Assembly (NCBI RefSeq): GCF_963676065.1
Contig: NZ_OY780933.1
Location: 3,862,501-3,926,500, forward strand
Length of the DNA stretch: 64,000 nucleotides
Direction: 5' to 3'
From: Maridesulfovibrio sp.
GTDB lineage: Bacteria; Desulfobacterota; Desulfovibrionia; Desulfovibrionales; Desulfovibrionaceae
Shown here: one piece after another, positions 1 to 64,000 of the stretch
Layout: each line of letters opens with the position of its first letter
Numbering within the stretch: position 1 is the first letter of the stretch
The notes under the pieces: generated by a model
Told to the model about the DNA's origin: nothing
Databases searched by the model: none
The model's input: the letters and a program-made list of their open reading frames with translations, nothing else
Made by a program: the position numbers and the translations under genes

Positions 1-17
1 TATTTTAATTCTGACCA

Positions 18-920
18 ATGAGTACTAACATGCCGCAACTGCCGCTTTCACTCCGTACAGCTATATCAACAATTTTATTTTTATTGCTTCCTGCTATTTG
101 CCATGCCGCAAACATACCCAAAATTTCAGTAAGTGCTCCCGAATCAGTAGGGATAGGTCAGCCTTTCCTCGTTCAAATATCATCACCGCAAAAAATTGAA
201 CAACTCCAAGTCAGCTGGAACGGAAAAAACATCACCCCATCCATATCTGTAACCAATGGAACATCAAAGGCAATGGTCCTCCTCGGCTCCAGACTTAGCT
301 CTAAGCCTGAGGACATAAAGCTTGGGATTCACACAACCATACTGGGGACTAAGCATGAATTTCAAAAAACAATTCATATTATATATCATAAATATCAAGA
401 GGAGAGGCTTTCAATCGCTCCAAGAATGATCACTCCACCTGAGAAAGCAATGAAGCGCATCAAAGCTGAGCGTGAAAAAGCACTCAAAGCCATAAGAACA
501 GTCTCACCCGAACGCATGTGGGAAGCCCCCTTCACTTTACCTGTTAAGGGCAAAAAACTGAGTAGGTTTGGATTATACAGAACCTTCAACGGAGAAATAA
601 AAAGAAGGCACAAGGGCCTTGATTTCCGGGCATGGCTCGGTACTCCAATCAAAGCCATCGCAGCAGGAAAAGTGATTCTGGTAGGTAATTTCTATTACGC
701 GGGTAATTGTGTATTTATAGACCATGGCAACGGGGTTGTTTCCAACTCCATCCATATGTCAAAGGTACTAGTTAAAGAAGGGGACCAAATAAAACAGGGC
801 CAGAGAATCGGACTTTCCGGTGCTACAGGCCGAGCCACAGGAGCGCATCTGCATTTAAGTGTTTACGTACAGGGAGTATCGATTGACCCTGCTCCTCTAT
901 TTAAATTGGGCAACACCTAA
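18..920 (+). CDS. M23-family metallopeptidase, exported
   Basis: Probable periplasmic peptidoglycan endopeptidase or a LytM-like relative. A signal peptide covers about residues 1-30 (hydrophobic run, then Ala-Cys-His-Ala before the likely cleavage). The middle (35-125) looks beta-rich, and a charged helical stretch lies at 140-165. The C-terminal M23 domain (about 170-295) keeps the zinc ligands His198 and Asp202 (H-x3-D) and the His277-Leu-His279 pair, so it should be active. The start is uncertain: no good ribosome site precedes position 18, and an in-frame ATG at 30 would also leave a signal peptide. It stands alone upstream of katG, and its own promoter is outside the window. Family assignment is firm; the substrate is inferred. 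Confidence 0.88.
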   Translation: MSTNMPQLPLSLRTAISTILFLLLPAICHAANIPKISVSAPESVGIGQPFLVQISSPQKIEQLQVSWNGKNITPSISVTNGTSKAMVLLGSRLSSKPEDIKLGIHTTILGTKHEFQKTIHIIYHKYQEERLSIAPRMITPPEKAMKRIKAEREKALKAIRTVSPERMWEAPFTLPVKGKKLSRFGLYRTFNGEIKRRHKGLDFRAWLGTPIKAIAAGKVILVGNFYYAGNCVFIDHGNGVVSNSIHMSKVLVKEGDQIKQGQRIGLSGATGRATGAHLHLSVYVQGVSIDPAPLFKLGNT

Positions 921-1071
921 AAAGCATTAAAAAGCCTAGCTCTAACGGCCATTCTTTTTTGTTTAACCACTCAAAATATATCGTTAGAGACATAATTCAA
1001 TCTGCGCTCAAAATAGCGAAATAAAATCTCTCGTGACTTAACCAGCGAATAAGTGATATTGTGGGCCACAG

Positions 1072-3321
<2,250 letters not shown>

Positions 3322-3339
3322 ACTTCAAAAAACATAAAA

Positions 3340-3376
3340 AAAGCGGCGTTTCATCATTTTGAAACGCCGCTTTCAT
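3340..3376 (+). terminator. Intrinsic terminator after katG
   Basis: A 12-bp perfect stem (AAGCGGCGTTTC at 3341-3352 with GAAACGCCGCTT at 3361-3372) is followed by a short T-rich tract. Confidence 0.85.
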
Positions 3377-3508
3377 TTCAATCCTCAATAATACCCTATT
3401 TTCATTATTTTCCCTTTCCCCTTGTCCAGCGTGAAAAATTAAACTACTTAATGGGTGGTTTATTTGTTATTAATTAATGAACGTCAGGCAGGAAAACAAC
3501 TCCATGCC

Positions 3509-4273
3509 ATGAAAATATTTTCCTTAAAAAACAGTTTAACCGTGAATAAAATCGTGAGCTTACTTAGAACATTATTTTTCTATATCGTTTTTTTCCCGGC
3601 CACTATTTTCTTTTCCCTCGTGGCCGTCATCGGACGCAATCAGGCCTCAAGCCACTGGTGTGAACGCAATTGGGGGCGCGTAGTTGTATGGCTCTGTGCC
3701 AGCACAGATAGGGTCGACCTTAGCGCTTTGGATGAAAACCAGACCTATGTGTTTATGGTTAACCATCAGAGCTTTTACGACATCCCGCTGCTGTTCAAGC
3801 ATCTTGCTCCATGGAAATTCAAATTCGTAGCTAAAAAACAGCTTTTCGATTTTCCAGTCTTCGGACACGCCATGACTGCCGCAAAACATATTTCCATTGA
3901 CAGAGAAAACCGCAGACAGGCAATGCGTGATATCCAGAACGCAATCGATACAGCTGATAACGGCAACTCTCCGCTTATATTCCCGGAAGGAACCCGTAAC
4001 CCCGCTCCGGAAAAAGACGGCCTCATGGAATTTAAAACCGGCGGAATGGTACTGGCTATCAAATGCCAGAAACCTATCGCTCCGGTAGTCATGTATGGAG
4101 TAAACAAAGTCTGCAGAAAACACAGCCTGTGGATGAATCCCTTTCAGGAAATAAAAATCAAGGCCCTGCCGCCCATAGATATTTCCGGCTACAAAGTACG
4201 CGACCGCAACAAACTCAAGGAACAACTTGCAGAAGTTATGGGCGCAGCATATGCGGAGCTAAAAGATGAGTGA
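3509..4273 (+). CDS. plsC: 1-acyl-sn-glycerol-3-phosphate acyltransferase (PlsC family)
   Basis: Membrane enzyme that acylates lysophosphatidic acid to phosphatidic acid in phospholipid synthesis. One or two hydrophobic segments lie at about residues 14-42. The acyltransferase signature NHQSFYD has catalytic His86 and Asp91, and the substrate-binding FPEGTR motif is at 158-163. I chose ATG 3509 (254 residues) because an AGGAAA-like site precedes it. The reading frame is open from a GTG at 3455, which would add 18 residues. The 3' end overlaps the RNase J gene by 8 bases, so the two are probably translationally coupled. The exact acyl acceptor is inferred from the family. Confidence 0.88.
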   Translation: MKIFSLKNSLTVNKIVSLLRTLFFYIVFFPATIFFSLVAVIGRNQASSHWCERNWGRVVVWLCASTDRVDLSALDENQTYVFMVNHQSFYDIPLLFKHLAPWKFKFVAKKQLFDFPVFGHAMTAAKHISIDRENRRQAMRDIQNAIDTADNGNSPLIFPEGTRNPAPEKDGLMEFKTGGMVLAIKCQKPIAPVVMYGVNKVCRKHSLWMNPFQEIKIKALPPIDISGYKVRDRNKLKEQLAEVMGAAYAELKDE

Positions 4274-5969
4274 TCCCCAGCTTACAGTCTGTCCGCTGGG
4301 CGGATTGGGTGAAATCGGCCTGAACTGCATGATGCTCAGTACAGAGCAGACCTCGGTGGTTATCGACTGCGGGCTGATCTTCCCTGACGACGCGCTTTTT
4401 GGAGTGGACATAGCCATCCCGCGCTTCGACCATATTCTCACTAAAAAAGATATCCTCAAAGGGATAGTACTTACCCACGGACATGAGGATCATATCGGGG
4501 CTTTGCCATGGCTGCTCCCTTATATTGATGTTCCGGTATACGGTTCCAGATTTACTCTCGGACTGGTTGAAAACAAACTGCGTGAGCACAATCTCGAAAA
4601 CTATGTGGACCTGCGTGAAGTAAAACCCCATGACCGCGTGAAACTGGGCGACATGACTTTCAATTTCTTCCCGGTCTGCCACTCCATAATCGAAGGATAC
4701 GCGCTGGGTATAGAAACCCCCGTAGGCCGAGTGGTCCACACCGGCGATTTCAAAATCGATCGCAATCCGCTGGACGGACATGCCACCGACCTTGAAGCAA
4801 TCAGCAAATTTTCAGAGCCGGGTGTGACCCTGCTCTTCTCTGATTCCACCAACGTGGAACAGGAAGGACACGCCCTCACCGAAAGGGAAATCAAAAGTTC
4901 CATGCGTGATCTTTTCGAGGAAGCGGAAGGACGCATTCTGGTTACCCTCTTCTCCAGTCATATCCAGCGCATGCAGGAAATCTTCGACCTTGCCGGAGAA
5001 ACAGGACGAAAAGTCGGAGTCAGCGGAAAATCACTTGCCCGCAACATCGATCTTGCCCGCGATCTTGGAAAACTATGCTTTCCGGGCGGAACACTTATCG
5101 ATCTGGAAGACCTTCCCGACTACTGTGACGAAGAAATTGTCCTCTTAGTCACAGGATCGCAAGGCGAAGCACTGGCCTCACTCTCACGCCTTTCAACCGG
5201 AGACCATCGCCAGCTTTCCATTAAGGAAGGCGACCTCGTACTCATGTCTTCACGCTTTATACCAGGCAACACCAAGGCCATCACCAGAGTTATAAACCGA
5301 CTCTATAAACTCGGCGCGGAAGTCCTTTACGAAAAGGTTCAGGGCATCCATGCCTCCGGCCACGCCCACCGTGAAGAACTGCGAACCATGCTCGAAACCG
5401 TAAGGCCCAAATATTTCATTCCCGTGCACGGGGAATACCGCCATTTAATCAAACATTCCCGTCTTGCCGTCGAAACCGGCATCGCTCCGGAACGGGCTTT
5501 GGTTATCGAAGACGGTGAACCGGTAACGTTCCTGCTGCATGGAATACGCTTCGAGGAAAATGTCCCCGTTCGCTGCACTCTTGTAGACGGCAAGGGCGTT
5601 GGCGATGTAGGCCAGACGGTCCTTAAAGAGCGGCAATTACTGGCCGGTGAAGGTTTAGTTATCGTCGCACTGGTGGTGGACGTCAACACAGGTGAGATCC
5701 TCAAGGGACCTGAAGTTATCTCCAAGGGTTTTGTTTTTGAACAGCAATATTCACACCTGCTGGAAGATGCAAAATGCATTGTCCTTGATGTTTTTGAAAA
5801 TATTCCCCCCGGACATACAAACAAACTCAAGGAGCGCATCCGCTCTGCCCTGCGACGTTTTTTCCGTAAGGTGCTTGGTCGCGACCCCGTGGTTATTCCG
5901 CTGGTTATATCCCTGACCGGAGACGAAGAAAAAGACATTGACGCCAAATGCGACAAATGCATCCTCTAA
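4266..5969 (+). CDS. rnj: Ribonuclease J
   Basis: Metallo-beta-lactamase/beta-CASP ribonuclease that processes and degrades mRNA and rRNA with 5'-to-3' exonuclease and endonuclease activity. The zinc motif HGHEDH is at residues 71-76. A later beta-CASP core and an SGHA motif near residue 363 follow, and the C-terminal part matches the RNase J length class (567 residues; usual 550-560). It overlaps the preceding acyltransferase by 8 bases, so it is probably expressed with it. RNase J is best known from Gram-positives but is common in deltaproteobacteria. A ribosome site lies inside the end of plsC (GCGGAG). Confidence 0.93.
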   Translation: MSDPQLTVCPLGGLGEIGLNCMMLSTEQTSVVIDCGLIFPDDALFGVDIAIPRFDHILTKKDILKGIVLTHGHEDHIGALPWLLPYIDVPVYGSRFTLGLVENKLREHNLENYVDLREVKPHDRVKLGDMTFNFFPVCHSIIEGYALGIETPVGRVVHTGDFKIDRNPLDGHATDLEAISKFSEPGVTLLFSDSTNVEQEGHALTEREIKSSMRDLFEEAEGRILVTLFSSHIQRMQEIFDLAGETGRKVGVSGKSLARNIDLARDLGKLCFPGGTLIDLEDLPDYCDEEIVLLVTGSQGEALASLSRLSTGDHRQLSIKEGDLVLMSSRFIPGNTKAITRVINRLYKLGAEVLYEKVQGIHASGHAHREELRTMLETVRPKYFIPVHGEYRHLIKHSRLAVETGIAPERALVIEDGEPVTFLLHGIRFEENVPVRCTLVDGKGVGDVGQTVLKERQLLAGEGLVIVALVVDVNTGEILKGPEVISKGFVFEQQYSHLLEDAKCIVLDVFENIPPGHTNKLKERIRSALRRFFRKVLGRDPVVIPLVISLTGDEEKDIDAKCDKCIL

Positions 5970-6048
5970 TAAAAGTAGTGCGCAGTTTTATGATTGACCA
6001 TTTTATGTTAGTCTGAGCTGCGCAACCAACTTTGAACCTGGAGAATAG

Positions 6049-6816
6049 ATGAAAGTATACAGAATAAGGCACGGCGAAAAAATATTCTACGCCACCCTGG
6101 AGGATGGTTATTTCCAAAACCTCGCAACAGGACAGCCCGCATCTGTTCCTATTCCAGTTTCAGAATGCACACTGCTGCCGGTTGTTGTCCCATCTAAAAT
6201 CATCTGTGTAGGACTCAACTATAAAGCCCATGCGGCTGAGCTGGGAATGCCCATCCCAGACGATCCGATGATTTTCTTGAAACCGCCCTCTTCCGTGGTG
6301 GGGGATAACGATGCCATACTTCTTCCTTCTGCTTCGAAGCAGGTCGATTTTGAAGGAGAACTGGCAATAATCATGGGCCAAACCAGCAAAAATGTCATGG
6401 AGCAAGATGTCGGACCGAAAATTTTCGGGTACACCTGCGCCAACGATGTGACCGCACGCGATTTTCAGAGGATCGATACTCTTTTCACCAGAGCCAAGGG
6501 CTTTGATACCTTTGCTCCTATCGGCCCCTGTATTGAAACGGATATAGAGGTAGGCGGACTGGGTATCCGTACTATAGTTAATGATAAGGTCCGGCAGGAA
6601 GGCAACATCTCTGACATGCAGTACAGCCCGGCGGAACTGGTCAGCTACATCTCGCACATCATGACTCTCAATCCCGGTGACGTAATCCTGACCGGTACCC
6701 CACCGGGGATAGGCACCCTGAGCCCCGGCGACAGGGTCGAAGTAGAGATTGAAGGGATAGGCAAACTCAGTAATCCCGTTGTTGACGAGGATTCGCTGAA
6801 AACGCCCGTTCAGTAA
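6049..6816 (+). CDS. Fumarylacetoacetate hydrolase family protein
   Basis: Probably a cytosolic metal-dependent C-C hydrolase or decarboxylase of the FAH superfamily (acylpyruvase, oxaloacetate decarboxylase or hydroxyheptadienedioate isomerase type). The FAH domain fills residues about 50-250. It includes the GLNYKAHAAE start motif, the FEGELA metal-binding Glu pair and the CANDVTARD segment with its metal-binding Asp. At 255 residues it fits the short single-domain class. A GGAG site precedes the ATG. It sits alone between RNase J and rpsB, so context does not fix the substrate. The family is certain, the reaction is not. Confidence 0.88.
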   Translation: MKVYRIRHGEKIFYATLEDGYFQNLATGQPASVPIPVSECTLLPVVVPSKIICVGLNYKAHAAELGMPIPDDPMIFLKPPSSVVGDNDAILLPSASKQVDFEGELAIIMGQTSKNVMEQDVGPKIFGYTCANDVTARDFQRIDTLFTRAKGFDTFAPIGPCIETDIEVGGLGIRTIVNDKVRQEGNISDMQYSPAELVSYISHIMTLNPGDVILTGTPPGIGTLSPGDRVEVEIEGIGKLSNPVVDEDSLKTPVQ

Positions 6817-6832
6817 ATATTTTCAAAAAAAC

Positions 6833-6962
6833 ACGCACCAAAGCTTGATTTCGGTCAGAATATCCCGTAATGGTGCGTAGCCAAATCACACATTCCGGCC
6901 TCAATATGGGTGCCTGCAGCTGTTGCAGGTTCATTAACGCCGGGATGGAGGAAAAACCCAGG
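6833..6962 (+). promoter_or_regulatory. Structured leader upstream of rpsB
   Basis: The 154-base gap before rpsB holds two inverted repeats. ACGCACCA (6833-6840) pairs with TGGTGCGT (6871-6878) across 30 bases, and CCTGCA (6913-6918) pairs with TGCAGG (6924-6929). A good AGGAGG site follows before the ATG. Ribosomal protein S2 represses its own mRNA through a leader in several bacteria, so a similar role is possible here. The first repeat could instead be a terminator-like element for the upstream gene. Confidence 0.35.
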
Positions 6963-6970
6963 AGGAAATT

Positions 6971-7750
6971 ATGGCATACGTAACTATGAAACAGATGCTG
7001 GAGACCGGCGTTCACTTCGGTCACCAGACCCGCAGATGGAATCCCAAAATGCGCCCCTACATTTTCGGTGCACGTAACGGCATTCACATTATGGACCTGC
7101 AGCAGACAGTTAAGCTTTTCCGTAAAGCTCACGACTTCATCGCTGACAGCGTTGCAAAAGGCGGTAAAGTTCTTTTCATCGGTACCAAACGTCAGGCTCA
7201 GGAAGCAATCGCTGCTGAAGCAAGCCGTGCAGGCATGTTCCACGTGACTCACCGCTGGATGGGCGGAACTCTTACCAACTTCCAGACCATCAAAAAAAGC
7301 ATCGATCGCCTTAAAAAGCTCGAAGAAATGTTTGAAGACGGTTCCATCAAACGTTTCCCCAAAAAGGAAATCGTAATGATGGGTCGTGAGGTTAAAAAAC
7401 TTAACCTCGCACTCGGCGGCATCAAAGACCTCAACGGTGCACCCGCTGTAGCTTTCGTAATCGATCCCAAACGCGAACAGATCGCAATTCAGGAATGCCG
7501 CAAACTCGGTATCCCCGTTGTTGCTGTTGTAGACTCCAACTGCGATCCCGATATGGTTGATTACCTCATCCCCGGCAACGATGACGCTATCCGCGCCATT
7601 AAGCTTTTCGCTTCCCACATGGCTGATGCCTGCCTCGAAGGCGCAGCACGCCGCAAGGAAGACAAAGCTATGGAAGCTGAAGAAACCAAAGCTGCTGAGA
7701 AAGCTGTAGAAACTGAAAAAGCTGAAGAAACTCCTCAGGAGGCAAAATAA
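6971..7750 (+). CDS. rpsB: 30S ribosomal protein S2
   Basis: Small-subunit ribosomal protein near the platform-head junction, needed for S1 binding. The sequence is a full-length S2. It has the N-terminal [19 protein letters not shown] segment, the [16 protein letters not shown] and WMGGTLTNF motifs, and the [20 protein letters not shown] signature near residues 195-215. The last 35 residues form an acidic Ala/Glu/Lys-rich tail, common in this lineage. An AGGAGG ribosome site lies just upstream. It is cotranscribed with tsf, 2 bases downstream. Confidence 0.98.
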
Positions 7751-7752
7751 TC

Positions 7753-8373
<621 letters not shown>

Positions 8374-8384
8374 GACTTCATTAA

Positions 8385-8409
8385 ACGGGCCGCAAGGCCC
8401 GTTTTTTTT
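8385..8409 (+). terminator. Intrinsic terminator of rpsB-tsf
   Basis: Stem ACGGGCC/GGCCCGT with a GCAA tetraloop, followed by seven Ts. Confidence 0.93.
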
Positions 8410-8789
8410 GTCCTTTTTTTAACAAGCTGAATAAACACAGCCAAGGACGAATTTGAAAAGCAGACAATTTGCTCATCATAGCGCCGGAAAGCCGCGGAAA
8501 CGAACTGCCCTGTTTAAATCATGGGAAGTTCAGCGGTGAATATTTTTTTAAGCTCAAATCAATACGGAACATGTCCGTATGGGTTTGGGCTTTTTAAAGG
8601 AGCAATTTCTGCCTGAGGGATTACCTGAAACACAATTTTCCGATACAATCGGTCAGTTCCCTGAAAACAGAAACATACTTTTATACAGCCGGAAACTGGG
8701 GGGAAACACCCTCCCGCGCCAGATAAATTTACTTCCGGCCTCAAATATAATCATAACCGGATAAGATCCGCGGAAAAACGGGAGAAACT
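8410..8789. other. 380-base gene-free gap before pyrH
   Basis: After the tsf terminator no convincing gene is seen to the pyrH start. A 61-codon frame at 8579-8764 lacks a ribosome site and similarity. The gap holds the long hairpin described at 8550-8595 and a GC-rich patch near 8690-8720. The pyrH promoter must lie here, but I cannot place it confidently. Confidence 0.5.
8550..8595 (+). promoter_or_regulatory. Long hairpin in the pyrH leader region
   Basis: Nested stem: ATACGGA (8562-8568) pairs with TCCGTAT (8574-8580) around ACATG. It is extended outward by 11 more pairs (8550-8560 with 8582-8592, three of them G-U), giving about 18 pairs in all with one mismatch. A short T run follows (8591-8595). 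It could be a terminator backing up the tsf terminator or an attenuator in the pyrH transcript. The G-U pairs mean the fold is stronger on the + strand RNA. Confidence 0.55.
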
Positions 8790-9509
8790 ATGGACAAATT
8801 GCGCTATTCACGGGTAATGATCAAACTCAGCGGTGAGGCACTGGCCGGAGACCAACAGTTCGGTATCAAACCTTCGGCAATCAGCCAGTTTGCAGGCGAG
8901 ATTGCAGAGGTTGCGAAGAAAGGACTCCAGATAGCTCTGGTCATCGGCGGCGGTAATATTTTCCGCGGCATGTCTGACTCGGCAAAGGGCATGGATCGCG
9001 CTTCCGCGGATTATATGGGAATGCTGGCTACAATCATGAACGCACTTGCCGTTCAGGATGCGCTTGAAAAACTCGGATGTGACACAAGGGTTATGTCCGC
9101 TATCCCCATGCAGGCCGTAGCAGAGCCTTACATTCGCCGCAGAGCCGTGCGTCACCTTGAAAAAGGCAGAGTCGTAATCTGCGCTGCCGGTACCGGTAAC
9201 CCCTATTTCACTACCGACACCGCAGCAGCGCTTAGAGCTATGGAACTCAAAACCGAGGCCATCATCAAGGCGACTAAAGTTGACGGTGTTTACGACAAAG
9301 ACCCGATGAAGTACGATGATGCAGTTAAATTTGAATCTATCACCTACCTTGAAACTCTGGAAAAGAGACTGGGCGTAATGGACTCCACCGCCACTTCACT
9401 GGCCATGGACAACAACATGCCAATTATTGTTTTCAACCTTTTCGAGAAAGGAAATATCGAACGGGTTGTTAAAGGTGAGAAGATCGGAACAATTGTTCAC
9501 GGAGGATAA
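8790..9509 (+). CDS. pyrH: Uridylate kinase
   Basis: Phosphorylates UMP to UDP in pyrimidine nucleotide synthesis; the bacterial enzyme is a hexamer of the amino-acid-kinase fold. Visible motifs are the N-terminal IKLSGEAL phosphate-binding segment, [10 protein letters not shown], the UMP-site stretch [20 protein letters not shown] and the [17 protein letters not shown] segment. At 239 residues it is full length. A GGGAG site precedes the start. It is followed by frr (2 bases) and then uppS, the conserved translation and envelope order. Confidence 0.97.
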
Positions 9510-9511
9510 TA

Positions 9512-10069
9512 ATGATTAAAGAAGTTCTTGCCGACGGCAAAAAAAGAATGGAAGGCGCTCTGACCGCACTGGAAAATGATTTCGCCAAATTGCGCACCGG
9601 TCGCGCTGCCACCTCTCTGGTGGATAATGTCTCCGTTGATTATTACGGAACTCCCACACCGATTAACCAGTTGGCTTCCGTTTCCATACCGGATTCCCGT
9701 ACCATATCCATCCAGCCTTGGGACAAAGGCGCTTTTCCTCTTATTGAAAAAGCCCTGCAGCAGTCTGACCTCGGCTTGAATCCTGTTAACGACGGTATTG
9801 TTCTGCGTATCTCTATTCCTCCCCTTACCGAGGAACGCCGCAAGGATCTGGTAAAGATTGCTAAAAAATATACCGAAGATTCTAAAATCGCTATCCGCAA
9901 TGTTCGTCGTGATATGAACGACACACTGAAGAAGCTGGAAAAAGACAAAGATATCTCCGAAGATGAACAGCGCAAAGCACAGGACGATGTCCAGAAGCTG
10001 ACTGATGACACCGTTAAGAAATGCGATGCAGCATGTGTTGAAAAAGAAAAGGAAATTCTGGAAATTTAA
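9512..10069 (+). CDS. frr: Ribosome-recycling factor
   Basis: Splits the post-termination ribosome together with EF-G. It is full length (185 residues) with the typical RRF sequence. An N-terminal helix contains LRTGRA, the beta domain has [15 protein letters not shown], the [14 protein letters not shown] motif is present, and a long charged C-terminal coiled-coil ends near the terminus. It starts 2 bases after pyrH with a GGAGG site in the pyrH end, so the two genes are cotranscribed. Confidence 0.98.
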
Positions 10070-10073
10070 TACA

Positions 10074-10769
10074 ATGATGCCCAGACATATCGCCGTTATT
10101 ATGGACGGTAATGGACGATGGGCCAAATCAAGGGGACTCAAACGAAGCGAAGGCCACAAGGCCGGAACTGAAGCAGCGAAAAATATCGTCACCAGATGCC
10201 GTGAACTCGGTATTGAACACCTGACTCTTTATACCTTTTCCAAAGAGAACTGGGCCAGGCCGAAAGATGAAATCGCAACGCTTTTTGAGCTTCTGCAAAT
10301 CTTCCTAAAAAAAGAATTGTCCAGCCTGCGTGAGCAGGATATACGCCTGAAAATACTTGGGGAACTCTCAGAGTTCCCCTTTGGCGTGAGACAAGTCGTG
10401 GCCCATACCATAAAAAAAACGGAAAACTGCAAATCCATGACCCTTAATCTGGCCCTGAATTATTCCGGGCGGGATGAGCTTGTCAGGGCATGCAGGAAAA
10501 TGATTTCCGAAGGAATCAGCAAAGATAAAATTACCGAGAATTCACTGTCCGACTATTTGTACACGGCCGGACAGCCAGATCCGGACCTGATTATCCGCAC
10601 CAGCGGAGAGCAGCGACTTTCCAACTACCTGCTCTATCAGGCCGCTTACTCGGAACTATACTTCACCGATGTCTATTGGCCGGACTTTACTCCCGAAGAA
10701 CTGGACAAGGCCCTGGACGACTTTGCCGGACGACAGCGCCGCTTTGGAAAGACCGGTGAACAAATTTAA
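10074..10769 (+). CDS. uppS: Isoprenyl transferase (undecaprenyl diphosphate synthase)
   Basis: Condenses farnesyl diphosphate with isopentenyl diphosphate units to make the C55 carrier lipid for peptidoglycan and other cell-surface polymers. The signature HIAVIMDGNGRWAKSRG starts at residue 5, with catalytic Asp11. SEGHKAG, TLYTFSKENW and the C-terminal RTSGEQRLSNYLLYQ and ELYFTDVYWPDF motifs are intact. The start at ATG 10074 (231 residues; a second ATG follows at once) is preferred over an upstream in-frame ATG at 10005 that lies inside frr. A terminator follows, so cdsA, often the next gene in other genomes, is not in this transcript. Confidence 0.96.
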   Translation: MMPRHIAVIMDGNGRWAKSRGLKRSEGHKAGTEAAKNIVTRCRELGIEHLTLYTFSKENWARPKDEIATLFELLQIFLKKELSSLREQDIRLKILGELSEFPFGVRQVVAHTIKKTENCKSMTLNLALNYSGRDELVRACRKMISEGISKDKITENSLSDYLYTAGQPDPDLIIRTSGEQRLSNYLLYQAAYSELYFTDVYWPDFTPEELDKALDDFAGRQRRFGKTGEQI

Positions 10770-10792
10770 ATTTGCTTAACCGTAATGTATAA

Positions 10793-10830
10793 AATCCCAT
10801 GGAGATTATCTCCATGGGATTTTCTTTTTT
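10793..10830 (+). terminator. Intrinsic terminator of pyrH-frr-uppS
   Basis: Perfect stem AATCCCATGGAGA/TCTCCATGGGATT with a TTA loop, followed by a T-rich tract. Confidence 0.92.
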
Positions 10831-10887
10831 GGAGCCGTTAATTAGGACATTCATCCGCATATTACTCTCAATTCAATATATTTTTTA

Positions 10888-10917
10888 TCGACAAAATCAA
10901 GTAAACTACTTTATTCT
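10888..10917 (+). promoter_or_regulatory. Possible sigma-70 promoter for the exported-protein cluster
   Basis: TCGACA, 18 bases, then TATTCT in very AT-rich DNA about 95 bases before the first gene. A 12-bp palindrome, TTCTAATTAGAA (10914-10925), overlaps the -10. The match is modest. Confidence 0.3.
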
Positions 10918-11012
10918 AATTAGAAAATATGCCATAAATCTAACTTTCAAATCTTTTAAATGTTTCAAATCAGATCAAGCGGCTCTTATACATGAATACA
11001 GGGAGGTGTTTC

Positions 11013-12746
11013 ATGTCATCTAAATTGGTACCATACCTAGTGGTGTCCTTTGCTCTATGCCTGATGGCAACCGGGTGCATTCCACAGACTAACAGACAGC
11101 AGAACAACGTAGTCCAAACTGCCGTACGCACAGAAACGGTTGTCATCGATCCTATTGTGACAGGCAAAACATTAATGAAAAGTAATGTCCGCCAGGTTTC
11201 ATCATCAAAGGCGGATATAGTCGATATTCTGACCAAAGACACGCAGGTTGAACTTATCGGTAAAAACGGTAACTGGTATAAAGTTAAGCGTCTGGACGGC
11301 AAAGGTCATCCCGGATTCGTATATCACCGACTGATCAATCTCGATTTCGCCAACTACCTCGGTGCAAGAGGACGCAACAAAGAAAAGACTGTTGTCTATC
11401 AGGCTCCTACTAAAAAATCCCCAACTGTTCTGATTCTCCAGCCGCAAACAGCTTTTGACATCATGGGGGTTGAAGATAATTTTTACCGGATTAAAGGGGA
11501 AGGATTCGAAGGGTTCGCTTTGACCAAAGCTTGCGTTGCAGATCCGATGACCCCCATCGCGAAGACCGAAACCCGAACAATCAGCGCTCCCTGCCCTACA
11601 GATGCAGGAAAACAGACCGCTTCCGCAACACACTCAAGTCAAAAAAGCAAAACTCAAATCAACACAAATGTCCGGACCCGAAAAAAAACCACAACCCAAA
11701 AAAGCAGTGGGCAAAGTGCAGCAGCTTCATTTTTCGGAGCTTTCGCAAACGCCCTGCTCACAGGGGGAGGCGGAGCACAGAATGGCGGTGTTGCAGCTCA
11801 ATCTTCAAACGACCAGCTTAAAAATATCCTCAAAAGCGTAAGTGCCGGTAAAGAACTAGCCGCGAAAACAGTTGAAATCCGGGAACAAATGCTGCAAGCC
11901 CTGAATGAAACACGGGCGTTGCAATCACTTGTAGGCGCGACTGTTGCCGCGATGAATGACAACTACAAAATCGCTGCCGAGACTGCTCGCGGGGTTAGCT
12001 CCACCGGGATGAAGAAGATTTCCATCAAGGCATTTATCAAAGACCTGTCCTATGAACCCACAGACACGATTGAAAGTGCATCGGTCAAGATTGCAGAAAA
12101 TGGTAAAATGCTTAAAGCTCTGGAAACCAATATCAAGTCCAGAGCGGCAGATTTCTCTGAGCTAAACAACCAGCAGGTACAGAATCTGGACTCAATTATC
12201 GGTTCGTTCGCTAATAACCTGCATGCTTCAAACGCGCTTTACGACTTCAGTATCGATAAGGCTAATAATGTTATTCTGCGCATCGACCGGGCGATCAACG
12301 CTTACGATGAAAAGGCCGGCCCCATGGCCGCAGAAGCAGCAAAGCAGGCCGGCGTCATAGCACTGGCCACAACCGAACTGGTATCAATCATTAGCAATGC
12401 TCAAAACAATCCAATCCGGGCTCTGACCGCGATCCCGCGCATGATAGAAATTCAGGAAGAACTGACAAATCTGACAACCCTCTTTGCCGACTTTCAAGCG
12501 GATTATGACTACATAGAAGAAAATTCAGCCATTATTACCGGGCAGGGCAAAGATATCAGCAAAATAATCATGACCGCGCGCAGAAAAAATACTCAGGTAA
12601 CCACACTGCTGGAGTCCTATTACCAGAAGAAATTGGCTCTGAGTAGCAGACTTAAGAAAAAGATGGCCACCCAGACTGCGGCAGGATTTAAAACCGTAGA
12701 AAAAAAAGCTGCCTCTGTTGCTTTAGCGGAAGACATGTTAGACTAG
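11013..12746 (+). CDS. Large SH3-domain lipoprotein of unknown function
   Basis: Not recognised as a named protein. The start at ATG 11013 follows a strong GGAGG site; the frame also opens at 10992. A lipoprotein signal peptide ends at ATG-Cys (Cys22 in this numbering). Two bacterial SH3-like repeats follow (about residues 55-110 and 120-170), the first with WYKVKRLDGKGHPGFVY and the second with FYRIKGEGFEGFALT. A low-complexity Lys/Thr/Ser/Gln linker (185-235) and a Gly/Ala-rich patch come next. Residues 260-577 are almost all helical, with long coiled-coil character. It heads a four-gene set of exported proteins. SH3 domains of this type often bind cell wall, so envelope anchoring is a reasonable inference, but the function is unknown. 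Confidence 0.8.
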   Translation: MSSKLVPYLVVSFALCLMATGCIPQTNRQQNNVVQTAVRTETVVIDPIVTGKTLMKSNVRQVSSSKADIVDILTKDTQVELIGKNGNWYKVKRLDGKGHPGFVYHRLINLDFANYLGARGRNKEKTVVYQAPTKKSPTVLILQPQTAFDIMGVEDNFYRIKGEGFEGFALTKACVADPMTPIAKTETRTISAPCPTDAGKQTASATHSSQKSKTQINTNVRTRKKTTTQKSSGQSAAASFFGAFANALLTGGGGAQNGGVAAQSSNDQLKNILKSVSAGKELAAKTVEIREQMLQALNETRALQSLVGATVAAMNDNYKIAAETARGVSSTGMKKISIKAFIKDLSYEPTDTIESASVKIAENGKMLKALETNIKSRAADFSELNNQQVQNLDSIIGSFANNLHASNALYDFSIDKANNVILRIDRAINAYDEKAGPMAAEAAKQAGVIALATTELVSIISNAQNNPIRALTAIPRMIEIQEELTNLTTLFADFQADYDYIEENSAIITGQGKDISKIIMTARRKNTQVTTLLESYYQKKLALSSRLKKKMATQTAAGFKTVEKKAASVALAEDMLD

Positions 12747-12768
12747 AATACGATAAGGAGATTAATTT

Positions 12769-12981
12769 ATGCGAAAACTCAAAATATTAGCTATTTGTGT
12801 GTTTACATTGATGATGCTTGCCGGCTGCGGATTCAAAAATGCAAATACCGCCAAGCAGTCCATGACCGGAGTTCATCAGTCTGCCCAAGAATTGCAAGAT
12901 GAGACTCAATCTTCTAAAGAACGAACTGAAGAGATCAAACAGGAAGAAAGTCAGGATACAACCGAAGGCTACAAGTGGTAA
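12769..12981 (+). CDS. Small lipoprotein
   Basis: A 70-residue predicted lipoprotein. MRKLKILAICVFTLMMLAGC is a clear lipoprotein signal with the LAGC lipobox and Cys20 as the modified residue. The mature part is about 50 residues, polar and rich in Gln, Glu, Lys and Ser, and probably helical. An AAGGAG ribosome site precedes it. It lies 22 bases after the SH3 lipoprotein and 6 before the next gene, clearly within one operon. Its shape recalls entericidin-like or coiled-coil spacer lipoproteins, but no family is claimed. Confidence 0.75.
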   Translation: MRKLKILAICVFTLMMLAGCGFKNANTAKQSMTGVHQSAQELQDETQSSKERTEEIKQEESQDTTEGYKW

Positions 12982-12987
12982 AATGAT

Positions 12988-14103
12988 ATGGCCCGCAAAT
13001 TCAGTTTAGTTATTATTATAATCTCTGCGCTTCTGCTCTGTTCTTGGGCAGAAGCGGCAGAGCTTTATATTATTTCTCCAGCAATAGGCAAGGTGAGAAA
13101 TAAAGAAAAGGACAGGCATAAGACTGAATTGGAGGCCATACTAAAAGACAAGGAATTCAAAAAAGCCCTACGGAAAGGCGTGATGGGGTTCTTGAAGCGC
13201 GCTGCCGCCAAAAGCGAAGGCGTAAAAATAAAAAGAGCCGGATTCAGCGATAAATTCGACCCTGAATCCATCCTTGTACCGCTCCTTTTTGTTGATAATG
13301 TTATATCCTTTGTGGATGAATTCGGATCTCCAGCAGAAAGACTGTATAAAGGCCGGGTATATATCGGTCTGAACTTTCTGTTATTTCAGGCAAAATCTGA
13401 GTCGCTGGTTTATTCGGCGCCTATGCTGGTTTCGGTTCCTTACCTGAATAAAACAAAAAACTTCAGCCTTACCCCACTCTCCGGACAGATAAGAGCTTCC
13501 ATCGTGGAATTTTTCACCGACCACAAAAGACTTAAAGCCGATGCGCGTGATGAATTAAGTAAATGCCTAGAGAATATGGACTACATGTTTTCAACAGATA
13601 CTTGCGCCATCACCAGCATCACTCTCTCTAAAGGGACACTTAAGCGCATCCAGAATCCGGCCAAATATAAATCTCTCGCGCAGATGCTGGCCTCACAGGC
13701 ACTGTCTCAGGAAATGATGGTCCTGCCTCCTAAATCAAGATTCAACGCATTTCGTAGAGGTTTACACGCTTCGGTAGCCATGTTCGGTGTGTCCTTTCAG
13801 CAGGGCTCCGAAAAATCAGGATTCTCGGAAAGGGACAACGTATACCAGACAAGCATGCGCATGCCGAAACCCGCAACCGAATTCAGCCTTATAGTCAAGA
13901 CCGGCACCAAAGATAACGATTTGGGGCCGTTTATCGAACGTAACTACACCACCGCAGCCTTTCTGCAAGGAAATGGTGAAACCATAAAATGTATCAAAGC
14001 CGTGGACGCGACCATCGCCAAGGATCACACATCCGTATCCGATGTAAACTTCTACAACAGCCTGATAAACACCCTTTCCGACCTTGATTCCTGCAAACGC
14101 TAA
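12988..14103 (+). CDS. Exported protein of unknown function
   Basis: A 371-residue protein with a signal peptide (hydrophobic residues about 6-20, likely cleavage after Ala-Glu-Ala near residue 23). The mature N-terminus is Lys/Glu-rich and helical (30-75). The rest mixes strands and helices, with no motif I recognise. Four Cys (in KCLENMDYMFSTDTC, ETIKC and DSCKR) could form disulphides in the periplasm. It sits 6 bases after the small lipoprotein, and its 3' end abuts the next exported protein. It is probably periplasmic or outer-membrane associated, and no enzyme function is suggested. Confidence 0.75.
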   Translation: MARKFSLVIIIISALLLCSWAEAAELYIISPAIGKVRNKEKDRHKTELEAILKDKEFKKALRKGVMGFLKRAAAKSEGVKIKRAGFSDKFDPESILVPLLFVDNVISFVDEFGSPAERLYKGRVYIGLNFLLFQAKSESLVYSAPMLVSVPYLNKTKNFSLTPLSGQIRASIVEFFTDHKRLKADARDELSKCLENMDYMFSTDTCAITSITLSKGTLKRIQNPAKYKSLAQMLASQALSQEMMVLPPKSRFNAFRRGLHASVAMFGVSFQQGSEKSGFSERDNVYQTSMRMPKPATEFSLIVKTGTKDNDLGPFIERNYTTAAFLQGNGETIKCIKAVDATIAKDHTSVSDVNFYNSLINTLSDLDSCKR

Positions 14104-14128
14104 CCGGGCGACAGCCAAGGAGTTTTAC

Positions 14129-14755
14129 ATGAAAAAGACAGCATTACTTTCACTTATCGTCGCCGTCATACTGGTGATGTCCTTTGCAGCCACCGGAATA
14201 TGCGGAAGTAAAAACGGTTATAAAATTTATAAAAAATCAGGTAAACCCACCATTGTTTTTTCGCTGGTGCCGCGCATCAAAGGTGAAAATCTCTCACCGC
14301 AGGAATGCGAAAACCTGATCCGCAACCTGAATAAATCATTACAGCAGGAATTCAATGAAGCCGGCTTTGAAACCCATCGTGACCGCATAATTACCGGATT
14401 CCTGCTCGATTCCTGCAAGCGCTCCTATGCTACGTCGCAGCAGACTGTTACGGAAGATGAAATTATCAGCATCGCCCGGGACGATTACATTGATTATGTA
14501 GTCATCGGTGCATCTGAAGTGGATATCATATACGATGAAGATTACGAACAGTATTCGGCACTTGTGGACATTAATGGAGATTTTCTTGGCGTTAAATCCG
14601 ACCCGCCTACCTCTTACGCCCTGAACCTGACCGGTGAATACATGCACCCAAATAAGGATCGTCTGATTAAACTGGCGGTTATTGACATCGCGCGTAAAAT
14701 CGCAAGGCTTAGAACAATTGATACGGTGCTGACCCACTGGAAGGAAAATAATTAG
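14129..14755 (+). CDS. Exported protein of unknown function
   Basis: A 208-residue protein. The start at ATG 14129 follows an AAGGAG site; an upstream in-frame ATG at 14084 would overlap the previous gene and hide the signal peptide. The signal peptide spans about residues 1-26. The mature part alternates strands and helices. A Ser/Thr-rich turn at about 110-118 precedes the segment YVVIGASEVDIIYDEDYEQY, which resembles the regular strands of CsgG/FlgT-like or TolB-N-like periplasmic folds; that likeness is only impression. Last of the four-gene exported set. Its terminator may be shared with the convergent HD-GYP gene. Confidence 0.73.
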   Translation: MKKTALLSLIVAVILVMSFAATGICGSKNGYKIYKKSGKPTIVFSLVPRIKGENLSPQECENLIRNLNKSLQQEFNEAGFETHRDRIITGFLLDSCKRSYATSQQTVTEDEIISIARDDYIDYVVIGASEVDIIYDEDYEQYSALVDINGDFLGVKSDPPTSYALNLTGEYMHPNKDRLIKLAVIDIARKIARLRTIDTVLTHWKENN

Positions 14756-14811
14756 TAGAAGTCTGGCTCAGATAAACGTTGCTGAATATTGCAAAGCAGC
14801 ATGAACAAAAA

Positions 14812-14843
14812 AACAGGGATGCCGCTGAAACAGCATCCCTGTT
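14812..14843 (-). terminator. Terminator between exported cluster and HD-GYP gene
   Basis: Perfect 11-bp stem AACAGGGATGC/GCATCCCTGTT with a 10-base loop. On the minus strand it runs into seven Ts, so it mainly serves the HD-GYP gene; the + side has a weaker T tract. Confidence 0.85.
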
Positions 14844-14869
14844 ATCTCTTAATTCTTATTCAGTCTTTT

Positions 14870-16600
14870 CTAATCTTCCTCAAATTGTGTTGGGGCAAGC
14901 TCGGCTTTGGCATAATCCATATACAGTCCAGAATCGATAAACAGCTTGCAGACGTCCCCATCAATATGATTATCCTTGACCATGAAGCCCAGAATTTTAA
15001 TAGCCTGTGAAAGTTTCATCGGTTTTTTGTACGGGCGATCCTTAGCGGTTAAAGCCTCAAAAATATCAGCAACAGCCATGATGCGAGCCTGTAGAGGCAG
15101 CTTATCCTTACCTATACCATATGGATAACCGGAGCCGTCTAACTTTTCATGATGCCCGGCGGCGTATTCCGGAACTCGGGAAAGGCGTTTAGGAAACGGC
15201 AGACGCAGGAGCATTTCATGAGTTATCCGCGCATGGCTTTCAATGACCTTGCGTTCTTTCTCCGTGAGGGTTCCTTTGCGGATAACAAGGTTGTTGACTT
15301 CATCTTCGGTCAACCAATTGAACGTTTCGCCGTTACTTTCATAGGTTCTAGCTGCAATCCCATCAATCCGCGCTATTCGCTCATCCGACATAAATTCCTT
15401 GGGGATATTGCAGGCAGCGACAAACCTACGGTCATCCTCCACCTGCTCAAGTTCAACCGCATAACGCATTTCAATTTCCACCAGTTCGGAAGAAGAAGCT
15501 CCGCGGGAAAGGGCCGCAACAGTTTCTTCCAGCTGCCTATTCTTGATAATCTCCGCAATTAGCCGAAACCGCGCATTCACCATTTCGGCACGATCAAAAA
15601 TGGTTTCCAGCTTTGTGGATTTATCGACCACATGTTCGGGAATGGAAATTTTGCCCACATCATGCATCCATGCGGCTAGCTTCAATTCCTCCATCTCATC
15701 TTCGGTAAAGGAAACATCACCGAATTTTTCATCCTGAAGAGAATTGATCTTATCGGCAATCATCATTGTCAAGGTCACTACCCGTTCAATATGACCGTTG
15801 GTGTAAGGGGATTTGGCGTCAATAGCGGCTGCAATACTCTGGATAACGGAATAGAGCAGATCTTTAAGACCCTGCAGGAGCTGAGCATTGGTCAAGGCAA
15901 TCGCGGCCTGTGAAGCCAGAGAGCCGACAATATCCACCACATCAGGAGAGAATTCAATTATCTCCCCGTCCTCATCAAGCGCATTCAAAAGCTGCAATAC
16001 ACCGATGATATCCTGCTCATGATTTTTCAGAGCCAGCACGAGCATGGATTTGGAACGGTATCCGGTAGCCGCATCATATTTGCGCGGCCCGGTAAAATCA
16101 AACCCTTCAGCTTCGTAAACATCTGCGATATTGATCGTTTCCCCTGTCAAAGCGCAGTATGAAGAGACATTGGAACGGTTGGGGGTGTTGCCGGAAGTAT
16201 AAAGAGGGACAGGAGGAAGGGTTATTTCATTACCACTGGTTCCGCCCATCCTTACCTGCATTGTGTCATTCTGGAGGATGGAAAATTCAAGCTTGCGACT
16301 TTCGCGGTCAACAATATACAGAGTTCCGGCATCAGCTTGGGTCAGAACCCTTGCCTCATCGACGATCATTTCCAATAAACGTTCAAGCCGAGTTTCCCCG
16401 GAAAGAGCCAGACCGATTTCTGTAAGCCTATCTACCAATTCATCTTTGGCCTTAAGGTCACGATTATGTGCTTGCATCATATCATGACACAACTGCCCTA
16501 CTACTTCCTCATACTCGGTTCCCTTTGAACTGGCGAAAGCTTTTTCAGCAACTTTCTTAAATTCCCGTGCTCCTGAATCTGATAGGCCTTTCCGCGACAC
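14870..16600 (-). CDS. GAF and HD-GYP domain protein, likely c-di-GMP phosphodiesterase
   Basis: Likely cytosolic sensor and c-di-GMP phosphodiesterase. A GAF domain covers about residues 60-240 (ADAGTLYIVD near 90; SMLVLAL and IIGVLQLLNA near 185-206). The HD-GYP catalytic domain begins near 250: His313-Asp314 of MHDVGKI, then His483-His484-Glu485 and GYP at 491-493. All core metal and signature residues are present. Between the HD pair (with IPEHVVDKSTKLE) and the next conserved helix lies an extra, mostly helical insertion of about 110 residues (335-445) that standard HD-GYP domains lack. The gene is monocistronic, convergent with the exported-protein cluster and divergent from cdsA. Confidence 0.9.
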   Translation of the reverse strand: MSRKGLSDSGAREFKKVAEKAFASSKGTEYEEVVGQLCHDMMQAHNRDLKAKDELVDRLTEIGLALSGETRLERLLEMIVDEARVLTQADAGTLYIVDRESRKLEFSILQNDTMQVRMGGTSGNEITLPPVPLYTSGNTPNRSNVSSYCALTGETINIADVYEAEGFDFTGPRKYDAATGYRSKSMLVLALKNHEQDIIGVLQLLNALDEDGEIIEFSPDVVDIVGSLASQAAIALTNAQLLQGLKDLLYSVIQSIAAAIDAKSPYTNGHIERVVTLTMMIADKINSLQDEKFGDVSFTEDEMEELKLAAWMHDVGKISIPEHVVDKSTKLETIFDRAEMVNARFRLIAEIIKNRQLEETVAALSRGASSSELVEIEMRYAVELEQVEDDRRFVAACNIPKEFMSDERIARIDGIAARTYESNGETFNWLTEDEVNNLVIRKGTLTEKERKVIESHARITHEMLLRLPFPKRLSRVPEYAAGHHEKLDGSGYPYGIGKDKLPLQARIMAVADIFEALTAKDRPYKKPMKLSQAIKILGFMVKDNHIDGDVCKLFIDSGLYMDYAKAELAPTQFEED

Positions 16601-16858
16601 TGTCTCCTCCGAAACAAGAAATAAATCCCGTGATTAAAATTTTGCTCAATACTACTTAAAGAATAGATACAACTCTTACACAAAGTTCGCAAACTTAATA
16701 TTATTTATACTAATAGAAAATTCCATCCAAAACCCAATTTACATGCTTACACCTGTAACACAAAGCCGATAGATCAAAAACATTCCCAAACCGAGGCCAT
16801 AAAAATAACATTTCTGTTTAAGCTGTGATTTGCTGCAACAGAAATAATATTGAAAAAT

Positions 16859-16872
16859 AGCTGTCAACAGCT
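16859..16872. promoter_or_regulatory. Palindrome at the -35 of the cdsA promoter
   Basis: AGCTGTCAACAGCT has perfect 6-bp arms, and its last base is the first base of the putative -35 hexamer. This is a typical operator position. The regulator is unknown. Confidence 0.45.
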
Positions 16873-16900
16873 TGCCCACCACCTATTAATGAATTATAAA
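16872..16900 (+). promoter_or_regulatory. Putative sigma-70 promoter for cdsA-dxr-rseP-tsaB
   Basis: TTGCCC, 17 bases, TATAAA. This is a good match with ideal spacing in the only long gap upstream of cdsA. Confidence 0.55.
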
Positions 16901-17066
16901 AATGGAGTTTTTTGCGCGATTAAGTAGTATCTACGATTTATCGGCATTATTTTTTACTCCTTGCGGGACATGATATTTCCACTTAAGAAAAGAGGATTTG
17001 TCTCTCTTGAGAAGTATACATATATTTTAAAATACATTTTTTGTGGAAATTTCAACCGAGGACTTC

Positions 17067-17870
17067 ATGCCCTTAACCAGCCTTCAAAAAAGAATTATCA
17101 CCGCACTGCTATTGGTAGCAGCCCTGACCGCCGCCCTAATCATGGGCGGACTTGTTTTGACAGGAGGGCTGGCAATTTTCTGCACAATCGCCCTCCACGA
17201 ATTTTACGCCATGTTCTGGCAGGACAATTCCCACCTTGTTTCACGAATTGTGGGTATGGCCGCCGGCGCAGGAGTCATCCTGACCTCCTCCGCTGTTTCG
17301 CCGGTCTGGATGCTCCTGATTCTGCTGGGAGCCTTCTGGCTATTCAACTTCCGCTTTTTATTCTCCTTCAGCGCCAAACCGGATCAGGCAACATATGTTG
17401 ACAGCCTGATTCTTTTTTCCGGGCTGGTATACATACCGGTTACCATGCAGTTTATGACCTCCATGAGCAGCTGGGAAATACTTTTTGTACTTCTTGCAGC
17501 ATCCTCCTCGGACACAATCGCTTTTTATGCCGGAACATTTTTAGGCAAAAAAAAGATCTGGCCCCGGATAAGCCCAAAAAAATCATGGGCCGGTTCAATC
17601 GGAGGATTTCTGGGTTGCATCGTCTGCTGCTCTTTGTACGGATACTATTTCGGGCACGCCCCCATCCTTTACTGGGCAGCACTTGCGGCCGTACTTAATA
17701 TCGGTTCCCAAATGGGCGACTTCTTCGAATCTGCCCTCAAGAGAAAACTTAACATCAAAGACTCCGGTAAGATATTGCCCGGACACGGCGGTGTTCTGGA
17801 CCGCATCGACAGTCTTGTGCTTGCCTTGCCAGTATACATTCTGGCAAGACAGATTCACGCATTCTTTTAA
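17067..17870 (+). CDS. cdsA: Phosphatidate cytidylyltransferase
   Basis: Inner-membrane enzyme that makes CDP-diacylglycerol from phosphatidic acid and CTP, the branch point of phospholipid synthesis. Seven to eight hydrophobic segments are visible, and the C-terminal family signature is intact: SQMGDFFESALKRKLNIKDS, then GKILPGHGGVLDRIDSL. The ATG at 17067 (267 residues) with a GAGGA site is preferred; the frame is also open from a GTG at 17043. It is first gene of the run to tsaB. In many proteobacteria it directly follows uppS; here about 6 kb intervenes. Confidence 0.94.
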   Translation: MPLTSLQKRIITALLLVAALTAALIMGGLVLTGGLAIFCTIALHEFYAMFWQDNSHLVSRIVGMAAGAGVILTSSAVSPVWMLLILLGAFWLFNFRFLFSFSAKPDQATYVDSLILFSGLVYIPVTMQFMTSMSSWEILFVLLAASSSDTIAFYAGTFLGKKKIWPRISPKKSWAGSIGGFLGCIVCCSLYGYYFGHAPILYWAALAAVLNIGSQMGDFFESALKRKLNIKDSGKILPGHGGVLDRIDSLVLALPVYILARQIHAFF

Positions 17871-17909
17871 ACCGGGTCAATAACCCTCAAACAAGACGGA
17901 TAAACGCAC

Positions 17910-19112
17910 TTGCAAACATATATTTCTCCCTGGCCGGCAGATGCAAAACTCCCGGAATTTCCCAGATCAGTTTCAATTCTGGGCAGCACCGGATCCATCG
18001 GGACCAGTACCCTCAAAGTAATTGAACAGCACCCCGACCTTTTCAAAGTTACAGCACTTGCCGGAGCCAGAAATGCCAAATTGCTGGCAGAGCAGGCGAT
18101 CAAACATCGCCCGAAATATCTCGCTGTGCTTAACGATGAAGCAGCCGCGGAATTGAAAAGCCTTCTCCCCGCTGACTACAAGCCGGAAATCCTTACGGGA
18201 CCAGCCGCTTATATCACTCTTTCCGAACTGGACGAGGTATCAATAGTACTTTCCTCCATCGTCGGAGCAGCAGGTTTTGAGCCGACCCTCGCCGCCGCAA
18301 ACAAAGGCAAGATGATCGCTCTGGCAAACAAAGAATCGCTGGTACTTGGTGGTCACATCATTCGCGAGGCCTGCCATCGGACAGGAGCCACAATCCTCCC
18401 TGTAGACTCCGAGCACAATGCTCTTTTTCAGGGACTTTGCGGACACAATACTGACGAAGTCAGCAGGTTGATCCTGACTGCTTCCGGCGGACCTTTCCGG
18501 GGCAAATCAAAGGAATTTCTCGAAACCGTCACCCGTGATCAGGCACTTGCCCACCCGAACTGGGATATGGGCGCAAAAATAAGCATTGATTCCGCAACCC
18601 TTATGAACAAGGGGCTGGAATTTATAGAAGCCTGCCACCTCTATGGCATGCCGCCGGAACAGGTCGATGTTGTTGTCCATCCGCAATCAATCATCCACTC
18701 TCTTGTTGAATATGTGGACGGATCACAGCTTGCGCATCTCGGAGTCCCGGACATGCAGATCCCTATCGCCTTCTGCATGTGCTTTCCGAAACGTGTTCCC
18801 CTTGAACTCAAACAACTTAACCTGGCTGAAGTGGGAACCCTGACCTTTGAAAAACCTGACCTCAACGTCTTCCCATGCCTAAAACATGCGGCGGATTCTT
18901 TCGCAGCCGGTCAGAGCTATCCCATCGTACTTAACGCGGCAAATGAAGTCGCGGTAGACCTTTTCCTTAAAGAAAAAATCAGCTTTCTGGACATTCCGGC
19001 CATCATCGGTAACGCACTGAATGACCATGCCGGATGCGATGTCAGCGAAGCTGATGCTGTTCTGGAACTGGACATCAAAACCAGACGGGATGTCATGGAC
19101 TCCATCGTCTAA
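17910..19112 (+). CDS. dxr: 1-deoxy-D-xylulose 5-phosphate reductoisomerase
   Basis: Second step of the MEP isoprenoid pathway: NADPH-dependent rearrangement and reduction of DXP to 2-C-methyl-D-erythritol 4-phosphate. Motifs are the NADPH site VSILGSTGSIGTSTL, ANKESLVLGG, the metal-binding VDSEHNALFQ and the ASGGPFR loop. WDMGAKISIDSATLMNKGLE and VHPQSIIHSLV follow. At 400 residues it is full length. The start is probably TTG at 17910, giving an N-terminal extension of about 20 residues before the first strand; no ATG or GTG lies between. It feeds uppS and links the operon to carrier-lipid supply. Confidence 0.95.
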   Translation: MQTYISPWPADAKLPEFPRSVSILGSTGSIGTSTLKVIEQHPDLFKVTALAGARNAKLLAEQAIKHRPKYLAVLNDEAAAELKSLLPADYKPEILTGPAAYITLSELDEVSIVLSSIVGAAGFEPTLAAANKGKMIALANKESLVLGGHIIREACHRTGATILPVDSEHNALFQGLCGHNTDEVSRLILTASGGPFRGKSKEFLETVTRDQALAHPNWDMGAKISIDSATLMNKGLEFIEACHLYGMPPEQVDVVVHPQSIIHSLVEYVDGSQLAHLGVPDMQIPIAFCMCFPKRVPLELKQLNLAEVGTLTFEKPDLNVFPCLKHAADSFAAGQSYPIVLNAANEVAVDLFLKEKISFLDIPAIIGNALNDHAGCDVSEADAVLELDIKTRRDVMDSIV

Positions 19113-19121
19113 GGGACTATT

Positions 19122-20192
19122 ATGGCTTGGATAGTTGATTTTATTCTGGTTCTCGGCGGTCTTATTTTCTTCCACGAGCTTGGACATTTCCTTGCGGCAC
19201 GTCTGCTGGGCATCGGTGTTAAAACTTTTTCACTTGGATTCGGTCCTAGAATTGCCGGCTTCAGTTGGGGTAGCACCAACTACCGCCTATCACTGATCCC
19301 ACTTGGTGGATACGTCAGCCTTGCAGGTGAAGAACGGGACATGACCGAGGACAGCGGATTCAAGGAAAAAGAACTTTTCATGAGCCGCCCGCCGTGGCAT
19401 CGCATGATCGTGGTTGCCGCCGGTCCCCTTTTCAACTTCGTCCTTGCATGGTTTATCTTCTGGGGAATTATCATCAGCAACGGCCAGATGGGTCTTGCTC
19501 CGACCGTAGGTCAACTGCAGCCGGACAGCCCTGCCTTAAGTGCGGGAATCGAGGTTGGAGATAAAGTTCTGAATATTGAAGGCCATAAAATCGTCTTCTG
19601 GACTGATCTGGCTGAAACAATTCAGAACAGCCAGTCCGACACTCTTGAATTTGTTATCAACCGAGACGGAAACATAAAACACATTTCTGTAAAGCCCAAG
19701 GTACAGGAACTTAAAAATATTTTCGGCGAAACAATCCGTAGGCCGGTTGTGGGCATTGTAGCTTCAGGAGAGTCTAAAACCGTTGAAATGAACGGGATAG
19801 ACGGAGCTACAGCAGCCACAGAGCAGACCTGGAATGTTACAAAGCTTATCTGCACCAGCATCGTAAAAATGGTCGAACGAGTCGTGCCAATGGATTCCAT
19901 CGGCGGACCGATCATGATCGCGCAGGCAATCAAGCAGCAATCCGAACGCGGCCTGTTGGAACTGCTCCAGTTTACCGCATTCATCAGCATCAACCTCGGG
20001 TTGCTCAATCTGCTGCCAATACCGGTTCTAGATGGTGGACACCTGCTCTTTTTCAGTCTTGAAACCATCCTGCGCAAACCCCTTAATGAAAAACTTCAGG
20101 CCGCTGCAACACGTGTAGGTTTATTGCTGCTGCTCTGCCTGATGGGCTTTGCGATTTTTAATGACATTGTAAGAACACTGAGCAGTAAATGA
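19122..20192 (+). CDS. rseP: Site-2 protease RseP
   Basis: Intramembrane zinc metalloprotease that cleaves membrane-bound anti-sigma factors and signal peptide remnants in the envelope stress response. The active site His18-Glu-Leu-Gly-His22 lies in the first transmembrane helix. A PDZ domain follows (about 110-190, with PDSPALSAGIEVGDKVLNI). The C-terminal membrane part has NLLPIPVLDGGHLL, with the third zinc ligand Asp. At 356 residues with one PDZ domain it is the short form (E. coli has about 450 with two). Gap to dxr is 9 bases, and it overlaps tsaB by 4. Confidence 0.94.
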   Translation: MAWIVDFILVLGGLIFFHELGHFLAARLLGIGVKTFSLGFGPRIAGFSWGSTNYRLSLIPLGGYVSLAGEERDMTEDSGFKEKELFMSRPPWHRMIVVAAGPLFNFVLAWFIFWGIIISNGQMGLAPTVGQLQPDSPALSAGIEVGDKVLNIEGHKIVFWTDLAETIQNSQSDTLEFVINRDGNIKHISVKPKVQELKNIFGETIRRPVVGIVASGESKTVEMNGIDGATAATEQTWNVTKLICTSIVKMVERVVPMDSIGGPIMIAQAIKQQSERGLLELLQFTAFISINLGLLNLLPIPVLDGGHLLFFSLETILRKPLNEKLQAAATRVGLLLLLCLMGFAIFNDIVRTLSSK

Positions 20193-20995
20193 GTGTATCA
20201 TTAGAAGAGAAAGACGAAATCCTGCTGGTCATAAACGGCACGGAAGAAACATTACAAATCATTACCGCCAAGCGTGAAAACGAAGAAGAACCGTTTTCAC
20301 TGCTGGAGGCAAAGACGCTTGTTGTACCCGGACGTTCGGTCAACTTCATGGTCCCTTCCATTCGTGATTCATTAAACCTATTCGGATACAGCTGCCGGGA
20401 TGTTTCCCGCATAGCCCTGCTTGCAGGACCGGGGAGCTTCACCGGACTGCGGCTGACATTTGCCGCTGCCGCAGGAATTTCTGCTGGATGCGGTTGCCCG
20501 GTAAGTGCCTTGGAATACCTTCCCATCCTTGCAAAAGGGGCTGCCATTGTCAGCGGGATGCCGGTCTGGGCTGTTACTCATTCAAGAAAAATGCAGGTAT
20601 ATATTCAAGGATTTGAAGCTATAAACAAATCCGGAGAACTTATTCCCATAACCCCTCCGCTGCCGGTTAAAATCCACGAGGCTGGAAAGATTATCCTTTC
20701 CCATAAGCAGGAAACAGCTGTGCTCGCCGGAAGCGGCCTTACAAAGAACAAAACCTTTTTTGATGACTTTTTGGCTGAAAATCCACAGTACACAGCCATG
20801 CCTTCAAGGTTCAACATACCGGCGTTGCAGGATCTGCTTGATGCTGCAGAACATGCCGATTATTCACATATAATGCCCGTACCTATGTACCTTCGAGGTT
20901 CGGATGCCGAAGAGAACCTCGAAATGATCACCAGCAAACGGGGTATCTCCATTGAAGCGGCACGGGAGCAATTGAAAGACGTGACTCCGCACTAA
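20189..20995 (+). CDS. tsaB: tRNA threonylcarbamoyladenosine biosynthesis protein TsaB
   Basis: Partner of TsaD and TsaE in t6A37 modification of ANN-decoding tRNAs. The family hallmark LLAGPGSFTGLRLTFAAAAG lies near residues 72-92. The N-terminal segment, normally a DTS-type turn of the ASKHA fold, reads LLVINGTEETLQI, so the Asp is replaced. TsaB is non-catalytic, so this need not matter. At 268 residues it is a little longer than E. coli TsaB (231). The gene overlaps rseP by 4 bases (ATGA), indicating coupling, and a strong terminator follows. Confidence 0.88.
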   Translation: MSVSLEEKDEILLVINGTEETLQIITAKRENEEEPFSLLEAKTLVVPGRSVNFMVPSIRDSLNLFGYSCRDVSRIALLAGPGSFTGLRLTFAAAAGISAGCGCPVSALEYLPILAKGAAIVSGMPVWAVTHSRKMQVYIQGFEAINKSGELIPITPPLPVKIHEAGKIILSHKQETAVLAGSGLTKNKTFFDDFLAENPQYTAMPSRFNIPALQDLLDAAEHADYSHIMPVPMYLRGSDAEENLEMITSKRGISIEAAREQLKDVTPH

Positions 20996-21019
20996 AATTT
21001 TATACATAATAATTTCATA

Positions 21020-21053
21020 AAAGGGACTTCCATAAACGGAAGTCCCTTTTTTT
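21020..21053 (+). terminator. Terminator after tsaB
   Basis: Perfect 12-bp stem AAAGGGACTTCC/GGAAGTCCCTTT with an ATAAAC loop and further Ts. Confidence 0.93.
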
Positions 21054-21082
21054 ATTCAAAAAACAAAAAAACATCTTTCCCC

Positions 21083-21109
21083 TAAAGTTATCTATATTTC
21101 AGACGATCA
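21083..21109 (+). promoter_or_regulatory. Sigma-28 (FliA) promoter for flagellin
   Basis: TAAAGTTA, 11 bases, GACGATCA. This matches the FliA consensus TAAAGTTT-N11-GCCGATAA at 13 of 16 positions with exact spacing. It lies about 95 bases upstream of the flagellin start. Confidence 0.8.
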
Positions 21110-21203
21110 ATTAAGCACGAAGGACCAGTTAGCTTTGTGAACCTAAGTTCCAAGGCAATGTTTTTGGCAAGGAAGCCAAAGATCACTTTTCAAGGAGGAA
21201 AAC

Positions 21204-22085
21204 ATGTCTTTAGTAATTAACCACAACTTGATGGCTATGAATGCCAACCGCAACTTGTCAGAATCGTATGGCAACCTCAGTGTATCAACCCGTCGCCTGT
21301 CTTCAGGTCTTCGTGTTGGCACCGCTGCTGACGATGCTGCAGGTCTCGCAATTCGCGAACTTATGCGCTCTGACATCAAGTCACTCAATCAGGGTATCCG
21401 TAACGCCAACGATGCAATTTCAATGATCCAGACCGCTGACGGCGCTCTCGGTGTTATTGATGAAAAGCTCATTCGTATGAAGGAGCTTGCAACTCAGGCC
21501 GCAACCGGTACCTACAACTCTGACCAGCGTCTGATCATCGACTCCGAATATCAGGCTATGGCTTCAGAAATCACACGTATTGCTAACGCAACTGACTTTA
21601 ACGGCATTCACCTGCTCAATGGTAACCTGTCCGGTCAGAGCTCAACTCACGACGGTTCCGGTCTCACGTCAACTGGTCCAGTGAAGGTTCACTTTGGTAC
21701 CGCGAACGACTGCGCAGAAGACTACTACTACGTTTCCATTGACACTTCCACTGCCTCCGCACTCGGTGTAGGTATGGGAGCCTCGAACTCCATTTCAACT
21801 CAGGAGTTGGCACAGAAGTCCCTGGATAAGCTGAACAATGCTATTATCTCCAAGGATAAGATTCGTGCTAACCTTGGTGCTCTCCAGAACAGACTGGAAA
21901 ACACCATTACCAACCTGTCCATCCAGGCTGAAAACGTACAGGCTGCGGAATCCCGTATTTCTGACGTTGACGTCGCGACTGAAATGACTGAGTTCACCCG
22001 TAACCAGATCCTGACCCAGTCCGCAGTGGCTATGCTCTCGCAGGCCAACAGCATGCCCAGAATGGCAATGCAGCTCATCGGTTAA
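21204..22085 (+). CDS. fliC: Flagellin
   Basis: Main filament subunit, exported by the flagellar type III apparatus. The conserved D0/D1 ends are complete: N-terminal MSLVINHNLMAMNANRNL, LSSGLRVGTAADDAAGLAI and QTADGAL; C-terminal AESRISDVDVATEMTEFTRN and the final ANSMPRMAMQLIG. At 293 residues it is short. The central variable region (about 140-205) is reduced and Ser/Thr-rich, offering possible O-glycosylation sites. A strong AAGGAGG site and a FliA promoter precede it, and a terminator separates it from fliD. Glycosyltransferase genes lie 2.7 kb downstream. Confidence 0.97.
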   Translation: MSLVINHNLMAMNANRNLSESYGNLSVSTRRLSSGLRVGTAADDAAGLAIRELMRSDIKSLNQGIRNANDAISMIQTADGALGVIDEKLIRMKELATQAATGTYNSDQRLIIDSEYQAMASEITRIANATDFNGIHLLNGNLSGQSSTHDGSGLTSTGPVKVHFGTANDCAEDYYYVSIDTSTASALGVGMGASNSISTQELAQKSLDKLNNAIISKDKIRANLGALQNRLENTITNLSIQAENVQAAESRISDVDVATEMTEFTRNQILTQSAVAMLSQANSMPRMAMQLIG

Positions 22086-22133
22086 TTTAACTGAAGCGGC
22101 ATAAAGCATTCTGACCAAGTCAGATCAACTACA

Positions 22134-22162
22134 AAGCCGGGTCCGGTTAATCCGGCCCGGCT
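22134..22162 (+). terminator. Hairpin after flagellin gene
   Basis: GC-rich 12-bp stem (AAGCCGGG and CCGG against CCGG and CCCGGCTT, with one bulged T) and a TTAAT loop. The following DNA is only weakly T-rich, so it may also stabilise the mRNA. Confidence 0.75.
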
Positions 22163-22224
22163 TCAAGTTTATGTAAACGAATTTGAAATACAGCAATCAG
22201 CGGAACTAAGCCTACTCCCACATC

Positions 22225-22240
22225 TGGCATCTAGATTGCA
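22225..22240 (+). promoter_or_regulatory. Sigma-54 (RpoN) promoter for fliD-fliS
   Basis: TGGCATCTAGATTGCA has the -24 GG and -12 GC with exactly 10 bases between them, matching TGGCAC-N5-TTGCA closely. It lies about 50 bases before fliD, as expected for mid-class flagellar genes driven by an FlrC/FleR-type activator. Confidence 0.8.
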
Positions 22241-22289
22241 TAAAAAGGAGTAAAAGTAGAATCAGGGAAAAATGTTCCCGGAGTAAATT

Positions 22290-24032
22290 ATGTCTGATTA
22301 CACCTCAGGAAATATCAACTTTACCGGACTCGGTTCCGGGACCGACTTCCAGACACTTATCGATGGACTCATTGATCTTGAACGCGTTCATATCAAGAGA
22401 CTCGAAAGCTGGAAAAGTACGTGGGATGGTAAAGTTGAAAAATTTCAGGAACTGAATACCGCACTTCTCGGTCTGCAGACTACTCTGAAGTCCATGGATA
22501 CTCTTGATGAATTCATGACCAAGGCCGTTTCAACCACCAGCTCTGATACAGTAACAGCAACAGCCTCCAGTGATGCTCAAATAACCAGTCACTCCATAGA
22601 AGTTAAGCAGTTAGCTAAGAATGATATTCTCGTGGGAGCCGGCGGTGTATCCGACCCCAGCGATGTTTACTTTTCAGCTGCCGGTTCTTTTACTTTTACT
22701 TACGCGGGCGAGACCATCACTTTAAGCAATATCCCGGCAGGAACCACCCTGCAGGGTTTTGTGACTATGATTAACAACCATGCTGACACTCGCGATAAAA
22801 TCAGAGCAACCACTCTTAATGACGGCTACTATAACCGCTTACAAATATACGGACTGGACCTTGGGGCGGACAACAAGATTATAATACAGAGTAATGGGAC
22901 TCCTGGGTCAATTTTTTCAGGCAGCACTTATTACGCTTCACAAGATGCCCAGAATGCATGGCTGAAAGTAGATGGATTTCCATATGTTCCAGATGCGTGG
23001 ATGGAGCGTGACACAAATACAATCGACGACCTTATTCCCGGTGTAACTTTAAACCTTAAAAAAACAACTCCCACCGATTCTCCCGTCAATATTGGTATAA
23101 CGACTGATAAAGAAGGGATGGCCGAGAACGTTAAAAATTTTGTCGATCAGACCAATGAGATACGGCAAATGATTAAAGACCTGACCTCTGTAACGACGAC
23201 TTCTGATTCTGCCTCAGGTGCTGTCCTGACTGGTAACTACGGTGTCGAACTTTTAGTCGGCCAAAGATTGAAGAATATCGTTGCCAGCAAGGCTATCGGT
23301 TTTTCATGGTTTTATGAAGATAGTGCTACCGGACACACCTCCGGTGACAGGTACTCCTCTCTCTCTCAGCTTGGTATAAAAACCAATGCAGATAGCGGAG
23401 GAGCCAAGATGGGGCTTCTTGAACTTGATACTGAAGAGCTGACAAAGGCTCTGGACGACGATCCCATGGCTGTCGCCAAACTGTTTGCCGCTAACTATCT
23501 GGGAGAATCTGAATCTGCGAATCTGACGTATTTATCGCATATTAAAGGAATAACTGAGGCTGGGGAATATAATGTCCAGTACGAAGTTTCGGGTGGACAA
23601 CTAATTTCGGCATCTATTAACGGGCAGGAAGCATTCGTAGACCCTGCAACATGGCAGATTACCGGAAAGAGCGGCACAGCTGCCTCAGGTCTGGCGTTAC
23701 GTGTTGAGAATAGGGCTGACGGAGTATACGGTAACTCCGACGAAAACGCTGCTGATGCAATGACGGCTACCCTGAAGCTTGGTAAGATTGGGGAAACGGT
23801 TAATGCTCTCGGCGATATAACCAGCGAACAAGGCCCTCTCGAGATTCTTCAGGATAACTACAAAACCATCATGGATAATATCGATAAAAAAATCGAATAT
23901 GAAGAAGATCGAATCGCAACCAAGAAGCAGATGCTGACCGAAAAATACGCCCGACTTGATGCGCTGTTAGGAAACTACTCAGGTATCCAGTCCCAGCTGG
24001 CATCCAGCATTAACGGGCTGATGTCTAAATAA
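22290..24032 (+). CDS. fliD: Flagellar filament cap protein FliD
   Basis: Pentameric or hexameric cap that folds flagellin at the growing filament tip. The N-terminal domain is typical (NFTGLGSGTDFQTLIDGLID, then VKQLAKNDIL). The C-terminal domain has LGIKTNADSGGAKMGLLELD, then QLASSINGLMSK at the end after a coiled-coil. Its 580 residues lie within the family range. A CCGGAG site precedes the start. Its own sigma-54 promoter sets it apart from the sigma-28 flagellin gene. fliS follows after 84 bases. Confidence 0.95.
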   Translation: MSDYTSGNINFTGLGSGTDFQTLIDGLIDLERVHIKRLESWKSTWDGKVEKFQELNTALLGLQTTLKSMDTLDEFMTKAVSTTSSDTVTATASSDAQITSHSIEVKQLAKNDILVGAGGVSDPSDVYFSAAGSFTFTYAGETITLSNIPAGTTLQGFVTMINNHADTRDKIRATTLNDGYYNRLQIYGLDLGADNKIIIQSNGTPGSIFSGSTYYASQDAQNAWLKVDGFPYVPDAWMERDTNTIDDLIPGVTLNLKKTTPTDSPVNIGITTDKEGMAENVKNFVDQTNEIRQMIKDLTSVTTTSDSASGAVLTGNYGVELLVGQRLKNIVASKAIGFSWFYEDSATGHTSGDRYSSLSQLGIKTNADSGGAKMGLLELDTEELTKALDDDPMAVAKLFAANYLGESESANLTYLSHIKGITEAGEYNVQYEVSGGQLISASINGQEAFVDPATWQITGKSGTAASGLALRVENRADGVYGNSDENAADAMTATLKLGKIGETVNALGDITSEQGPLEILQDNYKTIMDNIDKKIEYEEDRIATKKQMLTEKYARLDALLGNYSGIQSQLASSINGLMSK

Positions 24033-24116
24033 TATAAGCTAAAAAAATAAAAATTTAAAAATCCTCTAAGGTTTTTCAAAAAGATAACCGATTAATAAAT
24101 CAGGAGGAGCAAATAT

Positions 24117-24659
24117 ATGCAAAAAGCAGCTCAAGCTTATCTTTCAACTCAGATCCATACCACTTCCAAGGGAGAACTTCTCCTAATGCTTTATGATGCC
24201 GCAATCAACTTTATGAAGCAGGCGAAAGTGAAGATCGACGAAAAGGATTATGCCGCCAAGGGAATTCTTATCTCCAAAGCTATTGAAGTCATCTCAGAAC
24301 TGGCTTCCAGCCTGAATAAGGAAAAAGGCGGAGAGCTTGCCGAAAATCTCAGCAAACTCTATATCTTTTGTAACACAAGACTCCTGCAGGCCAACTTGAA
24401 GATGGATACCGAAAAGCTTGATGAAGTAATCAAGATTATCGACGGAATTGCTTCTGCCTACCGGGAAATCATCCCCACAGAAGAAGCACAAGCAGCAGTA
24501 CCTCTTCAAACAGCAGCAACTGCGAACAGCGGAACCACCAATGTAAACCGCAGTTTTGCAAACGATGCAGGCTACACAATGCCAACGCCCCAAAACATGC
24601 CCGCTCCCAATGCCTTGCGCCTGAAAAAAGCCGCAAACGCATATGGAGGAGGAGCATAG
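24117..24659 (+). CDS. fliS: Flagellin export chaperone FliS
   Basis: Cytosolic chaperone that binds the flagellin C-terminus and prevents early polymerisation. Residues 1-125 form the four-helix FliS domain with the family start AAQAYLSTQIHTTSKGELLLMLYDAAINF. The last 55 residues are a Pro/Ala/Asn-rich, probably disordered tail not found in most FliS proteins (usual length 125-135; here 180). An AGGAGG site precedes it. It is probably cotranscribed with fliD and is followed by a very strong terminator. Confidence 0.93.
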   Translation: MQKAAQAYLSTQIHTTSKGELLLMLYDAAINFMKQAKVKIDEKDYAAKGILISKAIEVISELASSLNKEKGGELAENLSKLYIFCNTRLLQANLKMDTEKLDEVIKIIDGIASAYREIIPTEEAQAAVPLQTAATANSGTTNVNRSFANDAGYTMPTPQNMPAPNALRLKKAANAYGGGA

Positions 24660-24700
24660 TAGAGCACACGGATTTGCTCCCGAGTGACATAATAGACATA

Positions 24701-24733
24701 AACGGCCCCCGCCTATCGGCGGGGGCCGTTTTT
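24701..24733 (+). terminator. Terminator after fliS
   Basis: Perfect 13-bp GC-rich stem AACGGCCCCCGCC/GGCGGGGGCCGTT with a four-base loop and a T run. Confidence 0.95.
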
Positions 24734-24804
24734 AATGATCCATACAAATACAAACAGAACTATATTCTTTACTTAGCCCGACCTATCTGTCATTTATTTT
24801 AATC

Positions 24805-25890
24805 ATGGATAATAACAGAATCAGGGTGCTTCAGGTCTCCCCTTCTCTAGGGCTGGGAGGCACTGAAAAGGTGATGCAGTCCTTTGCCGTCAATCTGGAT
24901 AGGCAGAAATTCGACACAGCCGTCTTTTCTACATCAGAAGGACCAAGGGGAAAACTTCTTCGCATGCAGGGAGTTAATACTTTCATAGGGCCGGATATCT
25001 TTTCGGTACTGACGAAATTCCAACCCCATGTGGTCCATATCCATCGCGCCGGTTGGGCTGATCCGGGAGCTCTGCGGCCCTTTAAGCTAGCCAGGACTCC
25101 AGTACTCGTAGAAACAAATGTATTCGGTCACCACGACCCCAGTCCGGAAGCCGCGCTTATTGACCGCCACCTGTTTGTCTCACATTTCTGCGCAGAACGC
25201 TTCACCAAAATTAATTCCATCCCGGCAGAAAAGCCCAAATACTCAGTTCTTTACAACCCAGTAGATACGGATTTTTTTCTTGCTCACTGCCCTGCTGACC
25301 GCAAATTCCCAAAGAATTGCTTTGGCAGAATTTCTCGGGCGGATAAAGGTAAATGGTCCAATCTGGCTCTGGACTTTCTGCCTGCCCTGAAAAAACAGGT
25401 TGAGAAAAAAGAACTGCCCCCCTTTTCATACAATATTATTGGAGGGATTCCAGAGGCGGAAGACTTTGTTGTTCAAAACAAACTGGAAAAATTTGTAAAT
25501 TTCCTGCCGCCCATACTTACAGACGCTGAAATTGCCTGTTTTTTGAATTCCATATCCTTTCTCGCCCATGCCAATGATACAGGTGAATCCTTCGGTCTGG
25601 TCATTGCAGAAGCCATGGCTGCCGGACTTCCAGTAATAACCCATCCCAGCAGAGGATTGCGGGATAATGCCCAGATGGAACTTGTCGATCACGGAAAAAC
25701 CGGCATTGTCGCCGCAAACGCTGACGAATACGCACAGGCGGTAAACTTTCTGCTGACCAATCCGCAGGAAGCACGCAAAATGGGTGAAAAAGGACGTGCC
25801 AAAGCCGCTAAATTATTCAGGGCACAGGATATCGCCGCAAAATTGGGCGAAATTTATCTGGAACTGCTCAAGACAAAAAACATAATCTAA
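24805..25890 (+). CDS. Glycosyltransferase family 4 (GT-B fold)
   Basis: Probable retaining glycosyltransferase acting at the cytoplasmic face of the membrane. The N-terminal half has the VSPSLGLGGTEKVMQ nucleotide-sugar domain opening. The C-terminal Rossmann domain has GRISRADKGKW, FLAHANDTGESFGLVIAEAM and GLPVITHPSRG, with the E-x7-E catalytic pattern of GT4. The full length is 361 residues. No clear ribosome site is seen. It forms a pair with the GT2 gene 3 bases downstream. Its place next to fliC-fliD-fliS suggests flagellin glycosylation, as in many polar flagellates, but lipopolysaccharide or another polymer is equally possible. Confidence 0.85.
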   Translation: MDNNRIRVLQVSPSLGLGGTEKVMQSFAVNLDRQKFDTAVFSTSEGPRGKLLRMQGVNTFIGPDIFSVLTKFQPHVVHIHRAGWADPGALRPFKLARTPVLVETNVFGHHDPSPEAALIDRHLFVSHFCAERFTKINSIPAEKPKYSVLYNPVDTDFFLAHCPADRKFPKNCFGRISRADKGKWSNLALDFLPALKKQVEKKELPPFSYNIIGGIPEAEDFVVQNKLEKFVNFLPPILTDAEIACFLNSISFLAHANDTGESFGLVIAEAMAAGLPVITHPSRGLRDNAQMELVDHGKTGIVAANADEYAQAVNFLLTNPQEARKMGEKGRAKAAKLFRAQDIAAKLGEIYLELLKTKNII

Positions 25891-25893
25891 GCC

Positions 25894-27084
25894 ATGAACC
25901 ATATATTCAACACATACTCAAAAGAAATTCTGGCTTACCATCTTTCAGGACAAAAGCCGGCGGAACAGGCCGCCACGATCGTTAATCCTGCCGAAACAGC
26001 TGAAAAACACCTGCGTTTTGCACAAAAACGAGGAGCCGAAGCCATTATCCTGTTCGGGATCGGAGACGGTATTCTTGCCCAAGCCATTGCAGAGAAAAAA
26101 TCCGCGGATCTGGAATTACTGGCCTGTGATCTGCATCCGGAACAGATACGGAAACTCCTTCAAGCTGGACATGATAAATTTTCAAATAATCCAGGATGCG
26201 TCCTGCTGACGGATTCTTCCATATGGGCCCTTCTGCTCCTGCTGATACAGGCCGGTTATTCCCCTGCAAAAAGCCACCTGATTCTTAATCCCGGTCTGCA
26301 AGGCGAAAGCATGAACAGCCACAGGAACCTGCAAAAATTATTTTCCGGAACAAAACATATTCAACAACCGGAAACACCAGCTCCCTGCACAATCTCTGCT
26401 GGAGCCATTCTCAGTCCGGATGAGCCTGAACTTGAAAATTTCATAAAAAATATCCCCGGCTGGATTAATGAAATTGTCCTGATATGGGACTGCGGAAAGA
26501 ACGATCCATTTCCTGAACTTGAGAAGTATCACGATTCAAAAATCATTAACGTCAGACATCCCCTTAACTCGGATTTTTCAGCACAACGCAACTGTATGCT
26601 TAAAAACTGCTCCGGTGACTGGATAATTTATCTTGATGCCGACGAAAGACTGGAGGATGAAGGATGGGAACAAATCAGAAGGATTCCTTCATTTCAGGGA
26701 TGTGACAACTGGTATTTACCTCGGATGACTTTTTACCCGGACCTGAAACACTGCCGCGTAGGTTATGGACTATGGCCGGACCTGCAACTCAGGTTTTTCA
26801 AAAACACGGGCAATCTGAAATTTATAAACAAAATTCATGAAAGGCTGACAGGCATGCAGAGTTCTTCAGGCATTCTCCAGGGCTGTCCGATTCAACACCT
26901 GACCCATATCTTAAAAAGCAGGGAAATAATCGAATCCAAACTTGAAAACTTCAACAGCAGCACCGGGGGAAGATTCAAACATAGGTTGGGCAATGATTTT
27001 CCCCATATTCCTAAAGAACTGCTCAATCCCCGAAAAGACTGTAACATCGGGCCCATACAGCTTCCTGACATTAATCTGGCATAA
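25894..27084 (+). CDS. Two-domain protein: Rossmann-like N-terminus and GT2 glycosyltransferase
   Basis: A 396-residue protein. Residues about 1-165 look like a nucleotide-binding or Maf/DUF115-like Rossmann region (EAIILFGIGDGILAQAIAEK near 50), but I cannot assign it. Residues about 165-340 are an inverting GT2 domain: AGAILSPDEPELENFIKNIP, the nucleotide-sugar DxD in IIYLDADERLEDEGW, and LQLRFFKNTGNLKFINKIHE typical of the WaaE/KdtX branch. The tail is Asn/Pro-rich. It starts 3 bases after the GT4 gene. Motility accessory factors are also Rossmann-type and lie near flagellin genes, so a flagellin-modifying role is a fair guess. Confidence 0.75.
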   Translation: MNHIFNTYSKEILAYHLSGQKPAEQAATIVNPAETAEKHLRFAQKRGAEAIILFGIGDGILAQAIAEKKSADLELLACDLHPEQIRKLLQAGHDKFSNNPGCVLLTDSSIWALLLLLIQAGYSPAKSHLILNPGLQGESMNSHRNLQKLFSGTKHIQQPETPAPCTISAGAILSPDEPELENFIKNIPGWINEIVLIWDCGKNDPFPELEKYHDSKIINVRHPLNSDFSAQRNCMLKNCSGDWIIYLDADERLEDEGWEQIRRIPSFQGCDNWYLPRMTFYPDLKHCRVGYGLWPDLQLRFFKNTGNLKFINKIHERLTGMQSSSGILQGCPIQHLTHILKSREIIESKLENFNSSTGGRFKHRLGNDFPHIPKELLNPRKDCNIGPIQLPDINLA

Positions 27085-27171
27085 TGTTCATGCACAATTG
27101 GCATTGCCTAACAGTATAAAATTTATTAGGTCTGTCCAAAATATTCAGACAAACAGCTTCAAGGATTTAAT

Positions 27172-28230
27172 ATGATAGTTACTTGTCCCGAGTGTAATTT
27201 CAGTAGTGAGATTCCGGAAGATAAAATCCCGGCCTCTGCTCAGCTTGCAACCTGCCCTAAATGTCAGGCTAAGTTTAAGTTCAGAGATTTTGAACAGGAC
27301 CCTTCCCATGTTCAGGAGACTGCCCCGCAAGAGTTCAGCAATCCTGAAGAGGAAGAATACGGTGACGCTGCTGCCTATGTGCGACAGCACGCTCAGGAAG
27401 AGCACGTCTCCGCAGAACAAAACCATGAACAGCCGATGCCTTATGATGAGCAATTCGGCGCACAGGATGACGTTCAGGAAAACTTCGCGAATGAAGAGAC
27501 CATTCAGGAAGAAAAATCGGATATCTGGCAACGCCTTGATTCCATGAAACCTGAAAAAGATATTCGTGATGAAGATCAGGAATTACTTTCTGACAAGTCC
27601 GAAGAAGTTAATGAAGTCCCCTTTGAAAATCTGGAAAAATACGGTTTTTTCCCCGGTTTTTTCCTGACTATCAAAAAGGTGATTCTTTCTCCTGCCGCGT
27701 TTTTCAAGGATATGCCGCTGAAGGGCTTCTTAATGCCCCTGTTTTTCTTTATCCTGCTGGCTGAATTTCAGGAGATCTGCAATTTTGTATGGACCATGGC
27801 AGGCGTAGATACTCCCACTGGTGCCGAGGTCGGCAGAATCATGAATGATTCCATGATTGCCAGTTCCCTGCAGGACGGCACAGGACCAGCACTCTTTTCC
27901 TTGCTGTTCTACCCGTTAATGCTGGCCGGAATCAGTTTTCCGCTGATAGGCATAACCCATATCCTGCTGATGATCTTCGGGGCAGGAGACCGTGGTTTTC
28001 AGGCAACCTTCAGGGCTACGGCCTATTCTTATGCACCAATCATCCTTTGCATTATTCCTGTTGTGGGTGATATGATCGGTGCGCTGGTGAGTGTTACCTT
28101 GTCTATTATTGCTTATAAAAACATCCACAATACCACCTACATGAGAGTTGTGCTTTCAATGGTAATGCCTGCTGTGTTACTATTGGTCATTCTGGGCTTT
28201 TACATGCAGTTCAATCAGCCCACAATCTAG
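27172..28230 (+). CDS. Zinc-ribbon and Yip1-like membrane protein
   Basis: The N-terminus is an MJ0042-type zinc ribbon (CPEC near residue 4 and CPKC near 28). A long acidic Glu/Gln-rich, probably disordered linker follows (residues 45-150). The C-terminal half (170-350) has about five hydrophobic segments arranged as in Yip1/YIPF-like proteins. This architecture is common in Desulfovibrio and relatives, and its function is not established. An AGGA-containing site precedes the ATG. It is followed by a 111-residue gene 16 bases on, with a shared terminator. Confidence 0.78.
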   Translation: MIVTCPECNFSSEIPEDKIPASAQLATCPKCQAKFKFRDFEQDPSHVQETAPQEFSNPEEEEYGDAAAYVRQHAQEEHVSAEQNHEQPMPYDEQFGAQDDVQENFANEETIQEEKSDIWQRLDSMKPEKDIRDEDQELLSDKSEEVNEVPFENLEKYGFFPGFFLTIKKVILSPAAFFKDMPLKGFLMPLFFFILLAEFQEICNFVWTMAGVDTPTGAEVGRIMNDSMIASSLQDGTGPALFSLLFYPLMLAGISFPLIGITHILLMIFGAGDRGFQATFRATAYSYAPIILCIIPVVGDMIGALVSVTLSIIAYKNIHNTTYMRVVLSMVMPAVLLLVILGFYMQFNQPTI

Positions 28231-28246
28231 TCGGCCGAGGATATTT

Positions 28247-28582
28247 ATGTTTGGATGGATTAAAAATAAAGTCGCCAATGCCAAGGAACGTATCCGCATT
28301 GCCAAAGAAATAAATCCTAAAAATTTCCGGGTGATGGCCAGTGAAATTTCTGAACTGGCAAATGCCTGCTCGCAGGTCTGCTCTCCGGAAAGTGAACTGT
28401 TGCAAAGAGTCGAAAAGATCAAAGGCGAAATGGAACAGCTTACCGAGTTGACCCATCAGCCTGAATTCAAAAAACTCTCGGTGCAACGCAAAATGGAATT
28501 ACGGCAAAGCCTGATTCAATCACGCGAACAGATACTCGAATCAATGCAGGCGACACCATCCCCCACCAAACTGATACAATAG
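28247..28582 (+). CDS. Small helical protein of unknown function
   Basis: 111 residues, charged, probably entirely alpha-helical, with no signal peptide or membrane segment. It opens with FGWIKNKVANAKERIRIAK, has Cys-rich EISELANACSQVCSPES near the middle and a Gln-rich C-terminus. I do not recognise a family. A GAGGATA site precedes it, and it is cotranscribed with the Yip1-like gene. Confidence 0.65.
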   Translation: MFGWIKNKVANAKERIRIAKEINPKNFRVMASEISELANACSQVCSPESELLQRVEKIKGEMEQLTELTHQPEFKKLSVQRKMELRQSLIQSREQILESMQATPSPTKLIQ

Positions 28583-28595
28583 TTAGTAGTAATAA

Positions 28596-28630
28596 GGGCG
28601 GTTCTTTCAAACGAAAGACCGCCTTTTTTC
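28596..28630 (+). terminator. Terminator after the 111-residue gene
   Basis: GGCGGT and CTTTC pair with GAAAG and ACCGCC (one bulged T) around an AAAC loop, followed by six Ts. Confidence 0.88.
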
Positions 28631-28733
28631 TTTATATGCCACATCACGGCATAAATATTGCTGTCTTATCATTACCTGCAGTATGGTCAATTTTCAGACA
28701 CGATCAATAAAAATAAACCTTACGGTTAGCGAC

Positions 28734-29909
28734 ATGAAAAAATTTCTGGTTATATTAGTCCTTATACTTTCGTCCTGTACTCACTTTGATACGCAAATAG
28801 CCACCCAATCCACCTATTATCAGGATGCAGAGGTACGGCTTTCACAGCTCATGGTCTATTCAAGGCCGGAAAAACCGCACTACGGTCCTCTTTCGGCACT
28901 ATTTTATCCATTTCACGTAACCCAGACCATGTTTAAAGGAAGTGACTGGGGCCATAGAGTCAGTAAAGGAATCTGGCAGAACTGGACAAGTCTGCAAATC
29001 TTCCCATCCATGGTTTATGACGAGAACCTGACTTACCGGGGACTGAGTGAAGCTCTTTTTACCGCCCGTTCACGCGGATACGACCTTTTAGTGATAGGAT
29101 TCGTTCCATATCTCTACCTCGGTCACACTATGGATGATTCGGCCCTGACCGTGCAGGTGAAAATCTATGAAACAAAGCGCGGACAGATGGTCTGCTCCTT
29201 CGAACAAAGCGGGCGCATTGAAAAAAAGATGGACGACGATTTCATCATCATAAAGCGTGAACACCGTATGCCTGACTCCGCCTTTTATACAATCATTCAG
29301 GCTATTGCACAGGACATGGCTGTTCCGCTCACATCATGGGCACGGTACGAGAAAAATAATAAAGGTATGATCGCCGGGTTGATGCCCAATATGGTCGAGA
29401 TGCAAGCCCCTCCAGCCTCCGCAAGGAATGCGCAAGAGTCTTACAACCAGACCCCAACAGCGGCATCCGGCACTGCACCGGCAAACGCCAAGCAGGCTGA
29501 AAGCAAGGCTTCATCCCCCAAAGCTCCAACACATGAAAAGACTCCGGGAAAAGCCCAAAAGCCCCGTTCAATAAACCTTGCTGTACAATTTGATGTGGAT
29601 TCAGCACAGATTAAACCTGAATCATATCCGCTACTAAACGAACTGGGCAAGGCACTCATCAGTGACGCACTAAAAGATAAAAGGGTTATTATCGGCGGGC
29701 ATACCGATTCCGACGCATCGCCTGAATACAACCTGAAACTGAGTAAAGAGCGGGCTGAAGCTGTAAAAAAATACCTGACCGCTAAATTCCCAATCGCTCA
29801 GCAGCGTATCGGCACAACCGGCTTTGGTGAATCCAATCCGCTGGTGCCTAATACCAACAAATATAATAAATTACTCAACAGACGCGTGCAGGTATCAATA
29901 GCTCCTTAA
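28734..29909 (+). CDS. OmpA-domain lipoprotein with unusual N-terminus
   Basis: Probable outer-membrane lipoprotein that touches peptidoglycan. ATG 28734 gives a lipoprotein signal MKKFLVILVLILSSC (lipobox LSSC); the frame is open from 28683 but without a signal. Residues 20-215 form a domain rich in strands and aromatics (PLSALFYPFHV, YDLLVIGFVPYLYLGHTMDD), unlike Pal; similar modules occur in CsgG/FlgT-like envelope proteins (impression only). An Ala/Pro/Lys linker (220-275) leads to an OmpA-like peptidoglycan-binding domain (280-390: VQFDVDSAQIKPESYPLLNE, GHTDSDAS, LSKERAEAVKKYL, GFGESNPL, NRRVQVSI). It is monocistronic, with its own terminator. Confidence 0.85.
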   Translation: MKKFLVILVLILSSCTHFDTQIATQSTYYQDAEVRLSQLMVYSRPEKPHYGPLSALFYPFHVTQTMFKGSDWGHRVSKGIWQNWTSLQIFPSMVYDENLTYRGLSEALFTARSRGYDLLVIGFVPYLYLGHTMDDSALTVQVKIYETKRGQMVCSFEQSGRIEKKMDDDFIIIKREHRMPDSAFYTIIQAIAQDMAVPLTSWARYEKNNKGMIAGLMPNMVEMQAPPASARNAQESYNQTPTAASGTAPANAKQAESKASSPKAPTHEKTPGKAQKPRSINLAVQFDVDSAQIKPESYPLLNELGKALISDALKDKRVIIGGHTDSDASPEYNLKLSKERAEAVKKYLTAKFPIAQQRIGTTGFGESNPLVPNTNKYNKLLNRRVQVSIAP

Positions 29910-29926
29910 ATTTCAATAACTACAAG

Positions 29927-29979
29927 ATCTTGGCAAAGGAAAATCATTCTAATATTTTCCTTTGCCAAGATTATTTTTC
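29927..29979 (+). terminator. Long-stem terminator after the OmpA lipoprotein
   Basis: A perfect 18-bp stem (ATCTTGGCAAAGGAAAAT at 29927-29944 with its exact complement at 29954-29971), a 9-base loop and a following T-rich tract. This is longer than most terminators in the window. Confidence 0.88.
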
Positions 29980-30241
29980 TACAAATTTAGTACTTTTTTC
30001 CAGCCCCAACTATTTATACACCTATCTTGTAAACCCACGTCCCGACAGATAATACACACTCATTAAGTAGGTCTTTAATTTTTAAGCACGCTTAACTGAT
30101 AACAGGGTTCAATTATTTCATCTTAATTTTCAAATATTTAACTTATAGAATACAAGCTCATATTTTGCTCTTTTCCCCTGTCTACATTTGTGTTACTCCA
30201 AAACTCGCTCTCTCGTTACGCATAACCGATAGATTTTCCTG

Positions 30242-30269
30242 TTGACTAGCTTTAAATAGTAACTAATAT
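30242..30269 (+). promoter_or_regulatory. Putative sigma-70 promoter for ahbC
   Basis: TTGACT, 16 bases, TAATAT, about 75 bases upstream of ahbC in an otherwise gene-free region. Confidence 0.5.
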
Positions 30270-30344
30270 TATTTTGTCTCAGGAAAGACATCGTCAAAAC
30301 TGATAGCCTGGTGCGTTTTACGCTGCTAGGGAGGATTTTTATAA

Positions 30345-31529
30345 ATGATTGGTATTTCTAAACTATACTGTGGCGCGGTTGAATCTTCCGATGCCCTGCG
30401 CTACGGACGTGAATCCGGCAAGCTGCCGTCTCATCTTCTGCAGTTTTCCAAAGATAAAAAGCCCGTTGTCGTCTGGAATATGACCAGACGCTGCAACCTG
30501 AAATGCGTTCACTGTTACGCACAGGCTGTAGATCCTGACGGTCAGGATGAGATCAGCACTTCCAAAGCCAAAGAGATTATTGATGATCTCGCAGCATTTG
30601 GCGCACCGGTAATGCTTTTCTCCGGCGGAGAGCCTTTGGTTCGTAAAGACCTCGTTGAGCTGGCAAGCTATGCCACCGGCAAGGGAATGCGTGCCGTTAT
30701 CTCCACTAACGGAACCCTGATCACCAAAGAAAAAGCCCGTGAACTGAAAGACGTAGGACTTTCCTACGTAGGTATTTCACTCGACGGAACCGAAGAAACC
30801 CATGACAAATTCCGTGGTGTTCCCGGTTCCTACAAAAAAGCACTTGAAGGTGTTGAGAACTGTAAGGCTGAAGGCCTTAAAGTCGGTCTTCGCTTCACCA
30901 TTAACAAGCGTAACTGGACTGAAGTTCCTTCTGTCTTCAAAGTTCTGCGCGACCTTGAAGTTCCCAGAGCCTGCTTTTACCATCTGGTATACTCCGGCCG
31001 TGGTTCCGAACTCATCAAAGAAGATCTGAGCCACGCTGAAACCCGTCAGTTGCTTGACCTCATCATGGATGAGACCAAAGCTCTTTATGACGCAGGCATG
31101 CCCAAAGAGATCCTCACTGTTGATAACCACGCAGACGGTGTTTATGTTTATGAACGCCTGCTCAGGGAAGACCCTGAACGCGCCAAGGAAGTACTTGAAC
31201 TGCTCCAGTTCAACGAAGGCAACAACTCCGGTCGCGGTATCGGTTGTATTTCCTGGGACGGTCAGGTTCACGCGGATCAGTTCTGGCGCAACCACACCTT
31301 CGGCAACGTTCTGGAACGTCCCTTCTCCGAAATCTGGATGGATGAAAACATCGAACTGCTGCACAAGCTTAAAGATAAAAAAGCTCACGTGGGCGGACGC
31401 TGCGCAGAATGTCGCTACCTGAACATCTGCGGCGGTAACTTCCGTGCGCGCGCCGAAGCATATTACGACGACATCTGGGCTCAGGACCCGGCTTGTTACC
31501 TCACAGACGAGGAAATCAAGAAGGACTAG
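30345..31529 (+). CDS. ahbC: 12,18-didecarboxysiroheme deacetylase AhbC
   Basis: Radical SAM enzyme that removes the acetate side chains of didecarboxysiroheme to give iron-coproporphyrin III in the siroheme-dependent haem route. The SAM-binding cluster motif is RRCNLKCVHCY, with Cys50, Cys54 and Cys57. FSGGEPLVRKDL and STNGTLI are typical of the NirJ/AhbC family. The C-terminal Cys set (GIGCISWDG, GRCAECRYLNICGG, PACYL) suggests an auxiliary Fe-S cluster. At 394 residues it is full length. An AGGGAGG site precedes the start. It is followed by hemB and ahbD, but a terminator-like hairpin lies in between. The AhbC rather than AhbD assignment rests on the NirJ-like motif and gene order. Confidence 0.88.
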   Translation: MIGISKLYCGAVESSDALRYGRESGKLPSHLLQFSKDKKPVVVWNMTRRCNLKCVHCYAQAVDPDGQDEISTSKAKEIIDDLAAFGAPVMLFSGGEPLVRKDLVELASYATGKGMRAVISTNGTLITKEKARELKDVGLSYVGISLDGTEETHDKFRGVPGSYKKALEGVENCKAEGLKVGLRFTINKRNWTEVPSVFKVLRDLEVPRACFYHLVYSGRGSELIKEDLSHAETRQLLDLIMDETKALYDAGMPKEILTVDNHADGVYVYERLLREDPERAKEVLELLQFNEGNNSGRGIGCISWDGQVHADQFWRNHTFGNVLERPFSEIWMDENIELLHKLKDKKAHVGGRCAECRYLNICGGNFRARAEAYYDDIWAQDPACYLTDEEIKKD

Positions 31530-31587
31530 ACCCGCTGTTTTGAAAAAAGTTTCAAGACGGTCGTCCTGTCGACGATAGAGATTACTG

Positions 31588-31625
31588 AATCCCGGCGGGC
31601 CAACACGGTCTGCCGGGATTTATTA
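31588..31625 (+). terminator. Hairpin between ahbC and hemB
   Basis: AATCCCGGC (31588-31596) pairs with GCCGGGATT (31612-31620) around a 15-base loop, then TATTATTT. A smaller hairpin (TCGTC/GACGA, 31561-31575) precedes it. It probably ends or reduces ahbC transcription. Confidence 0.75.
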
Positions 31626-31736
31626 TTTGAAAAAAATTTATCCAAGCTACACGGCGAAGCCCTACTAAAAAAGTTTGGGATTCTTAAACCCTTTTCAAAG
31701 GATTTATGCCGCCGGAGGCAAAAAGGAAGATCTGAC

Positions 31737-32720
31737 ATGGTATTTGACTTCCATCGGGGACGCAGACTCAGACGTACTCCCGTTATTCGTGATCTGGTGC
31801 GTGAAACCACCCTTTCCGCAAACGATCTTATGATGCCCTACTTCGTCTACGAAACAGACGATGATAATTATAAAAAAGAAATTTCATCCATGCCCGGCCA
31901 GTTTCAGCTCAGCCTGAAACAACTGGAACTTAAAGTGGAAGAAGCTATTGCAAACGGACTGAAGAGCCTGATTCTATTCGGCATCCCCGCTGAAAAGGAC
32001 CCTGTCGGAACTCAAGCCTATGCGGACGAAGGCATTGTTCAGCAGGCTATACGTATGCTGAAAAAACGCTGGCCCGAACTGCTGGTATGCACCGATGTAT
32101 GCCTGTGCGAGTTCACTTCCCACGGTCACTGCGGACTTGTTAAAGGGGAAACTATCCTCAACGATGCGACCCTTGAATTACTGGCAAAAACAGCCCTGTC
32201 GCACGCGAAAGCAGGTGCCGACATGGTTGCACCATCAGACATGATGGATGGCCGTGTTGCCGCCATTCGCGAAATACTGGATGAAAACGGTTACACCGAC
32301 CTGCCGATCATGTCATATTCAGTTAAATATGCTTCCAGCTACTATGGACCCTTCCGTGAGGCTGCGGAAGGCGCTCCCCAGTTCGGTGACCGCAAAACCT
32401 ACCAGATGGACCCGGCAAACGCGCGGGAAGGTCTGCGGGAAGCTGCAGCAGATGCCCTCGAAGGCGCGGACATCCTAATGGTTAAACCGGCAGGCCCGTA
32501 CATGGACATCATCCGCCAGACCCGTGACAATTTCGATCTACCTATCGGAGCTTATCAGGTTAGTGGTGAATATTCCTTGATCAAAGCCGCGGCCTTGAAC
32601 GATTGGGTTGACGAAGCAGCTGTTGTCTGGGAATCCCTCATCGGCCTCAAACGAGCCGGAGCGGATATAATCCTTACCTACTTCACAGAAGACGTACTCA
32701 AAAGACTAAACGAGAAATAA
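31737..32720 (+). CDS. hemB: Delta-aminolevulinic acid dehydratase (porphobilinogen synthase)
   Basis: Joins two 5-aminolevulinate molecules to porphobilinogen, the common tetrapyrrole step. The zinc-site Cys cluster [16 protein letters not shown] is near residue 120, and [13 protein letters not shown] and [11 protein letters not shown] carry the two active-site Lys. [10 protein letters not shown] follows. At 327 residues it is full length. An AAGGAAG site precedes it. The 3' end is 1 base from ahbD, so hemB-ahbD-ahbA-rpe are probably one transcript. The gene supplies precursor for siroheme, from which this pathway makes haem. Confidence 0.97.
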
Positions 32721-32721
32721 T

Positions 32722-33891
32722 ATGAGTGATAATAAAATGACTGGCGGACATCCCAGTGGTCATCCAGGCGGACACCCTGGACATCCGGGAGGACATCCCG
32801 GTGTACATCCCATTCCGAAAAAAAATGCTGACGGTTCTCCCCCGCTTAGACTTATCGCATGGGAGATCACCCGCTCCTGCAATCTGGCCTGCAAACACTG
32901 CCGTGCAGAAGCGCACCCGGAGCCATATCCGGGCGAACTTTCTACCGAAGAAGCAAAAGCGCTTATCGATACCTTTCCTGAAACAGGCGATCCGATCATC
33001 ATCTTTACCGGCGGCGAGCCCTTGCTGCGCCACGATGTTTTCGAGCTGGTACAGTATGCCAATGACAAGGGGCTGCGCTGTGTTATGGCCCCCAACGGAA
33101 CACTGCTTACCGCTGAGAACTCCGTACAGCTCAAAGAAGTCGGAATTCAACGCTGCTCAATCTCTATCGACGCCGCCGAAGCAAAATACCACGATGAATT
33201 TCGCGGTGAAGTGGGCGCATTCGAAAAAGCTATGCAGGGCATCCAATACCTCAAGGATGCCGGAATAGAATTCCAGATCAACACAACTGTGACCCGTAAC
33301 AACCTGCACATGTTCAAGGATATCTTCAAGCTGGCCAAAGATCTTGGAGCATCCGCATGGCATATATTCCTGCTGGTTCCCACAGGACGGGCAGCCGAAC
33401 TCGGCGCGGAGATTATTACCGCCGACGAATATGAAGAGGTCCTCAACTGGTTCTATGATTTCCAGAAGACAACCGACATGCAGCTCAAAGCCACCTGTGC
33501 TCCGCATTATCACCGTATACTGCGTCAGCGGGCCAAAGAGGAAGGCATCGCGGTCAATTTTGAAAACTTCGGATTAGACGCGGTCAGCCGAGGCTGCCTC
33601 GGCGGAGTGGGATTCTGTTTCATTTCCCATAGAGGACAGGTTCAGCCCTGCGGTTACCTTGATCTCGATTGCGGCAACGTGCGCGAGATTCCCTTCCCGG
33701 AAATCTGGGCAAAATCACCGCAATTCCTCAATCTGCGCAACCCGGACACCTATGACGGAAAATGCGGACACTGTGAATATGAAAAAGTCTGCGGCGGCTG
33801 CCGAGCCCGGGCACAGACAATGGAAAACAGTTACCTCGGCCCTGAACCGCTCTGTTCTTACGAGCCCAAGAAAAAGCCAAAGGACAAATAA
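32722..33891 (+). CDS. ahbD: Iron-coproporphyrin decarboxylase AhbD (haem-forming radical SAM enzyme)
   Basis: Last step of the siroheme-dependent haem route: oxidative decarboxylation of two propionates of iron-coproporphyrin III to vinyl groups, giving haem b. The radical SAM motif ITRSCNLACKHC carries Cys53, Cys57 and Cys60. TGGEPLLRHDVFELVQYA follows. The C-terminal Cys pattern (GCLGGVGFC, QPCGYLDLDC, GKCGHCEYEKVCGGC) fits an auxiliary 4Fe-4S cluster. The first 30 residues are an unusual His-Pro-Gly repeat with six HP units (residues 10-30), possibly metal- or haem-binding. It is in the hemB-ahbD-ahbA-rpe run and starts 1 base after hemB. Confidence 0.87.
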   Translation: MSDNKMTGGHPSGHPGGHPGHPGGHPGVHPIPKKNADGSPPLRLIAWEITRSCNLACKHCRAEAHPEPYPGELSTEEAKALIDTFPETGDPIIIFTGGEPLLRHDVFELVQYANDKGLRCVMAPNGTLLTAENSVQLKEVGIQRCSISIDAAEAKYHDEFRGEVGAFEKAMQGIQYLKDAGIEFQINTTVTRNNLHMFKDIFKLAKDLGASAWHIFLLVPTGRAAELGAEIITADEYEEVLNWFYDFQKTTDMQLKATCAPHYHRILRQRAKEEGIAVNFENFGLDAVSRGCLGGVGFCFISHRGQVQPCGYLDLDCGNVREIPFPEIWAKSPQFLNLRNPDTYDGKCGHCEYEKVCGGCRARAQTMENSYLGPEPLCSYEPKKKPKDK

Positions 33892-34356
33892 ATGGACGCA
33901 GTAGATAAACAAATTCTAGGCATTATACAGTCCGGGTTTCCCATCGTTTCCCGTCCGTATGATGAAATAGGCAAAATGGTGGGAGTTTCTGAAGACGAAG
34001 CACTTTCACGCGTGAACTCTCTGCGCGAAGACGGCGTAATACGCCGTATTGGTGCGAACTTCGGTTCCCTCGAACTGGGCTGGCACTCAACCCTTTGCGC
34101 GGCTAAAGTGCCCGAAGAAAAAATGGATGATTTTATTGCCGAGGTTAACAGCCATAGAGGCGTGACCCACAACTACCTGCGTGAAAACGACTTTAATATC
34201 TGGTTCACTTTCATCGGTCCGGACGAAGAGACTGTAAAGGCCACTCTTGATGCTATCAGTGAGAAAACCGGAGTCCATGTACTTTATCTGCCTGCCAGTA
34301 GATTGTTTAAAATCAAGGTTGATTTTGACATGAAAGACGATAAGGAGAAAAATTAA
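33892..34356 (+). CDS. ahbA: Siroheme decarboxylase subunit, AhbA type
   Basis: Half of the AhbAB siroheme decarboxylase, which removes two acetate carboxyls of siroheme to give 12,18-didecarboxysiroheme. It has the Lrp/AsnC (NirD-like) fold: N-terminal helix-turn-helix (about 5-55, IGKMVGVSEDEALSRVNSL) and a C-terminal ACT-like domain with GVTHNYLRENDFNIWFTFI. The GVTHNYLR motif suggests AhbA rather than AhbB. At 154 residues it is the normal size. It follows ahbD directly (stop and start adjacent) and overlaps rpe by 1 base. The AhbB partner is not in this window. A DNA-binding role is possible from the fold but less likely here. Confidence 0.8.
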   Translation: MDAVDKQILGIIQSGFPIVSRPYDEIGKMVGVSEDEALSRVNSLREDGVIRRIGANFGSLELGWHSTLCAAKVPEEKMDDFIAEVNSHRGVTHNYLRENDFNIWFTFIGPDEETVKATLDAISEKTGVHVLYLPASRLFKIKVDFDMKDDKEKN

Positions 34357-35024
34357 TGTCCGCCAAAGAAACCATCATCTCCCCATCCCTGCTCTCATGT
34401 GATTTCAGCCGTCTTGCCGATGAGCTGAAAGCATTGGAAGAAGCAGGACTCAAATGGGCGCACCTTGATGTAATGGACGGTAAATTCGTACCGAATATAA
34501 CTTTCGGACCTCCGGTAATTAAATCCATGCGCAAGGAGTGCAATCTGTTCTTCGATTGCCATCTGATGATTGAGCAGCCGGAGCGTTACATTGATGAATT
34601 CTGCGATGCCGGGGCAGATCTGCTCTGTATCCATGCGGAATCAACCGTGCATCTTGAACGCGCTGTAGCCGCCATTGCCGAACGCGGAGTAAAACCCGCA
34701 ATCGCCTTGAATCCGGCAACACCTCTGGAATCAATCAAATACCTGATTCCGCAATTGCACATGGTGCTGATCATGTCCGTAAACCCCGGTTTCGGAGGAC
34801 AGAAGTACATCCCCTTCTGCACTCAGAAAGTTCGGGACCTGCGGGCTATGATTGATGAAATGGGCGCAGAAACCCTCATTCAGCTGGATGGCGGTGTAAC
34901 AATGGACAACTGCCGGGAGCTGGTAGAAGCTGGAGCAGATGTGCTTGTTTCAGGTTCTGCTTTCTTCAAGTATCCACCTTACGCGGAACGTCACAAGCTC
35001 TTTCTTGAAACCTGTGCAGGTTAG
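34356..35024 (+). CDS. rpe: Ribulose-phosphate 3-epimerase
   Basis: Interconverts ribulose 5-phosphate and xylulose 5-phosphate in the pentose phosphate pathway. It is a TIM-barrel protein of 222 residues with the family motifs SLLSCDFSRL, HLDVMDGKFVPNITFGP, VNPGFGGQKYIP and LDGGVTMDN. The metal-binding His and Asp residues are intact. It overlaps ahbA by one base (TAATG), so it is translationally coupled to the haem genes. A metabolic link to haem synthesis is not obvious. Confidence 0.95.
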   Translation: MSAKETIISPSLLSCDFSRLADELKALEEAGLKWAHLDVMDGKFVPNITFGPPVIKSMRKECNLFFDCHLMIEQPERYIDEFCDAGADLLCIHAESTVHLERAVAAIAERGVKPAIALNPATPLESIKYLIPQLHMVLIMSVNPGFGGQKYIPFCTQKVRDLRAMIDEMGAETLIQLDGGVTMDNCRELVEAGADVLVSGSAFFKYPPYAERHKLFLETCAG

Positions 35025-35042
35025 GAAAAAAATATCATAGCT

Positions 35043-35056
35043 GGCCTCTAGAGGCC
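35043..35056. repeat. 14-bp perfect palindrome
   Basis: GGCCTCTAGAGGCC lies just before the terminator between rpe and the DUF445 gene. It may extend the terminator structure; no other role is suggested. Confidence 0.5.
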
Positions 35057-35060
35057 GTGC

Positions 35061-35106
35061 AAAAAAAATCCCGTCCGCAAAGAATATATGCGGACGGGAT
35101 AGATTT
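35061..35106. terminator. Bidirectional terminator, rpe and DUF445 gene
   Basis: Perfect 12-bp stem ATCCCGTCCGCA/TGCGGACGGGAT. The minus side runs into eight Ts, and the plus side has a shorter T tract. It serves the two convergent genes. Confidence 0.9.
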
Positions 35107-35124
35107 TATGGAAGAAGTCTTTGT

Positions 35125-35727
35125 CTACAACAGGAAAATACCAACCTGAATCAAACCGATAATAAAACCCAGCACTCCGCCGATAACCTCGATAAACTTA
35201 AATTCCTGCTTCATGATGGAAAAGAGAATGGATTCGAGCTGCTCCATGGAAAAACATTCTACCTTATCCTGAACAAGACATTTAAAATCAAGTGAACATT
35301 CAAGCTGGGAAGAAGTGGTTTCGATGAGTTGTGGAAGCATGGAATCGAGTTCCTGAGAAAGCATTCCTTTAACGGTCTTCATTGTTTCATCATTGAGGAA
35401 CATGCCTACCATAGGATGCAGGGAGGTCAGCTTCTCGCGGAAAAAAACATCCAGATATTCAAGAACAACATCCTTGTGCTTATCGATGAATGCCGGGTCA
35501 TTGATTACATTTTTGATGTCTGTATGAGAAATCAGCTCTCTCTCAATCATTTCGCCAAGACGCAGGGCCAGTTCTTTCTGGCGCTTGGGGAAAATACCCT
35601 GAATGGTAAAAGGGCCCAGCTTAAGCGGTTTGTGAGGATGAAAAAGCATTTTAACCGCAAGATAGTTAGTGAACCAGCCAATCAAAGCACAGATTACGGG
35701 TGAAAGAAGAAGCTTCAATGTTATCAT
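35125..35727 (-). CDS. DUF445 family membrane protein
   Basis: 200 residues with a hydrophobic N-terminus (about 5-30, opening LKLLLSPVICALIGWFTNYL) and a second hydrophobic segment at the C-terminus (about 183-200). Between lies a soluble, mostly helical, amphipathic region. The segment AVKMLFHPHKPLKLGPF near residue 28 is the hallmark of DUF445/YheB-like proteins. The function is not established for the family. The gene is monocistronic and convergent with rpe. Confidence 0.85.
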   Translation of the reverse strand: MITLKLLLSPVICALIGWFTNYLAVKMLFHPHKPLKLGPFTIQGIFPKRQKELALRLGEMIERELISHTDIKNVINDPAFIDKHKDVVLEYLDVFFREKLTSLHPMVGMFLNDETMKTVKGMLSQELDSMLPQLIETTSSQLECSLDFKCLVQDKVECFSMEQLESILFSIMKQEFKFIEVIGGVLGFIIGLIQVGIFLL

Positions 35728-35917
35728 TTATTTTTTTTCCTGAATTATTTTTTTGTTTCAACTTAAAAAGAAGTGCGCGCACATATTTGTCTAAAAACTC
35801 ATAAAGTGCAAGTAAATATAGAGACACCCGCGACTTTATCCAAAAAATACTTGATTAGTTTTCAAATCAGCGTAAAAGTTTCTTTCAATAGGGTGGAGTA
35901 AAGTTTAGGGGTATTTT

Positions 35918-37072
35918 ATGATGAAGAATCGACAAAATTCTCAGTCTATTTATTCAGAGTTGGCCGAGCTCAGAGACAGGCATAACGATTTAAAAAAGTC
36001 ATTAAATCTTATATGTCCAGATATTGAGCAATCCCGCTTCAAGCATTTATTTGCAAATGCCGCTTCTGCTATTGTCATCCTTGACCGGGAATGCAAGATA
36101 CTTTTTTCCAACTCTGCTTTTACAGAAATAACGGGCTACAGCCCGGAGGAATGCGCCGATCTGTTCCTCTATAAAATACTAGTACCCCAAAAAGATACAG
36201 AAGCCCGAAACTACTTGCGTACTCTCTTCCTTGGCCCAACCTCAAAAAGCAACTTCAGCCTTCAAATTATTGACAAAGAAGGATCTAAGCACTTTGTCGA
36301 CATGTCCGTAGCTACACTAAATGACTGCAATGCCGAACATGAAAACTGTATTTGCATAATACATGATGTAAGTGCAGAGAAAGAAGCTGAACAGCGTCGC
36401 GAAGAACTCATCGAAGAATTGATGGAAGTTAAAGAACTTCAGGAAGATAACGCCGCTCAGCTGGCTACCCTGCTACACCAACTTGACGAAAAAAATTATG
36501 CCCTTGAGCAGGAAATAGCAGAGAGAAAAAATGCGCAGAGAAAGCTGAAGGAAAGTGAAGCACGCTTTAAATTCATGAGTATAACGGACCAACTGACAGG
36601 ACTCTACAACCGCCGCCACATGCTCGACGTGGCAGAAAAAGAAATTTTCAAAAGCCGTAAAACAGGACAGCCCTTAAGCATTCTACTCATGGACGTAGAC
36701 GACTTCAAAATGTTTAACGACACCTACGGTCACGCTGCTGGAGACGAGGTTCTGGAATATATCGGAACGATCATCAGGGAGACCATCCGCAGTGGAGATA
36801 AAGCCTTCCGTTACGGCGGAGAAGAATTCATGGTTATTCTTCCCGAAACCTGCGGACAGGAAGCCATAAAAGTTGCGGAGAAGATCCGCGTCGCCTTCGC
36901 AAATTATAAATACCATCCCCAAGACGGAACTCCGGTAAACAAAACCGTCAGCATAGGCGTTGCGGAATTCACCAACGATGAATCACTGGAAAAAGTTATT
37001 AAACGGGCTGATGACAATATGTATCGCTGCAAGATAAAAGGTAAAAACAGGATCTATTTTTCCTGTGAATAA
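35918..37072 (+). CDS. PAS-GGDEF diguanylate cyclase
   Basis: Cytosolic enzyme that makes c-di-GMP from two GTP. A PAS domain lies at about residues 40-155 (IVILDRECKILFSNSAFTEI). A coiled-coil linker follows (160-215), and the GGDEF domain (220-384) begins after FMSITDQLTGLYNRRH. The active loop reads GGEEF at 300-304, an active variant. The RxxD inhibitory site (Arg291 to Asp294) has the exact spacing seen in PleD, so product feedback is likely. The gene is monocistronic. Its stop is 2 bases from the stop of the convergent lipoprotein gene, with no terminator between. Confidence 0.95.
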   Translation: MMKNRQNSQSIYSELAELRDRHNDLKKSLNLICPDIEQSRFKHLFANAASAIVILDRECKILFSNSAFTEITGYSPEECADLFLYKILVPQKDTEARNYLRTLFLGPTSKSNFSLQIIDKEGSKHFVDMSVATLNDCNAEHENCICIIHDVSAEKEAEQRREELIEELMEVKELQEDNAAQLATLLHQLDEKNYALEQEIAERKNAQRKLKESEARFKFMSITDQLTGLYNRRHMLDVAEKEIFKSRKTGQPLSILLMDVDDFKMFNDTYGHAAGDEVLEYIGTIIRETIRSGDKAFRYGGEEFMVILPETCGQEAIKVAEKIRVAFANYKYHPQDGTPVNKTVSIGVAEFTNDESLEKVIKRADDNMYRCKIKGKNRIYFSCE

Positions 37073-37074
37073 TC

Positions 37075-37737
37075 TTATTCTGATTTTGAATTTCTCTTAC
37101 TGATTACTTCGCCCAAATCCTTTTCCAACTCAGCAAAAATACTTGTAAGCCCCTCATTGAAGGCCCTGACAAGAACGTCCGCCCCATTTGATTTAATCGG
37201 AATTTCACGATCAAAATTGCGGGAATAAATTATGGGCAGATCGGCATTGCTGTTATCCAACAGAATAAACTGCATATTTAATACGGCCTTATGCTCCGAA
37301 GCTGAATAGTCACCATAAATTGAGTTGACCACCCCTTCCAGCAACAGATCTCCTGTTCCCATACTGTCCGGGCCCAGCACGTTGGCAAAAAGACCGGACT
37401 CACCAATCCAGACCCGCAAGTCTTGAGTAACCATCGATGCAGGGGGAACGAAAAAAGAATTATAGTAGTCGGCCTCAAAACCGTTCTCACCTATCTTGTA
37501 GACCAGATCACTATCCTCGTATCGAGGCGATATTTTTACTCTCCGCACAATAAGATTCTGAGTCGAATGAATGGAATTCTTATCCTTTTGTTCCCTTTTC
37601 GCATCAAGGGTAAAATATTTGCGGTCGAGACTCGGACGTTCCAGCTTAACACAGCCACTCAGCCCGCATGCTGTGAAAACAGCCGCGACGATAAGAATCC
37701 TGCAAATCGCCCACATAGTATTTGTACTTTTTTTCAT
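37075..37737 (-). CDS. Mla-operon auxiliary lipoprotein (PqiC/DUF330-like)
   Basis: Predicted outer- or inner-membrane lipoprotein of an MCE (Mla/Pqi-type) lipid transporter. I chose ATG 37737 (221 residues), which gives a signal peptide ending with GLSGC; the open frame reaches 37824 but would overlap mlaD. The mature part matches the ABC-type transport auxiliary lipoprotein family: PSLDRKYFTLDAKRE near the start, the strand-rich NLIVRRVKISP, and YYNSFFVPPASMVTQDLRVW. It is last in the operon mlaE-mlaF-mlaD-lipoprotein, 4 bases after mlaD. It has no strong terminator before the convergent diguanylate cyclase. Confidence 0.78.
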   Translation of the reverse strand: MKKSTNTMWAICRILIVAAVFTACGLSGCVKLERPSLDRKYFTLDAKREQKDKNSIHSTQNLIVRRVKISPRYEDSDLVYKIGENGFEADYYNSFFVPPASMVTQDLRVWIGESGLFANVLGPDSMGTGDLLLEGVVNSIYGDYSASEHKAVLNMQFILLDNSNADLPIIYSRNFDREIPIKSNGADVLVRAFNEGLTSIFAELEKDLGEVISKRNSKSE

Positions 37738-37741
37738 TGTA

Positions 37742-38890
37742 CTATTTCCCGCTTCTTCCTTTTTTCGGGGGATCTCCGAAGAGGACCCCGGCCGGATACT
37801 GCTTGGCTTCGTTACTGAGTTCACGCAGATTTTCCATCAACCTGCGAATATTATCCAGAATGGATTCAATATTCCCCTGCTGACCGGCCACAGTCATATT
37901 CACCCTTGAAAGTGTTGACTCAAATCTTGTGGCGGCACTTTTTATCCTGTCTGAAGCTTCGCTGATATTATTGAGAGTTTTAGAAAGATCGGCAAGGGTC
38001 TGTTTGCCCTGGGGACCGGATAAATATTTTTCCATGCCTCCGGTAACGTTCTTCGCACTCGCGGATGCCATCCGAATATCTTTCATGGCAGCCACAATGT
38101 CACCGGAAGATTTTTCCATAATCATACGCATGTTTCTAGCCGCAACTGCAACATCAGGCATAAGAGTGTCCACTGTAGGATCCGAAAGAAGCTGATTAAT
38201 CCGGGTCATAAACTTTTCAGTCTCACTCAAAGTCCCGGTCAGATGTTTGCTTATTTCGCCGGTATCGGCATTTTTGAGGAAGGTACTCAAATCCTGAGCG
38301 ACTTGGCGGACATCCTCGATGGCTTCCGAAATATTGGCTTTATTGATATCTTCCAGTGTATCGCTGATAGAAGCCACAGCGCTTTCAACCTTACTAAGCG
38401 TAGACGGGGCCGAGGGTACATACAAGTACTTGGGCTTCCAAGTAATTTCCAGCGGAGGATTTTTACTCGGGTCCACATAGTCAATTTCAAGAAACAGCTG
38501 TCCGGTCAACCCCAGCGAGACAGGCCGTGCCCTAAGCCCACGCTGAACTTCTTTTTTTAAAGAATGGACCAGATCCTTGCCTTCCTTGCTTGCAAACATG
38601 GAATGATTCAGATCGCCGAGAATATAGACATAACGCAACGCGCTCTGATCGATATCCACATACTGGTCAGTAACAAATTCAATACTGGCAACGGAACCGA
38701 TCTTTACACCACGGAATTTGATGGGCGACCCCACTTCAAGGCCGTTAACGGATTCATTGAGATAGGTTTCCATCTTTACACTATGTTCAAAAATCTTTCC
38801 CGCACCCAGAATAGCCAGCACTGCGACAAAAAGCAGAATGCCGATAATTATAAAAAGCCCCAGTTTGAAGGGATTAGTTTTCCGACTCAT
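37742..38890 (-). CDS. mlaD: MCE-domain protein of an Mla-type lipid transporter
   Basis: Substrate-binding inner-membrane protein of an Mla/Mce phospholipid transport system. One N-terminal transmembrane helix (about 10-32) precedes the MCE domain (38-115: VNGLEVGSPIKFRGVKIGSV). A long helical, coiled-coil-like region (150-360) follows, longer than in E. coli MlaD (183 residues total; here 382), as in many non-enteric homologues. It overlaps the ATPase gene by 4 bases. The direction of lipid movement cannot be told from sequence. Confidence 0.88.
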   Translation of the reverse strand: MSRKTNPFKLGLFIIIGILLFVAVLAILGAGKIFEHSVKMETYLNESVNGLEVGSPIKFRGVKIGSVASIEFVTDQYVDIDQSALRYVYILGDLNHSMFASKEGKDLVHSLKKEVQRGLRARPVSLGLTGQLFLEIDYVDPSKNPPLEITWKPKYLYVPSAPSTLSKVESAVASISDTLEDINKANISEAIEDVRQVAQDLSTFLKNADTGEISKHLTGTLSETEKFMTRINQLLSDPTVDTLMPDVAVAARNMRMIMEKSSGDIVAAMKDIRMASASAKNVTGGMEKYLSGPQGKQTLADLSKTLNNISEASDRIKSAATRFESTLSRVNMTVAGQQGNIESILDNIRRLMENLRELSNEAKQYPAGVLFGDPPKKGRSGK

Positions 38891-39684
38891 ATATTCTCCG
38901 TAGCCTGCGGTTGTTCCCCGGCTTTTACTTCAACTTCGCGATGAAAAAATCTGCGAACCTGCGGATGCTCCGATTCATCGCGTAAGATTCTCGGGTCACC
39001 TTGAGCAATAATTCCGCGAGTATTTTTGTCCAGCATGATCACCCGGTCCGCAACAGAAAAAATAGATTGAAGCTCATGGGTTACAATCACAAATGTTACC
39101 CCCAGAGAGCGGGAGAGGCTGCGGATAAGCTCGTCCAGTTCTGCTGAAGTTACAGGATCAAGCCCGGCTGACGGCTCATCAAGAAAAAGTATTTTAGGGT
39201 CCAGAGCCATGGCCCGGGCAATTGCTCCGCGCTTCAGCATACCGCCTGAAAGTTCTGAGGGCATCTTATCTGCGGATGTCTCCAGCCCGACAAGCGAAAG
39301 CTTCATCCGCGCAACATAATCCATGGCTTCACGGGGCATGGAAGTGAACTCTTCCAATGGCAACCGTACATTCTCCAGCAGAGTCATGGAACCGAACAAC
39401 GCCCCCATTTGATACATAACCCCGATGCGCTGCAAAATTTCAAGACGTTTATCGCCATACGCTGAACCGATATCGTCGCCATCAATCAGGATCTGCCCAT
39501 TAGCAGGCGGGTAAAGTCCGATCATATGCTTGAGCACGGTGCTTTTGCCGCAGCCGGAACCGCCTAGAATAATAAAAATCTCACCCTTTCTGACGTCAAA
39601 GGAAATTTTATCGATGATGACAGCTTCACCGTACGAACAGGTCAGCTCACGAACGTTAATTATATTATTGGCGGTTTGATTCAA
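38887..39684 (-). CDS. mlaF: ABC transporter ATP-binding protein of Mla-type system
   Basis: ATPase subunit powering the MlaE permease. Walker A GGSGCGKST is at residues 41-49, the signature ELSGGMLKR is near 143, Walker B ILFLDEPSAGLD follows and the switch His is in VIVTHEL. At 265 residues it fits the MlaF length class. Its start is 1 base after the mlaE stop and its end overlaps mlaD by 4, so all four genes are tightly coupled. Confidence 0.94.
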   Translation of the reverse strand: MNQTANNIINVRELTCSYGEAVIIDKISFDVRKGEIFIILGGSGCGKSTVLKHMIGLYPPANGQILIDGDDIGSAYGDKRLEILQRIGVMYQMGALFGSMTLLENVRLPLEEFTSMPREAMDYVARMKLSLVGLETSADKMPSELSGGMLKRGAIARAMALDPKILFLDEPSAGLDPVTSAELDELIRSLSRSLGVTFVIVTHELQSIFSVADRVIMLDKNTRGIIAQGDPRILRDESEHPQVRRFFHREVEVKAGEQPQATENI

Positions 39685-40800
39685 TTATATACCCGCCAGA
39701 AAAAATATTACCGCAAAAATACCATCAAAAACAGCTATCAATATAATGCCGCTGACCACGGCGCTTGTGGTGGAATCACCAACCGCACTTGCCCCGGATT
39801 TGGTAACCAATCCTCGCTGGCAGCCTATTCCGGCGACAAGAAAACTGAATACCACAGCCTTGACCATTCCACCGGAAAAATCCATCCATTGCACGTTTGC
39901 AAACACACGTCCGCTAAAAGTACTTAAAGGGTACCCCATGGAAAGCATTACCAATGCGCCACCGACCAGACTCATAAAGTTGAAAAAAAGAGTCAGCAAA
40001 GGGGTCATGCAGACTGTTGCCAGAACCCTCGGTAAGACAAGAAAGCTGATCGGATTAAGCCCCATAGTGTTCAAGGCATCCAGTTCCTCGTTGACCTTCA
40101 TGGTGCCCAGCTCTGCCGCAAAAGCGGAACCGGTACGCCCGGCAAGGAGAATTGCAGTGACCATGGGACCGAGTTCACGGAACATGACAAGTCCCAACAT
40201 GTTGGGCACAAAGATCTCAGCGCCGAAACGCATCAGGGAAACAGCGGACTGAAAGGACATAATCAGTCCCATCAAAAAACCGATCAAAAGGATAATCGGC
40301 AGGCCGTCTACGCCTACTTTCTCACAGGTCAGCCAGAAATCTGGCCAGCGCAACCTGCTTTTACGTGTTGATAAAGCCAAAAAAGAAAGGACACAGTTGC
40401 CGGTAAATTCAATCTGCTCACGCATATCTGCGGCTACAGCCTGACCGGAAATTCCAATAGAGGTTACCCAGTTGCGTAATCCGCCTTTACCTGTTTCATT
40501 TTCCTGAGCAGGCGCCGCCTTTTCAAAATCGAATAGATCCAGAAAAGAAGTGAATTCAGGACGAAGGCCATTGACCGCAAGGGTCCTGCCCCGGTCCCGG
40601 CAGCCGGCTTGCATCATCATAAATAATGAAGCTCCCCCGCCATCCAGATAGTCTATCCCTGCACATTCCACAACAGTCCCCCCGGAGGAAACGGCAGCAC
40701 GGGCAGCATCCCAGATTTCACCTGCCCCTTCGGCATCCAGATGGCCGGAGACGGTCATGGTTGAACCTGATATTTTAAATCTTATTTTACCTGCAGACAT
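39685..40800 (-). CDS. mlaE: Mla-type permease with fused N-terminal STAS domain
   Basis: Inner-membrane permease of the MCE-linked ABC transporter. Residues about 1-95 form a STAS-like domain (TVSGHLDAEGAGEIWDAA, GIDYLDGGGASLFMM). The rest (130-371) is the MlaE domain with RELGPMVTAILLAGRTGSAF, MKVNEELDALNTMGLNPI and about five to six membrane segments. In E. coli the STAS protein MlaB is separate; here it is fused, so no separate MlaB is needed. It is the first gene of the minus-strand operon. Confidence 0.9.
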   Translation of the reverse strand: MSAGKIRFKISGSTMTVSGHLDAEGAGEIWDAARAAVSSGGTVVECAGIDYLDGGGASLFMMMQAGCRDRGRTLAVNGLRPEFTSFLDLFDFEKAAPAQENETGKGGLRNWVTSIGISGQAVAADMREQIEFTGNCVLSFLALSTRKSRLRWPDFWLTCEKVGVDGLPIILLIGFLMGLIMSFQSAVSLMRFGAEIFVPNMLGLVMFRELGPMVTAILLAGRTGSAFAAELGTMKVNEELDALNTMGLNPISFLVLPRVLATVCMTPLLTLFFNFMSLVGGALVMLSMGYPLSTFSGRVFANVQWMDFSGGMVKAVVFSFLVAGIGCQRGLVTKSGASAVGDSTTSAVVSGIILIAVFDGIFAVIFFLAGI

Positions 40801-40895
40801 CTCATACTCTTTTACAATGATATATTGTGATAATTAGCAGGTGTACTCGGGAATGAAAAGCAAGAATACGTTTAAAACAATCATCTCCAAAAAAA

Positions 40896-40926
40896 AGGCC
40901 GCAATATACATAGGATATCGCGGCCT
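40896..40926 (-). terminator. Hairpin downstream of putA
   Basis: AGGCCGC/GCGGCCT with an additional inner ATAT/ATAT pairing. On the minus strand it ends in seven Ts. It is part of a structured 294-base gap between mlaE and putA and could end putA transcription. Confidence 0.7.
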
Positions 40927-40934
40927 CCCTACTG

Positions 40935-41035
40935 CTGATAAAGCGGTATCTGCGGCGTTACAGCAAAAAAAGACAGAAACTCGCGTATGTCTAAATACGC
41001 TTCGTTCCTGTCCTTTTTTTTGAGCCTTTAATCCG
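40935..41035. repeat. Candidate dispersed palindromic repeat
   Basis: A nested imperfect palindrome. GCGTAT (40983-40988) pairs with ATACGC (40995-41000), and outside it AAAAAAAG and ACAG pair with CTGT and CCTTTTTTTT. It is preceded by TGCTGATAAAGCGG and a CGGCGTTACAGCA segment. The layout recalls widespread intergenic palindromic elements of proteobacteria. It may also act as a bidirectional terminator. Only one copy is in this window. Confidence 0.45.
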
Positions 41036-41094
41036 GCACATTCCGAATAGTCAGCTTGATTTGGATTCCGCCTCAAGCTCGACTTTAAATAAAA

Positions 41095-44000
41095 CTATGC
41101 GATCCAGTCATCATCATCGGCGATGGGTGCGAAACCGCGACGCATGGTGTTTTCACAAACAAGGCGCGGGTCCATGAATTGAAGCAGGTAATCGGGACCA
41201 CCGGACTTGGAGCCGACACCGGACATCTTGAATCCCCCGAAGGAGTGACGCTCTACCAGAGCACCTACACTTGGTTTGTTCAGATAAAGGTTACCGACCC
41301 GGAAGTCACGGGAAGCCTTTTCAAGATTTTTAGGACTTCTGGAATAGACAGCCCCGGTAAGCGCGAACTTTGTAGAATTGGCAATATCCAGCGCTTCATC
41401 AAAATTACCGGCCCGCATGATGGAAAGAACCGGTCCGAAAACCTCTTCCTGTGCGATGCGATGTTCCTTTTTGATGCCGTCCACAACTAGAAGCGGAGTG
41501 TAGCAACCGCCCTTCTCGAGGTATTCGGCAGGAGCCTCGTGCTTAATGACGATATTGCCTTCTTCCTCGGCAACTTTGCAATACTCAAGCACGTTTTTCT
41601 GGGCTGCCTTATCGACAACCGGCCCCATATAATTTGCAGGATCTTCGGCAGGTCCAAGCTTAATGGATGCTGCAGCTTCCTTGAGACGATGAATGAAACG
41701 GTCATAAATGGAATCAAGGACAATTACGCGGGAACAGGCCGAACACTTCTGCCCCTGAAAACCGAAGGCAGCGTAGAGAACACCGATTACGGCTTCATCA
41801 AGATCAGCATCGTCATCAATGATGATACCGTTCTTACCGCCCATTTCCGCGATAACTTTTTTGCACTGCTCCTGACCGGGCTGAACTTTGGCCGCACGTT
41901 CCTGAATACGCAGACCAACTTCCATTGAACCGGTGAAAGCGATTACAGAAACATCAGGATGATCAACAAGATGATCGCCCATTACCGAACCGCGTCCGGG
42001 GCAGTAGTTGAACACACCGTCAGGCAGACCGACGGCCTTGAACATATCCACTATGCCGTAGCCGACAACTGAGGATATTCCGGCAGGCTTGTAAACAACG
42101 GGACATCCGGCAACAATGGCTGCGGAGACCATGCCCAGACTGATTGCCAGCGGAAAGTTCCACGGTGCGATTACTGCGGCGACTCCCTTGCCCTGATAAA
42201 AATACTGGGAAAATTCACCCGGTGCATTACCCATACGCTTGGGAGTGCCGAGGCGAATCATCTCACGGGCATAATATTCCATGAAGTCAATGGCTTCTCC
42301 TACATCACCCTGAGCCTGATCCCATTGCTTACCGACTTCGAGGACCTGCATAGCGCAAAGTTCATAAATATGGTCCTTAAGATACTGGGAAGCTTTGAGC
42401 AGGTACTGAGCACGTTCTTTAGGATCGACATTACGCCAGTCCAGATAAGCTTCCTTGGCGGTAGCTACAGCTTTATCCACTTCAGCAGTTCCGGCCTGAC
42501 ATACTGAGCCGATAATTTCCGAAGGATCAGCTGGGTTGTAAGAATCAAGGGAATCGTCGGTAACAACGTCCTGCCCACCGATATAGAGGGGGTAGCGTTT
42601 TCCAAAATCCTGACGGATCTTAGCCATGGCTGCAGGAAAAGCATCGCGCTGTTCTTTTTCTGTGAAGTCAGCAGGCGGGAAATTATTGAAGCGGGCCAAC
42701 GCACCTTCGGGAAGTTCTTTTTTCTTCTTAGGCGGTTTGGCTTCCAGTTCACGCTTAAGGGTAATTTCAGGATTCTCCAGCAAACGATAAATGTCTGCTT
42801 CATCTGCAAAGGTCTGTTTGAGGAAAGATTCGTTGGCAGTGTTTTCAAGCAAACGACGGACGAGATAAGCCATTCCCGGAATGAGATCGCCGTAAGGACA
42901 ATAGAGACGGACACGCTTTGCTACATTACGCAGCCCCTTGCGAACAGGTTCCGCCATGCCGTAAAGGACCTGAAATTCATATTTTTCTTCGGGAACATTC
43001 AGCTCTCTGGCAGCTTCCATTACCGAGGAGATGGTTCTGATGTTATGAGATGCACAGGCAAAATGGCAGATGTCGTGATTCTCAAGAATCATCCGCGACA
43101 CACGTTCATATGCCATGTCGGATTCAGGTTTGTGGGTCCATACAGGAACAGGCCAGTCGTTCTGCTTGGCCAGTACGGTTTCATAATCCCAGTAAGCACC
43201 CTTTACCAAACGGATTGATATGGGGAGATTTTCTTCGCGGGCCCAGCTCAGCATATCGGAGACATCATCGTCCACACTGCGCAGGTAGGCCTGAAAAACA
43301 ATACCGAGATGCGGATAGTCAGGATATTTTTTCCTGAACCTTTTGTACATTTCAACGGTAGGCTCTTTATATTTAAGAGCTTCCATATCAATACACATGA
43401 AGCCGCCCATATCCATAATTTTCTTATAGACAGGCTCAATAGCATCCATCATTCCCTGCACGGTACCTTCAAGATCGACAGGCTTGGACTGGGAATAAAA
43501 AGCGGAAGGTTTTACTGCGACATTGATTTTAGGAGCATGTCCCCAATCAAGATCACCGGACGCATCAAGGGCATCCCATTTCTTGTATTCTTTTTCAACT
43601 GCATCGAGAACTTCTAGATAACCGTTGCGATAGGCGATCGCTTCCTCGTGAGAAACGGTTGCTTCGCCGAGAAGGTCGAGCACGAATGCAAAACCGTCCT
43701 TGCGCAGCTTACGGATACCCTTAACAGCTTCTTTTGACTTCTGACCGATGATAAACTGACGGGCCATTCCTTCAATGTTGGAACGAATGGTCTTGTTCAG
43801 CACCTTGGCAACAAGACCGCCGCCGAAACCGGTTTTGGTTGCACCCCATTTGAGAACATCGGGAATATTGCTGTCTTCACCGGCAAAATATTCTTCAATA
43901 TGTCTGGAAAGAGACTCGGAAGTGTTCAGGTACGGCAGAACATCAACAAAACGGAACATCTGGACCTTGAAATCTTCATTTTTCATGGACCAGTCCATTA

Positions 44001-44118
44001 CTTTACCTGTCCACCAACCCTTATTAAATATTGAAGGAGCTTCACCGGAGATGGAATCAAAAAACTGTTTCCCGCGTTCTATTACTTTGCTGTCCAGATT
44101 GGAGACTTCTGTATTCAT
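41095..44118 (-). CDS. putA: Bifunctional proline dehydrogenase / glutamate-semialdehyde dehydrogenase
   Basis: Oxidises proline to glutamate in two steps (FAD proline dehydrogenase, NAD-linked P5C dehydrogenase). The PRODH barrel covers about 80-430 (DMGGFMCIDMEALKYKE, PISIRLVKGAYWDYE, ASHNIRTISSVMEAA). The aldehyde dehydrogenase half covers about 510-990, with APWNFPLAISLGM, AEMGGKNGI carrying the general-base Glu, and the catalytic Cys in GFQGQKCSACSRV. At 1007 residues it is the short class without the DNA-binding RHH domain of E. coli PutA. An Lrp-type gene lies upstream in the same direction, fitting proline-responsive control. An AAGGAGAG site precedes the start. Confidence 0.94.
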   Translation of the reverse strand: MNTEVSNLDSKVIERGKQFFDSISGEAPSIFNKGWWTGKVMDWSMKNEDFKVQMFRFVDVLPYLNTSESLSRHIEEYFAGEDSNIPDVLKWGATKTGFGGGLVAKVLNKTIRSNIEGMARQFIIGQKSKEAVKGIRKLRKDGFAFVLDLLGEATVSHEEAIAYRNGYLEVLDAVEKEYKKWDALDASGDLDWGHAPKINVAVKPSAFYSQSKPVDLEGTVQGMMDAIEPVYKKIMDMGGFMCIDMEALKYKEPTVEMYKRFRKKYPDYPHLGIVFQAYLRSVDDDVSDMLSWAREENLPISIRLVKGAYWDYETVLAKQNDWPVPVWTHKPESDMAYERVSRMILENHDICHFACASHNIRTISSVMEAARELNVPEEKYEFQVLYGMAEPVRKGLRNVAKRVRLYCPYGDLIPGMAYLVRRLLENTANESFLKQTFADEADIYRLLENPEITLKRELEAKPPKKKKELPEGALARFNNFPPADFTEKEQRDAFPAAMAKIRQDFGKRYPLYIGGQDVVTDDSLDSYNPADPSEIIGSVCQAGTAEVDKAVATAKEAYLDWRNVDPKERAQYLLKASQYLKDHIYELCAMQVLEVGKQWDQAQGDVGEAIDFMEYYAREMIRLGTPKRMGNAPGEFSQYFYQGKGVAAVIAPWNFPLAISLGMVSAAIVAGCPVVYKPAGISSVVGYGIVDMFKAVGLPDGVFNYCPGRGSVMGDHLVDHPDVSVIAFTGSMEVGLRIQERAAKVQPGQEQCKKVIAEMGGKNGIIIDDDADLDEAVIGVLYAAFGFQGQKCSACSRVIVLDSIYDRFIHRLKEAAASIKLGPAEDPANYMGPVVDKAAQKNVLEYCKVAEEEGNIVIKHEAPAEYLEKGGCYTPLLVVDGIKKEHRIAQEEVFGPVLSIMRAGNFDEALDIANSTKFALTGAVYSRSPKNLEKASRDFRVGNLYLNKPSVGALVERHSFGGFKMSGVGSKSGGPDYLLQFMDPRLVCENTMRRGFAPIADDDDWIA

Positions 44119-44254
44119 ACCTGACTCTCCTTGAGATTTTTAATGGTTCGCCGAAATCATATTTGCAGACCGACTAAAAATCACTCCAGCCCTGACTTAA
44201 CAGGAAGCTACAGGCCCACTCTGCCGAGCCTGTTCACGGGATTTGCACAGTCTG

Positions 44255-44737
44255 TTATGATTCGTAATATTCTTCCTCTTCAAGAGGAATTGCCCGAGAC
44301 TCCCTGATAGTGTTCAATACGATGGTGGAATTAGTATCCCTGACTGTTTCGATCCTTCCGATCTGCCCCAGCATAATGGCCAATCCGTCAGTATCTTCAC
44401 AACGGACCTTAATGAGATAGCTGTCCCTTCCTGCGCAGTAATGCACTTCCAGCACTCCCGGAACCCGGGAAAGCTCTTCACCTGTGGAGGTGGCGCCGAC
44501 GCCTTCATTAACGTTAACAAAGATGAAGGCGGTAAGGGAACGGCCAACAGCCTTGGGATCAACAATAGCCTCATATCCGGTAAGCACTCCCTTACGTTCC
44601 AACTTGCGGACACGCTCGAGAACTGCAGAAGGAGCCATACCGACCTTTCTTGCGATATCGGCATTGGAGACCCGGCCACTATTCTGAAGTATTGTCAGAA
44701 TTTTACGATCAGTTTCGTCAATCTTTCTCTTACTCAT
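44255..44737 (-). CDS. Lrp/AsnC-family regulator
   Basis: 160 residues: an N-terminal helix-turn-helix (about 8-60; IDETDRKILTILQNSGRVSN, VLERVRKLERKGVLTGYEA) and a C-terminal RAM/ACT ligand domain (70-150; GVLEVHYCAGRDSYLIKVRC). Complete and normal in length. It lies 136 bases upstream of putA and in the same direction, so it probably controls putA with proline or another amino acid as ligand (inference; PutR-like regulators in other proteobacteria work this way). The 652-base gap upstream holds possible binding sites. Confidence 0.9.
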   Translation of the reverse strand: MSKRKIDETDRKILTILQNSGRVSNADIARKVGMAPSAVLERVRKLERKGVLTGYEAIVDPKAVGRSLTAFIFVNVNEGVGATSTGEELSRVPGVLEVHYCAGRDSYLIKVRCEDTDGLAIMLGQIGRIETVRDTNSTIVLNTIRESRAIPLEEEEYYES

Positions 44738-45389
44738 TTGTTTTTTAGAATAAAATTCAATTTTAAAGGTTTTGTCAAGAAGAAATCACACATCAACAGA
44801 GCAATAAACACTAAAAGTTAAGCAAAACAACAATATAAACGAATTAATTTCTGTACACCCTATGCACACCAGAATTTACTACTGATTCTTACTAAATGTA
44901 AATGTACAATGCACAGCAACTTGATTAAAAAATCAATCAAAATTGTAATAATTCGACAAGCAAAAGAACATTTTTGTACATTATATACCGCCAAAACAAC
45001 ACCGAATGCTGAAAAAAACAGTCATACAATGCTGAAAACTAATAATACAGAGGTCTGATTTCGGAAAAGCAGAAAACTGCGAATAAGAGCCGGACGGAAT
45101 TTGTGATTTCAAATGGGACTTGACGAATTAAGTTCGTATAATAGGCAATAAAGCAGAACAAAGCAACCCCTCCGAACAATATTCGAGTTCCCCAATTACA
45201 CTTTGTTTTTTCACAGCATCCATCATTTAATAGTGCTTAAAATAGTAAATCCGCAATATCTTCAACGATAGGACCAGAAGAATAAAAGAATATTATTCAT
45301 AAACCATCCACTAATTGACGGTTAACACCATATAATCGTAAGGGTCTATTTTAAAATCAGCATCAATAGATACAGAATAGGAATCAAAC
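44738..45389. other. Gene-free gap between the Lrp regulator and EamA gene
   Basis: 652 bases, strongly AT-rich, with no gene supported on either strand. It contains three TGTACA palindromes (44852, 44903, 44975), two copies of AATGCTGAAAA starting 23 bases apart (45005 and 45028) and a small inverted repeat, ACGAA/TTCGT, near 45123. It is the divergent promoter region for the Lrp gene (minus) and the EamA gene (plus). Confidence 0.55.
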
Positions 45390-46271
45390 ATGTCATCACC
45401 TGCTCTACTTTACCTCAAACTCATCGGATCAGTAGTCTTCTGGGGAGGAACCTGGGTCGCCGGAAGAATCCTCGCAGGACACCTGACCCCATATTCAGCA
45501 GCTTTTTTGCGCTTTTTCTTCGCTACTATATTCATGTACTTCCTCACTTGCCGAATTAACGGGCGTAAACCGAAATGCGAAAAAAAGGATATTCTCCCGC
45601 TGGCTTTTCTCAGCCTAACCGGAGTTTTCCTGTATAATATTCTTTTTTTCAGTGGATTGCAGACCGTTACTGCGGGCAGAGCAGCACTAATCATTGCCGC
45701 CACACCAACCTTTATCGCTCTTGGCTCGGCTTTTATTTTCAAGGAGAAATTCACAGCCTGGAAAATTGCCGGATTCATACTGGCACTGGCCGGAGTCAGT
45801 ACCATTATCGGGCACGGCAACCCAATATCAATAATTACTGAAGGAGCCAGCCTGGGTGATCTCTGTATTATCGGCTGCGTGCTAAGCTGGGCTGCATATT
45901 CATTGGCCGGAAAACCGGTAATGAGAAGGATAAACCCGATCGAGACCGTTTTCTGGTCCTGCCTGTTCGGTACATTTATGCTTCTTGGACCCGCCCTCTA
46001 CCACGGGTTAATGTCCGAAATAATCAGTGCATCTTTTATTGACTACAGCTGCATCATCTATCTGGCACTGCTTGGAACAAGCCTCGGATTCAGTTGGTAT
46101 TTTGAAGCCATACAGGTGATAGGACCATCCAAGACAGGTATATTCATTAATCTTGTACCGGTCACCGCCGTAGCACTTGGGGCTATCATGCTAGGAGAAC
46201 CTGTTGATCTTTTTCTCGTTACGGGCGGAGCTTTGACTATTTTTGGCGTCTGGCTGACCAACCGAAGCTAG
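45390..46271 (+). CDS. EamA/DMT-family transporter
   Basis: Inner-membrane drug/metabolite-type exporter. About ten hydrophobic segments form two EamA repeats (1-140 and 150-290). The first opens with GSVVFWGGTWVAGRIL and has PYSAAFLRFFFATIF and GLQTVTAGRAALIIAATPTF. At 293 residues it has the family's usual size. No clear ribosome site is visible (AGGAATCAAAC precedes). Located divergently from the Lrp regulator; an amino acid exporter controlled by it is a plausible inference, without direct proof. Confidence 0.87.
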   Translation: MSSPALLYLKLIGSVVFWGGTWVAGRILAGHLTPYSAAFLRFFFATIFMYFLTCRINGRKPKCEKKDILPLAFLSLTGVFLYNILFFSGLQTVTAGRAALIIAATPTFIALGSAFIFKEKFTAWKIAGFILALAGVSTIIGHGNPISIITEGASLGDLCIIGCVLSWAAYSLAGKPVMRRINPIETVFWSCLFGTFMLLGPALYHGLMSEIISASFIDYSCIIYLALLGTSLGFSWYFEAIQVIGPSKTGIFINLVPVTAVALGAIMLGEPVDLFLVTGGALTIFGVWLTNRS

Positions 46272-46478
46272 ACTTGAGCAAAAAAAAATGAAAGATTGCA
46301 TTCTGCATCTCTCAACGTATCCTGCATTTCTGAAAAGCTTTTTGCAGCAGGACACGAGAAGCCTATAACATTTTTATTAACAAAAATATTTTATACAATT
46401 ATCATAACGATTGGGAAAATTCACAGCGAATTGAGCAGTAGCACAAGCTTTTCCCTCTGAACGCCGGAGGCATTAAAT

Positions 46479-46994
46479 ATGTACGATACAGATGATTTAT
46501 ATAATGAAGAAGAGGACTATTCCGGTCCTAGCAGATCGCAGAAAAAACGTGAGATGACCGCGCTGCAGAAGCAGGCGGAAAAGCTGATGAATCTCGGTCC
46601 TGAGCTGGTTAAGAAATGCGGTTTGCCAGACTACTTCATCGATGAAGTACTGGATGCCATGACCATAACAGCTCACGAAGCGAAACGACGCAAAGTCCAG
46701 TACATCGGAAAACTCATGCGTGACATAGACTCGCAACCGCTTATAGATTTTCTTGAAGATATCGAAACAGGGAACAGAGCCGACAATTTAAAATTTCACG
46801 CCCTTGAGCAATGGCGCGACAGGCTCGTTGAAGGCGACTTTTCCGTACTCGATGAAATCATGGAAAAGTATCCGGAAGCAGACCGCCAAAGAATTTCCCA
46901 GCTGGCCCGCAATGCCAGAAAAGAAAAAGATAAATCCAAGCCTCCTAAATCCGCACGGGCTCTTTTTAAGATCCTGCGTGAACTATCTGAGTAA
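46479..46994 (+). CDS. darP: Ribosome-associated protein DarP (DUF615/YjgA)
   Basis: Small protein that associates with the large ribosomal subunit during assembly in E. coli. The acidic N-terminus (YDTDDLYNEEEDYSGPSRSQ) leads into the helical core with SRSQKKREMTALQKQAEKLM, AHEAKRRKVQYIGKLMRDID and the C-terminal DRQRISQLARNARKEK. At 171 residues it is close to E. coli YjgA (183). The gene is monocistronic, with a CCGGAGG site. Confidence 0.88.
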   Translation: MYDTDDLYNEEEDYSGPSRSQKKREMTALQKQAEKLMNLGPELVKKCGLPDYFIDEVLDAMTITAHEAKRRKVQYIGKLMRDIDSQPLIDFLEDIETGNRADNLKFHALEQWRDRLVEGDFSVLDEIMEKYPEADRQRISQLARNARKEKDKSKPPKSARALFKILRELSE

Positions 46995-47088
46995 ACAGGC
47001 TTGACTACATAAAATTCAATCTTATTTTACTTATGTTGTGAATTAATTCACAGTTCCGTTTCCAAGTAAACAATCAAGGAGAAACACC

Positions 47089-47346
47089 GTGACTTATACC
47101 TTTAGTGGTGTAGAATTAGAAGAAAGGACATGTCCACACTGCGGCGAAGAACTCAGCCCCTGGATCGCACCTCCGGAATCTGGCTGGGGTGTTATTGTTG
47201 TATGTAACAACAATAAATGTCCGCACTATGTAGGATCTGAATGCGATATCGCCAACAAACGTGATGATTCAAATCTCGGTTGCCGATATGCTGAGAACCC
47301 TGATAACAAGTACACCCCGTTCAACCTCCTTGCATGGACAAGATAA
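47089..47346 (+). CDS. Small Cys-rich putative zinc protein
   Basis: 85 residues, not matched to a named family. A CPHC pair near residue 15 and a C-x4-CPHY pattern near 44-50 suggest a small zinc site, with additional Cys at CDIAN and LGCRYA. The core also has ELSPWIAPPESGWGVIVVC. An AAGGAGA site precedes it, and its own terminator follows. It could be a nucleic-acid-binding or redox protein, but that is speculation. Confidence 0.75.
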   Translation: MTYTFSGVELEERTCPHCGEELSPWIAPPESGWGVIVVCNNNKCPHYVGSECDIANKRDDSNLGCRYAENPDNKYTPFNLLAWTR

Positions 47347-47371
47347 TTTAAGACTGTAACTACAGCACCTT

Positions 47372-47410
47372 AAATCCCCGCAGGCTTAGGCTTGCGGGGA
47401 TTTATTTTTT
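47372..47410 (+). terminator. Terminator after the Cys-rich gene
   Basis: 11-bp stem AAATCCCCGCA/TGCGGGGATTT followed by T-rich DNA. Confidence 0.9.
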
Positions 47411-47416
47411 AGCTTG

Positions 47417-47445
47417 TTGACAAAATAAATAACAACTTCTATTGC
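47417..47445 (+). promoter_or_regulatory. Possible sigma-70 promoter for the second EamA gene
   Basis: A perfect -35 TTGACA lies 17 bases before TATTGC, a weak -10. It is about 40 bases before the start codon. Confidence 0.35.
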
Positions 47446-47485
47446 AAGTTTCCCTATCTTGAAATCTATTGCCGCGAGGGTCGCA

Positions 47486-48373
47486 ATGTCCTTTCTCCAA
47501 TCTCCATACATCGCAGTTATTGCTTTGATCACAGCCGTGTTGCTCTGGTCCAGCTCATTTATTGCGCTGAAAATTTCCATGGCGGTTTATGATCCTACTT
47601 TCGTTATATTCGGAAGGATGATGCTGGCTTCGCTCTGTTTCATGTTTTTCATCCCGAAATTCAAGAAACAAACCTTTCGCAAGGGTGATTTCAAATGGCT
47701 TGTCTTCATGGCTTTTTGCGAACCGTGCATGTATTTCATATTTGAAAGTCAGGCCCTGACCATGACCTCTGCCTCACAGGCCGGTATGATCTGCGCCACC
47801 CTGCCCTTGCTCATGGCTGTCGCCGCACGATTCATACTTAAAGAGGACCTGACCCGCAGGACATTAATCGGGTTTGCGCTGGCTGTATGCGGTGGAATAT
47901 GGCTGTCACTTTCTTCGGAATCCACGGAAAGTGCTCCCGATCCCATACTCGGTAATTTTTTTGAATTTCTAGCTATGTGCTGCGCTGTGGGCTACATGAC
48001 CGTGCTGAAAAAAATGACTGCCCATTATCCTGTTCTTTTCCTGACCGCGCTGCAGGCCTTCATCGGGGCTATTTTTTATTTACCGCTTCTAGCCCTGCCC
48101 TCCACCAACCTCCCTACATTTTTCGATCCTCTGGCTGCGGGCAGCATCATTTATCTTGGAATATGCATCACCATCGGTGCTTACGGACTGTACAACTTCG
48201 GAATGTCTAAACTTCCGGCCAACCAGACCACCGCCTATGTCAATCTGATTCCGGTATTCACGCTTTTCTTCGGCTGGTCCATCCTTGATGAGACTTTCAC
48301 CCCCACGCAATTTCTGGCCGCCGCGCTGGTCATGGGCGGTGTCATTTTAAGTCAGGACAAGAAAAGTGAATAA
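47486..48373 (+). CDS. EamA/DMT-family transporter
   Basis: Second inner-membrane DMT exporter of the window, about ten hydrophobic segments in two EamA repeats. The first has TAVLLWSSSFIALKISMAVY and FESQALTMTSASQAGMICA. ATG 47486 (295 residues) with a GAGGG site is preferred over the upstream TTG at 47459. It resembles the 45.4 kb gene only in general fold and is not a tandem copy. A terminator shared with mqnD closes it. The substrate is unknown. Confidence 0.85.
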   Translation: MSFLQSPYIAVIALITAVLLWSSSFIALKISMAVYDPTFVIFGRMMLASLCFMFFIPKFKKQTFRKGDFKWLVFMAFCEPCMYFIFESQALTMTSASQAGMICATLPLLMAVAARFILKEDLTRRTLIGFALAVCGGIWLSLSSESTESAPDPILGNFFEFLAMCCAVGYMTVLKKMTAHYPVLFLTALQAFIGAIFYLPLLALPSTNLPTFFDPLAAGSIIYLGICITIGAYGLYNFGMSKLPANQTTAYVNLIPVFTLFFGWSILDETFTPTQFLAAALVMGGVILSQDKKSE

Positions 48374-48430
48374 TTTTTCATAATCTCCGTCGTGAATAAT
48401 AAACCTTCCGACGGGCTCGACTGAATAAAA

Positions 48431-48464
48431 AAACGCAATATCTAGGCAGATATTGCGTTTTTTT
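48431..48464. terminator. Bidirectional terminator, EamA gene and mqnD
   Basis: Perfect 13-bp stem AAACGCAATATCT/AGATATTGCGTTT with an AGGC loop and T or A tracts on both sides, between two convergent genes. Confidence 0.92.
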
Positions 48465-48482
48465 CAGGGCAGTTTGTACTGT

Positions 48483-49337
48483 TTATATTTCTATAAAAAC
48501 CGGTAGATCAGGCAGGTCAATACCATCCATCCGCGCTGCCTCTTCAAGTAAACGCGAAACAGCCTGCTCACCTTCATCACCTACATCCATGGAATAATCA
48601 GTCACAAATGTCTCAATGTGCTCGTTAATTACGGCATCGTCCATTTCCTGAGCATTTTTTTTAATGTAAGGCCATGCGGATTCCCTATCCACATGGGAAA
48701 GAGTCAGGGATTTACGGATAGCAGCATTAATCAGGGAAGCTGTTTCCGCTCCGAGAGAACGCTTTATTGCGATGGAACCGAGCGGGATCGGCAGGCCGGA
48801 AAAATCCTCCCACCATTGACCGAGATCAGCCAATCTAGAGAGTCCTAAGTCTGCATAGGTAAAACGTCCTTCATGTATTACCACCCCGGCATCCACTTCG
48901 CCGCTTTTGATGGCAGGCATCACCTGATCAAAAACCATCTCCACCAAATTGACTTTTATTCCGGCTTCACGACACATGAGACTGAAAAGCAGATTTGCAG
49001 TGGTATGACGCCCCGGTATGGCAATACGCTTGCCATCGAGGTCTGCAATGGTGCAAGGTGCTCCGGTAAGCAGCAAAGGTCCTACTCCGCGGCCCATCGC
49101 TCCCCCTGCACGCAAAAGGACATACTCATCCATTATGTGCGCGGCGGCATGGGCGGAAACCTTGCAGATATCCATCTTCCCGGAACGGGCCATGGAGTTG
49201 AGTTCTTCCACATCAGCTAGAGTAACATCCAGCTTGAAGGGATCGATGCTGACAGCCCCGCTGGCTAGGGCATGAAAAATAAAAGTATCATTCGGACAGG
49301 GCGAATAGCCCAATTTCAATATTTTGTTCATGGACAA
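48483..49337 (-). CDS. mqnD: 1,4-dihydroxy-6-naphthoate synthase MqnD
   Basis: Converts cyclic dehypoxanthinyl futalosine to 1,4-dihydroxy-6-naphthoate in the futalosine route to menaquinone. The periplasmic-binding-like fold starts with LGYSPCPNDTFIFHALASG. DICKVSAHAAAHIMDEYVLL and the GRFTYADLGLSRLADLGQWW segment are typical of MqnD. At 284 residues it is normal length. It is divergent from mqnE across an 85-base gap, so the two halves of the pathway are likely controlled together. Confidence 0.93.
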   Translation of the reverse strand: MSMNKILKLGYSPCPNDTFIFHALASGAVSIDPFKLDVTLADVEELNSMARSGKMDICKVSAHAAAHIMDEYVLLRAGGAMGRGVGPLLLTGAPCTIADLDGKRIAIPGRHTTANLLFSLMCREAGIKVNLVEMVFDQVMPAIKSGEVDAGVVIHEGRFTYADLGLSRLADLGQWWEDFSGLPIPLGSIAIKRSLGAETASLINAAIRKSLTLSHVDRESAWPYIKKNAQEMDDAVINEHIETFVTDYSMDVGDEGEQAVSRLLEEAARMDGIDLPDLPVFIEI

Positions 49338-49370
49338 TGTTTTATATTTTTAAGAGCCTAAAATCCAGTG

Positions 49371-49399
49371 TTGACATGACTGGAAGCGACTTTTATTTA
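49371..49399 (+). promoter_or_regulatory. Sigma-70 promoter for mqnE-mqnC-mqnA
   Basis: TTGACA, 17 bases, TATTTA, about 24 bases before the mqnE start. Perfect -35 and good spacing. Confidence 0.7.
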
Positions 49400-49422
49400 C
49401 GGCTGAACAAAGGTGAATATAA

Positions 49423-50511
49423 ATGATCTCAAAAAACTATTTCGATAAAGCCGGACTCGGCAGTATCCTCGACAAAGTGCTTGCCGGGGAACGTATTTCC
49501 ACCGAGGACGGGATGACCCTCTTCAACTGTCCCGATCTTAATGCCCTCGGCGCACTGGCCTCTATTCGCAGAAGACAGCTGCATGGCAACAAGACATATT
49601 ACGTAATCAACCGCCACATTAATTATACAAATATATGTGTGAACGGCTGCCTGTTCTGTGCCTATGCCCGCAAGCCCGAGGAAAAAGGTGCATTCAAACT
49701 TAGCCGGGAAGAGATTCTCGAGAAGCTGGAAAAAGCGCCCATACCCCCTCGCGAAGTTCATGTTGTCGGCGGATGCCATCATGATATTCCGCTTTCTTTT
49801 TTCGAGGAGACCTTCGTAGAAATAAAGAAACTTCTTCCGCAGGCATCCATAAAATCATTCACAGCAGTTGAAATAGCCCATTTTGCGACGTCCGAAGGGA
49901 TCTCTACCGTTGAGGTTCTCAAACGACTTAAAGAAGCCGGAGCAGAGATGCTGACCGGAGGCGGAGCTGAAATTTTTAATCCCGATGTCCGTGCCAAAAT
50001 CTGTCCGGGCAAACTTCCCGGTAAGGAATGGCTGCGCATTCATGGAGAAGCCCATGAACTGGGTTACTCGACTAACTGCACCATGCTCTACGGACATGTG
50101 GAATCTTTTGCAGACCGCGTCGATCATCTGGACCAATTGCGTCGCCAGCAGGACAAGACAGGTGGATTCAGCTGCCTTATTCCTCTGCCGTTCCTGACTG
50201 AGAACAGCAGGCTTAAAATCGACAATCCCCTCACCGGAGTCGATGAATTGCGCAATATCGCAGTCTGCCGCCTCATGCTCGATAACATCCCCCACATCAA
50301 ATCATACTGGGTTATGCTTGGCGTCAAGCAGGCTCAAACCGCACTGCATTTCGGTGCTGACGACTTTGATGGCACTGTGGTTGAGGAAAAAATTGGACAC
50401 ATGGCCGGGGCAGAATCTGAGCAGGGCTTGAGCCGCACTGAATTAAAAGAAATGATTTCAGGATGCGGATTCACACCAGTTGAGCGTGACGCTGCTTTTA
50501 ATGAGATCTAA
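49423..50511 (+). CDS. mqnE: Aminofutalosine synthase MqnE
   Basis: Radical SAM enzyme that adds an adenosyl radical to 3-[(1-carboxyvinyl)oxy]benzoate to form aminofutalosine. The Fe-S motif is C-x3-C-x2-C in NICVNGCLFCAYAR (near residue 71). EVHVVGGCHHDIPLSFF, IKSFTAVEI and MLTGGGAEIFN are typical of the family. At 362 residues it is full length. The order mqnE-mqnC-mqnA follows the futalosine pathway. The pathway also needs MqnB, not seen here. Confidence 0.93.
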   Translation: MISKNYFDKAGLGSILDKVLAGERISTEDGMTLFNCPDLNALGALASIRRRQLHGNKTYYVINRHINYTNICVNGCLFCAYARKPEEKGAFKLSREEILEKLEKAPIPPREVHVVGGCHHDIPLSFFEETFVEIKKLLPQASIKSFTAVEIAHFATSEGISTVEVLKRLKEAGAEMLTGGGAEIFNPDVRAKICPGKLPGKEWLRIHGEAHELGYSTNCTMLYGHVESFADRVDHLDQLRRQQDKTGGFSCLIPLPFLTENSRLKIDNPLTGVDELRNIAVCRLMLDNIPHIKSYWVMLGVKQAQTALHFGADDFDGTVVEEKIGHMAGAESEQGLSRTELKEMISGCGFTPVERDAAFNEI

Positions 50512-50538
50512 TGCCTGCTGAGGCAAAAAAGGTGTAAT

Positions 50539-51642
50539 ATGAATAAACTTACTCAAAGCCCTGATGAAGTTCTTGCCATAGGCGAAAAAGTCGAGGCCGG
50601 TGAACGAATTAATTTTGATGAAGCTTTCACCCTGCTGGAAAAGGCCGACCTCTTCGATCTAGCCAGCCTTGCACATTCTATAAGAATGAAAAAACACCCC
50701 GACCCGAATGTTACGTACGTAATCGACCGCAACATCAACTATTCAAATATTTGTGATTGCGGTTGCCGTTTCTGCGCATTTTATGTGGCTCCCGGGCAAG
50801 ACGGCGGTTTCGTTATTAGTAAAGAAGAACTGGGCCAGAAAATTCAGGAAACAATTGATCTGGGCGGCACACAGATTTTAATGCAAGGCGGGCATCATCC
50901 TGATCTGCCGCTTTCCTTTTATGAGGATATGCTCCGCTTCATCAAAGATAATTATCCGGTCCACATTCACGCTTTCTCTCCACCGGAAGTAGTTTACTTC
51001 AGTAAATTGAACGGGATTTCCATTAAGGAAGTTCTGGAAAGACTAATCAATGCCGGCCTTGCCTCCATCCCCGGAGGTGGCGCTGAAATTCTGGTGGATG
51101 AAATCCGCAGTAAAATCGCACCCAATAAATGCAGCACCGCCAAATGGCTGGAAGTAATGGAAACTGCACACAATCTTGGTCTGCGTACGACTGCGACCAT
51201 GATGTTCGGACATGTGGAAGAACCTGCTGACCGCATCAAGCATCTCTTTGCTGTACGTGAAGTGCAGGACCGTACAGGCGGATTCACCGCGTTTATCCCC
51301 TGGACCTTTCAGCCGGACAATACAAACATTCCTGATGCGCGCAAAATGACCAGTGTCGAATACCTGCGTATGCTCGCTGTCTCACGCATTGTTCTCGATA
51401 ACATCGATAACGTACAGGTTTCGTGGGTAACTATGGGTCCTAAAATTTCGCAGTTAGCGCTTTTTTACGGTGGGAATGATTTTGGTTCCACAATGATTGA
51501 AGAAAATGTAGTGAAAGCGGCCGGAGTAAGTTTCAGACTCTCTGAAGCGCAAATACACAACCTGATTAAGAAAGCAGGATTTGTGCCCAAACAACGGCTT
51601 ATGGATTACACTCTCGTGGAGCAAACAAATGGAGAATGTTAA
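50539..51642 (+). CDS. mqnC: Dehypoxanthine futalosine cyclase MqnC
   Basis: Radical SAM enzyme that cyclises dehypoxanthine futalosine to the cyclic product used by MqnD. It has the C-x3-C-x2-C motif in NICDCGCRFCAFYV (near residue 74). LMQGGHHPDLPLSFYEDMLR, IHAFSPPEVVYFSK and the SIPGGGAEILVDEIR segment mark MqnC rather than MqnE. It is related to MqnE (paralogous) and lies 27 bases downstream. It overlaps mqnA by 14 bases. Confidence 0.93.
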   Translation: MNKLTQSPDEVLAIGEKVEAGERINFDEAFTLLEKADLFDLASLAHSIRMKKHPDPNVTYVIDRNINYSNICDCGCRFCAFYVAPGQDGGFVISKEELGQKIQETIDLGGTQILMQGGHHPDLPLSFYEDMLRFIKDNYPVHIHAFSPPEVVYFSKLNGISIKEVLERLINAGLASIPGGGAEILVDEIRSKIAPNKCSTAKWLEVMETAHNLGLRTTATMMFGHVEEPADRIKHLFAVREVQDRTGGFTAFIPWTFQPDNTNIPDARKMTSVEYLRMLAVSRIVLDNIDNVQVSWVTMGPKISQLALFYGGNDFGSTMIEENVVKAAGVSFRLSEAQIHNLIKKAGFVPKQRLMDYTLVEQTNGEC

Positions 51643-52453
51643 AGTCGGACGAATTTCATACCTGAACGTCCTACCCATATATCACCCGCTGGAGACAGGA
51701 TTAATCGAAAACAATTTTGAATTCGTCTATGGTCCTCCTGCTAAGCTGAACAAAATGATGTCTGAAGGATTGATGCATATCTCTTCAAACTCATGTATCG
51801 AATACCTGCGCCATTCAGAACAGTATCTGCTGCTGCCCGACCTTGCAATCGGCAGCCGGGGACCGGTACAATCTGTAATAATGATCAGCCGTAAACCACT
51901 GGAGCAACTCAAGGGCTGCAACGTACTGGTCAGTGCCCAGACACATACCTCGGCGGCTTTGCTAAAGATCCTGCTCAGTGAATACATTCCTCTCAATGCC
52001 AGCTATACGACAGGTAACGCCACCGAAATACTTGAAGCAGGAGAACTGCCTGAAGCAATCTTATGCATTGGTGATGAAGCCCTGAATCTGCGTAAGCACG
52101 AAGAATATCCCTACATCTTCGATCTGGGTGAAGAATGGATTAGATGGACAGGACTGCCCTTCATCTTCGGTATCTGGACCGTACGACGCGACTCAGCCCA
52201 TCGGGAAGACGTTAAGCAGGCAATTCGCGATTTGATCCGTGCTAAAAAATGGGGACAGGCCAATATTGAACAGATATGTCAGATGACGGCAGACAAAACC
52301 ATGCTTAATCTGGAAGAAAGCCGCTCATATTACGATGGACTGGTCTATGATCTTGGAAAAACAGAAATTGAAGGTCTCAAAGTCTTCGCCAAGTATCTGC
52401 TTAAAACTGAACAGATCTCGCACATTCCCGATTTGGAATTTATAGAGATTTAA
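51629..52453 (+). CDS. mqnA: Chorismate dehydratase MqnA
   Basis: First enzyme of the futalosine pathway: dehydrates chorismate to 3-[(1-carboxyvinyl)oxy]benzoate. It has the periplasmic-binding fold, with VGRISYLNVLPIYHPLE near the start and ISSNSCIEYLRHSEQYLLLP, a typical segment. ATG 51629 (274 residues) within the end of mqnC is preferred; the frame is open from 51581, which would add 16 residues without family resemblance. A 34-nt perfect palindrome terminates it. Confidence 0.92.
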   Translation: MENVKVGRISYLNVLPIYHPLETGLIENNFEFVYGPPAKLNKMMSEGLMHISSNSCIEYLRHSEQYLLLPDLAIGSRGPVQSVIMISRKPLEQLKGCNVLVSAQTHTSAALLKILLSEYIPLNASYTTGNATEILEAGELPEAILCIGDEALNLRKHEEYPYIFDLGEEWIRWTGLPFIFGIWTVRRDSAHREDVKQAIRDLIRAKKWGQANIEQICQMTADKTMLNLEESRSYYDGLVYDLGKTEIEGLKVFAKYLLKTEQISHIPDLEFIEI

Positions 52454-52477
52454 AACCAATCTTCTCCCTTAATTAAA

Positions 52478-52516
52478 AAAGGCCGTAATATCATATGATA
52501 TTACGGCCTTTACTTA
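52478..52516. terminator. Bidirectional terminator between mqnA and LysR gene
   Basis: A 34-base perfect palindrome (52478-52511; half AAAGGCCGTAATATCAT), flanked by A-rich and T-rich DNA. It ends mqnA and the convergent LysR-type gene. Confidence 0.92.
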
Positions 52517-52561
52517 TGAGTCATACTTCTAGCGAAGCTGTATGTGAAATGCTTACACAGA

Positions 52562-53455
52562 CTAGCCTGCGAGTTGCTTAACGTGCTCAATAAAATAACG
52601 TACGGCAGGAAAAAATTCACGACCTTGCAGATAAGCAAGATAAAAACTCCTCTCAAGGTTGAGAGGCAGATCCTGAATATGCACAAGCTCCCCAGTATCG
52701 ATAAGTGACTGTGCGGCGAGTCTGGAAGTAACGCTTACGCCTAACCCGGCTCGTACACACTGCACAACAGCTTGTGTGGACTCCACCCAGACAGTAACGT
52801 TCAATTCACGTACGCTTGTGCCCATTTCCGCCAAACCTGCTTCAAGAGCTTTACGGGTACCGGAACCGCCTTCGCGCATAACCCAAGGCAATTCAGCAAG
52901 AAGCTGGATGTCATCAATACCATCGTAATTACGTACAAGTACAGGAGGGGCGACAATAACAAGCTCATCACGCATTATCGGCACAAATTCAATATTCGGA
53001 ACATCCGCAGAAGCACCGACAACACCCAGGATAAGATCACCTGAACGAACTTTTTCTAGAATTTCAGTAGAATCACCTACCGATAAATGTACGCTTACGT
53101 CAGGATATTTTTTGCAATAATTATAAAGCAGATTCGGCAGCAGGTAATGAGAAGGAATGGTACTTCCACCGATTTCGAGATCACCTACAACTTTATCGCG
53201 CAAGACATTGATTTCATTATGAGCTTTGCCAATCAGGTTGTAGATATCCTTAGCATTGCGGAATAGGACCTCACCAGCCTGAGTGGGCATAATTGAACGC
53301 CCGAGGCGGTCAAAAAGATGAACTCCTAACTCTTCCTCAAGAGTTGAAATATGTGCGCTTATAGTAGGCTGGGAAAGAAACAATTCTTTACCGGCCTTGG
53401 AAAAACTCTTTAACTCGTAAACTTTGCAGAATGCTTCAAGACGACGTAAGTCCAT
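52562..53455 (-). CDS. LysR-family transcriptional regulator
   Basis: 297 residues, complete. The N-terminal winged helix-turn-helix (1-60) reads DLRRLEAFCKVYELKSFSKA, LFLSQPTISAHISTLEEELG. The ligand domain (90-290) has VGDSTEILEKVRSGDLILGV and a Gly-rich EGGSGTRKALEAG segment similar to CysB-like or selenium-metabolism-linked LysR proteins, but the ligand is unknown. Its start lies 90 bases from the rplQ stop, with the operon terminator between. It is convergent with the menaquinone operon, without an evident link. Confidence 0.87.
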   Translation of the reverse strand: MDLRRLEAFCKVYELKSFSKAGKELFLSQPTISAHISTLEEELGVHLFDRLGRSIMPTQAGEVLFRNAKDIYNLIGKAHNEINVLRDKVVGDLEIGGSTIPSHYLLPNLLYNYCKKYPDVSVHLSVGDSTEILEKVRSGDLILGVVGASADVPNIEFVPIMRDELVIVAPPVLVRNYDGIDDIQLLAELPWVMREGGSGTRKALEAGLAEMGTSVRELNVTVWVESTQAVVQCVRAGLGVSVTSRLAAQSLIDTGELVHIQDLPLNLERSFYLAYLQGREFFPAVRYFIEHVKQLAG

Positions 53456-53490
53456 ATAATCTCTCGTATCGAAAATATCTATATCAAATT

Positions 53491-53526
53491 ATAAAAAAAA
53501 GGGACGGAATAATCTTCCGCCCCTTT
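53491..53526 (-). terminator. Terminator of the ribosomal protein operon
   Basis: On the minus strand, a 12-bp stem AAAGGGGCGGAA/TTCCGTCCCTTT (one G-U pair) is followed by a run of Ts. It lies 20 bases after the rplQ stop. Confidence 0.92.
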
Positions 53527-53545
53527 GGATAAGCATTTAAGATGC

Positions 53546-53965
53546 TTACTGAGCTTCCTCTACAGGAGCCTCAGTGGTTGCCGCAGCTTCTGGAGCAGAA
53601 GCGTCAGCACGTTTGGTCAGCTCGATCATGCACATGGGAGCGCAGTCACCCTTACGGGGCTCAGCGAGCTTGATGATGCGGGTGTAGCCACCACCGCCGC
53701 CTTCATAGCGGGGTCCGATCTCATCGAAGAGCTTCTTAACAAGACCGTGGTTCTCAAGAGTCTTATAAGCAAGACGTCTGGAGTGGAGGTCATTGCGAAG
53801 GGCAAGGGTGATCAGCTTTTCACAAGAGCTTCTCAGTTCTTTTGCCTTGGGCTCGGTGGTACGGATATGTTCATAGGTCAACAGAGAGCGAACCATATTT
53901 CTCAGCATGGCCTTCCTGTGGGAAGCACTTCTGTTGAACTTTCTTCCGGACTTTTTATGCCTCAT
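53546..53965 (-). CDS. rplQ: 50S ribosomal protein L17
   Basis: Large-subunit protein near the exit tunnel. The N-terminus [20 protein letters not shown] is diagnostic, with [21 protein letters not shown] following. At 139 residues it has an acidic Ala/Glu-rich extension of about 20 residues at the C-terminus. It overlaps rpoA by 11 bases, and it is the last gene of the operon. Confidence 0.97.
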
Positions 53966-54995
53966 TTTTCTCTTTCCTCTTCAGCCATTCCTGATGCTTT
54001 TTATCGAAATCCTCGAGGACCATACCGAACTTAAGTTCCATGCTGTCAAGAACACGACGAATTTCATCAAGTGACTTACGTCCAAAGTTCTTGGTTTTAA
54101 GCATAGTCTGTTCAGTGCGCTGCACAAGTTCACCAACAATGCGAATGTTGGCAGCCTTGAGGCAGTTAGTAGCACGAACGGACAGTTCGAGTTCGTCGAT
54201 ACTCTTGAACAGATTCGGGTTGAGATCGAGGTCGCTTTCTTTGGACTCTTCCTGCTCGGAACCCATTTCATCGAAATTGATGAATACGGAGAGCTGCTCC
54301 TTGAGGATTTTTGCACTGTAGGCAATTGCATCCTCAGGGGTGACGGAACCATCAGTGAAAACTTCGAGAATAAGCTTGTCATAGTTGGTCATCTGTCCGA
54401 CACGAGCCTGTTCCACACTGTAAGCAACCTTACGAATGGGAGAAAAGCTGGAGTCGAGAACAATGTGACCAATTTCATTAACAAGACCTTCGTGCATATC
54501 AGCAGGAACAAAGCCCTTGCCCATGCGAATCTCAAAAGTCATTTCCAGATCCATCTTCTCGGAAAGAGTCGCGATAATCTGCTCAGGATTGAGGACTTTG
54601 ACGTTCTGGTTTTCCTGAATATCAGCTGCGGTGACACCGCCCTGTTTGTTTACCCTGAGGGTAAGAAACTGGGGTTCATCTGTAGTCATTGCGAATCTGA
54701 TCTGCTTGATGTTCAGAACGATCTCAGTCACATCTTCCATCACACCTTCTATAGTGGTGAATTCGTGCTGAACTCCTTCGATCTTTACAGCAACCGCGGC
54801 AGCTCCCTGCATTGAAGAGAGCAGAACTCTACGCAGAGAGTTCCCGATGGTTGTTCCAAATCCGCGCTCAAGGGGTTCACAAATGAACTTTCCGTAAAGC
54901 TCGTTAGACTTGGGGTCACGCACAAGCTGTTCCGGCTTAACCAGCTCGGCCCAGTTGCGGGTGTTGATGAGTTTGTCACCGTCTTGAATAAGCAT
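53955..54995 (-). CDS. rpoA: RNA polymerase subunit alpha
   Basis: Alpha subunit, scaffold of RNA polymerase and contact for UP elements and activators. The N-terminal domain (1-230) has [40 protein letters not shown] and the assembly residues. The acidic linker (240-260) leads to the C-terminal domain (265-330) with [20 protein letters not shown] and [14 protein letters not shown]. At 346 residues it is slightly longer than the E. coli protein (329). It follows rpsD by 13 bases. Confidence 0.97.
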
Positions 54996-55008
54996 GCACT
55001 AATCCTTC

Positions 55009-55635
55009 TTATTTGGAGTACAGCTCGACAATCAGCTGTTCGTTGATAGGGAACTGGATATCTTCCCTAGTCGGCATCGCTTTAACTTCACCTTTGAAAT
55101 TAGCACCGTCAGCTTCAAGCCACTCAGGGCATCCGCGACGAGCAATAGCTTCCTGTGCTTCAGCAATTACGGGGATCTTACGGGATTCTTCACGAACCAC
55201 GATAACATCGCCGGGCTTTACATGCATGGAAGGAACGTTAACACGTATTCCGTTTTTGGTGAAGATACCGTGTCTCACGAGCTGGCGAGCCTGATCGCGG
55301 GAGTTAGCGAATCCAAGACGGTAAACAGTGTTATCAAGGCGAGTCTCAAGAAGCATGAGCAAGTTAGCACCGGTTACACCTTTCATGCCGTCTGCGCGCT
55401 TGAAGTAGCTGCGGAACTGGCCTTCGAGGACACCGTACATACGACGCACTTTCTGCTTCTCACGAAGCTGAATAGCGTAGTCACTCATTTTCTTTCTCAT
55501 GCGACCGGCAATACCGGGAGCATAAGGACGACGTTCATAAGAACACTTATCAGTAAAGCAGCGGTCGCCTTTGATGAAAAGCTTTTCGCCTTCACGGCGG
55601 CACAGTCTGCATTTTGCTTTTGTATATCTGGCCAA
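55009..55635 (-). CDS. rpsD: 30S ribosomal protein S4
   Basis: Primary 16S rRNA-binding assembly protein and the usual autoregulator of the alpha operon. It shows a Cys motif, [12 protein letters not shown] with [16 protein letters not shown], forming a potential zinc site at the N-terminus as in many non-enteric S4 proteins. [20 protein letters not shown] and the C-terminal domain complete it. Length 208 residues. Confidence 0.97.
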
Positions 55636-55654
55636 GGTTATTGCTCCTTCGAAA

Positions 55655-56044
55655 TTAGACCCTGCGACGTTTCGGCGGACGACAGCCGTTGTGCGGGATG
55701 GGTGTTATATCGCGAATGAAGTTAACCTTCATACCGACGTTACCGATTGCGCGCATAGCTGCTTCACGACCGGAGCCGGGGCCTTTGACAAAAATACCAA
55801 CTGTACGCATACCCTGATCCTGAGCTTTACGAGCAGCAGTTTCAGCAGCTACCTGAGCTGCAAAGGGAGTAGATTTTCTAGATCCCTTGAAACCAGAGGC
55901 ACCGGAGGTACCCCAGCTGATTACGTTGCCTTTCAGATCAGTGAAAGTAATTATAGTATTATTAAATGTTGCTTTAACGTGAGCAATGCCCACGGGAACA
56001 TTCTTCTTCTCTTTTTTCTTGCCGGAACGGCGAGGTCTAGCCAT
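55655..56044 (-). CDS. rpsK: 30S ribosomal protein S11
   Basis: Platform protein contacting the mRNA exit side. It has a basic N-terminus ([17 protein letters not shown]), then [39 protein letters not shown] and the [18 protein letters not shown] segment. Full length at 129 residues. A 72-base gap separates it from rpsM. Confidence 0.97.
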
Positions 56045-56116
56045 ACCATTCTCTCCAGAATGAATTTAAATCAGCAGCACGAGGACCTTAACATGGTCTG
56101 AAAACTGCGGATTGAA

Positions 56117-56488
56117 TTATTTCTTCTTTCTGCTCATGACAGAGCGACGGGGACCTTTGCGAGTTCTAGCATTGGTCTTGGAGCTCTGACCACGCACGGG
56201 CAGTCCGCGGCGGTGACGCAGTCCACGATAACATCCGATGTCCATCAGGCGCTTAATATCAGCTACCTGGTCACGACGGAGGTCACCTTCAACTTTATAA
56301 TTATCTTCAAGTTCCTTACGGATGGTGTTCACCTGCTCGCCACTGAGGTCGTCAGTTTTGAGGGTCCAGTCGATACCAACAGTATCAAGAATCTTGAGAG
56401 CGGTAGTCCGACCTACACCGTAAATGTAAGTCAGTGCAATATCCAAACGCTTATTTTTCGGAAGGTCTACTCCAGCGATACGAGCCAC
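56117..56488 (-). CDS. rpsM: 30S ribosomal protein S13
   Basis: Head protein that contacts the P-site tRNA and the bridge to the 50S subunit. [20 protein letters not shown] opens the protein, and [20 protein letters not shown] with the basic tail ([13 protein letters not shown]) closes it. Full length, 123 residues. It lies 12 bases after rpmJ. Confidence 0.97.
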
Positions 56489-56500
56489 AGTTATACCTCT

Positions 56501-56614
56501 CTATCCTTGACGCTGTTTGTGTCTGGGGTTGTCACAAATAACCCTCAGAACACCCTTGCGTCTGATTACTTTGCATTTGGGACAAATCTTCTTAACAGAT
56601 GGTCTTACTTTCAT
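56501..56614 (-). CDS. rpmJ: 50S ribosomal protein L36
   Basis: A 37-residue protein, read from the minus strand as [20 protein letters not shown] then [17 protein letters not shown]. The three Cys and one His form the zinc site of the C+ form of L36. It is short but unmistakable. It sits between map and rpsM, as in most bacteria. Confidence 0.97.
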
Positions 56615-56802
56615 GACCGTCTCCAAATAATGCAGTTAAACAGTTTCAACAATCGGGAGCTAGCCGATTGTGGCCTTATGCCTCAGCTGCCCGGCTAAAG
56701 GGCAGCATTACCATGCCAGTCTTTCGTTGCCGCGAAATTCAAGACGTGTACTCTACAGAACGATTTTAAAAAAATCAACCCCTGTAACGCACCAAAAAAA
56801 AA
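56615..56802 (-). promoter_or_regulatory. 188-base leader-like gap upstream of rpmJ
   Basis: This is the longest gap in the ribosomal operon. It holds two small stem-loops: AATCGG/CCGATT (56651-56669) and GCTGCCC/GGGCAGC (56686-56706). An internal promoter or an S4-type autoregulatory leader for rpmJ-rpsM-rpsK-rpsD-rpoA-rplQ would be expected in this position. No infA gene is seen here. Confidence 0.35.
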
Positions 56803-57570
56803 TTAAGAAAGGCTCAAAATCTGAGGCCCTTCTGAAGTGATGGCAATGGTATGCTCAAAATGGGCGGACAGCTTTCTGTCCTTGGTCACTGCAGTCCACT
56901 TATCATCGAGGATTTCGATATCGTGTGAACCTTCTGTCACCATCGGTTCGATGGCTATGACCATTCCCGTTCTAAGTTGCACACCGGGAAGACCAGATGG
57001 CACAAAATTCGGTACTTCAGGTTTTTCATGAAGGTTGCGGCCGATGCCGTGCCCTACAAAGCGGCGCACAACTCCGTAACCGGCTCCTTCTGCATATTCC
57101 TGAACTGACCGGGAAATATCATAAAGACTGTTGCCAGGCAATGCCTGTTTAATCCCGCGCATAAGAGATTCACGGGTAACATCGAGAAGATTCTGCGTAC
57201 TGGCGGTTACTGAGCCAACCGGATAGGTCCTAGCGGAATCTCCGTAAAAACCTTGAAAGATGACACCCATATCAATGCTAACGATATCTCCTTCATTCAA
57301 AATTCTTTTTTCAGAAGGAAATCCATGAACAATTTCTTCATTCACAGAGCAGCAAAGAGCAAATGGAAAACCGTGATAACCTTTGAATGCCGGCTGCACT
57401 CCAAAATCATCACAGGCTTTGCAGGCTATATTTTCAAGACTCATGGTGGTAATGCCGGGCTTAATGGCCTCACCCAGCATATCCAGAATAGTAGAAACAA
57501 GACGATTGGCCTCACGCATGAGGCCAATCTCCTTGTCATTCTTGAGGTAGATACCTCTGTACTTTTTCAA
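56803..57570 (-). CDS. map: Type I methionine aminopeptidase
   Basis: Removes the initiator methionine from nascent proteins. The metal ligands lie in the pita-bread fold: SIDMGVIFQGFYGDSARTYP has Asp ligands, VRRFVGHGIGRNLHE a His, AIEPMVTEG a Glu and FEHTIAI near the end the last Glu-side segment. At 255 residues it is the short type Ia form. Its start is 5 bases from secY; adk, often between them, is absent. Confidence 0.96.
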   Translation of the reverse strand: MKKYRGIYLKNDKEIGLMREANRLVSTILDMLGEAIKPGITTMSLENIACKACDDFGVQPAFKGYHGFPFALCCSVNEEIVHGFPSEKRILNEGDIVSIDMGVIFQGFYGDSARTYPVGSVTASTQNLLDVTRESLMRGIKQALPGNSLYDISRSVQEYAEGAGYGVVRRFVGHGIGRNLHEKPEVPNFVPSGLPGVQLRTGMVIAIEPMVTEGSHDIEILDDKWTAVTKDRKLSAHFEHTIAITSEGPQILSLS

Positions 57571-57575
57571 TGGAA

Positions 57576-58886
57576 TTACCTTCCCTTGATCTTGCTGCCT
57601 TTACCCATGAGGCCCTCATACTGACGAGAGATCATGTAGGATTCGATCTTACCCATGAAGTCCATTGCAACACCGACAACGATGAGCAGTGCGGTTCCAC
57701 CGAAATAGAAAGGCACGTTGAACTGAGAGATAAGAATCATCGGCAACACACAGATAGCTGCTACGTACAGAGATCCCCAGAGAGTAATCCTGGTCAGAAC
57801 GCGGTCAATATATTCGCGAGTTCTATTACCAGGACGAATTCCGGGAATAAAACCGCCCTGCTTCTGAATGTTCTCTGCAATTCCTTTAGGATCAAACATG
57901 ATCGCAGTGTAGAAATAGCAAAAGAAGATAATCAGAGCGATGTATACTACATTATATGCAATTGAAGACGGAGCGAAGTATGCTGAAAACTTAGACAGAA
58001 TTTCATATTTGGAAAAACTAGCCAAAGTTGCGGGAAACATCAGAATACTGGATGCGAAGATGGGGGGAATAACACCTGCAGTGTTGATTCGCAGCGGCAG
58101 ATGTGTGGTCTGGCCACCCATCATTTTGCGTCCCATCATACGCTTAGCATAATGTATAGGAATCCTGCGCTGTCCGCGCTCCATATAGACGATAAAAGCG
58201 AGAATGGCGACCATAAATGCCAGAACAAATAAAAGCAGGAAGAGAGTAATTTCTCCGGACTGCATCAATCTGAAAGTATTGAAGATGGCGGCCGGAAGAC
58301 CTGCCACAATACCGGCAAAAATGATCATAGAGATACCGTTTCCGATGCCTTTCTCGGTCATTTGCTCACCGAGCCACATCAGAAAAACAGTACCAGCTGT
58401 CAGAGTCAGAATGGTGATGCCGCGGAAGGCCCATCCTGCATGCAGTACTACGGGGGCACCTGTGGGGCTGGTCATACTTTCCAGTCCTACAGCAATACCG
58501 AAACCCTGTACTAAAGTAATCAGCACAGTTCCGTATCTGGTGTACTGCGTAATCTTCTTGCGTCCCTGAGCCCCTTCTTCTTGAAGCCGCTTAATGGTGG
58601 GACTAACCACACCTAGAAGTTGAACAATAATAGACGCGGAGATATAGGGCATAATCCCTAACGCGAATATGGACAAGTTACGCAACCCGCCGCCTGAGAA
58701 CATGTCAAAAAGGCCGAAGAGAGTGTTGGAAACACTCTCAAAAAAATCGGCCAAAGCTGAGCTGTCTACGCCCGGGACCGGGATGTGAATCCCGATCCGG
58801 TAGACAGCCAGAAGAAGAAAAGTCCAAAAGAGTTTTTTCTTCAGTTCCGGCAGTCGGGAAAGATTATCAACTCCAGACAATGCCAC
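57576..58886 (-). CDS. secY: Protein translocase subunit SecY
   Basis: Central channel of the Sec translocon. Ten membrane segments are visible across 436 residues. It opens with LSRLPELKKKLFWTFLLLAV and has IPVPGVDSSALADFF, LSIFALGIMPYISASIIVQL and the RGQRRIPIHYAKRMMGRKMM cytosolic loop before TM7, all typical. It lies 3 bases after rplO and is followed by map. Confidence 0.97.
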   Translation of the reverse strand: MALSGVDNLSRLPELKKKLFWTFLLLAVYRIGIHIPVPGVDSSALADFFESVSNTLFGLFDMFSGGGLRNLSIFALGIMPYISASIIVQLLGVVSPTIKRLQEEGAQGRKKITQYTRYGTVLITLVQGFGIAVGLESMTSPTGAPVVLHAGWAFRGITILTLTAGTVFLMWLGEQMTEKGIGNGISMIIFAGIVAGLPAAIFNTFRLMQSGEITLFLLLFVLAFMVAILAFIVYMERGQRRIPIHYAKRMMGRKMMGGQTTHLPLRINTAGVIPPIFASSILMFPATLASFSKYEILSKFSAYFAPSSIAYNVVYIALIIFFCYFYTAIMFDPKGIAENIQKQGGFIPGIRPGNRTREYIDRVLTRITLWGSLYVAAICVLPMILISQFNVPFYFGGTALLIVVGVAMDFMGKIESYMISRQYEGLMGKGSKIKGR

Positions 58887-58889
58887 GTT

Positions 58890-59336
58890 TTATCCTTCCA
58901 GGGCTTTGGCAGTACCACCTGCCTTTGTGATCTTTTCAGTCGCAGAAGCGCTGAAGCGGTGAGCTTCGATGGTTACAGCAGCACTGACTTCTCCCATGCC
59001 GAGAACTTTTACAAGAGCGCCCTTTTTGCAAAGACCTGCTTCATAAAAATCATCAAGGGTAATTTCAGTTTTGCCTTCGAAGGCAGTAAGAACCTGACCA
59101 ACGTTAAGAGCTACATACTCTTCACGAAAGGGATTCTTGAAACCGCGCTTAGGCAGACGACGAGCCAGAGGCATCTGACCACCTTCAAACCAGGCAGGGA
59201 CACCACCGCCGGAGCGGGCGTTCTGACCTTTGTGACCCTTGCCGGAGGTTCCACCCCAGCCTGAGCCGCCGCCACGACCTACGCGCTTGCGATTTTTACG
59301 TTCCTCTTGGAACGGATATATTTCGTGCAGCCTCAT
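58890..59336 (-). CDS. rplO: 50S ribosomal protein L15
   Basis: Late-assembly large-subunit protein. It has [20 protein letters not shown] and the Gly-rich [20 protein letters not shown] stretch, then [17 protein letters not shown]. Full length (148 residues). Its start overlaps the rpmD stop by 4 bases. Confidence 0.97.
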
Positions 59337-59506
59337 GATTCTGTTACCTCCACAAGGTGCTCAACTTTTTTGATCATCCCTCTTACGACGGGAGTATCTT
59401 CAAAGCTTTTTTCCTGCCTGATCTTGTGCAGTCCCAGCGCCTTTACAGTCGCGCGCTGTTTGGGGTTGCAGCCGATCATGCTGCGAACGAGTTTTACCTT
59501 AAGCAT
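59333..59506 (-). CDS. rpmD: 50S ribosomal protein L30
   Basis: A 57-residue protein read on the minus strand: [30 protein letters not shown], then the [15 protein letters not shown] end. It matches L30 by length, motif and position between rpsE and rplO. It overlaps rplO by 4 bases (ATGA) and lies 12 bases after rpsE. Confidence 0.96.
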
Positions 59507-59518
59507 AACTATGTTCTC

Positions 59519-60022
59519 CTACTTTCTGGGAGTCACAACTTTCTTCCCGCGAAGCTGGCCGACTTCTTCAGCGCTACGCAGAGAAGCAAGTCCGGCAACA
59601 GTCGCGCGAAGGACGTTATGCGGGTTGTTGGTGCCGATAGCCTTAGTAAGGATATCGTGTACGCCTACAACTTCAAGCACCGCACGCACGGGACCACCGG
59701 CAATGATACCGGTACCCTTTGAAGCGGGCTTAAGCATTACGCGTCCTGCACCGTAACGGCCGAGTACTTCGTAAGGAAGTGTTCCGTCCAAAAGAGGAAC
59801 GGAGATCATTTCTTTGCGAGCTTTCTCAGAAGCTTTTCTAATAGCTTCAGGAACCTCATTAGCCTTACCAAGTCCGAAACCGACCTGACCTTTACCGTCA
59901 CCTACCACAACCAGGGCACTGAAGGAAAACCTTCTACCACCCTTAACAACTTTAGCTACTCGGTTGAGGTAAACGATTTTTTCAATCAGACCCAGATCAT
60001 TCTGTTCCATGGATATTCCCAT
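59519..60022 (-). CDS. rpsE: 30S ribosomal protein S5
   Basis: Small-subunit protein in the mRNA entry region, important for fidelity. It shows [40 protein letters not shown] and the [20 protein letters not shown] end. The frame opens at 60022 (167 residues), but the second Met at 60010 ([11 protein letters not shown], 163 residues) is the more likely start: it matches the usual N-terminus, and a GGGA stretch lies before it. Confidence 0.96.
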
Positions 60023-60026
60023 AAGT

Positions 60027-60386
60027 TTAGAATTTCAGGCCACCCTCACGAGCGCCGTCAGCCAGGGCCTTAACCCTGCCGTGATAGATATAACCGCTAC
60101 GATCAAAAACAACTGTTTCGATCTTAAGCTCCTTAGCCTTGGCTGCAATGTCTTTACCGACCAGAGCAGCTGTCTCGCAAGTGAGCTTGAGAGCTTCACC
60201 ATCTTTAGCGAGGGCTTTTGAGGAAGAAGCGGTCACGGTTTTGCCAATCAGATCATCTACGAGCTGAGCGTAGATGTGCTTATTTGAACGGAATACAACA
60301 AGACGCGGACGAGCTGCAGTCCCGCTGATTTTTTTGCGGATGCGGATCTTTTTGCGGCGTCTTGCCTGTTCTTTAGTCATTTTCAT
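60027..60386 (-). CDS. rplR: 50S ribosomal protein L18
   Basis: 5S rRNA-binding protein. The basic N-terminus [20 protein letters not shown] is followed by [20 protein letters not shown] and the [20 protein letters not shown] end. Full length at 119 residues. Confidence 0.97.
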
Positions 60387-60398
60387 GGCTTTACCCTA

Positions 60399-60935
60399 CT
60401 ATTTACCGGACTTACCGGCTTTACGTCTGATCTGTTCATCAATGTACTTGACGCCCTTACCTTTGTAAGGCTCGGGAGGACGTACACGACGAAGCTGCGC
60501 TGCAACTTCACCAACCAGCTGCTTGTCAGCGCCGGAGATGGTGAGTTTAGTGTTGCCTTCTGCGCTTGCTTCGATTCCAGCAGGCAGTTCGAAGTTAACG
60601 GGATGGGAAAAACCAACGTTAAGAACGACGTTCTTACCCTGTACGTTAACTTTGTAACCGACACCAACAACTTCCAAAGTCTTGGAGAAGCCTTTAGAGA
60701 CTCCTTCAATGCAGTTGGCAAGCAGTGAACGGTGCAGTCCGTGCTGAGCACGTTCCTGACGGGAATCACCAGACCTCTTCACCTCGACCACATTATCAGC
60801 AACTGAGAAGCTGACCATGGGGTGTACCGGGGTGGTGATGGTGCCTTTAGGGCCCTTTACAGAGACCACATCAGCACCAACAGTGACTTCCACTCCGGAA
60901 GGTATATCAATAGGTTTTTTTCCAATTCTGGACAT
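60399..60935 (-). CDS. rplF: 50S ribosomal protein L6
   Basis: Large-subunit protein near the sarcin-ricin loop. SRIGKKPIDIPSGVEVTV opens it, with VKGPKGTITTPVHP and the C-terminal RRVRPPEPYKGKGVKYIDEQ segment. Full length, 178 residues, in the spc-type order between rplR and rpsH. Confidence 0.97.
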   Translation of the reverse strand: MSRIGKKPIDIPSGVEVTVGADVVSVKGPKGTITTPVHPMVSFSVADNVVEVKRSGDSRQERAQHGLHRSLLANCIEGVSKGFSKTLEVVGVGYKVNVQGKNVVLNVGFSHPVNFELPAGIEASAEGNTKLTISGADKQLVGEVAAQLRRVRPPEPYKGKGVKYIDEQIRRKAGKSGK

Positions 60936-60947
60936 AATAAAACCTCT

Positions 60948-61331
60948 CTACCAGATTTCGCACAAGAGTTCGCCGCCAACGTTAAGCTCTTTAGCTTTAA
61001 CGCCGTCAACTACGCCCTTTGAAGTGGAAAGTATGCAAATCCCGAGTCCATTAAGGACAGAGGGAATATCTTCAACGCCTACAAACACGCGACGACCGGG
61101 TGTGCTGATTTTTTTCATCCCACTAATGAGGGACTTACCATCAACATACTTAAGGGTGACGTTAATTTCATTTTCTTCATTAGTGAAGTCAACGATATAA
61201 CCTTCTTCCTTAAGAATCCCAGCGATAGCTGCTTTGATCTTGGACCCGGGAATGGCAACGGTCTTATGATAAGCACCGTGCGCATTACGAATGCGGGTCA
61301 GCATATCGGCGATAGGATCGACAACAGGCAT
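60948..61331 (-). CDS. rpsH: 30S ribosomal protein S8
   Basis: Central-domain 16S rRNA binder and, in E. coli, regulator of the spc operon. It has DPIADMLTRIRNAHGAYHKT and the C-terminal GLGICILSTSKGVVDGVKAK. Full length at 127 residues. Confidence 0.97.
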   Translation of the reverse strand: MPVVDPIADMLTRIRNAHGAYHKTVAIPGSKIKAAIAGILKEEGYIVDFTNEENEINVTLKYVDGKSLISGMKKISTPGRRVFVGVEDIPSVLNGLGICILSTSKGVVDGVKAKELNVGGELLCEIW

Positions 61332-61346
61332 TTTAAACTCCTTATA

Positions 61347-61532
61347 TTACCAGCTGGCTTTACGCACGCCGGGAAGTTCACCCGCAAGGGCCTTCTCCCT
61401 GAAGCAAATACGGCAAACGCCGTATTTCCGCAGGAAAGCACGAGGACGACCACAAATGGGGCATCTGTTATATTCGCGCACTTTGAACTTAGGCTTACGT
61501 TTCGCCTTAACTTTTAAAGCTGTCCTGGCCAA
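61347..61532 (-). CDS. rpsN: 30S ribosomal protein S14, zinc-binding type
   Basis: A 61-residue S14 of the short C+ type. [20 protein letters not shown] carries the four zinc-binding Cys, and [20 protein letters not shown] precedes it. It lies between rplE and rpsH, as expected. No zinc-independent paralogue is in the window. Confidence 0.97.
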
Positions 61533-61544
61533 AACGATATCCTC

Positions 61545-62084
61545 CTATTTCTTGAAGGGCATACCAAGAAGCTCGAGGAGCAACTTGCCTTCTTTATCTG
61601 TTTTAGCGGAGGTGACGATAGTCACGTTCATCCCTTTGGTGATCTCGATCTGATCGAGCTGAATCTCAGGAAATATGGTAAGTTCCTTGATTCCGAGGGT
61701 GAAGTTGCCGCGTCCATCGAAGCCTTTATCAGGAATGCCGCGAAAGTCGCGAACGCGAGGGAGAGCAAAGCTGATAAGCTTGTCCAGAAAGTCCCACATA
61801 AGATCTTTACGAAGAGTTACGCGGGAGCCTACTGGCATTCCTTCGCGCAGCTTAAAAGCTGCAATTGACTTTTTCGCTCTGGTTACTACTGCGCGCTGAC
61901 CTGCAATTGCGGTCAACTCTTCAACAGCACCATCAATGAGTTTGGCGTTCTGGCTTGCTTCACCGAGTCCGATGTTAAGAGAGATTGCCTTTATTCCAGG
62001 AATCTCCATCGAGCTCTTGTACCCGAACTCTTTGTGAAGAGACGGGGCGACCTTGTCCGTATATATTTTTTCGAGACGTGTCAT
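61545..62084 (-). CDS. rplE: 50S ribosomal protein L5
   Basis: 5S rRNA-binding protein. It has [40 protein letters not shown] and [20 protein letters not shown]. Full length, 179 residues. Confidence 0.97.
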
Positions 62085-62093
62085 CGCAAAACC

Positions 62094-62411
62094 CTAGTCG
62101 ATGATTTCGTTACATTTTTTACAAAAACGGATGTTTTTTCCGTCTTCGGTCTCACGTACTCCAACACGGGTTGCTTTTGTGCAAGCGGGGCACACAACCT
62201 GTATGTTAGAGATGTGAACAGGGGCTTCTTTCTCAACGATTCCGCCGGGCTGATTAGCATAAGGGTTCGGCTTGGTGTGCCTTGAAACCATGTTAACCTG
62301 CTCAACAAGGACAGTGTCCTTCTTGCGGTTGATCTTGAGGACCTTACCGATCTTCCCCTTATCCTTGCCGGCGATGACCATTACTTTGTCATCAACATGT
62401 ATCTTGTTCAT
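62094..62411 (-). CDS. rplX: 50S ribosomal protein L24
   Basis: Early assembly protein with a KOW motif ([20 protein letters not shown]). The C-terminal [11 protein letters not shown] and RFCKKCNE add a potential zinc site (C-x2-C twice), seen in some bacterial L24 proteins. 105 residues, full length. Confidence 0.97.
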
Positions 62412-62436
62412 GCCGTTTACCTTCTTGTGATAAGGA

Positions 62437-62805
62437 TTACAGAACCTCGGGAGCGAGAGAAACGATCTTCATGAAGCCTGCGCCTCTGAGTTCTCTTGCT
62501 ACGGGCCCGAAAATACGGGTCCCTACCGGGTCCATGGAGTTGTTCAGAAGAACGGCAGAGTTATTGTCGAACTTAATGTAGGAGCCGTCAGGACGACCAA
62601 TTTCTTTTTTGGTACGAACAACAACTGCCTTCATTACAGCGCCCTTCTTCACTTTGGAATGGGGCATCGCTTCCTTAACGGAAACCACAATAATGTCTCC
62701 GACACTGGCGTAGCGTCTCTTGGAACCACCAAGTACCTTGATGCAAGATACTTTTTTGGCACCAGAGTTATCTGCTACGTCAAGTTTAGATTCTACCTGA
62801 ATCAT
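62437..62805 (-). CDS. rplN: 50S ribosomal protein L14
   Basis: Intersubunit bridge protein. It opens [20 protein letters not shown] and has [20 protein letters not shown] and the [13 protein letters not shown] end. 122 residues, full length. Confidence 0.97.
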
Positions 62806-62816
62806 AGCTAATACCC

Positions 62817-63083
62817 CTAAACTGCTTTTTCCAGAATTTTATCGAGATGCCACCTTTTGCGCCGGCTAAGGGGGCGGAATTCAACAATCTGCACCTTATC
62901 GCCGATACCGCATTCATTAGCAGGATCGTGTGCCATGAATTTAGTGTGGCGACGGATGAATTTTTTATACAGGGGGTGCTTTACGAGTGTTTCGCAACGA
63001 ACAACAATTGTCTTGTCGTTCTTGTCGCTAACTACCACTCCGGTCAGCACGCGCCTGTTTCCTTTCAGATTAAGCTCTGCCAT
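62817..63083 (-). CDS. rpsQ: 30S ribosomal protein S17
   Basis: Small OB-fold protein binding 16S rRNA helix 11. It has [38 protein letters not shown] and [18 protein letters not shown]. 88 residues. It follows rpmC by 3 bases. Confidence 0.97.
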
Positions 63084-63086
63084 GGC

Positions 63087-63281
63087 TTATGCTCCCAGTT
63101 CCTTTTCACGCTGCACGGTGAGGATCTTTGCGATGTCTTTTTTAACATCAGACAGTCTCTGGGTATTTTCCAGCTGAGCAGTAGCATGCTGGAAACGAAG
63201 GTTGAAAAGCTCCTGACGGGCTTCTACAAGCTTCTCATTCAGAGCAGCGTTGTCGAGTTCACGAAGTTCTTTGGCTTTCAT
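63087..63281 (-). CDS. rpmC: 50S ribosomal protein L29
   Basis: Small helical protein at the tunnel exit. MKAKELRELDNAALNEKLVE and LRFQHATAQLENTQRLSDVK are typical. 64 residues, 1 base after rplP. Confidence 0.97.
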   Translation of the reverse strand: MKAKELRELDNAALNEKLVEARQELFNLRFQHATAQLENTQRLSDVKKDIAKILTVQREKELGA

Positions 63282-63282
63282 A

Positions 63283-63696
63283 TTACAATCCCTCCTTGAC
63301 TACGATGGTAGTTTTGACGGGAAGCTTGTGAGCTGCGCGGACCAAAGCTTCTTTGGCCAGAGCAATGTCAACGCCCTTAACTTCGTACAGAATGCGACCG
63401 GGTTTAACCGGAGCAACCCAACCGACCGGGGAACCTTTACCTTTACCCTGTCTGACTTCAGCAGGCTTGGCAGTGATAGGCATATCGGGGAAAACCCTGA
63501 TCCATACCTGACCGCCACGCTTAATGTGACGCATAATTGCGATACGAGCTGCTTCAATCTGGTTGCTGGTAAGTTTTCCGTGTTCCAGAGTCTTGATTGC
63601 AATATCGCCGAAAGCGATAGTGGAACCGCGCTGAGCCTTACCTTTCAGGCGACCTTTCTGACGTTTACGGAATTTAACTTTCTTAGGTGATAGCAT
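63283..63696 (-). CDS. rplP: 50S ribosomal protein L16
   Basis: Large-subunit protein near the A-site tRNA elbow. It has [40 protein letters not shown], and the [20 protein letters not shown] end. 137 residues. Its start overlaps the rpsC stop by one base. Confidence 0.97.
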
Positions 63697-64000
63697 TACT
63701 GTTCCACCTCGTGGTCGAGAATTTCACCTTTGAAGATCCAGACCTTGATGCCGATGACACCGTAGGTAGTGTTAGCACGTGCAACACCGTAATCGATGTC
63801 AGCTCTGAGTGTCTGAAGAGGAACGCGACCATCGCGGTACCATTCGGTACGTGCGATTTCAGCACCGGCAAGACGACCGGCACAAGCCACTTTAATTCCC
63901 TCTGCGCCGAACTTGCGAGCGAGGCCCACAATGCGCTTCATAGCGCGACGGAAAGCCACACGGCGCTCAAGCTGCTGAGCAATATTCTCAGCAACGAGCT
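63696..64000 (-). CDS. rpsC: 30S ribosomal protein S3 (C-terminal part)
   Basis: Only the C-terminal 100 residues are in the window; the gene continues past position 64000. The visible part reads [20 protein letters not shown], then [40 protein letters not shown] and the [17 protein letters not shown] end, clearly S3. It heads the visible part of the minus-strand operon. Confidence 0.96.

Follow-up and report, generated by a model that had tools for sequence, protein, structure and literature searches.

A four-gene operon for exported proteins, confined to one genus and lying beside uppS in Maridesulfovibrio, with a possible role in the cell envelope

The window analysed here, a stretch of 64,000 nucleotides from Maridesulfovibrio sp. 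(contig NZ_OY780933.1), carries four genes for exported proteins, which we call A, B, C and D and which occupy the interval from uppS to an inverted gene with HD and GAF domains. The features of this locus are, in window coordinates:

10791..10823, plus strand: intrinsic terminator of uppS, 15-pair stem with a T tail
10888..10917, plus strand: likely sigma-70-type promoter, TCGACA-18-TATTCT, 9 of 12 consensus positions
11013..12746, plus strand: gene A, 577 aa; lipoprotein, tandem SH3 domains and a tail of ~310 residues
12769..12981, plus strand: gene B, 70 aa; lipoprotein, invariant C20 and C-terminal Trp
12988..14103, plus strand: gene C, 371 aa; signal peptide, predicted tandem b-a-b-b-b-a domains
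14129..14755, plus strand: gene D, 208 aa; signal peptide, domain possibly of the CsgG/FlgT type, cysteines 60 and 96 invariant
14812..14843, minus strand: hairpin of 14 pairs in the interval where D and the HD/GAF gene converge, with its T run on the minus strand
14870..16600, minus strand: GAF and HD gene flanking the operon and outside it (Pfam HD_5 1e-39, GAF 1.9e-12, also HD)

Analysis of the reading frames and of their orthologues confirmed the first-pass annotation in describing a cluster of two lipoproteins (A and B) and two signal-peptide proteins (C and D), and the gaps of 6-25 bases that it had reported were measured at 22 (A-B), 6 (B-C) and 25 bases (C-D). Its placement of the block between uppS and cdsA also stands, but the inverted HD/GAF gene, which we take to be HD-GYP-like, shares the same interval and had been overlooked. 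The ATG of gene A is preceded by the ribosome site GGGAGG. Since the B-C gap is 4-7 bases in 14 of 15 genomes and the two genes overlap by 7 bases in the fifteenth, they are likely to be translationally coupled.

Terminators had been claimed on both sides of the block. The upstream one holds: the stem at 10791-10823 is predicted to close uppS and thereby to insulate the operon. After D the claim fares less well, since the hairpin at 14812-14843 scores on the minus strand only, the site of its T run, and would mainly serve the HD/GAF gene. Terminator-like sites in the scanned stretch number nine against 5.5 (sd 2.6) in shuffles, and the five promoter-like sites in the searched stretch, against a shuffle mean of 7.3, represent no excess. 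In favour of the promoter, the motif C(C/T)TTAT(T/A)NT is conserved 104-161 bases 5' of A in 14 of 15 genomes, G099 being the exception. Rfam gave no match within 10600-17200.

A, C and D are present in 15 of the 17 genomes of the genus, A at nearly full length, and the order A-B-C-D beside uppS is constant in all 15 carriers; these counts cover whole genomes for A, C and D, whereas B was sought within retrieved loci only. Ratios of dN/dS fall between 0.013 and 0.139 in 22 of 24 comparisons (in the other two dS is saturated and dN low), values by which A-D are under strong purifying selection. This selection and the identical order in 15 genomes indicate that the cluster exceeds chance, and co-inheritance of the four genes as a unit is supported. 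Profile searches across the order matched the A tail in 15/348 and C in 15/348, all within the genus, and D in 16/297, one of these by chance; they recovered no credible relative of the A tail, C or D beyond the genus (348, 348 and 297 searched). Several candidates were rejected. Weak matches to A in G103, G106 and G108 (E 0.004-0.005) are attributed to chance, the longest frames there (391-400 codons, loci L023-L025) being alcohol-dehydrogenase-like as named by eye. The protein behind a match to A in G093 (E 2e-15, residues 2-202) belongs to another operon and is a distinct SH3 lipoprotein of 724 aa, and a match to D in G147 (E 0.006) is a chance one, spanning ~75 residues within a 503-aa frame that is MCE-like by eye. 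No account of the A-B-C-D operon was found in the open-access literature among the matches listed.

The two remaining genomes of the genus, G093 and G105, jointly lack A, C and D, and in them uppS runs into a NicO-family gene that in G100 and G101 comes after D. On the genus tree this pattern fits a single gain at the base and a single loss in the G093/G105 lineage; G099, placed as first-branching with support 92/93, carries the block, which would therefore be ancestral to the genus. Outside the genus cdsA directly follows uppS in 58 of 91 genomes. Where outgroup loci have a gap of 1.2-2.0 kb between uppS and cdsA, five of the seven retrieved hold the inverted HD/GAF gene there. This gene is thus, judging from the gene orders, an older neighbour of uppS and cdsA than the A-D block, which would have been added between uppS and it. 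The insertion between uppS and cdsA that had been suggested is accordingly borne out for the genus, direct succession being the commoner arrangement in relatives, but it is neither recent nor strain-level.

The family searches run assigned no function to any of the four proteins, as the first-pass annotation had anticipated. The N-terminal lipobox cysteine of A is invariant in 15/15 orthologues. SH3_3 (PF08239) matches the window protein at 41.7 bits, above its curated cut-off of 27, and all 15 orthologues at E up to 0.1 (best E 4.1e-19). The two SH3 domains, at about residues 53-107 and 120-173, align to each other by hhalign (probability 95, E 2e-8), and the tandem SH3-like domains proposed earlier are confirmed by these two results. 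A profile search of the PDB returned four chains, every one over the first SH3 domain. Such a pair makes wall binding by A plausible. Bacterial SH3 domains can also bind ligands other than the wall. In placing tandem SH3-type domains after a lipobox A resembles bacterial SH3_3 lipoproteins, but differs in its conserved tail of ~310 residues, probably helical, which has no match in Pfam above cut-off or in the order's other genomes. Hydropathy across the 15 orthologues revealed no segment of membrane-spanning strength beyond the signal, the highest mean over 19 residues being 1.57. In B the lipobox cysteine C20 is likewise invariant (15/15). LptM (PF13627) reaches 16.2 bits on the window protein, below the cut-off of 27.3 and over residues 7-23 only, and 14 sub-threshold Pfam families, headed by R_equi_Vir and LptM_cons, were put down to the signal peptide or to chance.

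C and D are the most conserved of the four proteins. C has a hydrophobic N-terminus, lacks a lipobox in 15/15 orthologues and keeps cysteines 193, 335 and 369 in all of them and 206 in 14. A model of moderate confidence (mean pLDDT 65.8) looks like two domains of the CsgG/LptE/PelC/FlgT type. Foldseek with this model listed HpaA, CsgG, FlgT, PelC, LptE and DUF330 chains at probabilities of 0.82-1.00 among the matches listed, as well as PqiC and the LPHT ring; at least 11 matches lie at E 1.4e-4 to 7.7e-4. TM-scores normalised by model length are 0.16-0.27 and rmsd is mostly 5-12 A. The second domain superposes on Cj1090c with Z 9.9 and rmsd 2.9 A over 117 residues. LptE, CsgG and PelC score Z about 7 and are outscored by ribosome hibernation factors of the same small fold (Z 8.0-8.8), which makes the fold class a poor guide to function. 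Among the 15 members no Pfam family exceeded its curated cut-off, and CsgG (PF03783), LptE (PF04390) and LpoB (PF13036) were unmatched at E up to 0.5. PHROGs gave no match to the window's C and D, and profiles of both found nothing among PDB sequences at E up to 10. By hhalign, with shallow profiles (Neff below 2), no sequence kinship was detected between the halves of C or between C and D.

D also begins with a hydrophobic stretch, and residues 22-26 include a cysteine in 15/15 orthologues; since the lipobox pattern fits only 2/15, we consider D probably not lipidated. No Pfam family exceeded its curated cut-off in the 15 members, and CsgG and LpoB were absent at E up to 0.5. FlgT_M (PF16539) matches 7/15 below its curated cut-off (best E 0.0061), and five of nine members scanned singly reach 14.7-17.2 bits against 31.2. 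Erf4 (14/15, best E 0.00076) and SurA_N_3 (six members, best 0.00029) score equally well or better and were set aside, with Post_transc_reg and others, as due to the signal peptide or to chance; judged likewise, FlgT_M gives no more than a hint of a CsgG/FlgT-type domain. NCBIfam added four weak sub-threshold families (best E 0.03). The top Foldseek match of the D model is PelC of PelBC at E 0.025, with none reaching E 0.001, a comparison not relied on given a poor pLDDT of 50.6.

Members of the CsgG/TolB-N/DUF330/PelC/LptE/FlgT fold group resemble C in being exported and in their predicted b-a-b-b-b-a domains, and several serve at the outer membrane as rings or partners. One paper unites CsgG, TolB-N and DUF330 in one Pfam clan and notes that a DUF330 protein crystallised as an octameric ring (PMC3173608). 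C differs from this group in having two domains in a single non-lipidated chain, and no pore helix, barrel or substrate was identified.

Several other explanations must be weighed. The four proteins might act separately and share transcription alone, and the lack of detectable kinship between C and D agrees with this; we nevertheless hold it to be unlikely, as all four occur together, closely spaced and in constant order, in every carrier, and A, C and D are co-absent from the other two genomes (B having been checked there in retrieved loci only). Somewhat less probable is that D or C resembles LpoB and reaches from the outer-membrane side to activate a penicillin-binding protein, with A as a wall-sensing anchor. 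C and D would share the broad fold group and the proposed outer-membrane/periplasm location with LpoB-type activators, the SH3 pair of A suggests wall contact, and in G093 a lipoprotein of the CsgG family encoded near cdsA matches CsgG, LpoB and TolB_N together. A precedent is V. cholerae CsiV, a small periplasmic wall-binding protein able to work with an Lpo activator (PMC4063736). Against this stand the missing LpoB matches in the 15 sequences each of C and D (E up to 0.5), the lack of a lipid anchor on C and probably on D, and the absence of the block from two genomes, which marks it as unnecessary for wall synthesis. An outer-membrane export or assembly device, in which C and D would encircle or plug, in the manner of PelC or LptE, a barrel that moves polysaccharide, lipid or protein outward, appears equally doubtful: CsgG, PelC, LptE and PqiC are among the fold matches of the C model and PelC heads those of D, but the latter model is unreliable and the operon holds no barrel, transporter or substrate gene (neighbouring frames judged by eye).

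A flagellar accessory role, with a FlgT-like (H-ring-like) disk around the motor, seems very improbable. It would accommodate FlgT and the LPHT ring among the matches of C, the FlgT_M hint in D, and fliC-fliD-fliS 6.4 kb downstream of the block. Both block-free genomes, however, retain fliC-fliD-fliS beside tsaB, so an obligate flagellar role is unlikely, and outgroup G028 likewise has these genes near tsaB. By simple pattern matching, sigma-28-like sites were absent from the 15 upstream regions and a sigma-54-like one occurred in a single region (G110), and the FlgT_M scores in D stay under the cut-off. That the block is a mobile or defence cassette is the most remote of these ideas; restriction to one lineage and absence from two close relatives would suit it, but the pattern is vertical, the best PADLOC match has E 0.011, and relatives were absent from viral contigs, phages and plasmids for the A tail and from viral contigs and plasmids for D.

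We tentatively propose instead, as a reading that could well prove wrong, that A-D form a genus-specific, vertically inherited operon building an accessory periplasmic assembly of the envelope, in which A links the outer membrane and the wall. At the sequence level it draws on the conserved four-gene unit, the export signals on all four proteins, the lipobox cysteines of A and B, the SH3 pair and purifying selection. A would be anchored in the outer membrane through its lipid, grip the wall with its SH3 pair and extend its long tail across the periplasm. C, with its two putative domains, and D, perhaps with one, would be periplasmic subunits docking onto A and B, the latter made in step with C, and together they could form an outer-membrane-proximal ring or adaptor like several studied proteins of this fold. 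Such an assembly would be dispensable, since one lineage lost the block in a single step. A bolder version, to which we give little credence, would make A-D a trans-periplasmic machine that has not been described before and is peculiar to one genus. C and D would stack as concentric rings beneath an outer-membrane barrel, A would be an SH3 clamp on the wall, and the whole would export, or assemble at the surface, a product specific to these sulfate reducers.

The A-D block is at present an interesting orphan operon, not a mechanistic surprise. It appears to be an envelope operon that arose with its genus and is strongly selected, yet can be discarded in one step, and the two block-free relatives provide natural comparison strains. 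Finding its function would reveal how a lineage can acquire an outer-membrane/wall module made out of widely used folds.

Gene calls and sequence bear out the four adjacent plus-strand genes, A to D, that the first-pass annotation had described as an exported-protein block. The block and its flanks lie in the window as follows.

10791-10823, strong terminator 3' of uppS, upstream of A
11013-12746, plus strand, gene A, lipoprotein with tandem SH3 domains and a long tail (gene calls, sequence)
12769-12981, plus strand, gene B, 70-residue lipoprotein (gene calls, sequence)
12988-14103, plus strand, gene C, signal-peptide protein (gene calls, sequence)
14129-14755, plus strand, gene D, signal-peptide protein (gene calls, sequence)
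14812-14843, hairpin between D and the convergent HD/GAF gene, with a minus-strand T run

The intergenic gaps A/B, B/C and C/D are 22, 6 and 25 bases. Elsewhere in the window, flagellin, fliD and fliS (the last named by eye) lie at 21204-24659, 3' of tsaB; the six further genus genomes checked share this tsaB-flagellin-fliD-fliS neighbourhood, as does outgroup G028, there with a gap of ~3.6 kb after tsaB. In an MCE-type lipid transport locus (37075-40800, minus strand), one product is an MlaD protein and another an ABC_trans_aux (PqiC-like) lipoprotein with a further weak match to LptE; the remaining two genes were named by eye.

Orthologues of A, C and D over near-full length are each present in 15 of the 17 genomes of the genus, and B was found in all 15 carriers. 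A match in G093, counted as a 16th genome for A, was rejected as a different SH3 protein. The four-gene order proved constant, uppS-A-B-C-D being found in 15/15 carriers, window included, all of them of the genus. Beyond D, 13/15 carriers continue with the HD/GAF gene, cdsA and dxr; in G100 and G101, the other two, this group is sited away from the block and D is followed by a NicO-family gene. The NicO-family Pfam match was run on the copy in G105, to which the other copies are 74-80% identical. The rearrangement that separated HD/GAF-cdsA-dxr from uppS and A-D in G100 (locus L063) and G101 (L064) left D adjoining, besides the NicO-family gene, a TetR-like regulator and TRAP-transporter-like genes, these last two named by eye. 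Since B and C are spaced by 4-7 bases in 14/15 carriers and overlap by 7 bases in G099, they are likely to be translationally coupled. An element conserved upstream of A in 14/15 carriers, C(C/T)TTAT(T/A)NT, fits a sigma-70 minus-10 box. In G110 (L058:2965-4452) the uppS-A distance is ~1.5 kb; the remaining 14 carriers have 0.2-0.4 kb. Finite dS was obtained for 22 of 24 gene-pair comparisons, all with dN/dS of 0.013-0.139; four genome pairs out of six had dS above 1.3, which makes their ratios rough, but the two closer pairs, G100/G101 and G007/G074, gave 0.045-0.139.

Searches beyond the genus returned its own members. C, as a single sequence, was found in 4/99 family genomes, all of the genus, and profile searches of the order found the A tail and C each in 15/348 genomes, again all genus members. 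For D, 16/297 genomes matched, comprising the same 15 and one chance match; a contig scan of one genome per species with D, which detects close relatives only, gave two loci, matched to the already counted G104 and G074. The profile searches covered cellular genomes of the order and, beyond it, viral contigs. No relatives were confirmed for the A tail in viral contigs, phages or plasmids, or for D in viral contigs or plasmids.

Outside the genus, 91 genomes of the family sample have uppS. The start of cdsA lies on the same strand within 300 bases of it in 58/91 and 300-3000 bases after it in 8/91; cdsA is on the same contig, far off or reversed, in 6/91, and on a different contig or not found in 19/91. 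Seven outgroup loci with a uppS-cdsA gap of 1.2-2.0 kb were fetched; five carry the inverted HD/GAF gene inside the gap, and in two it had no match. In a tree built from five neighbouring housekeeping proteins, the block-carrying G099 is the first branch in the genus (support 92/93) and the block-free G093 and G105 are sister to G100 and G101 (support 100/99). The distribution of the block requires two changes; the preferred reading is a single gain at the genus base and a single loss, although the count alone is blind to gain versus loss. In G093 and G105, uppS runs straight into the NicO-family gene that is 3' of D in G100 and G101; therefore A-D and little else are missing. By these results, separation of uppS from cdsA, which if ancestral would count against the insertion proposed in the first-pass annotation, is ancestral for the genus but not for the family.

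G093 also holds a compact operon (L102:3782-12474) that resembles a system of its own, of envelope or defence-like type. It encodes a 772-residue protein with a weak TPR match, an FtsK/SpoIIIE-type ATPase (PF01580 E 6.3e-20; PADLOC mad8 E 4e-16), two small proteins of helical appearance, one signal-peptide protein, an SH3_3 lipoprotein of 724 residues, a DUF1425 protein and a lipoprotein-like ORF of 175 residues. In G093 and G100 the surroundings of the HD/GAF-cdsA group include a CsgG/LpoB-like lipoprotein gene (L068:7756-8313, L070:607-1188); a Pfam scan of the G093 copy gave CsgG at E 4.8e-10 and LpoB at E 1.2e-6.

The components of the block are of known kinds. Pfam matches above cut-off were confined to the SH3 domains of A, with none for B, C and D of the window. 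No named family above cut-off was found for B, C, D or the A tail in the libraries run on each (Pfam and PADLOC, A-D; PHROGs, A, C and D; NCBIfam, D), and PADLOC gave no credible match to any of the four proteins. The second SH3 domain of A is divergent, yet profile comparison aligns it with the first at probability 95 and E 2e-8. The tail is the least understood part: its ~310 residues are well conserved (mean column identity 78%), with 3-4 prolines per 312 residues and no segment of membrane-spanning strength.

The structure model of C (pLDDT 65.8, pTM 0.67) consists, in our reading, of two successive b-a-b-b-b-a units. Foldseek matches listed include HpaA, CsgG, FlgT, PelC, LptE, DUF330 and GNA1162 chains, at low TM-scores by model length (0.16-0.27). 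The second unit reached Z 9.9 against Cj1090c and near 7 against LptE, CsgG and PelC; because ribosome hibernation factors reach 8.0-8.8, the modelled likeness is one of fold class, not function. The model of D is poor (pLDDT 50.6). Strand and helix order, together with sub-threshold FlgT_M matches in 7/15 members, where unrelated families match equally well or better, hint that D may share the fold class of C. Conserved cysteines of both proteins would fit periplasmic disulfides. A cysteine at residue 22-26 of D, near the predicted signal cleavage site, is present in 15/15 orthologues, in a lipobox-like setting in only two.

At the level of sequence, these genomes show one co-inherited, selected operon whose products have predicted export signals and include two lipobox cysteines together with a pair of SH3 domains. 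Its products could be a synthase regulator or an export collar, or the functions of A-D could be unlinked. A role as flagellar accessory is weakened because fliC-fliD-fliS persist in both block-free genomes and in one outgroup. We propose instead that A-D may form an assembly at the boundary of outer membrane and wall, in which A would provide anchor and stalk, C and D would supply ring or adaptor units and B would be a small partner of C.
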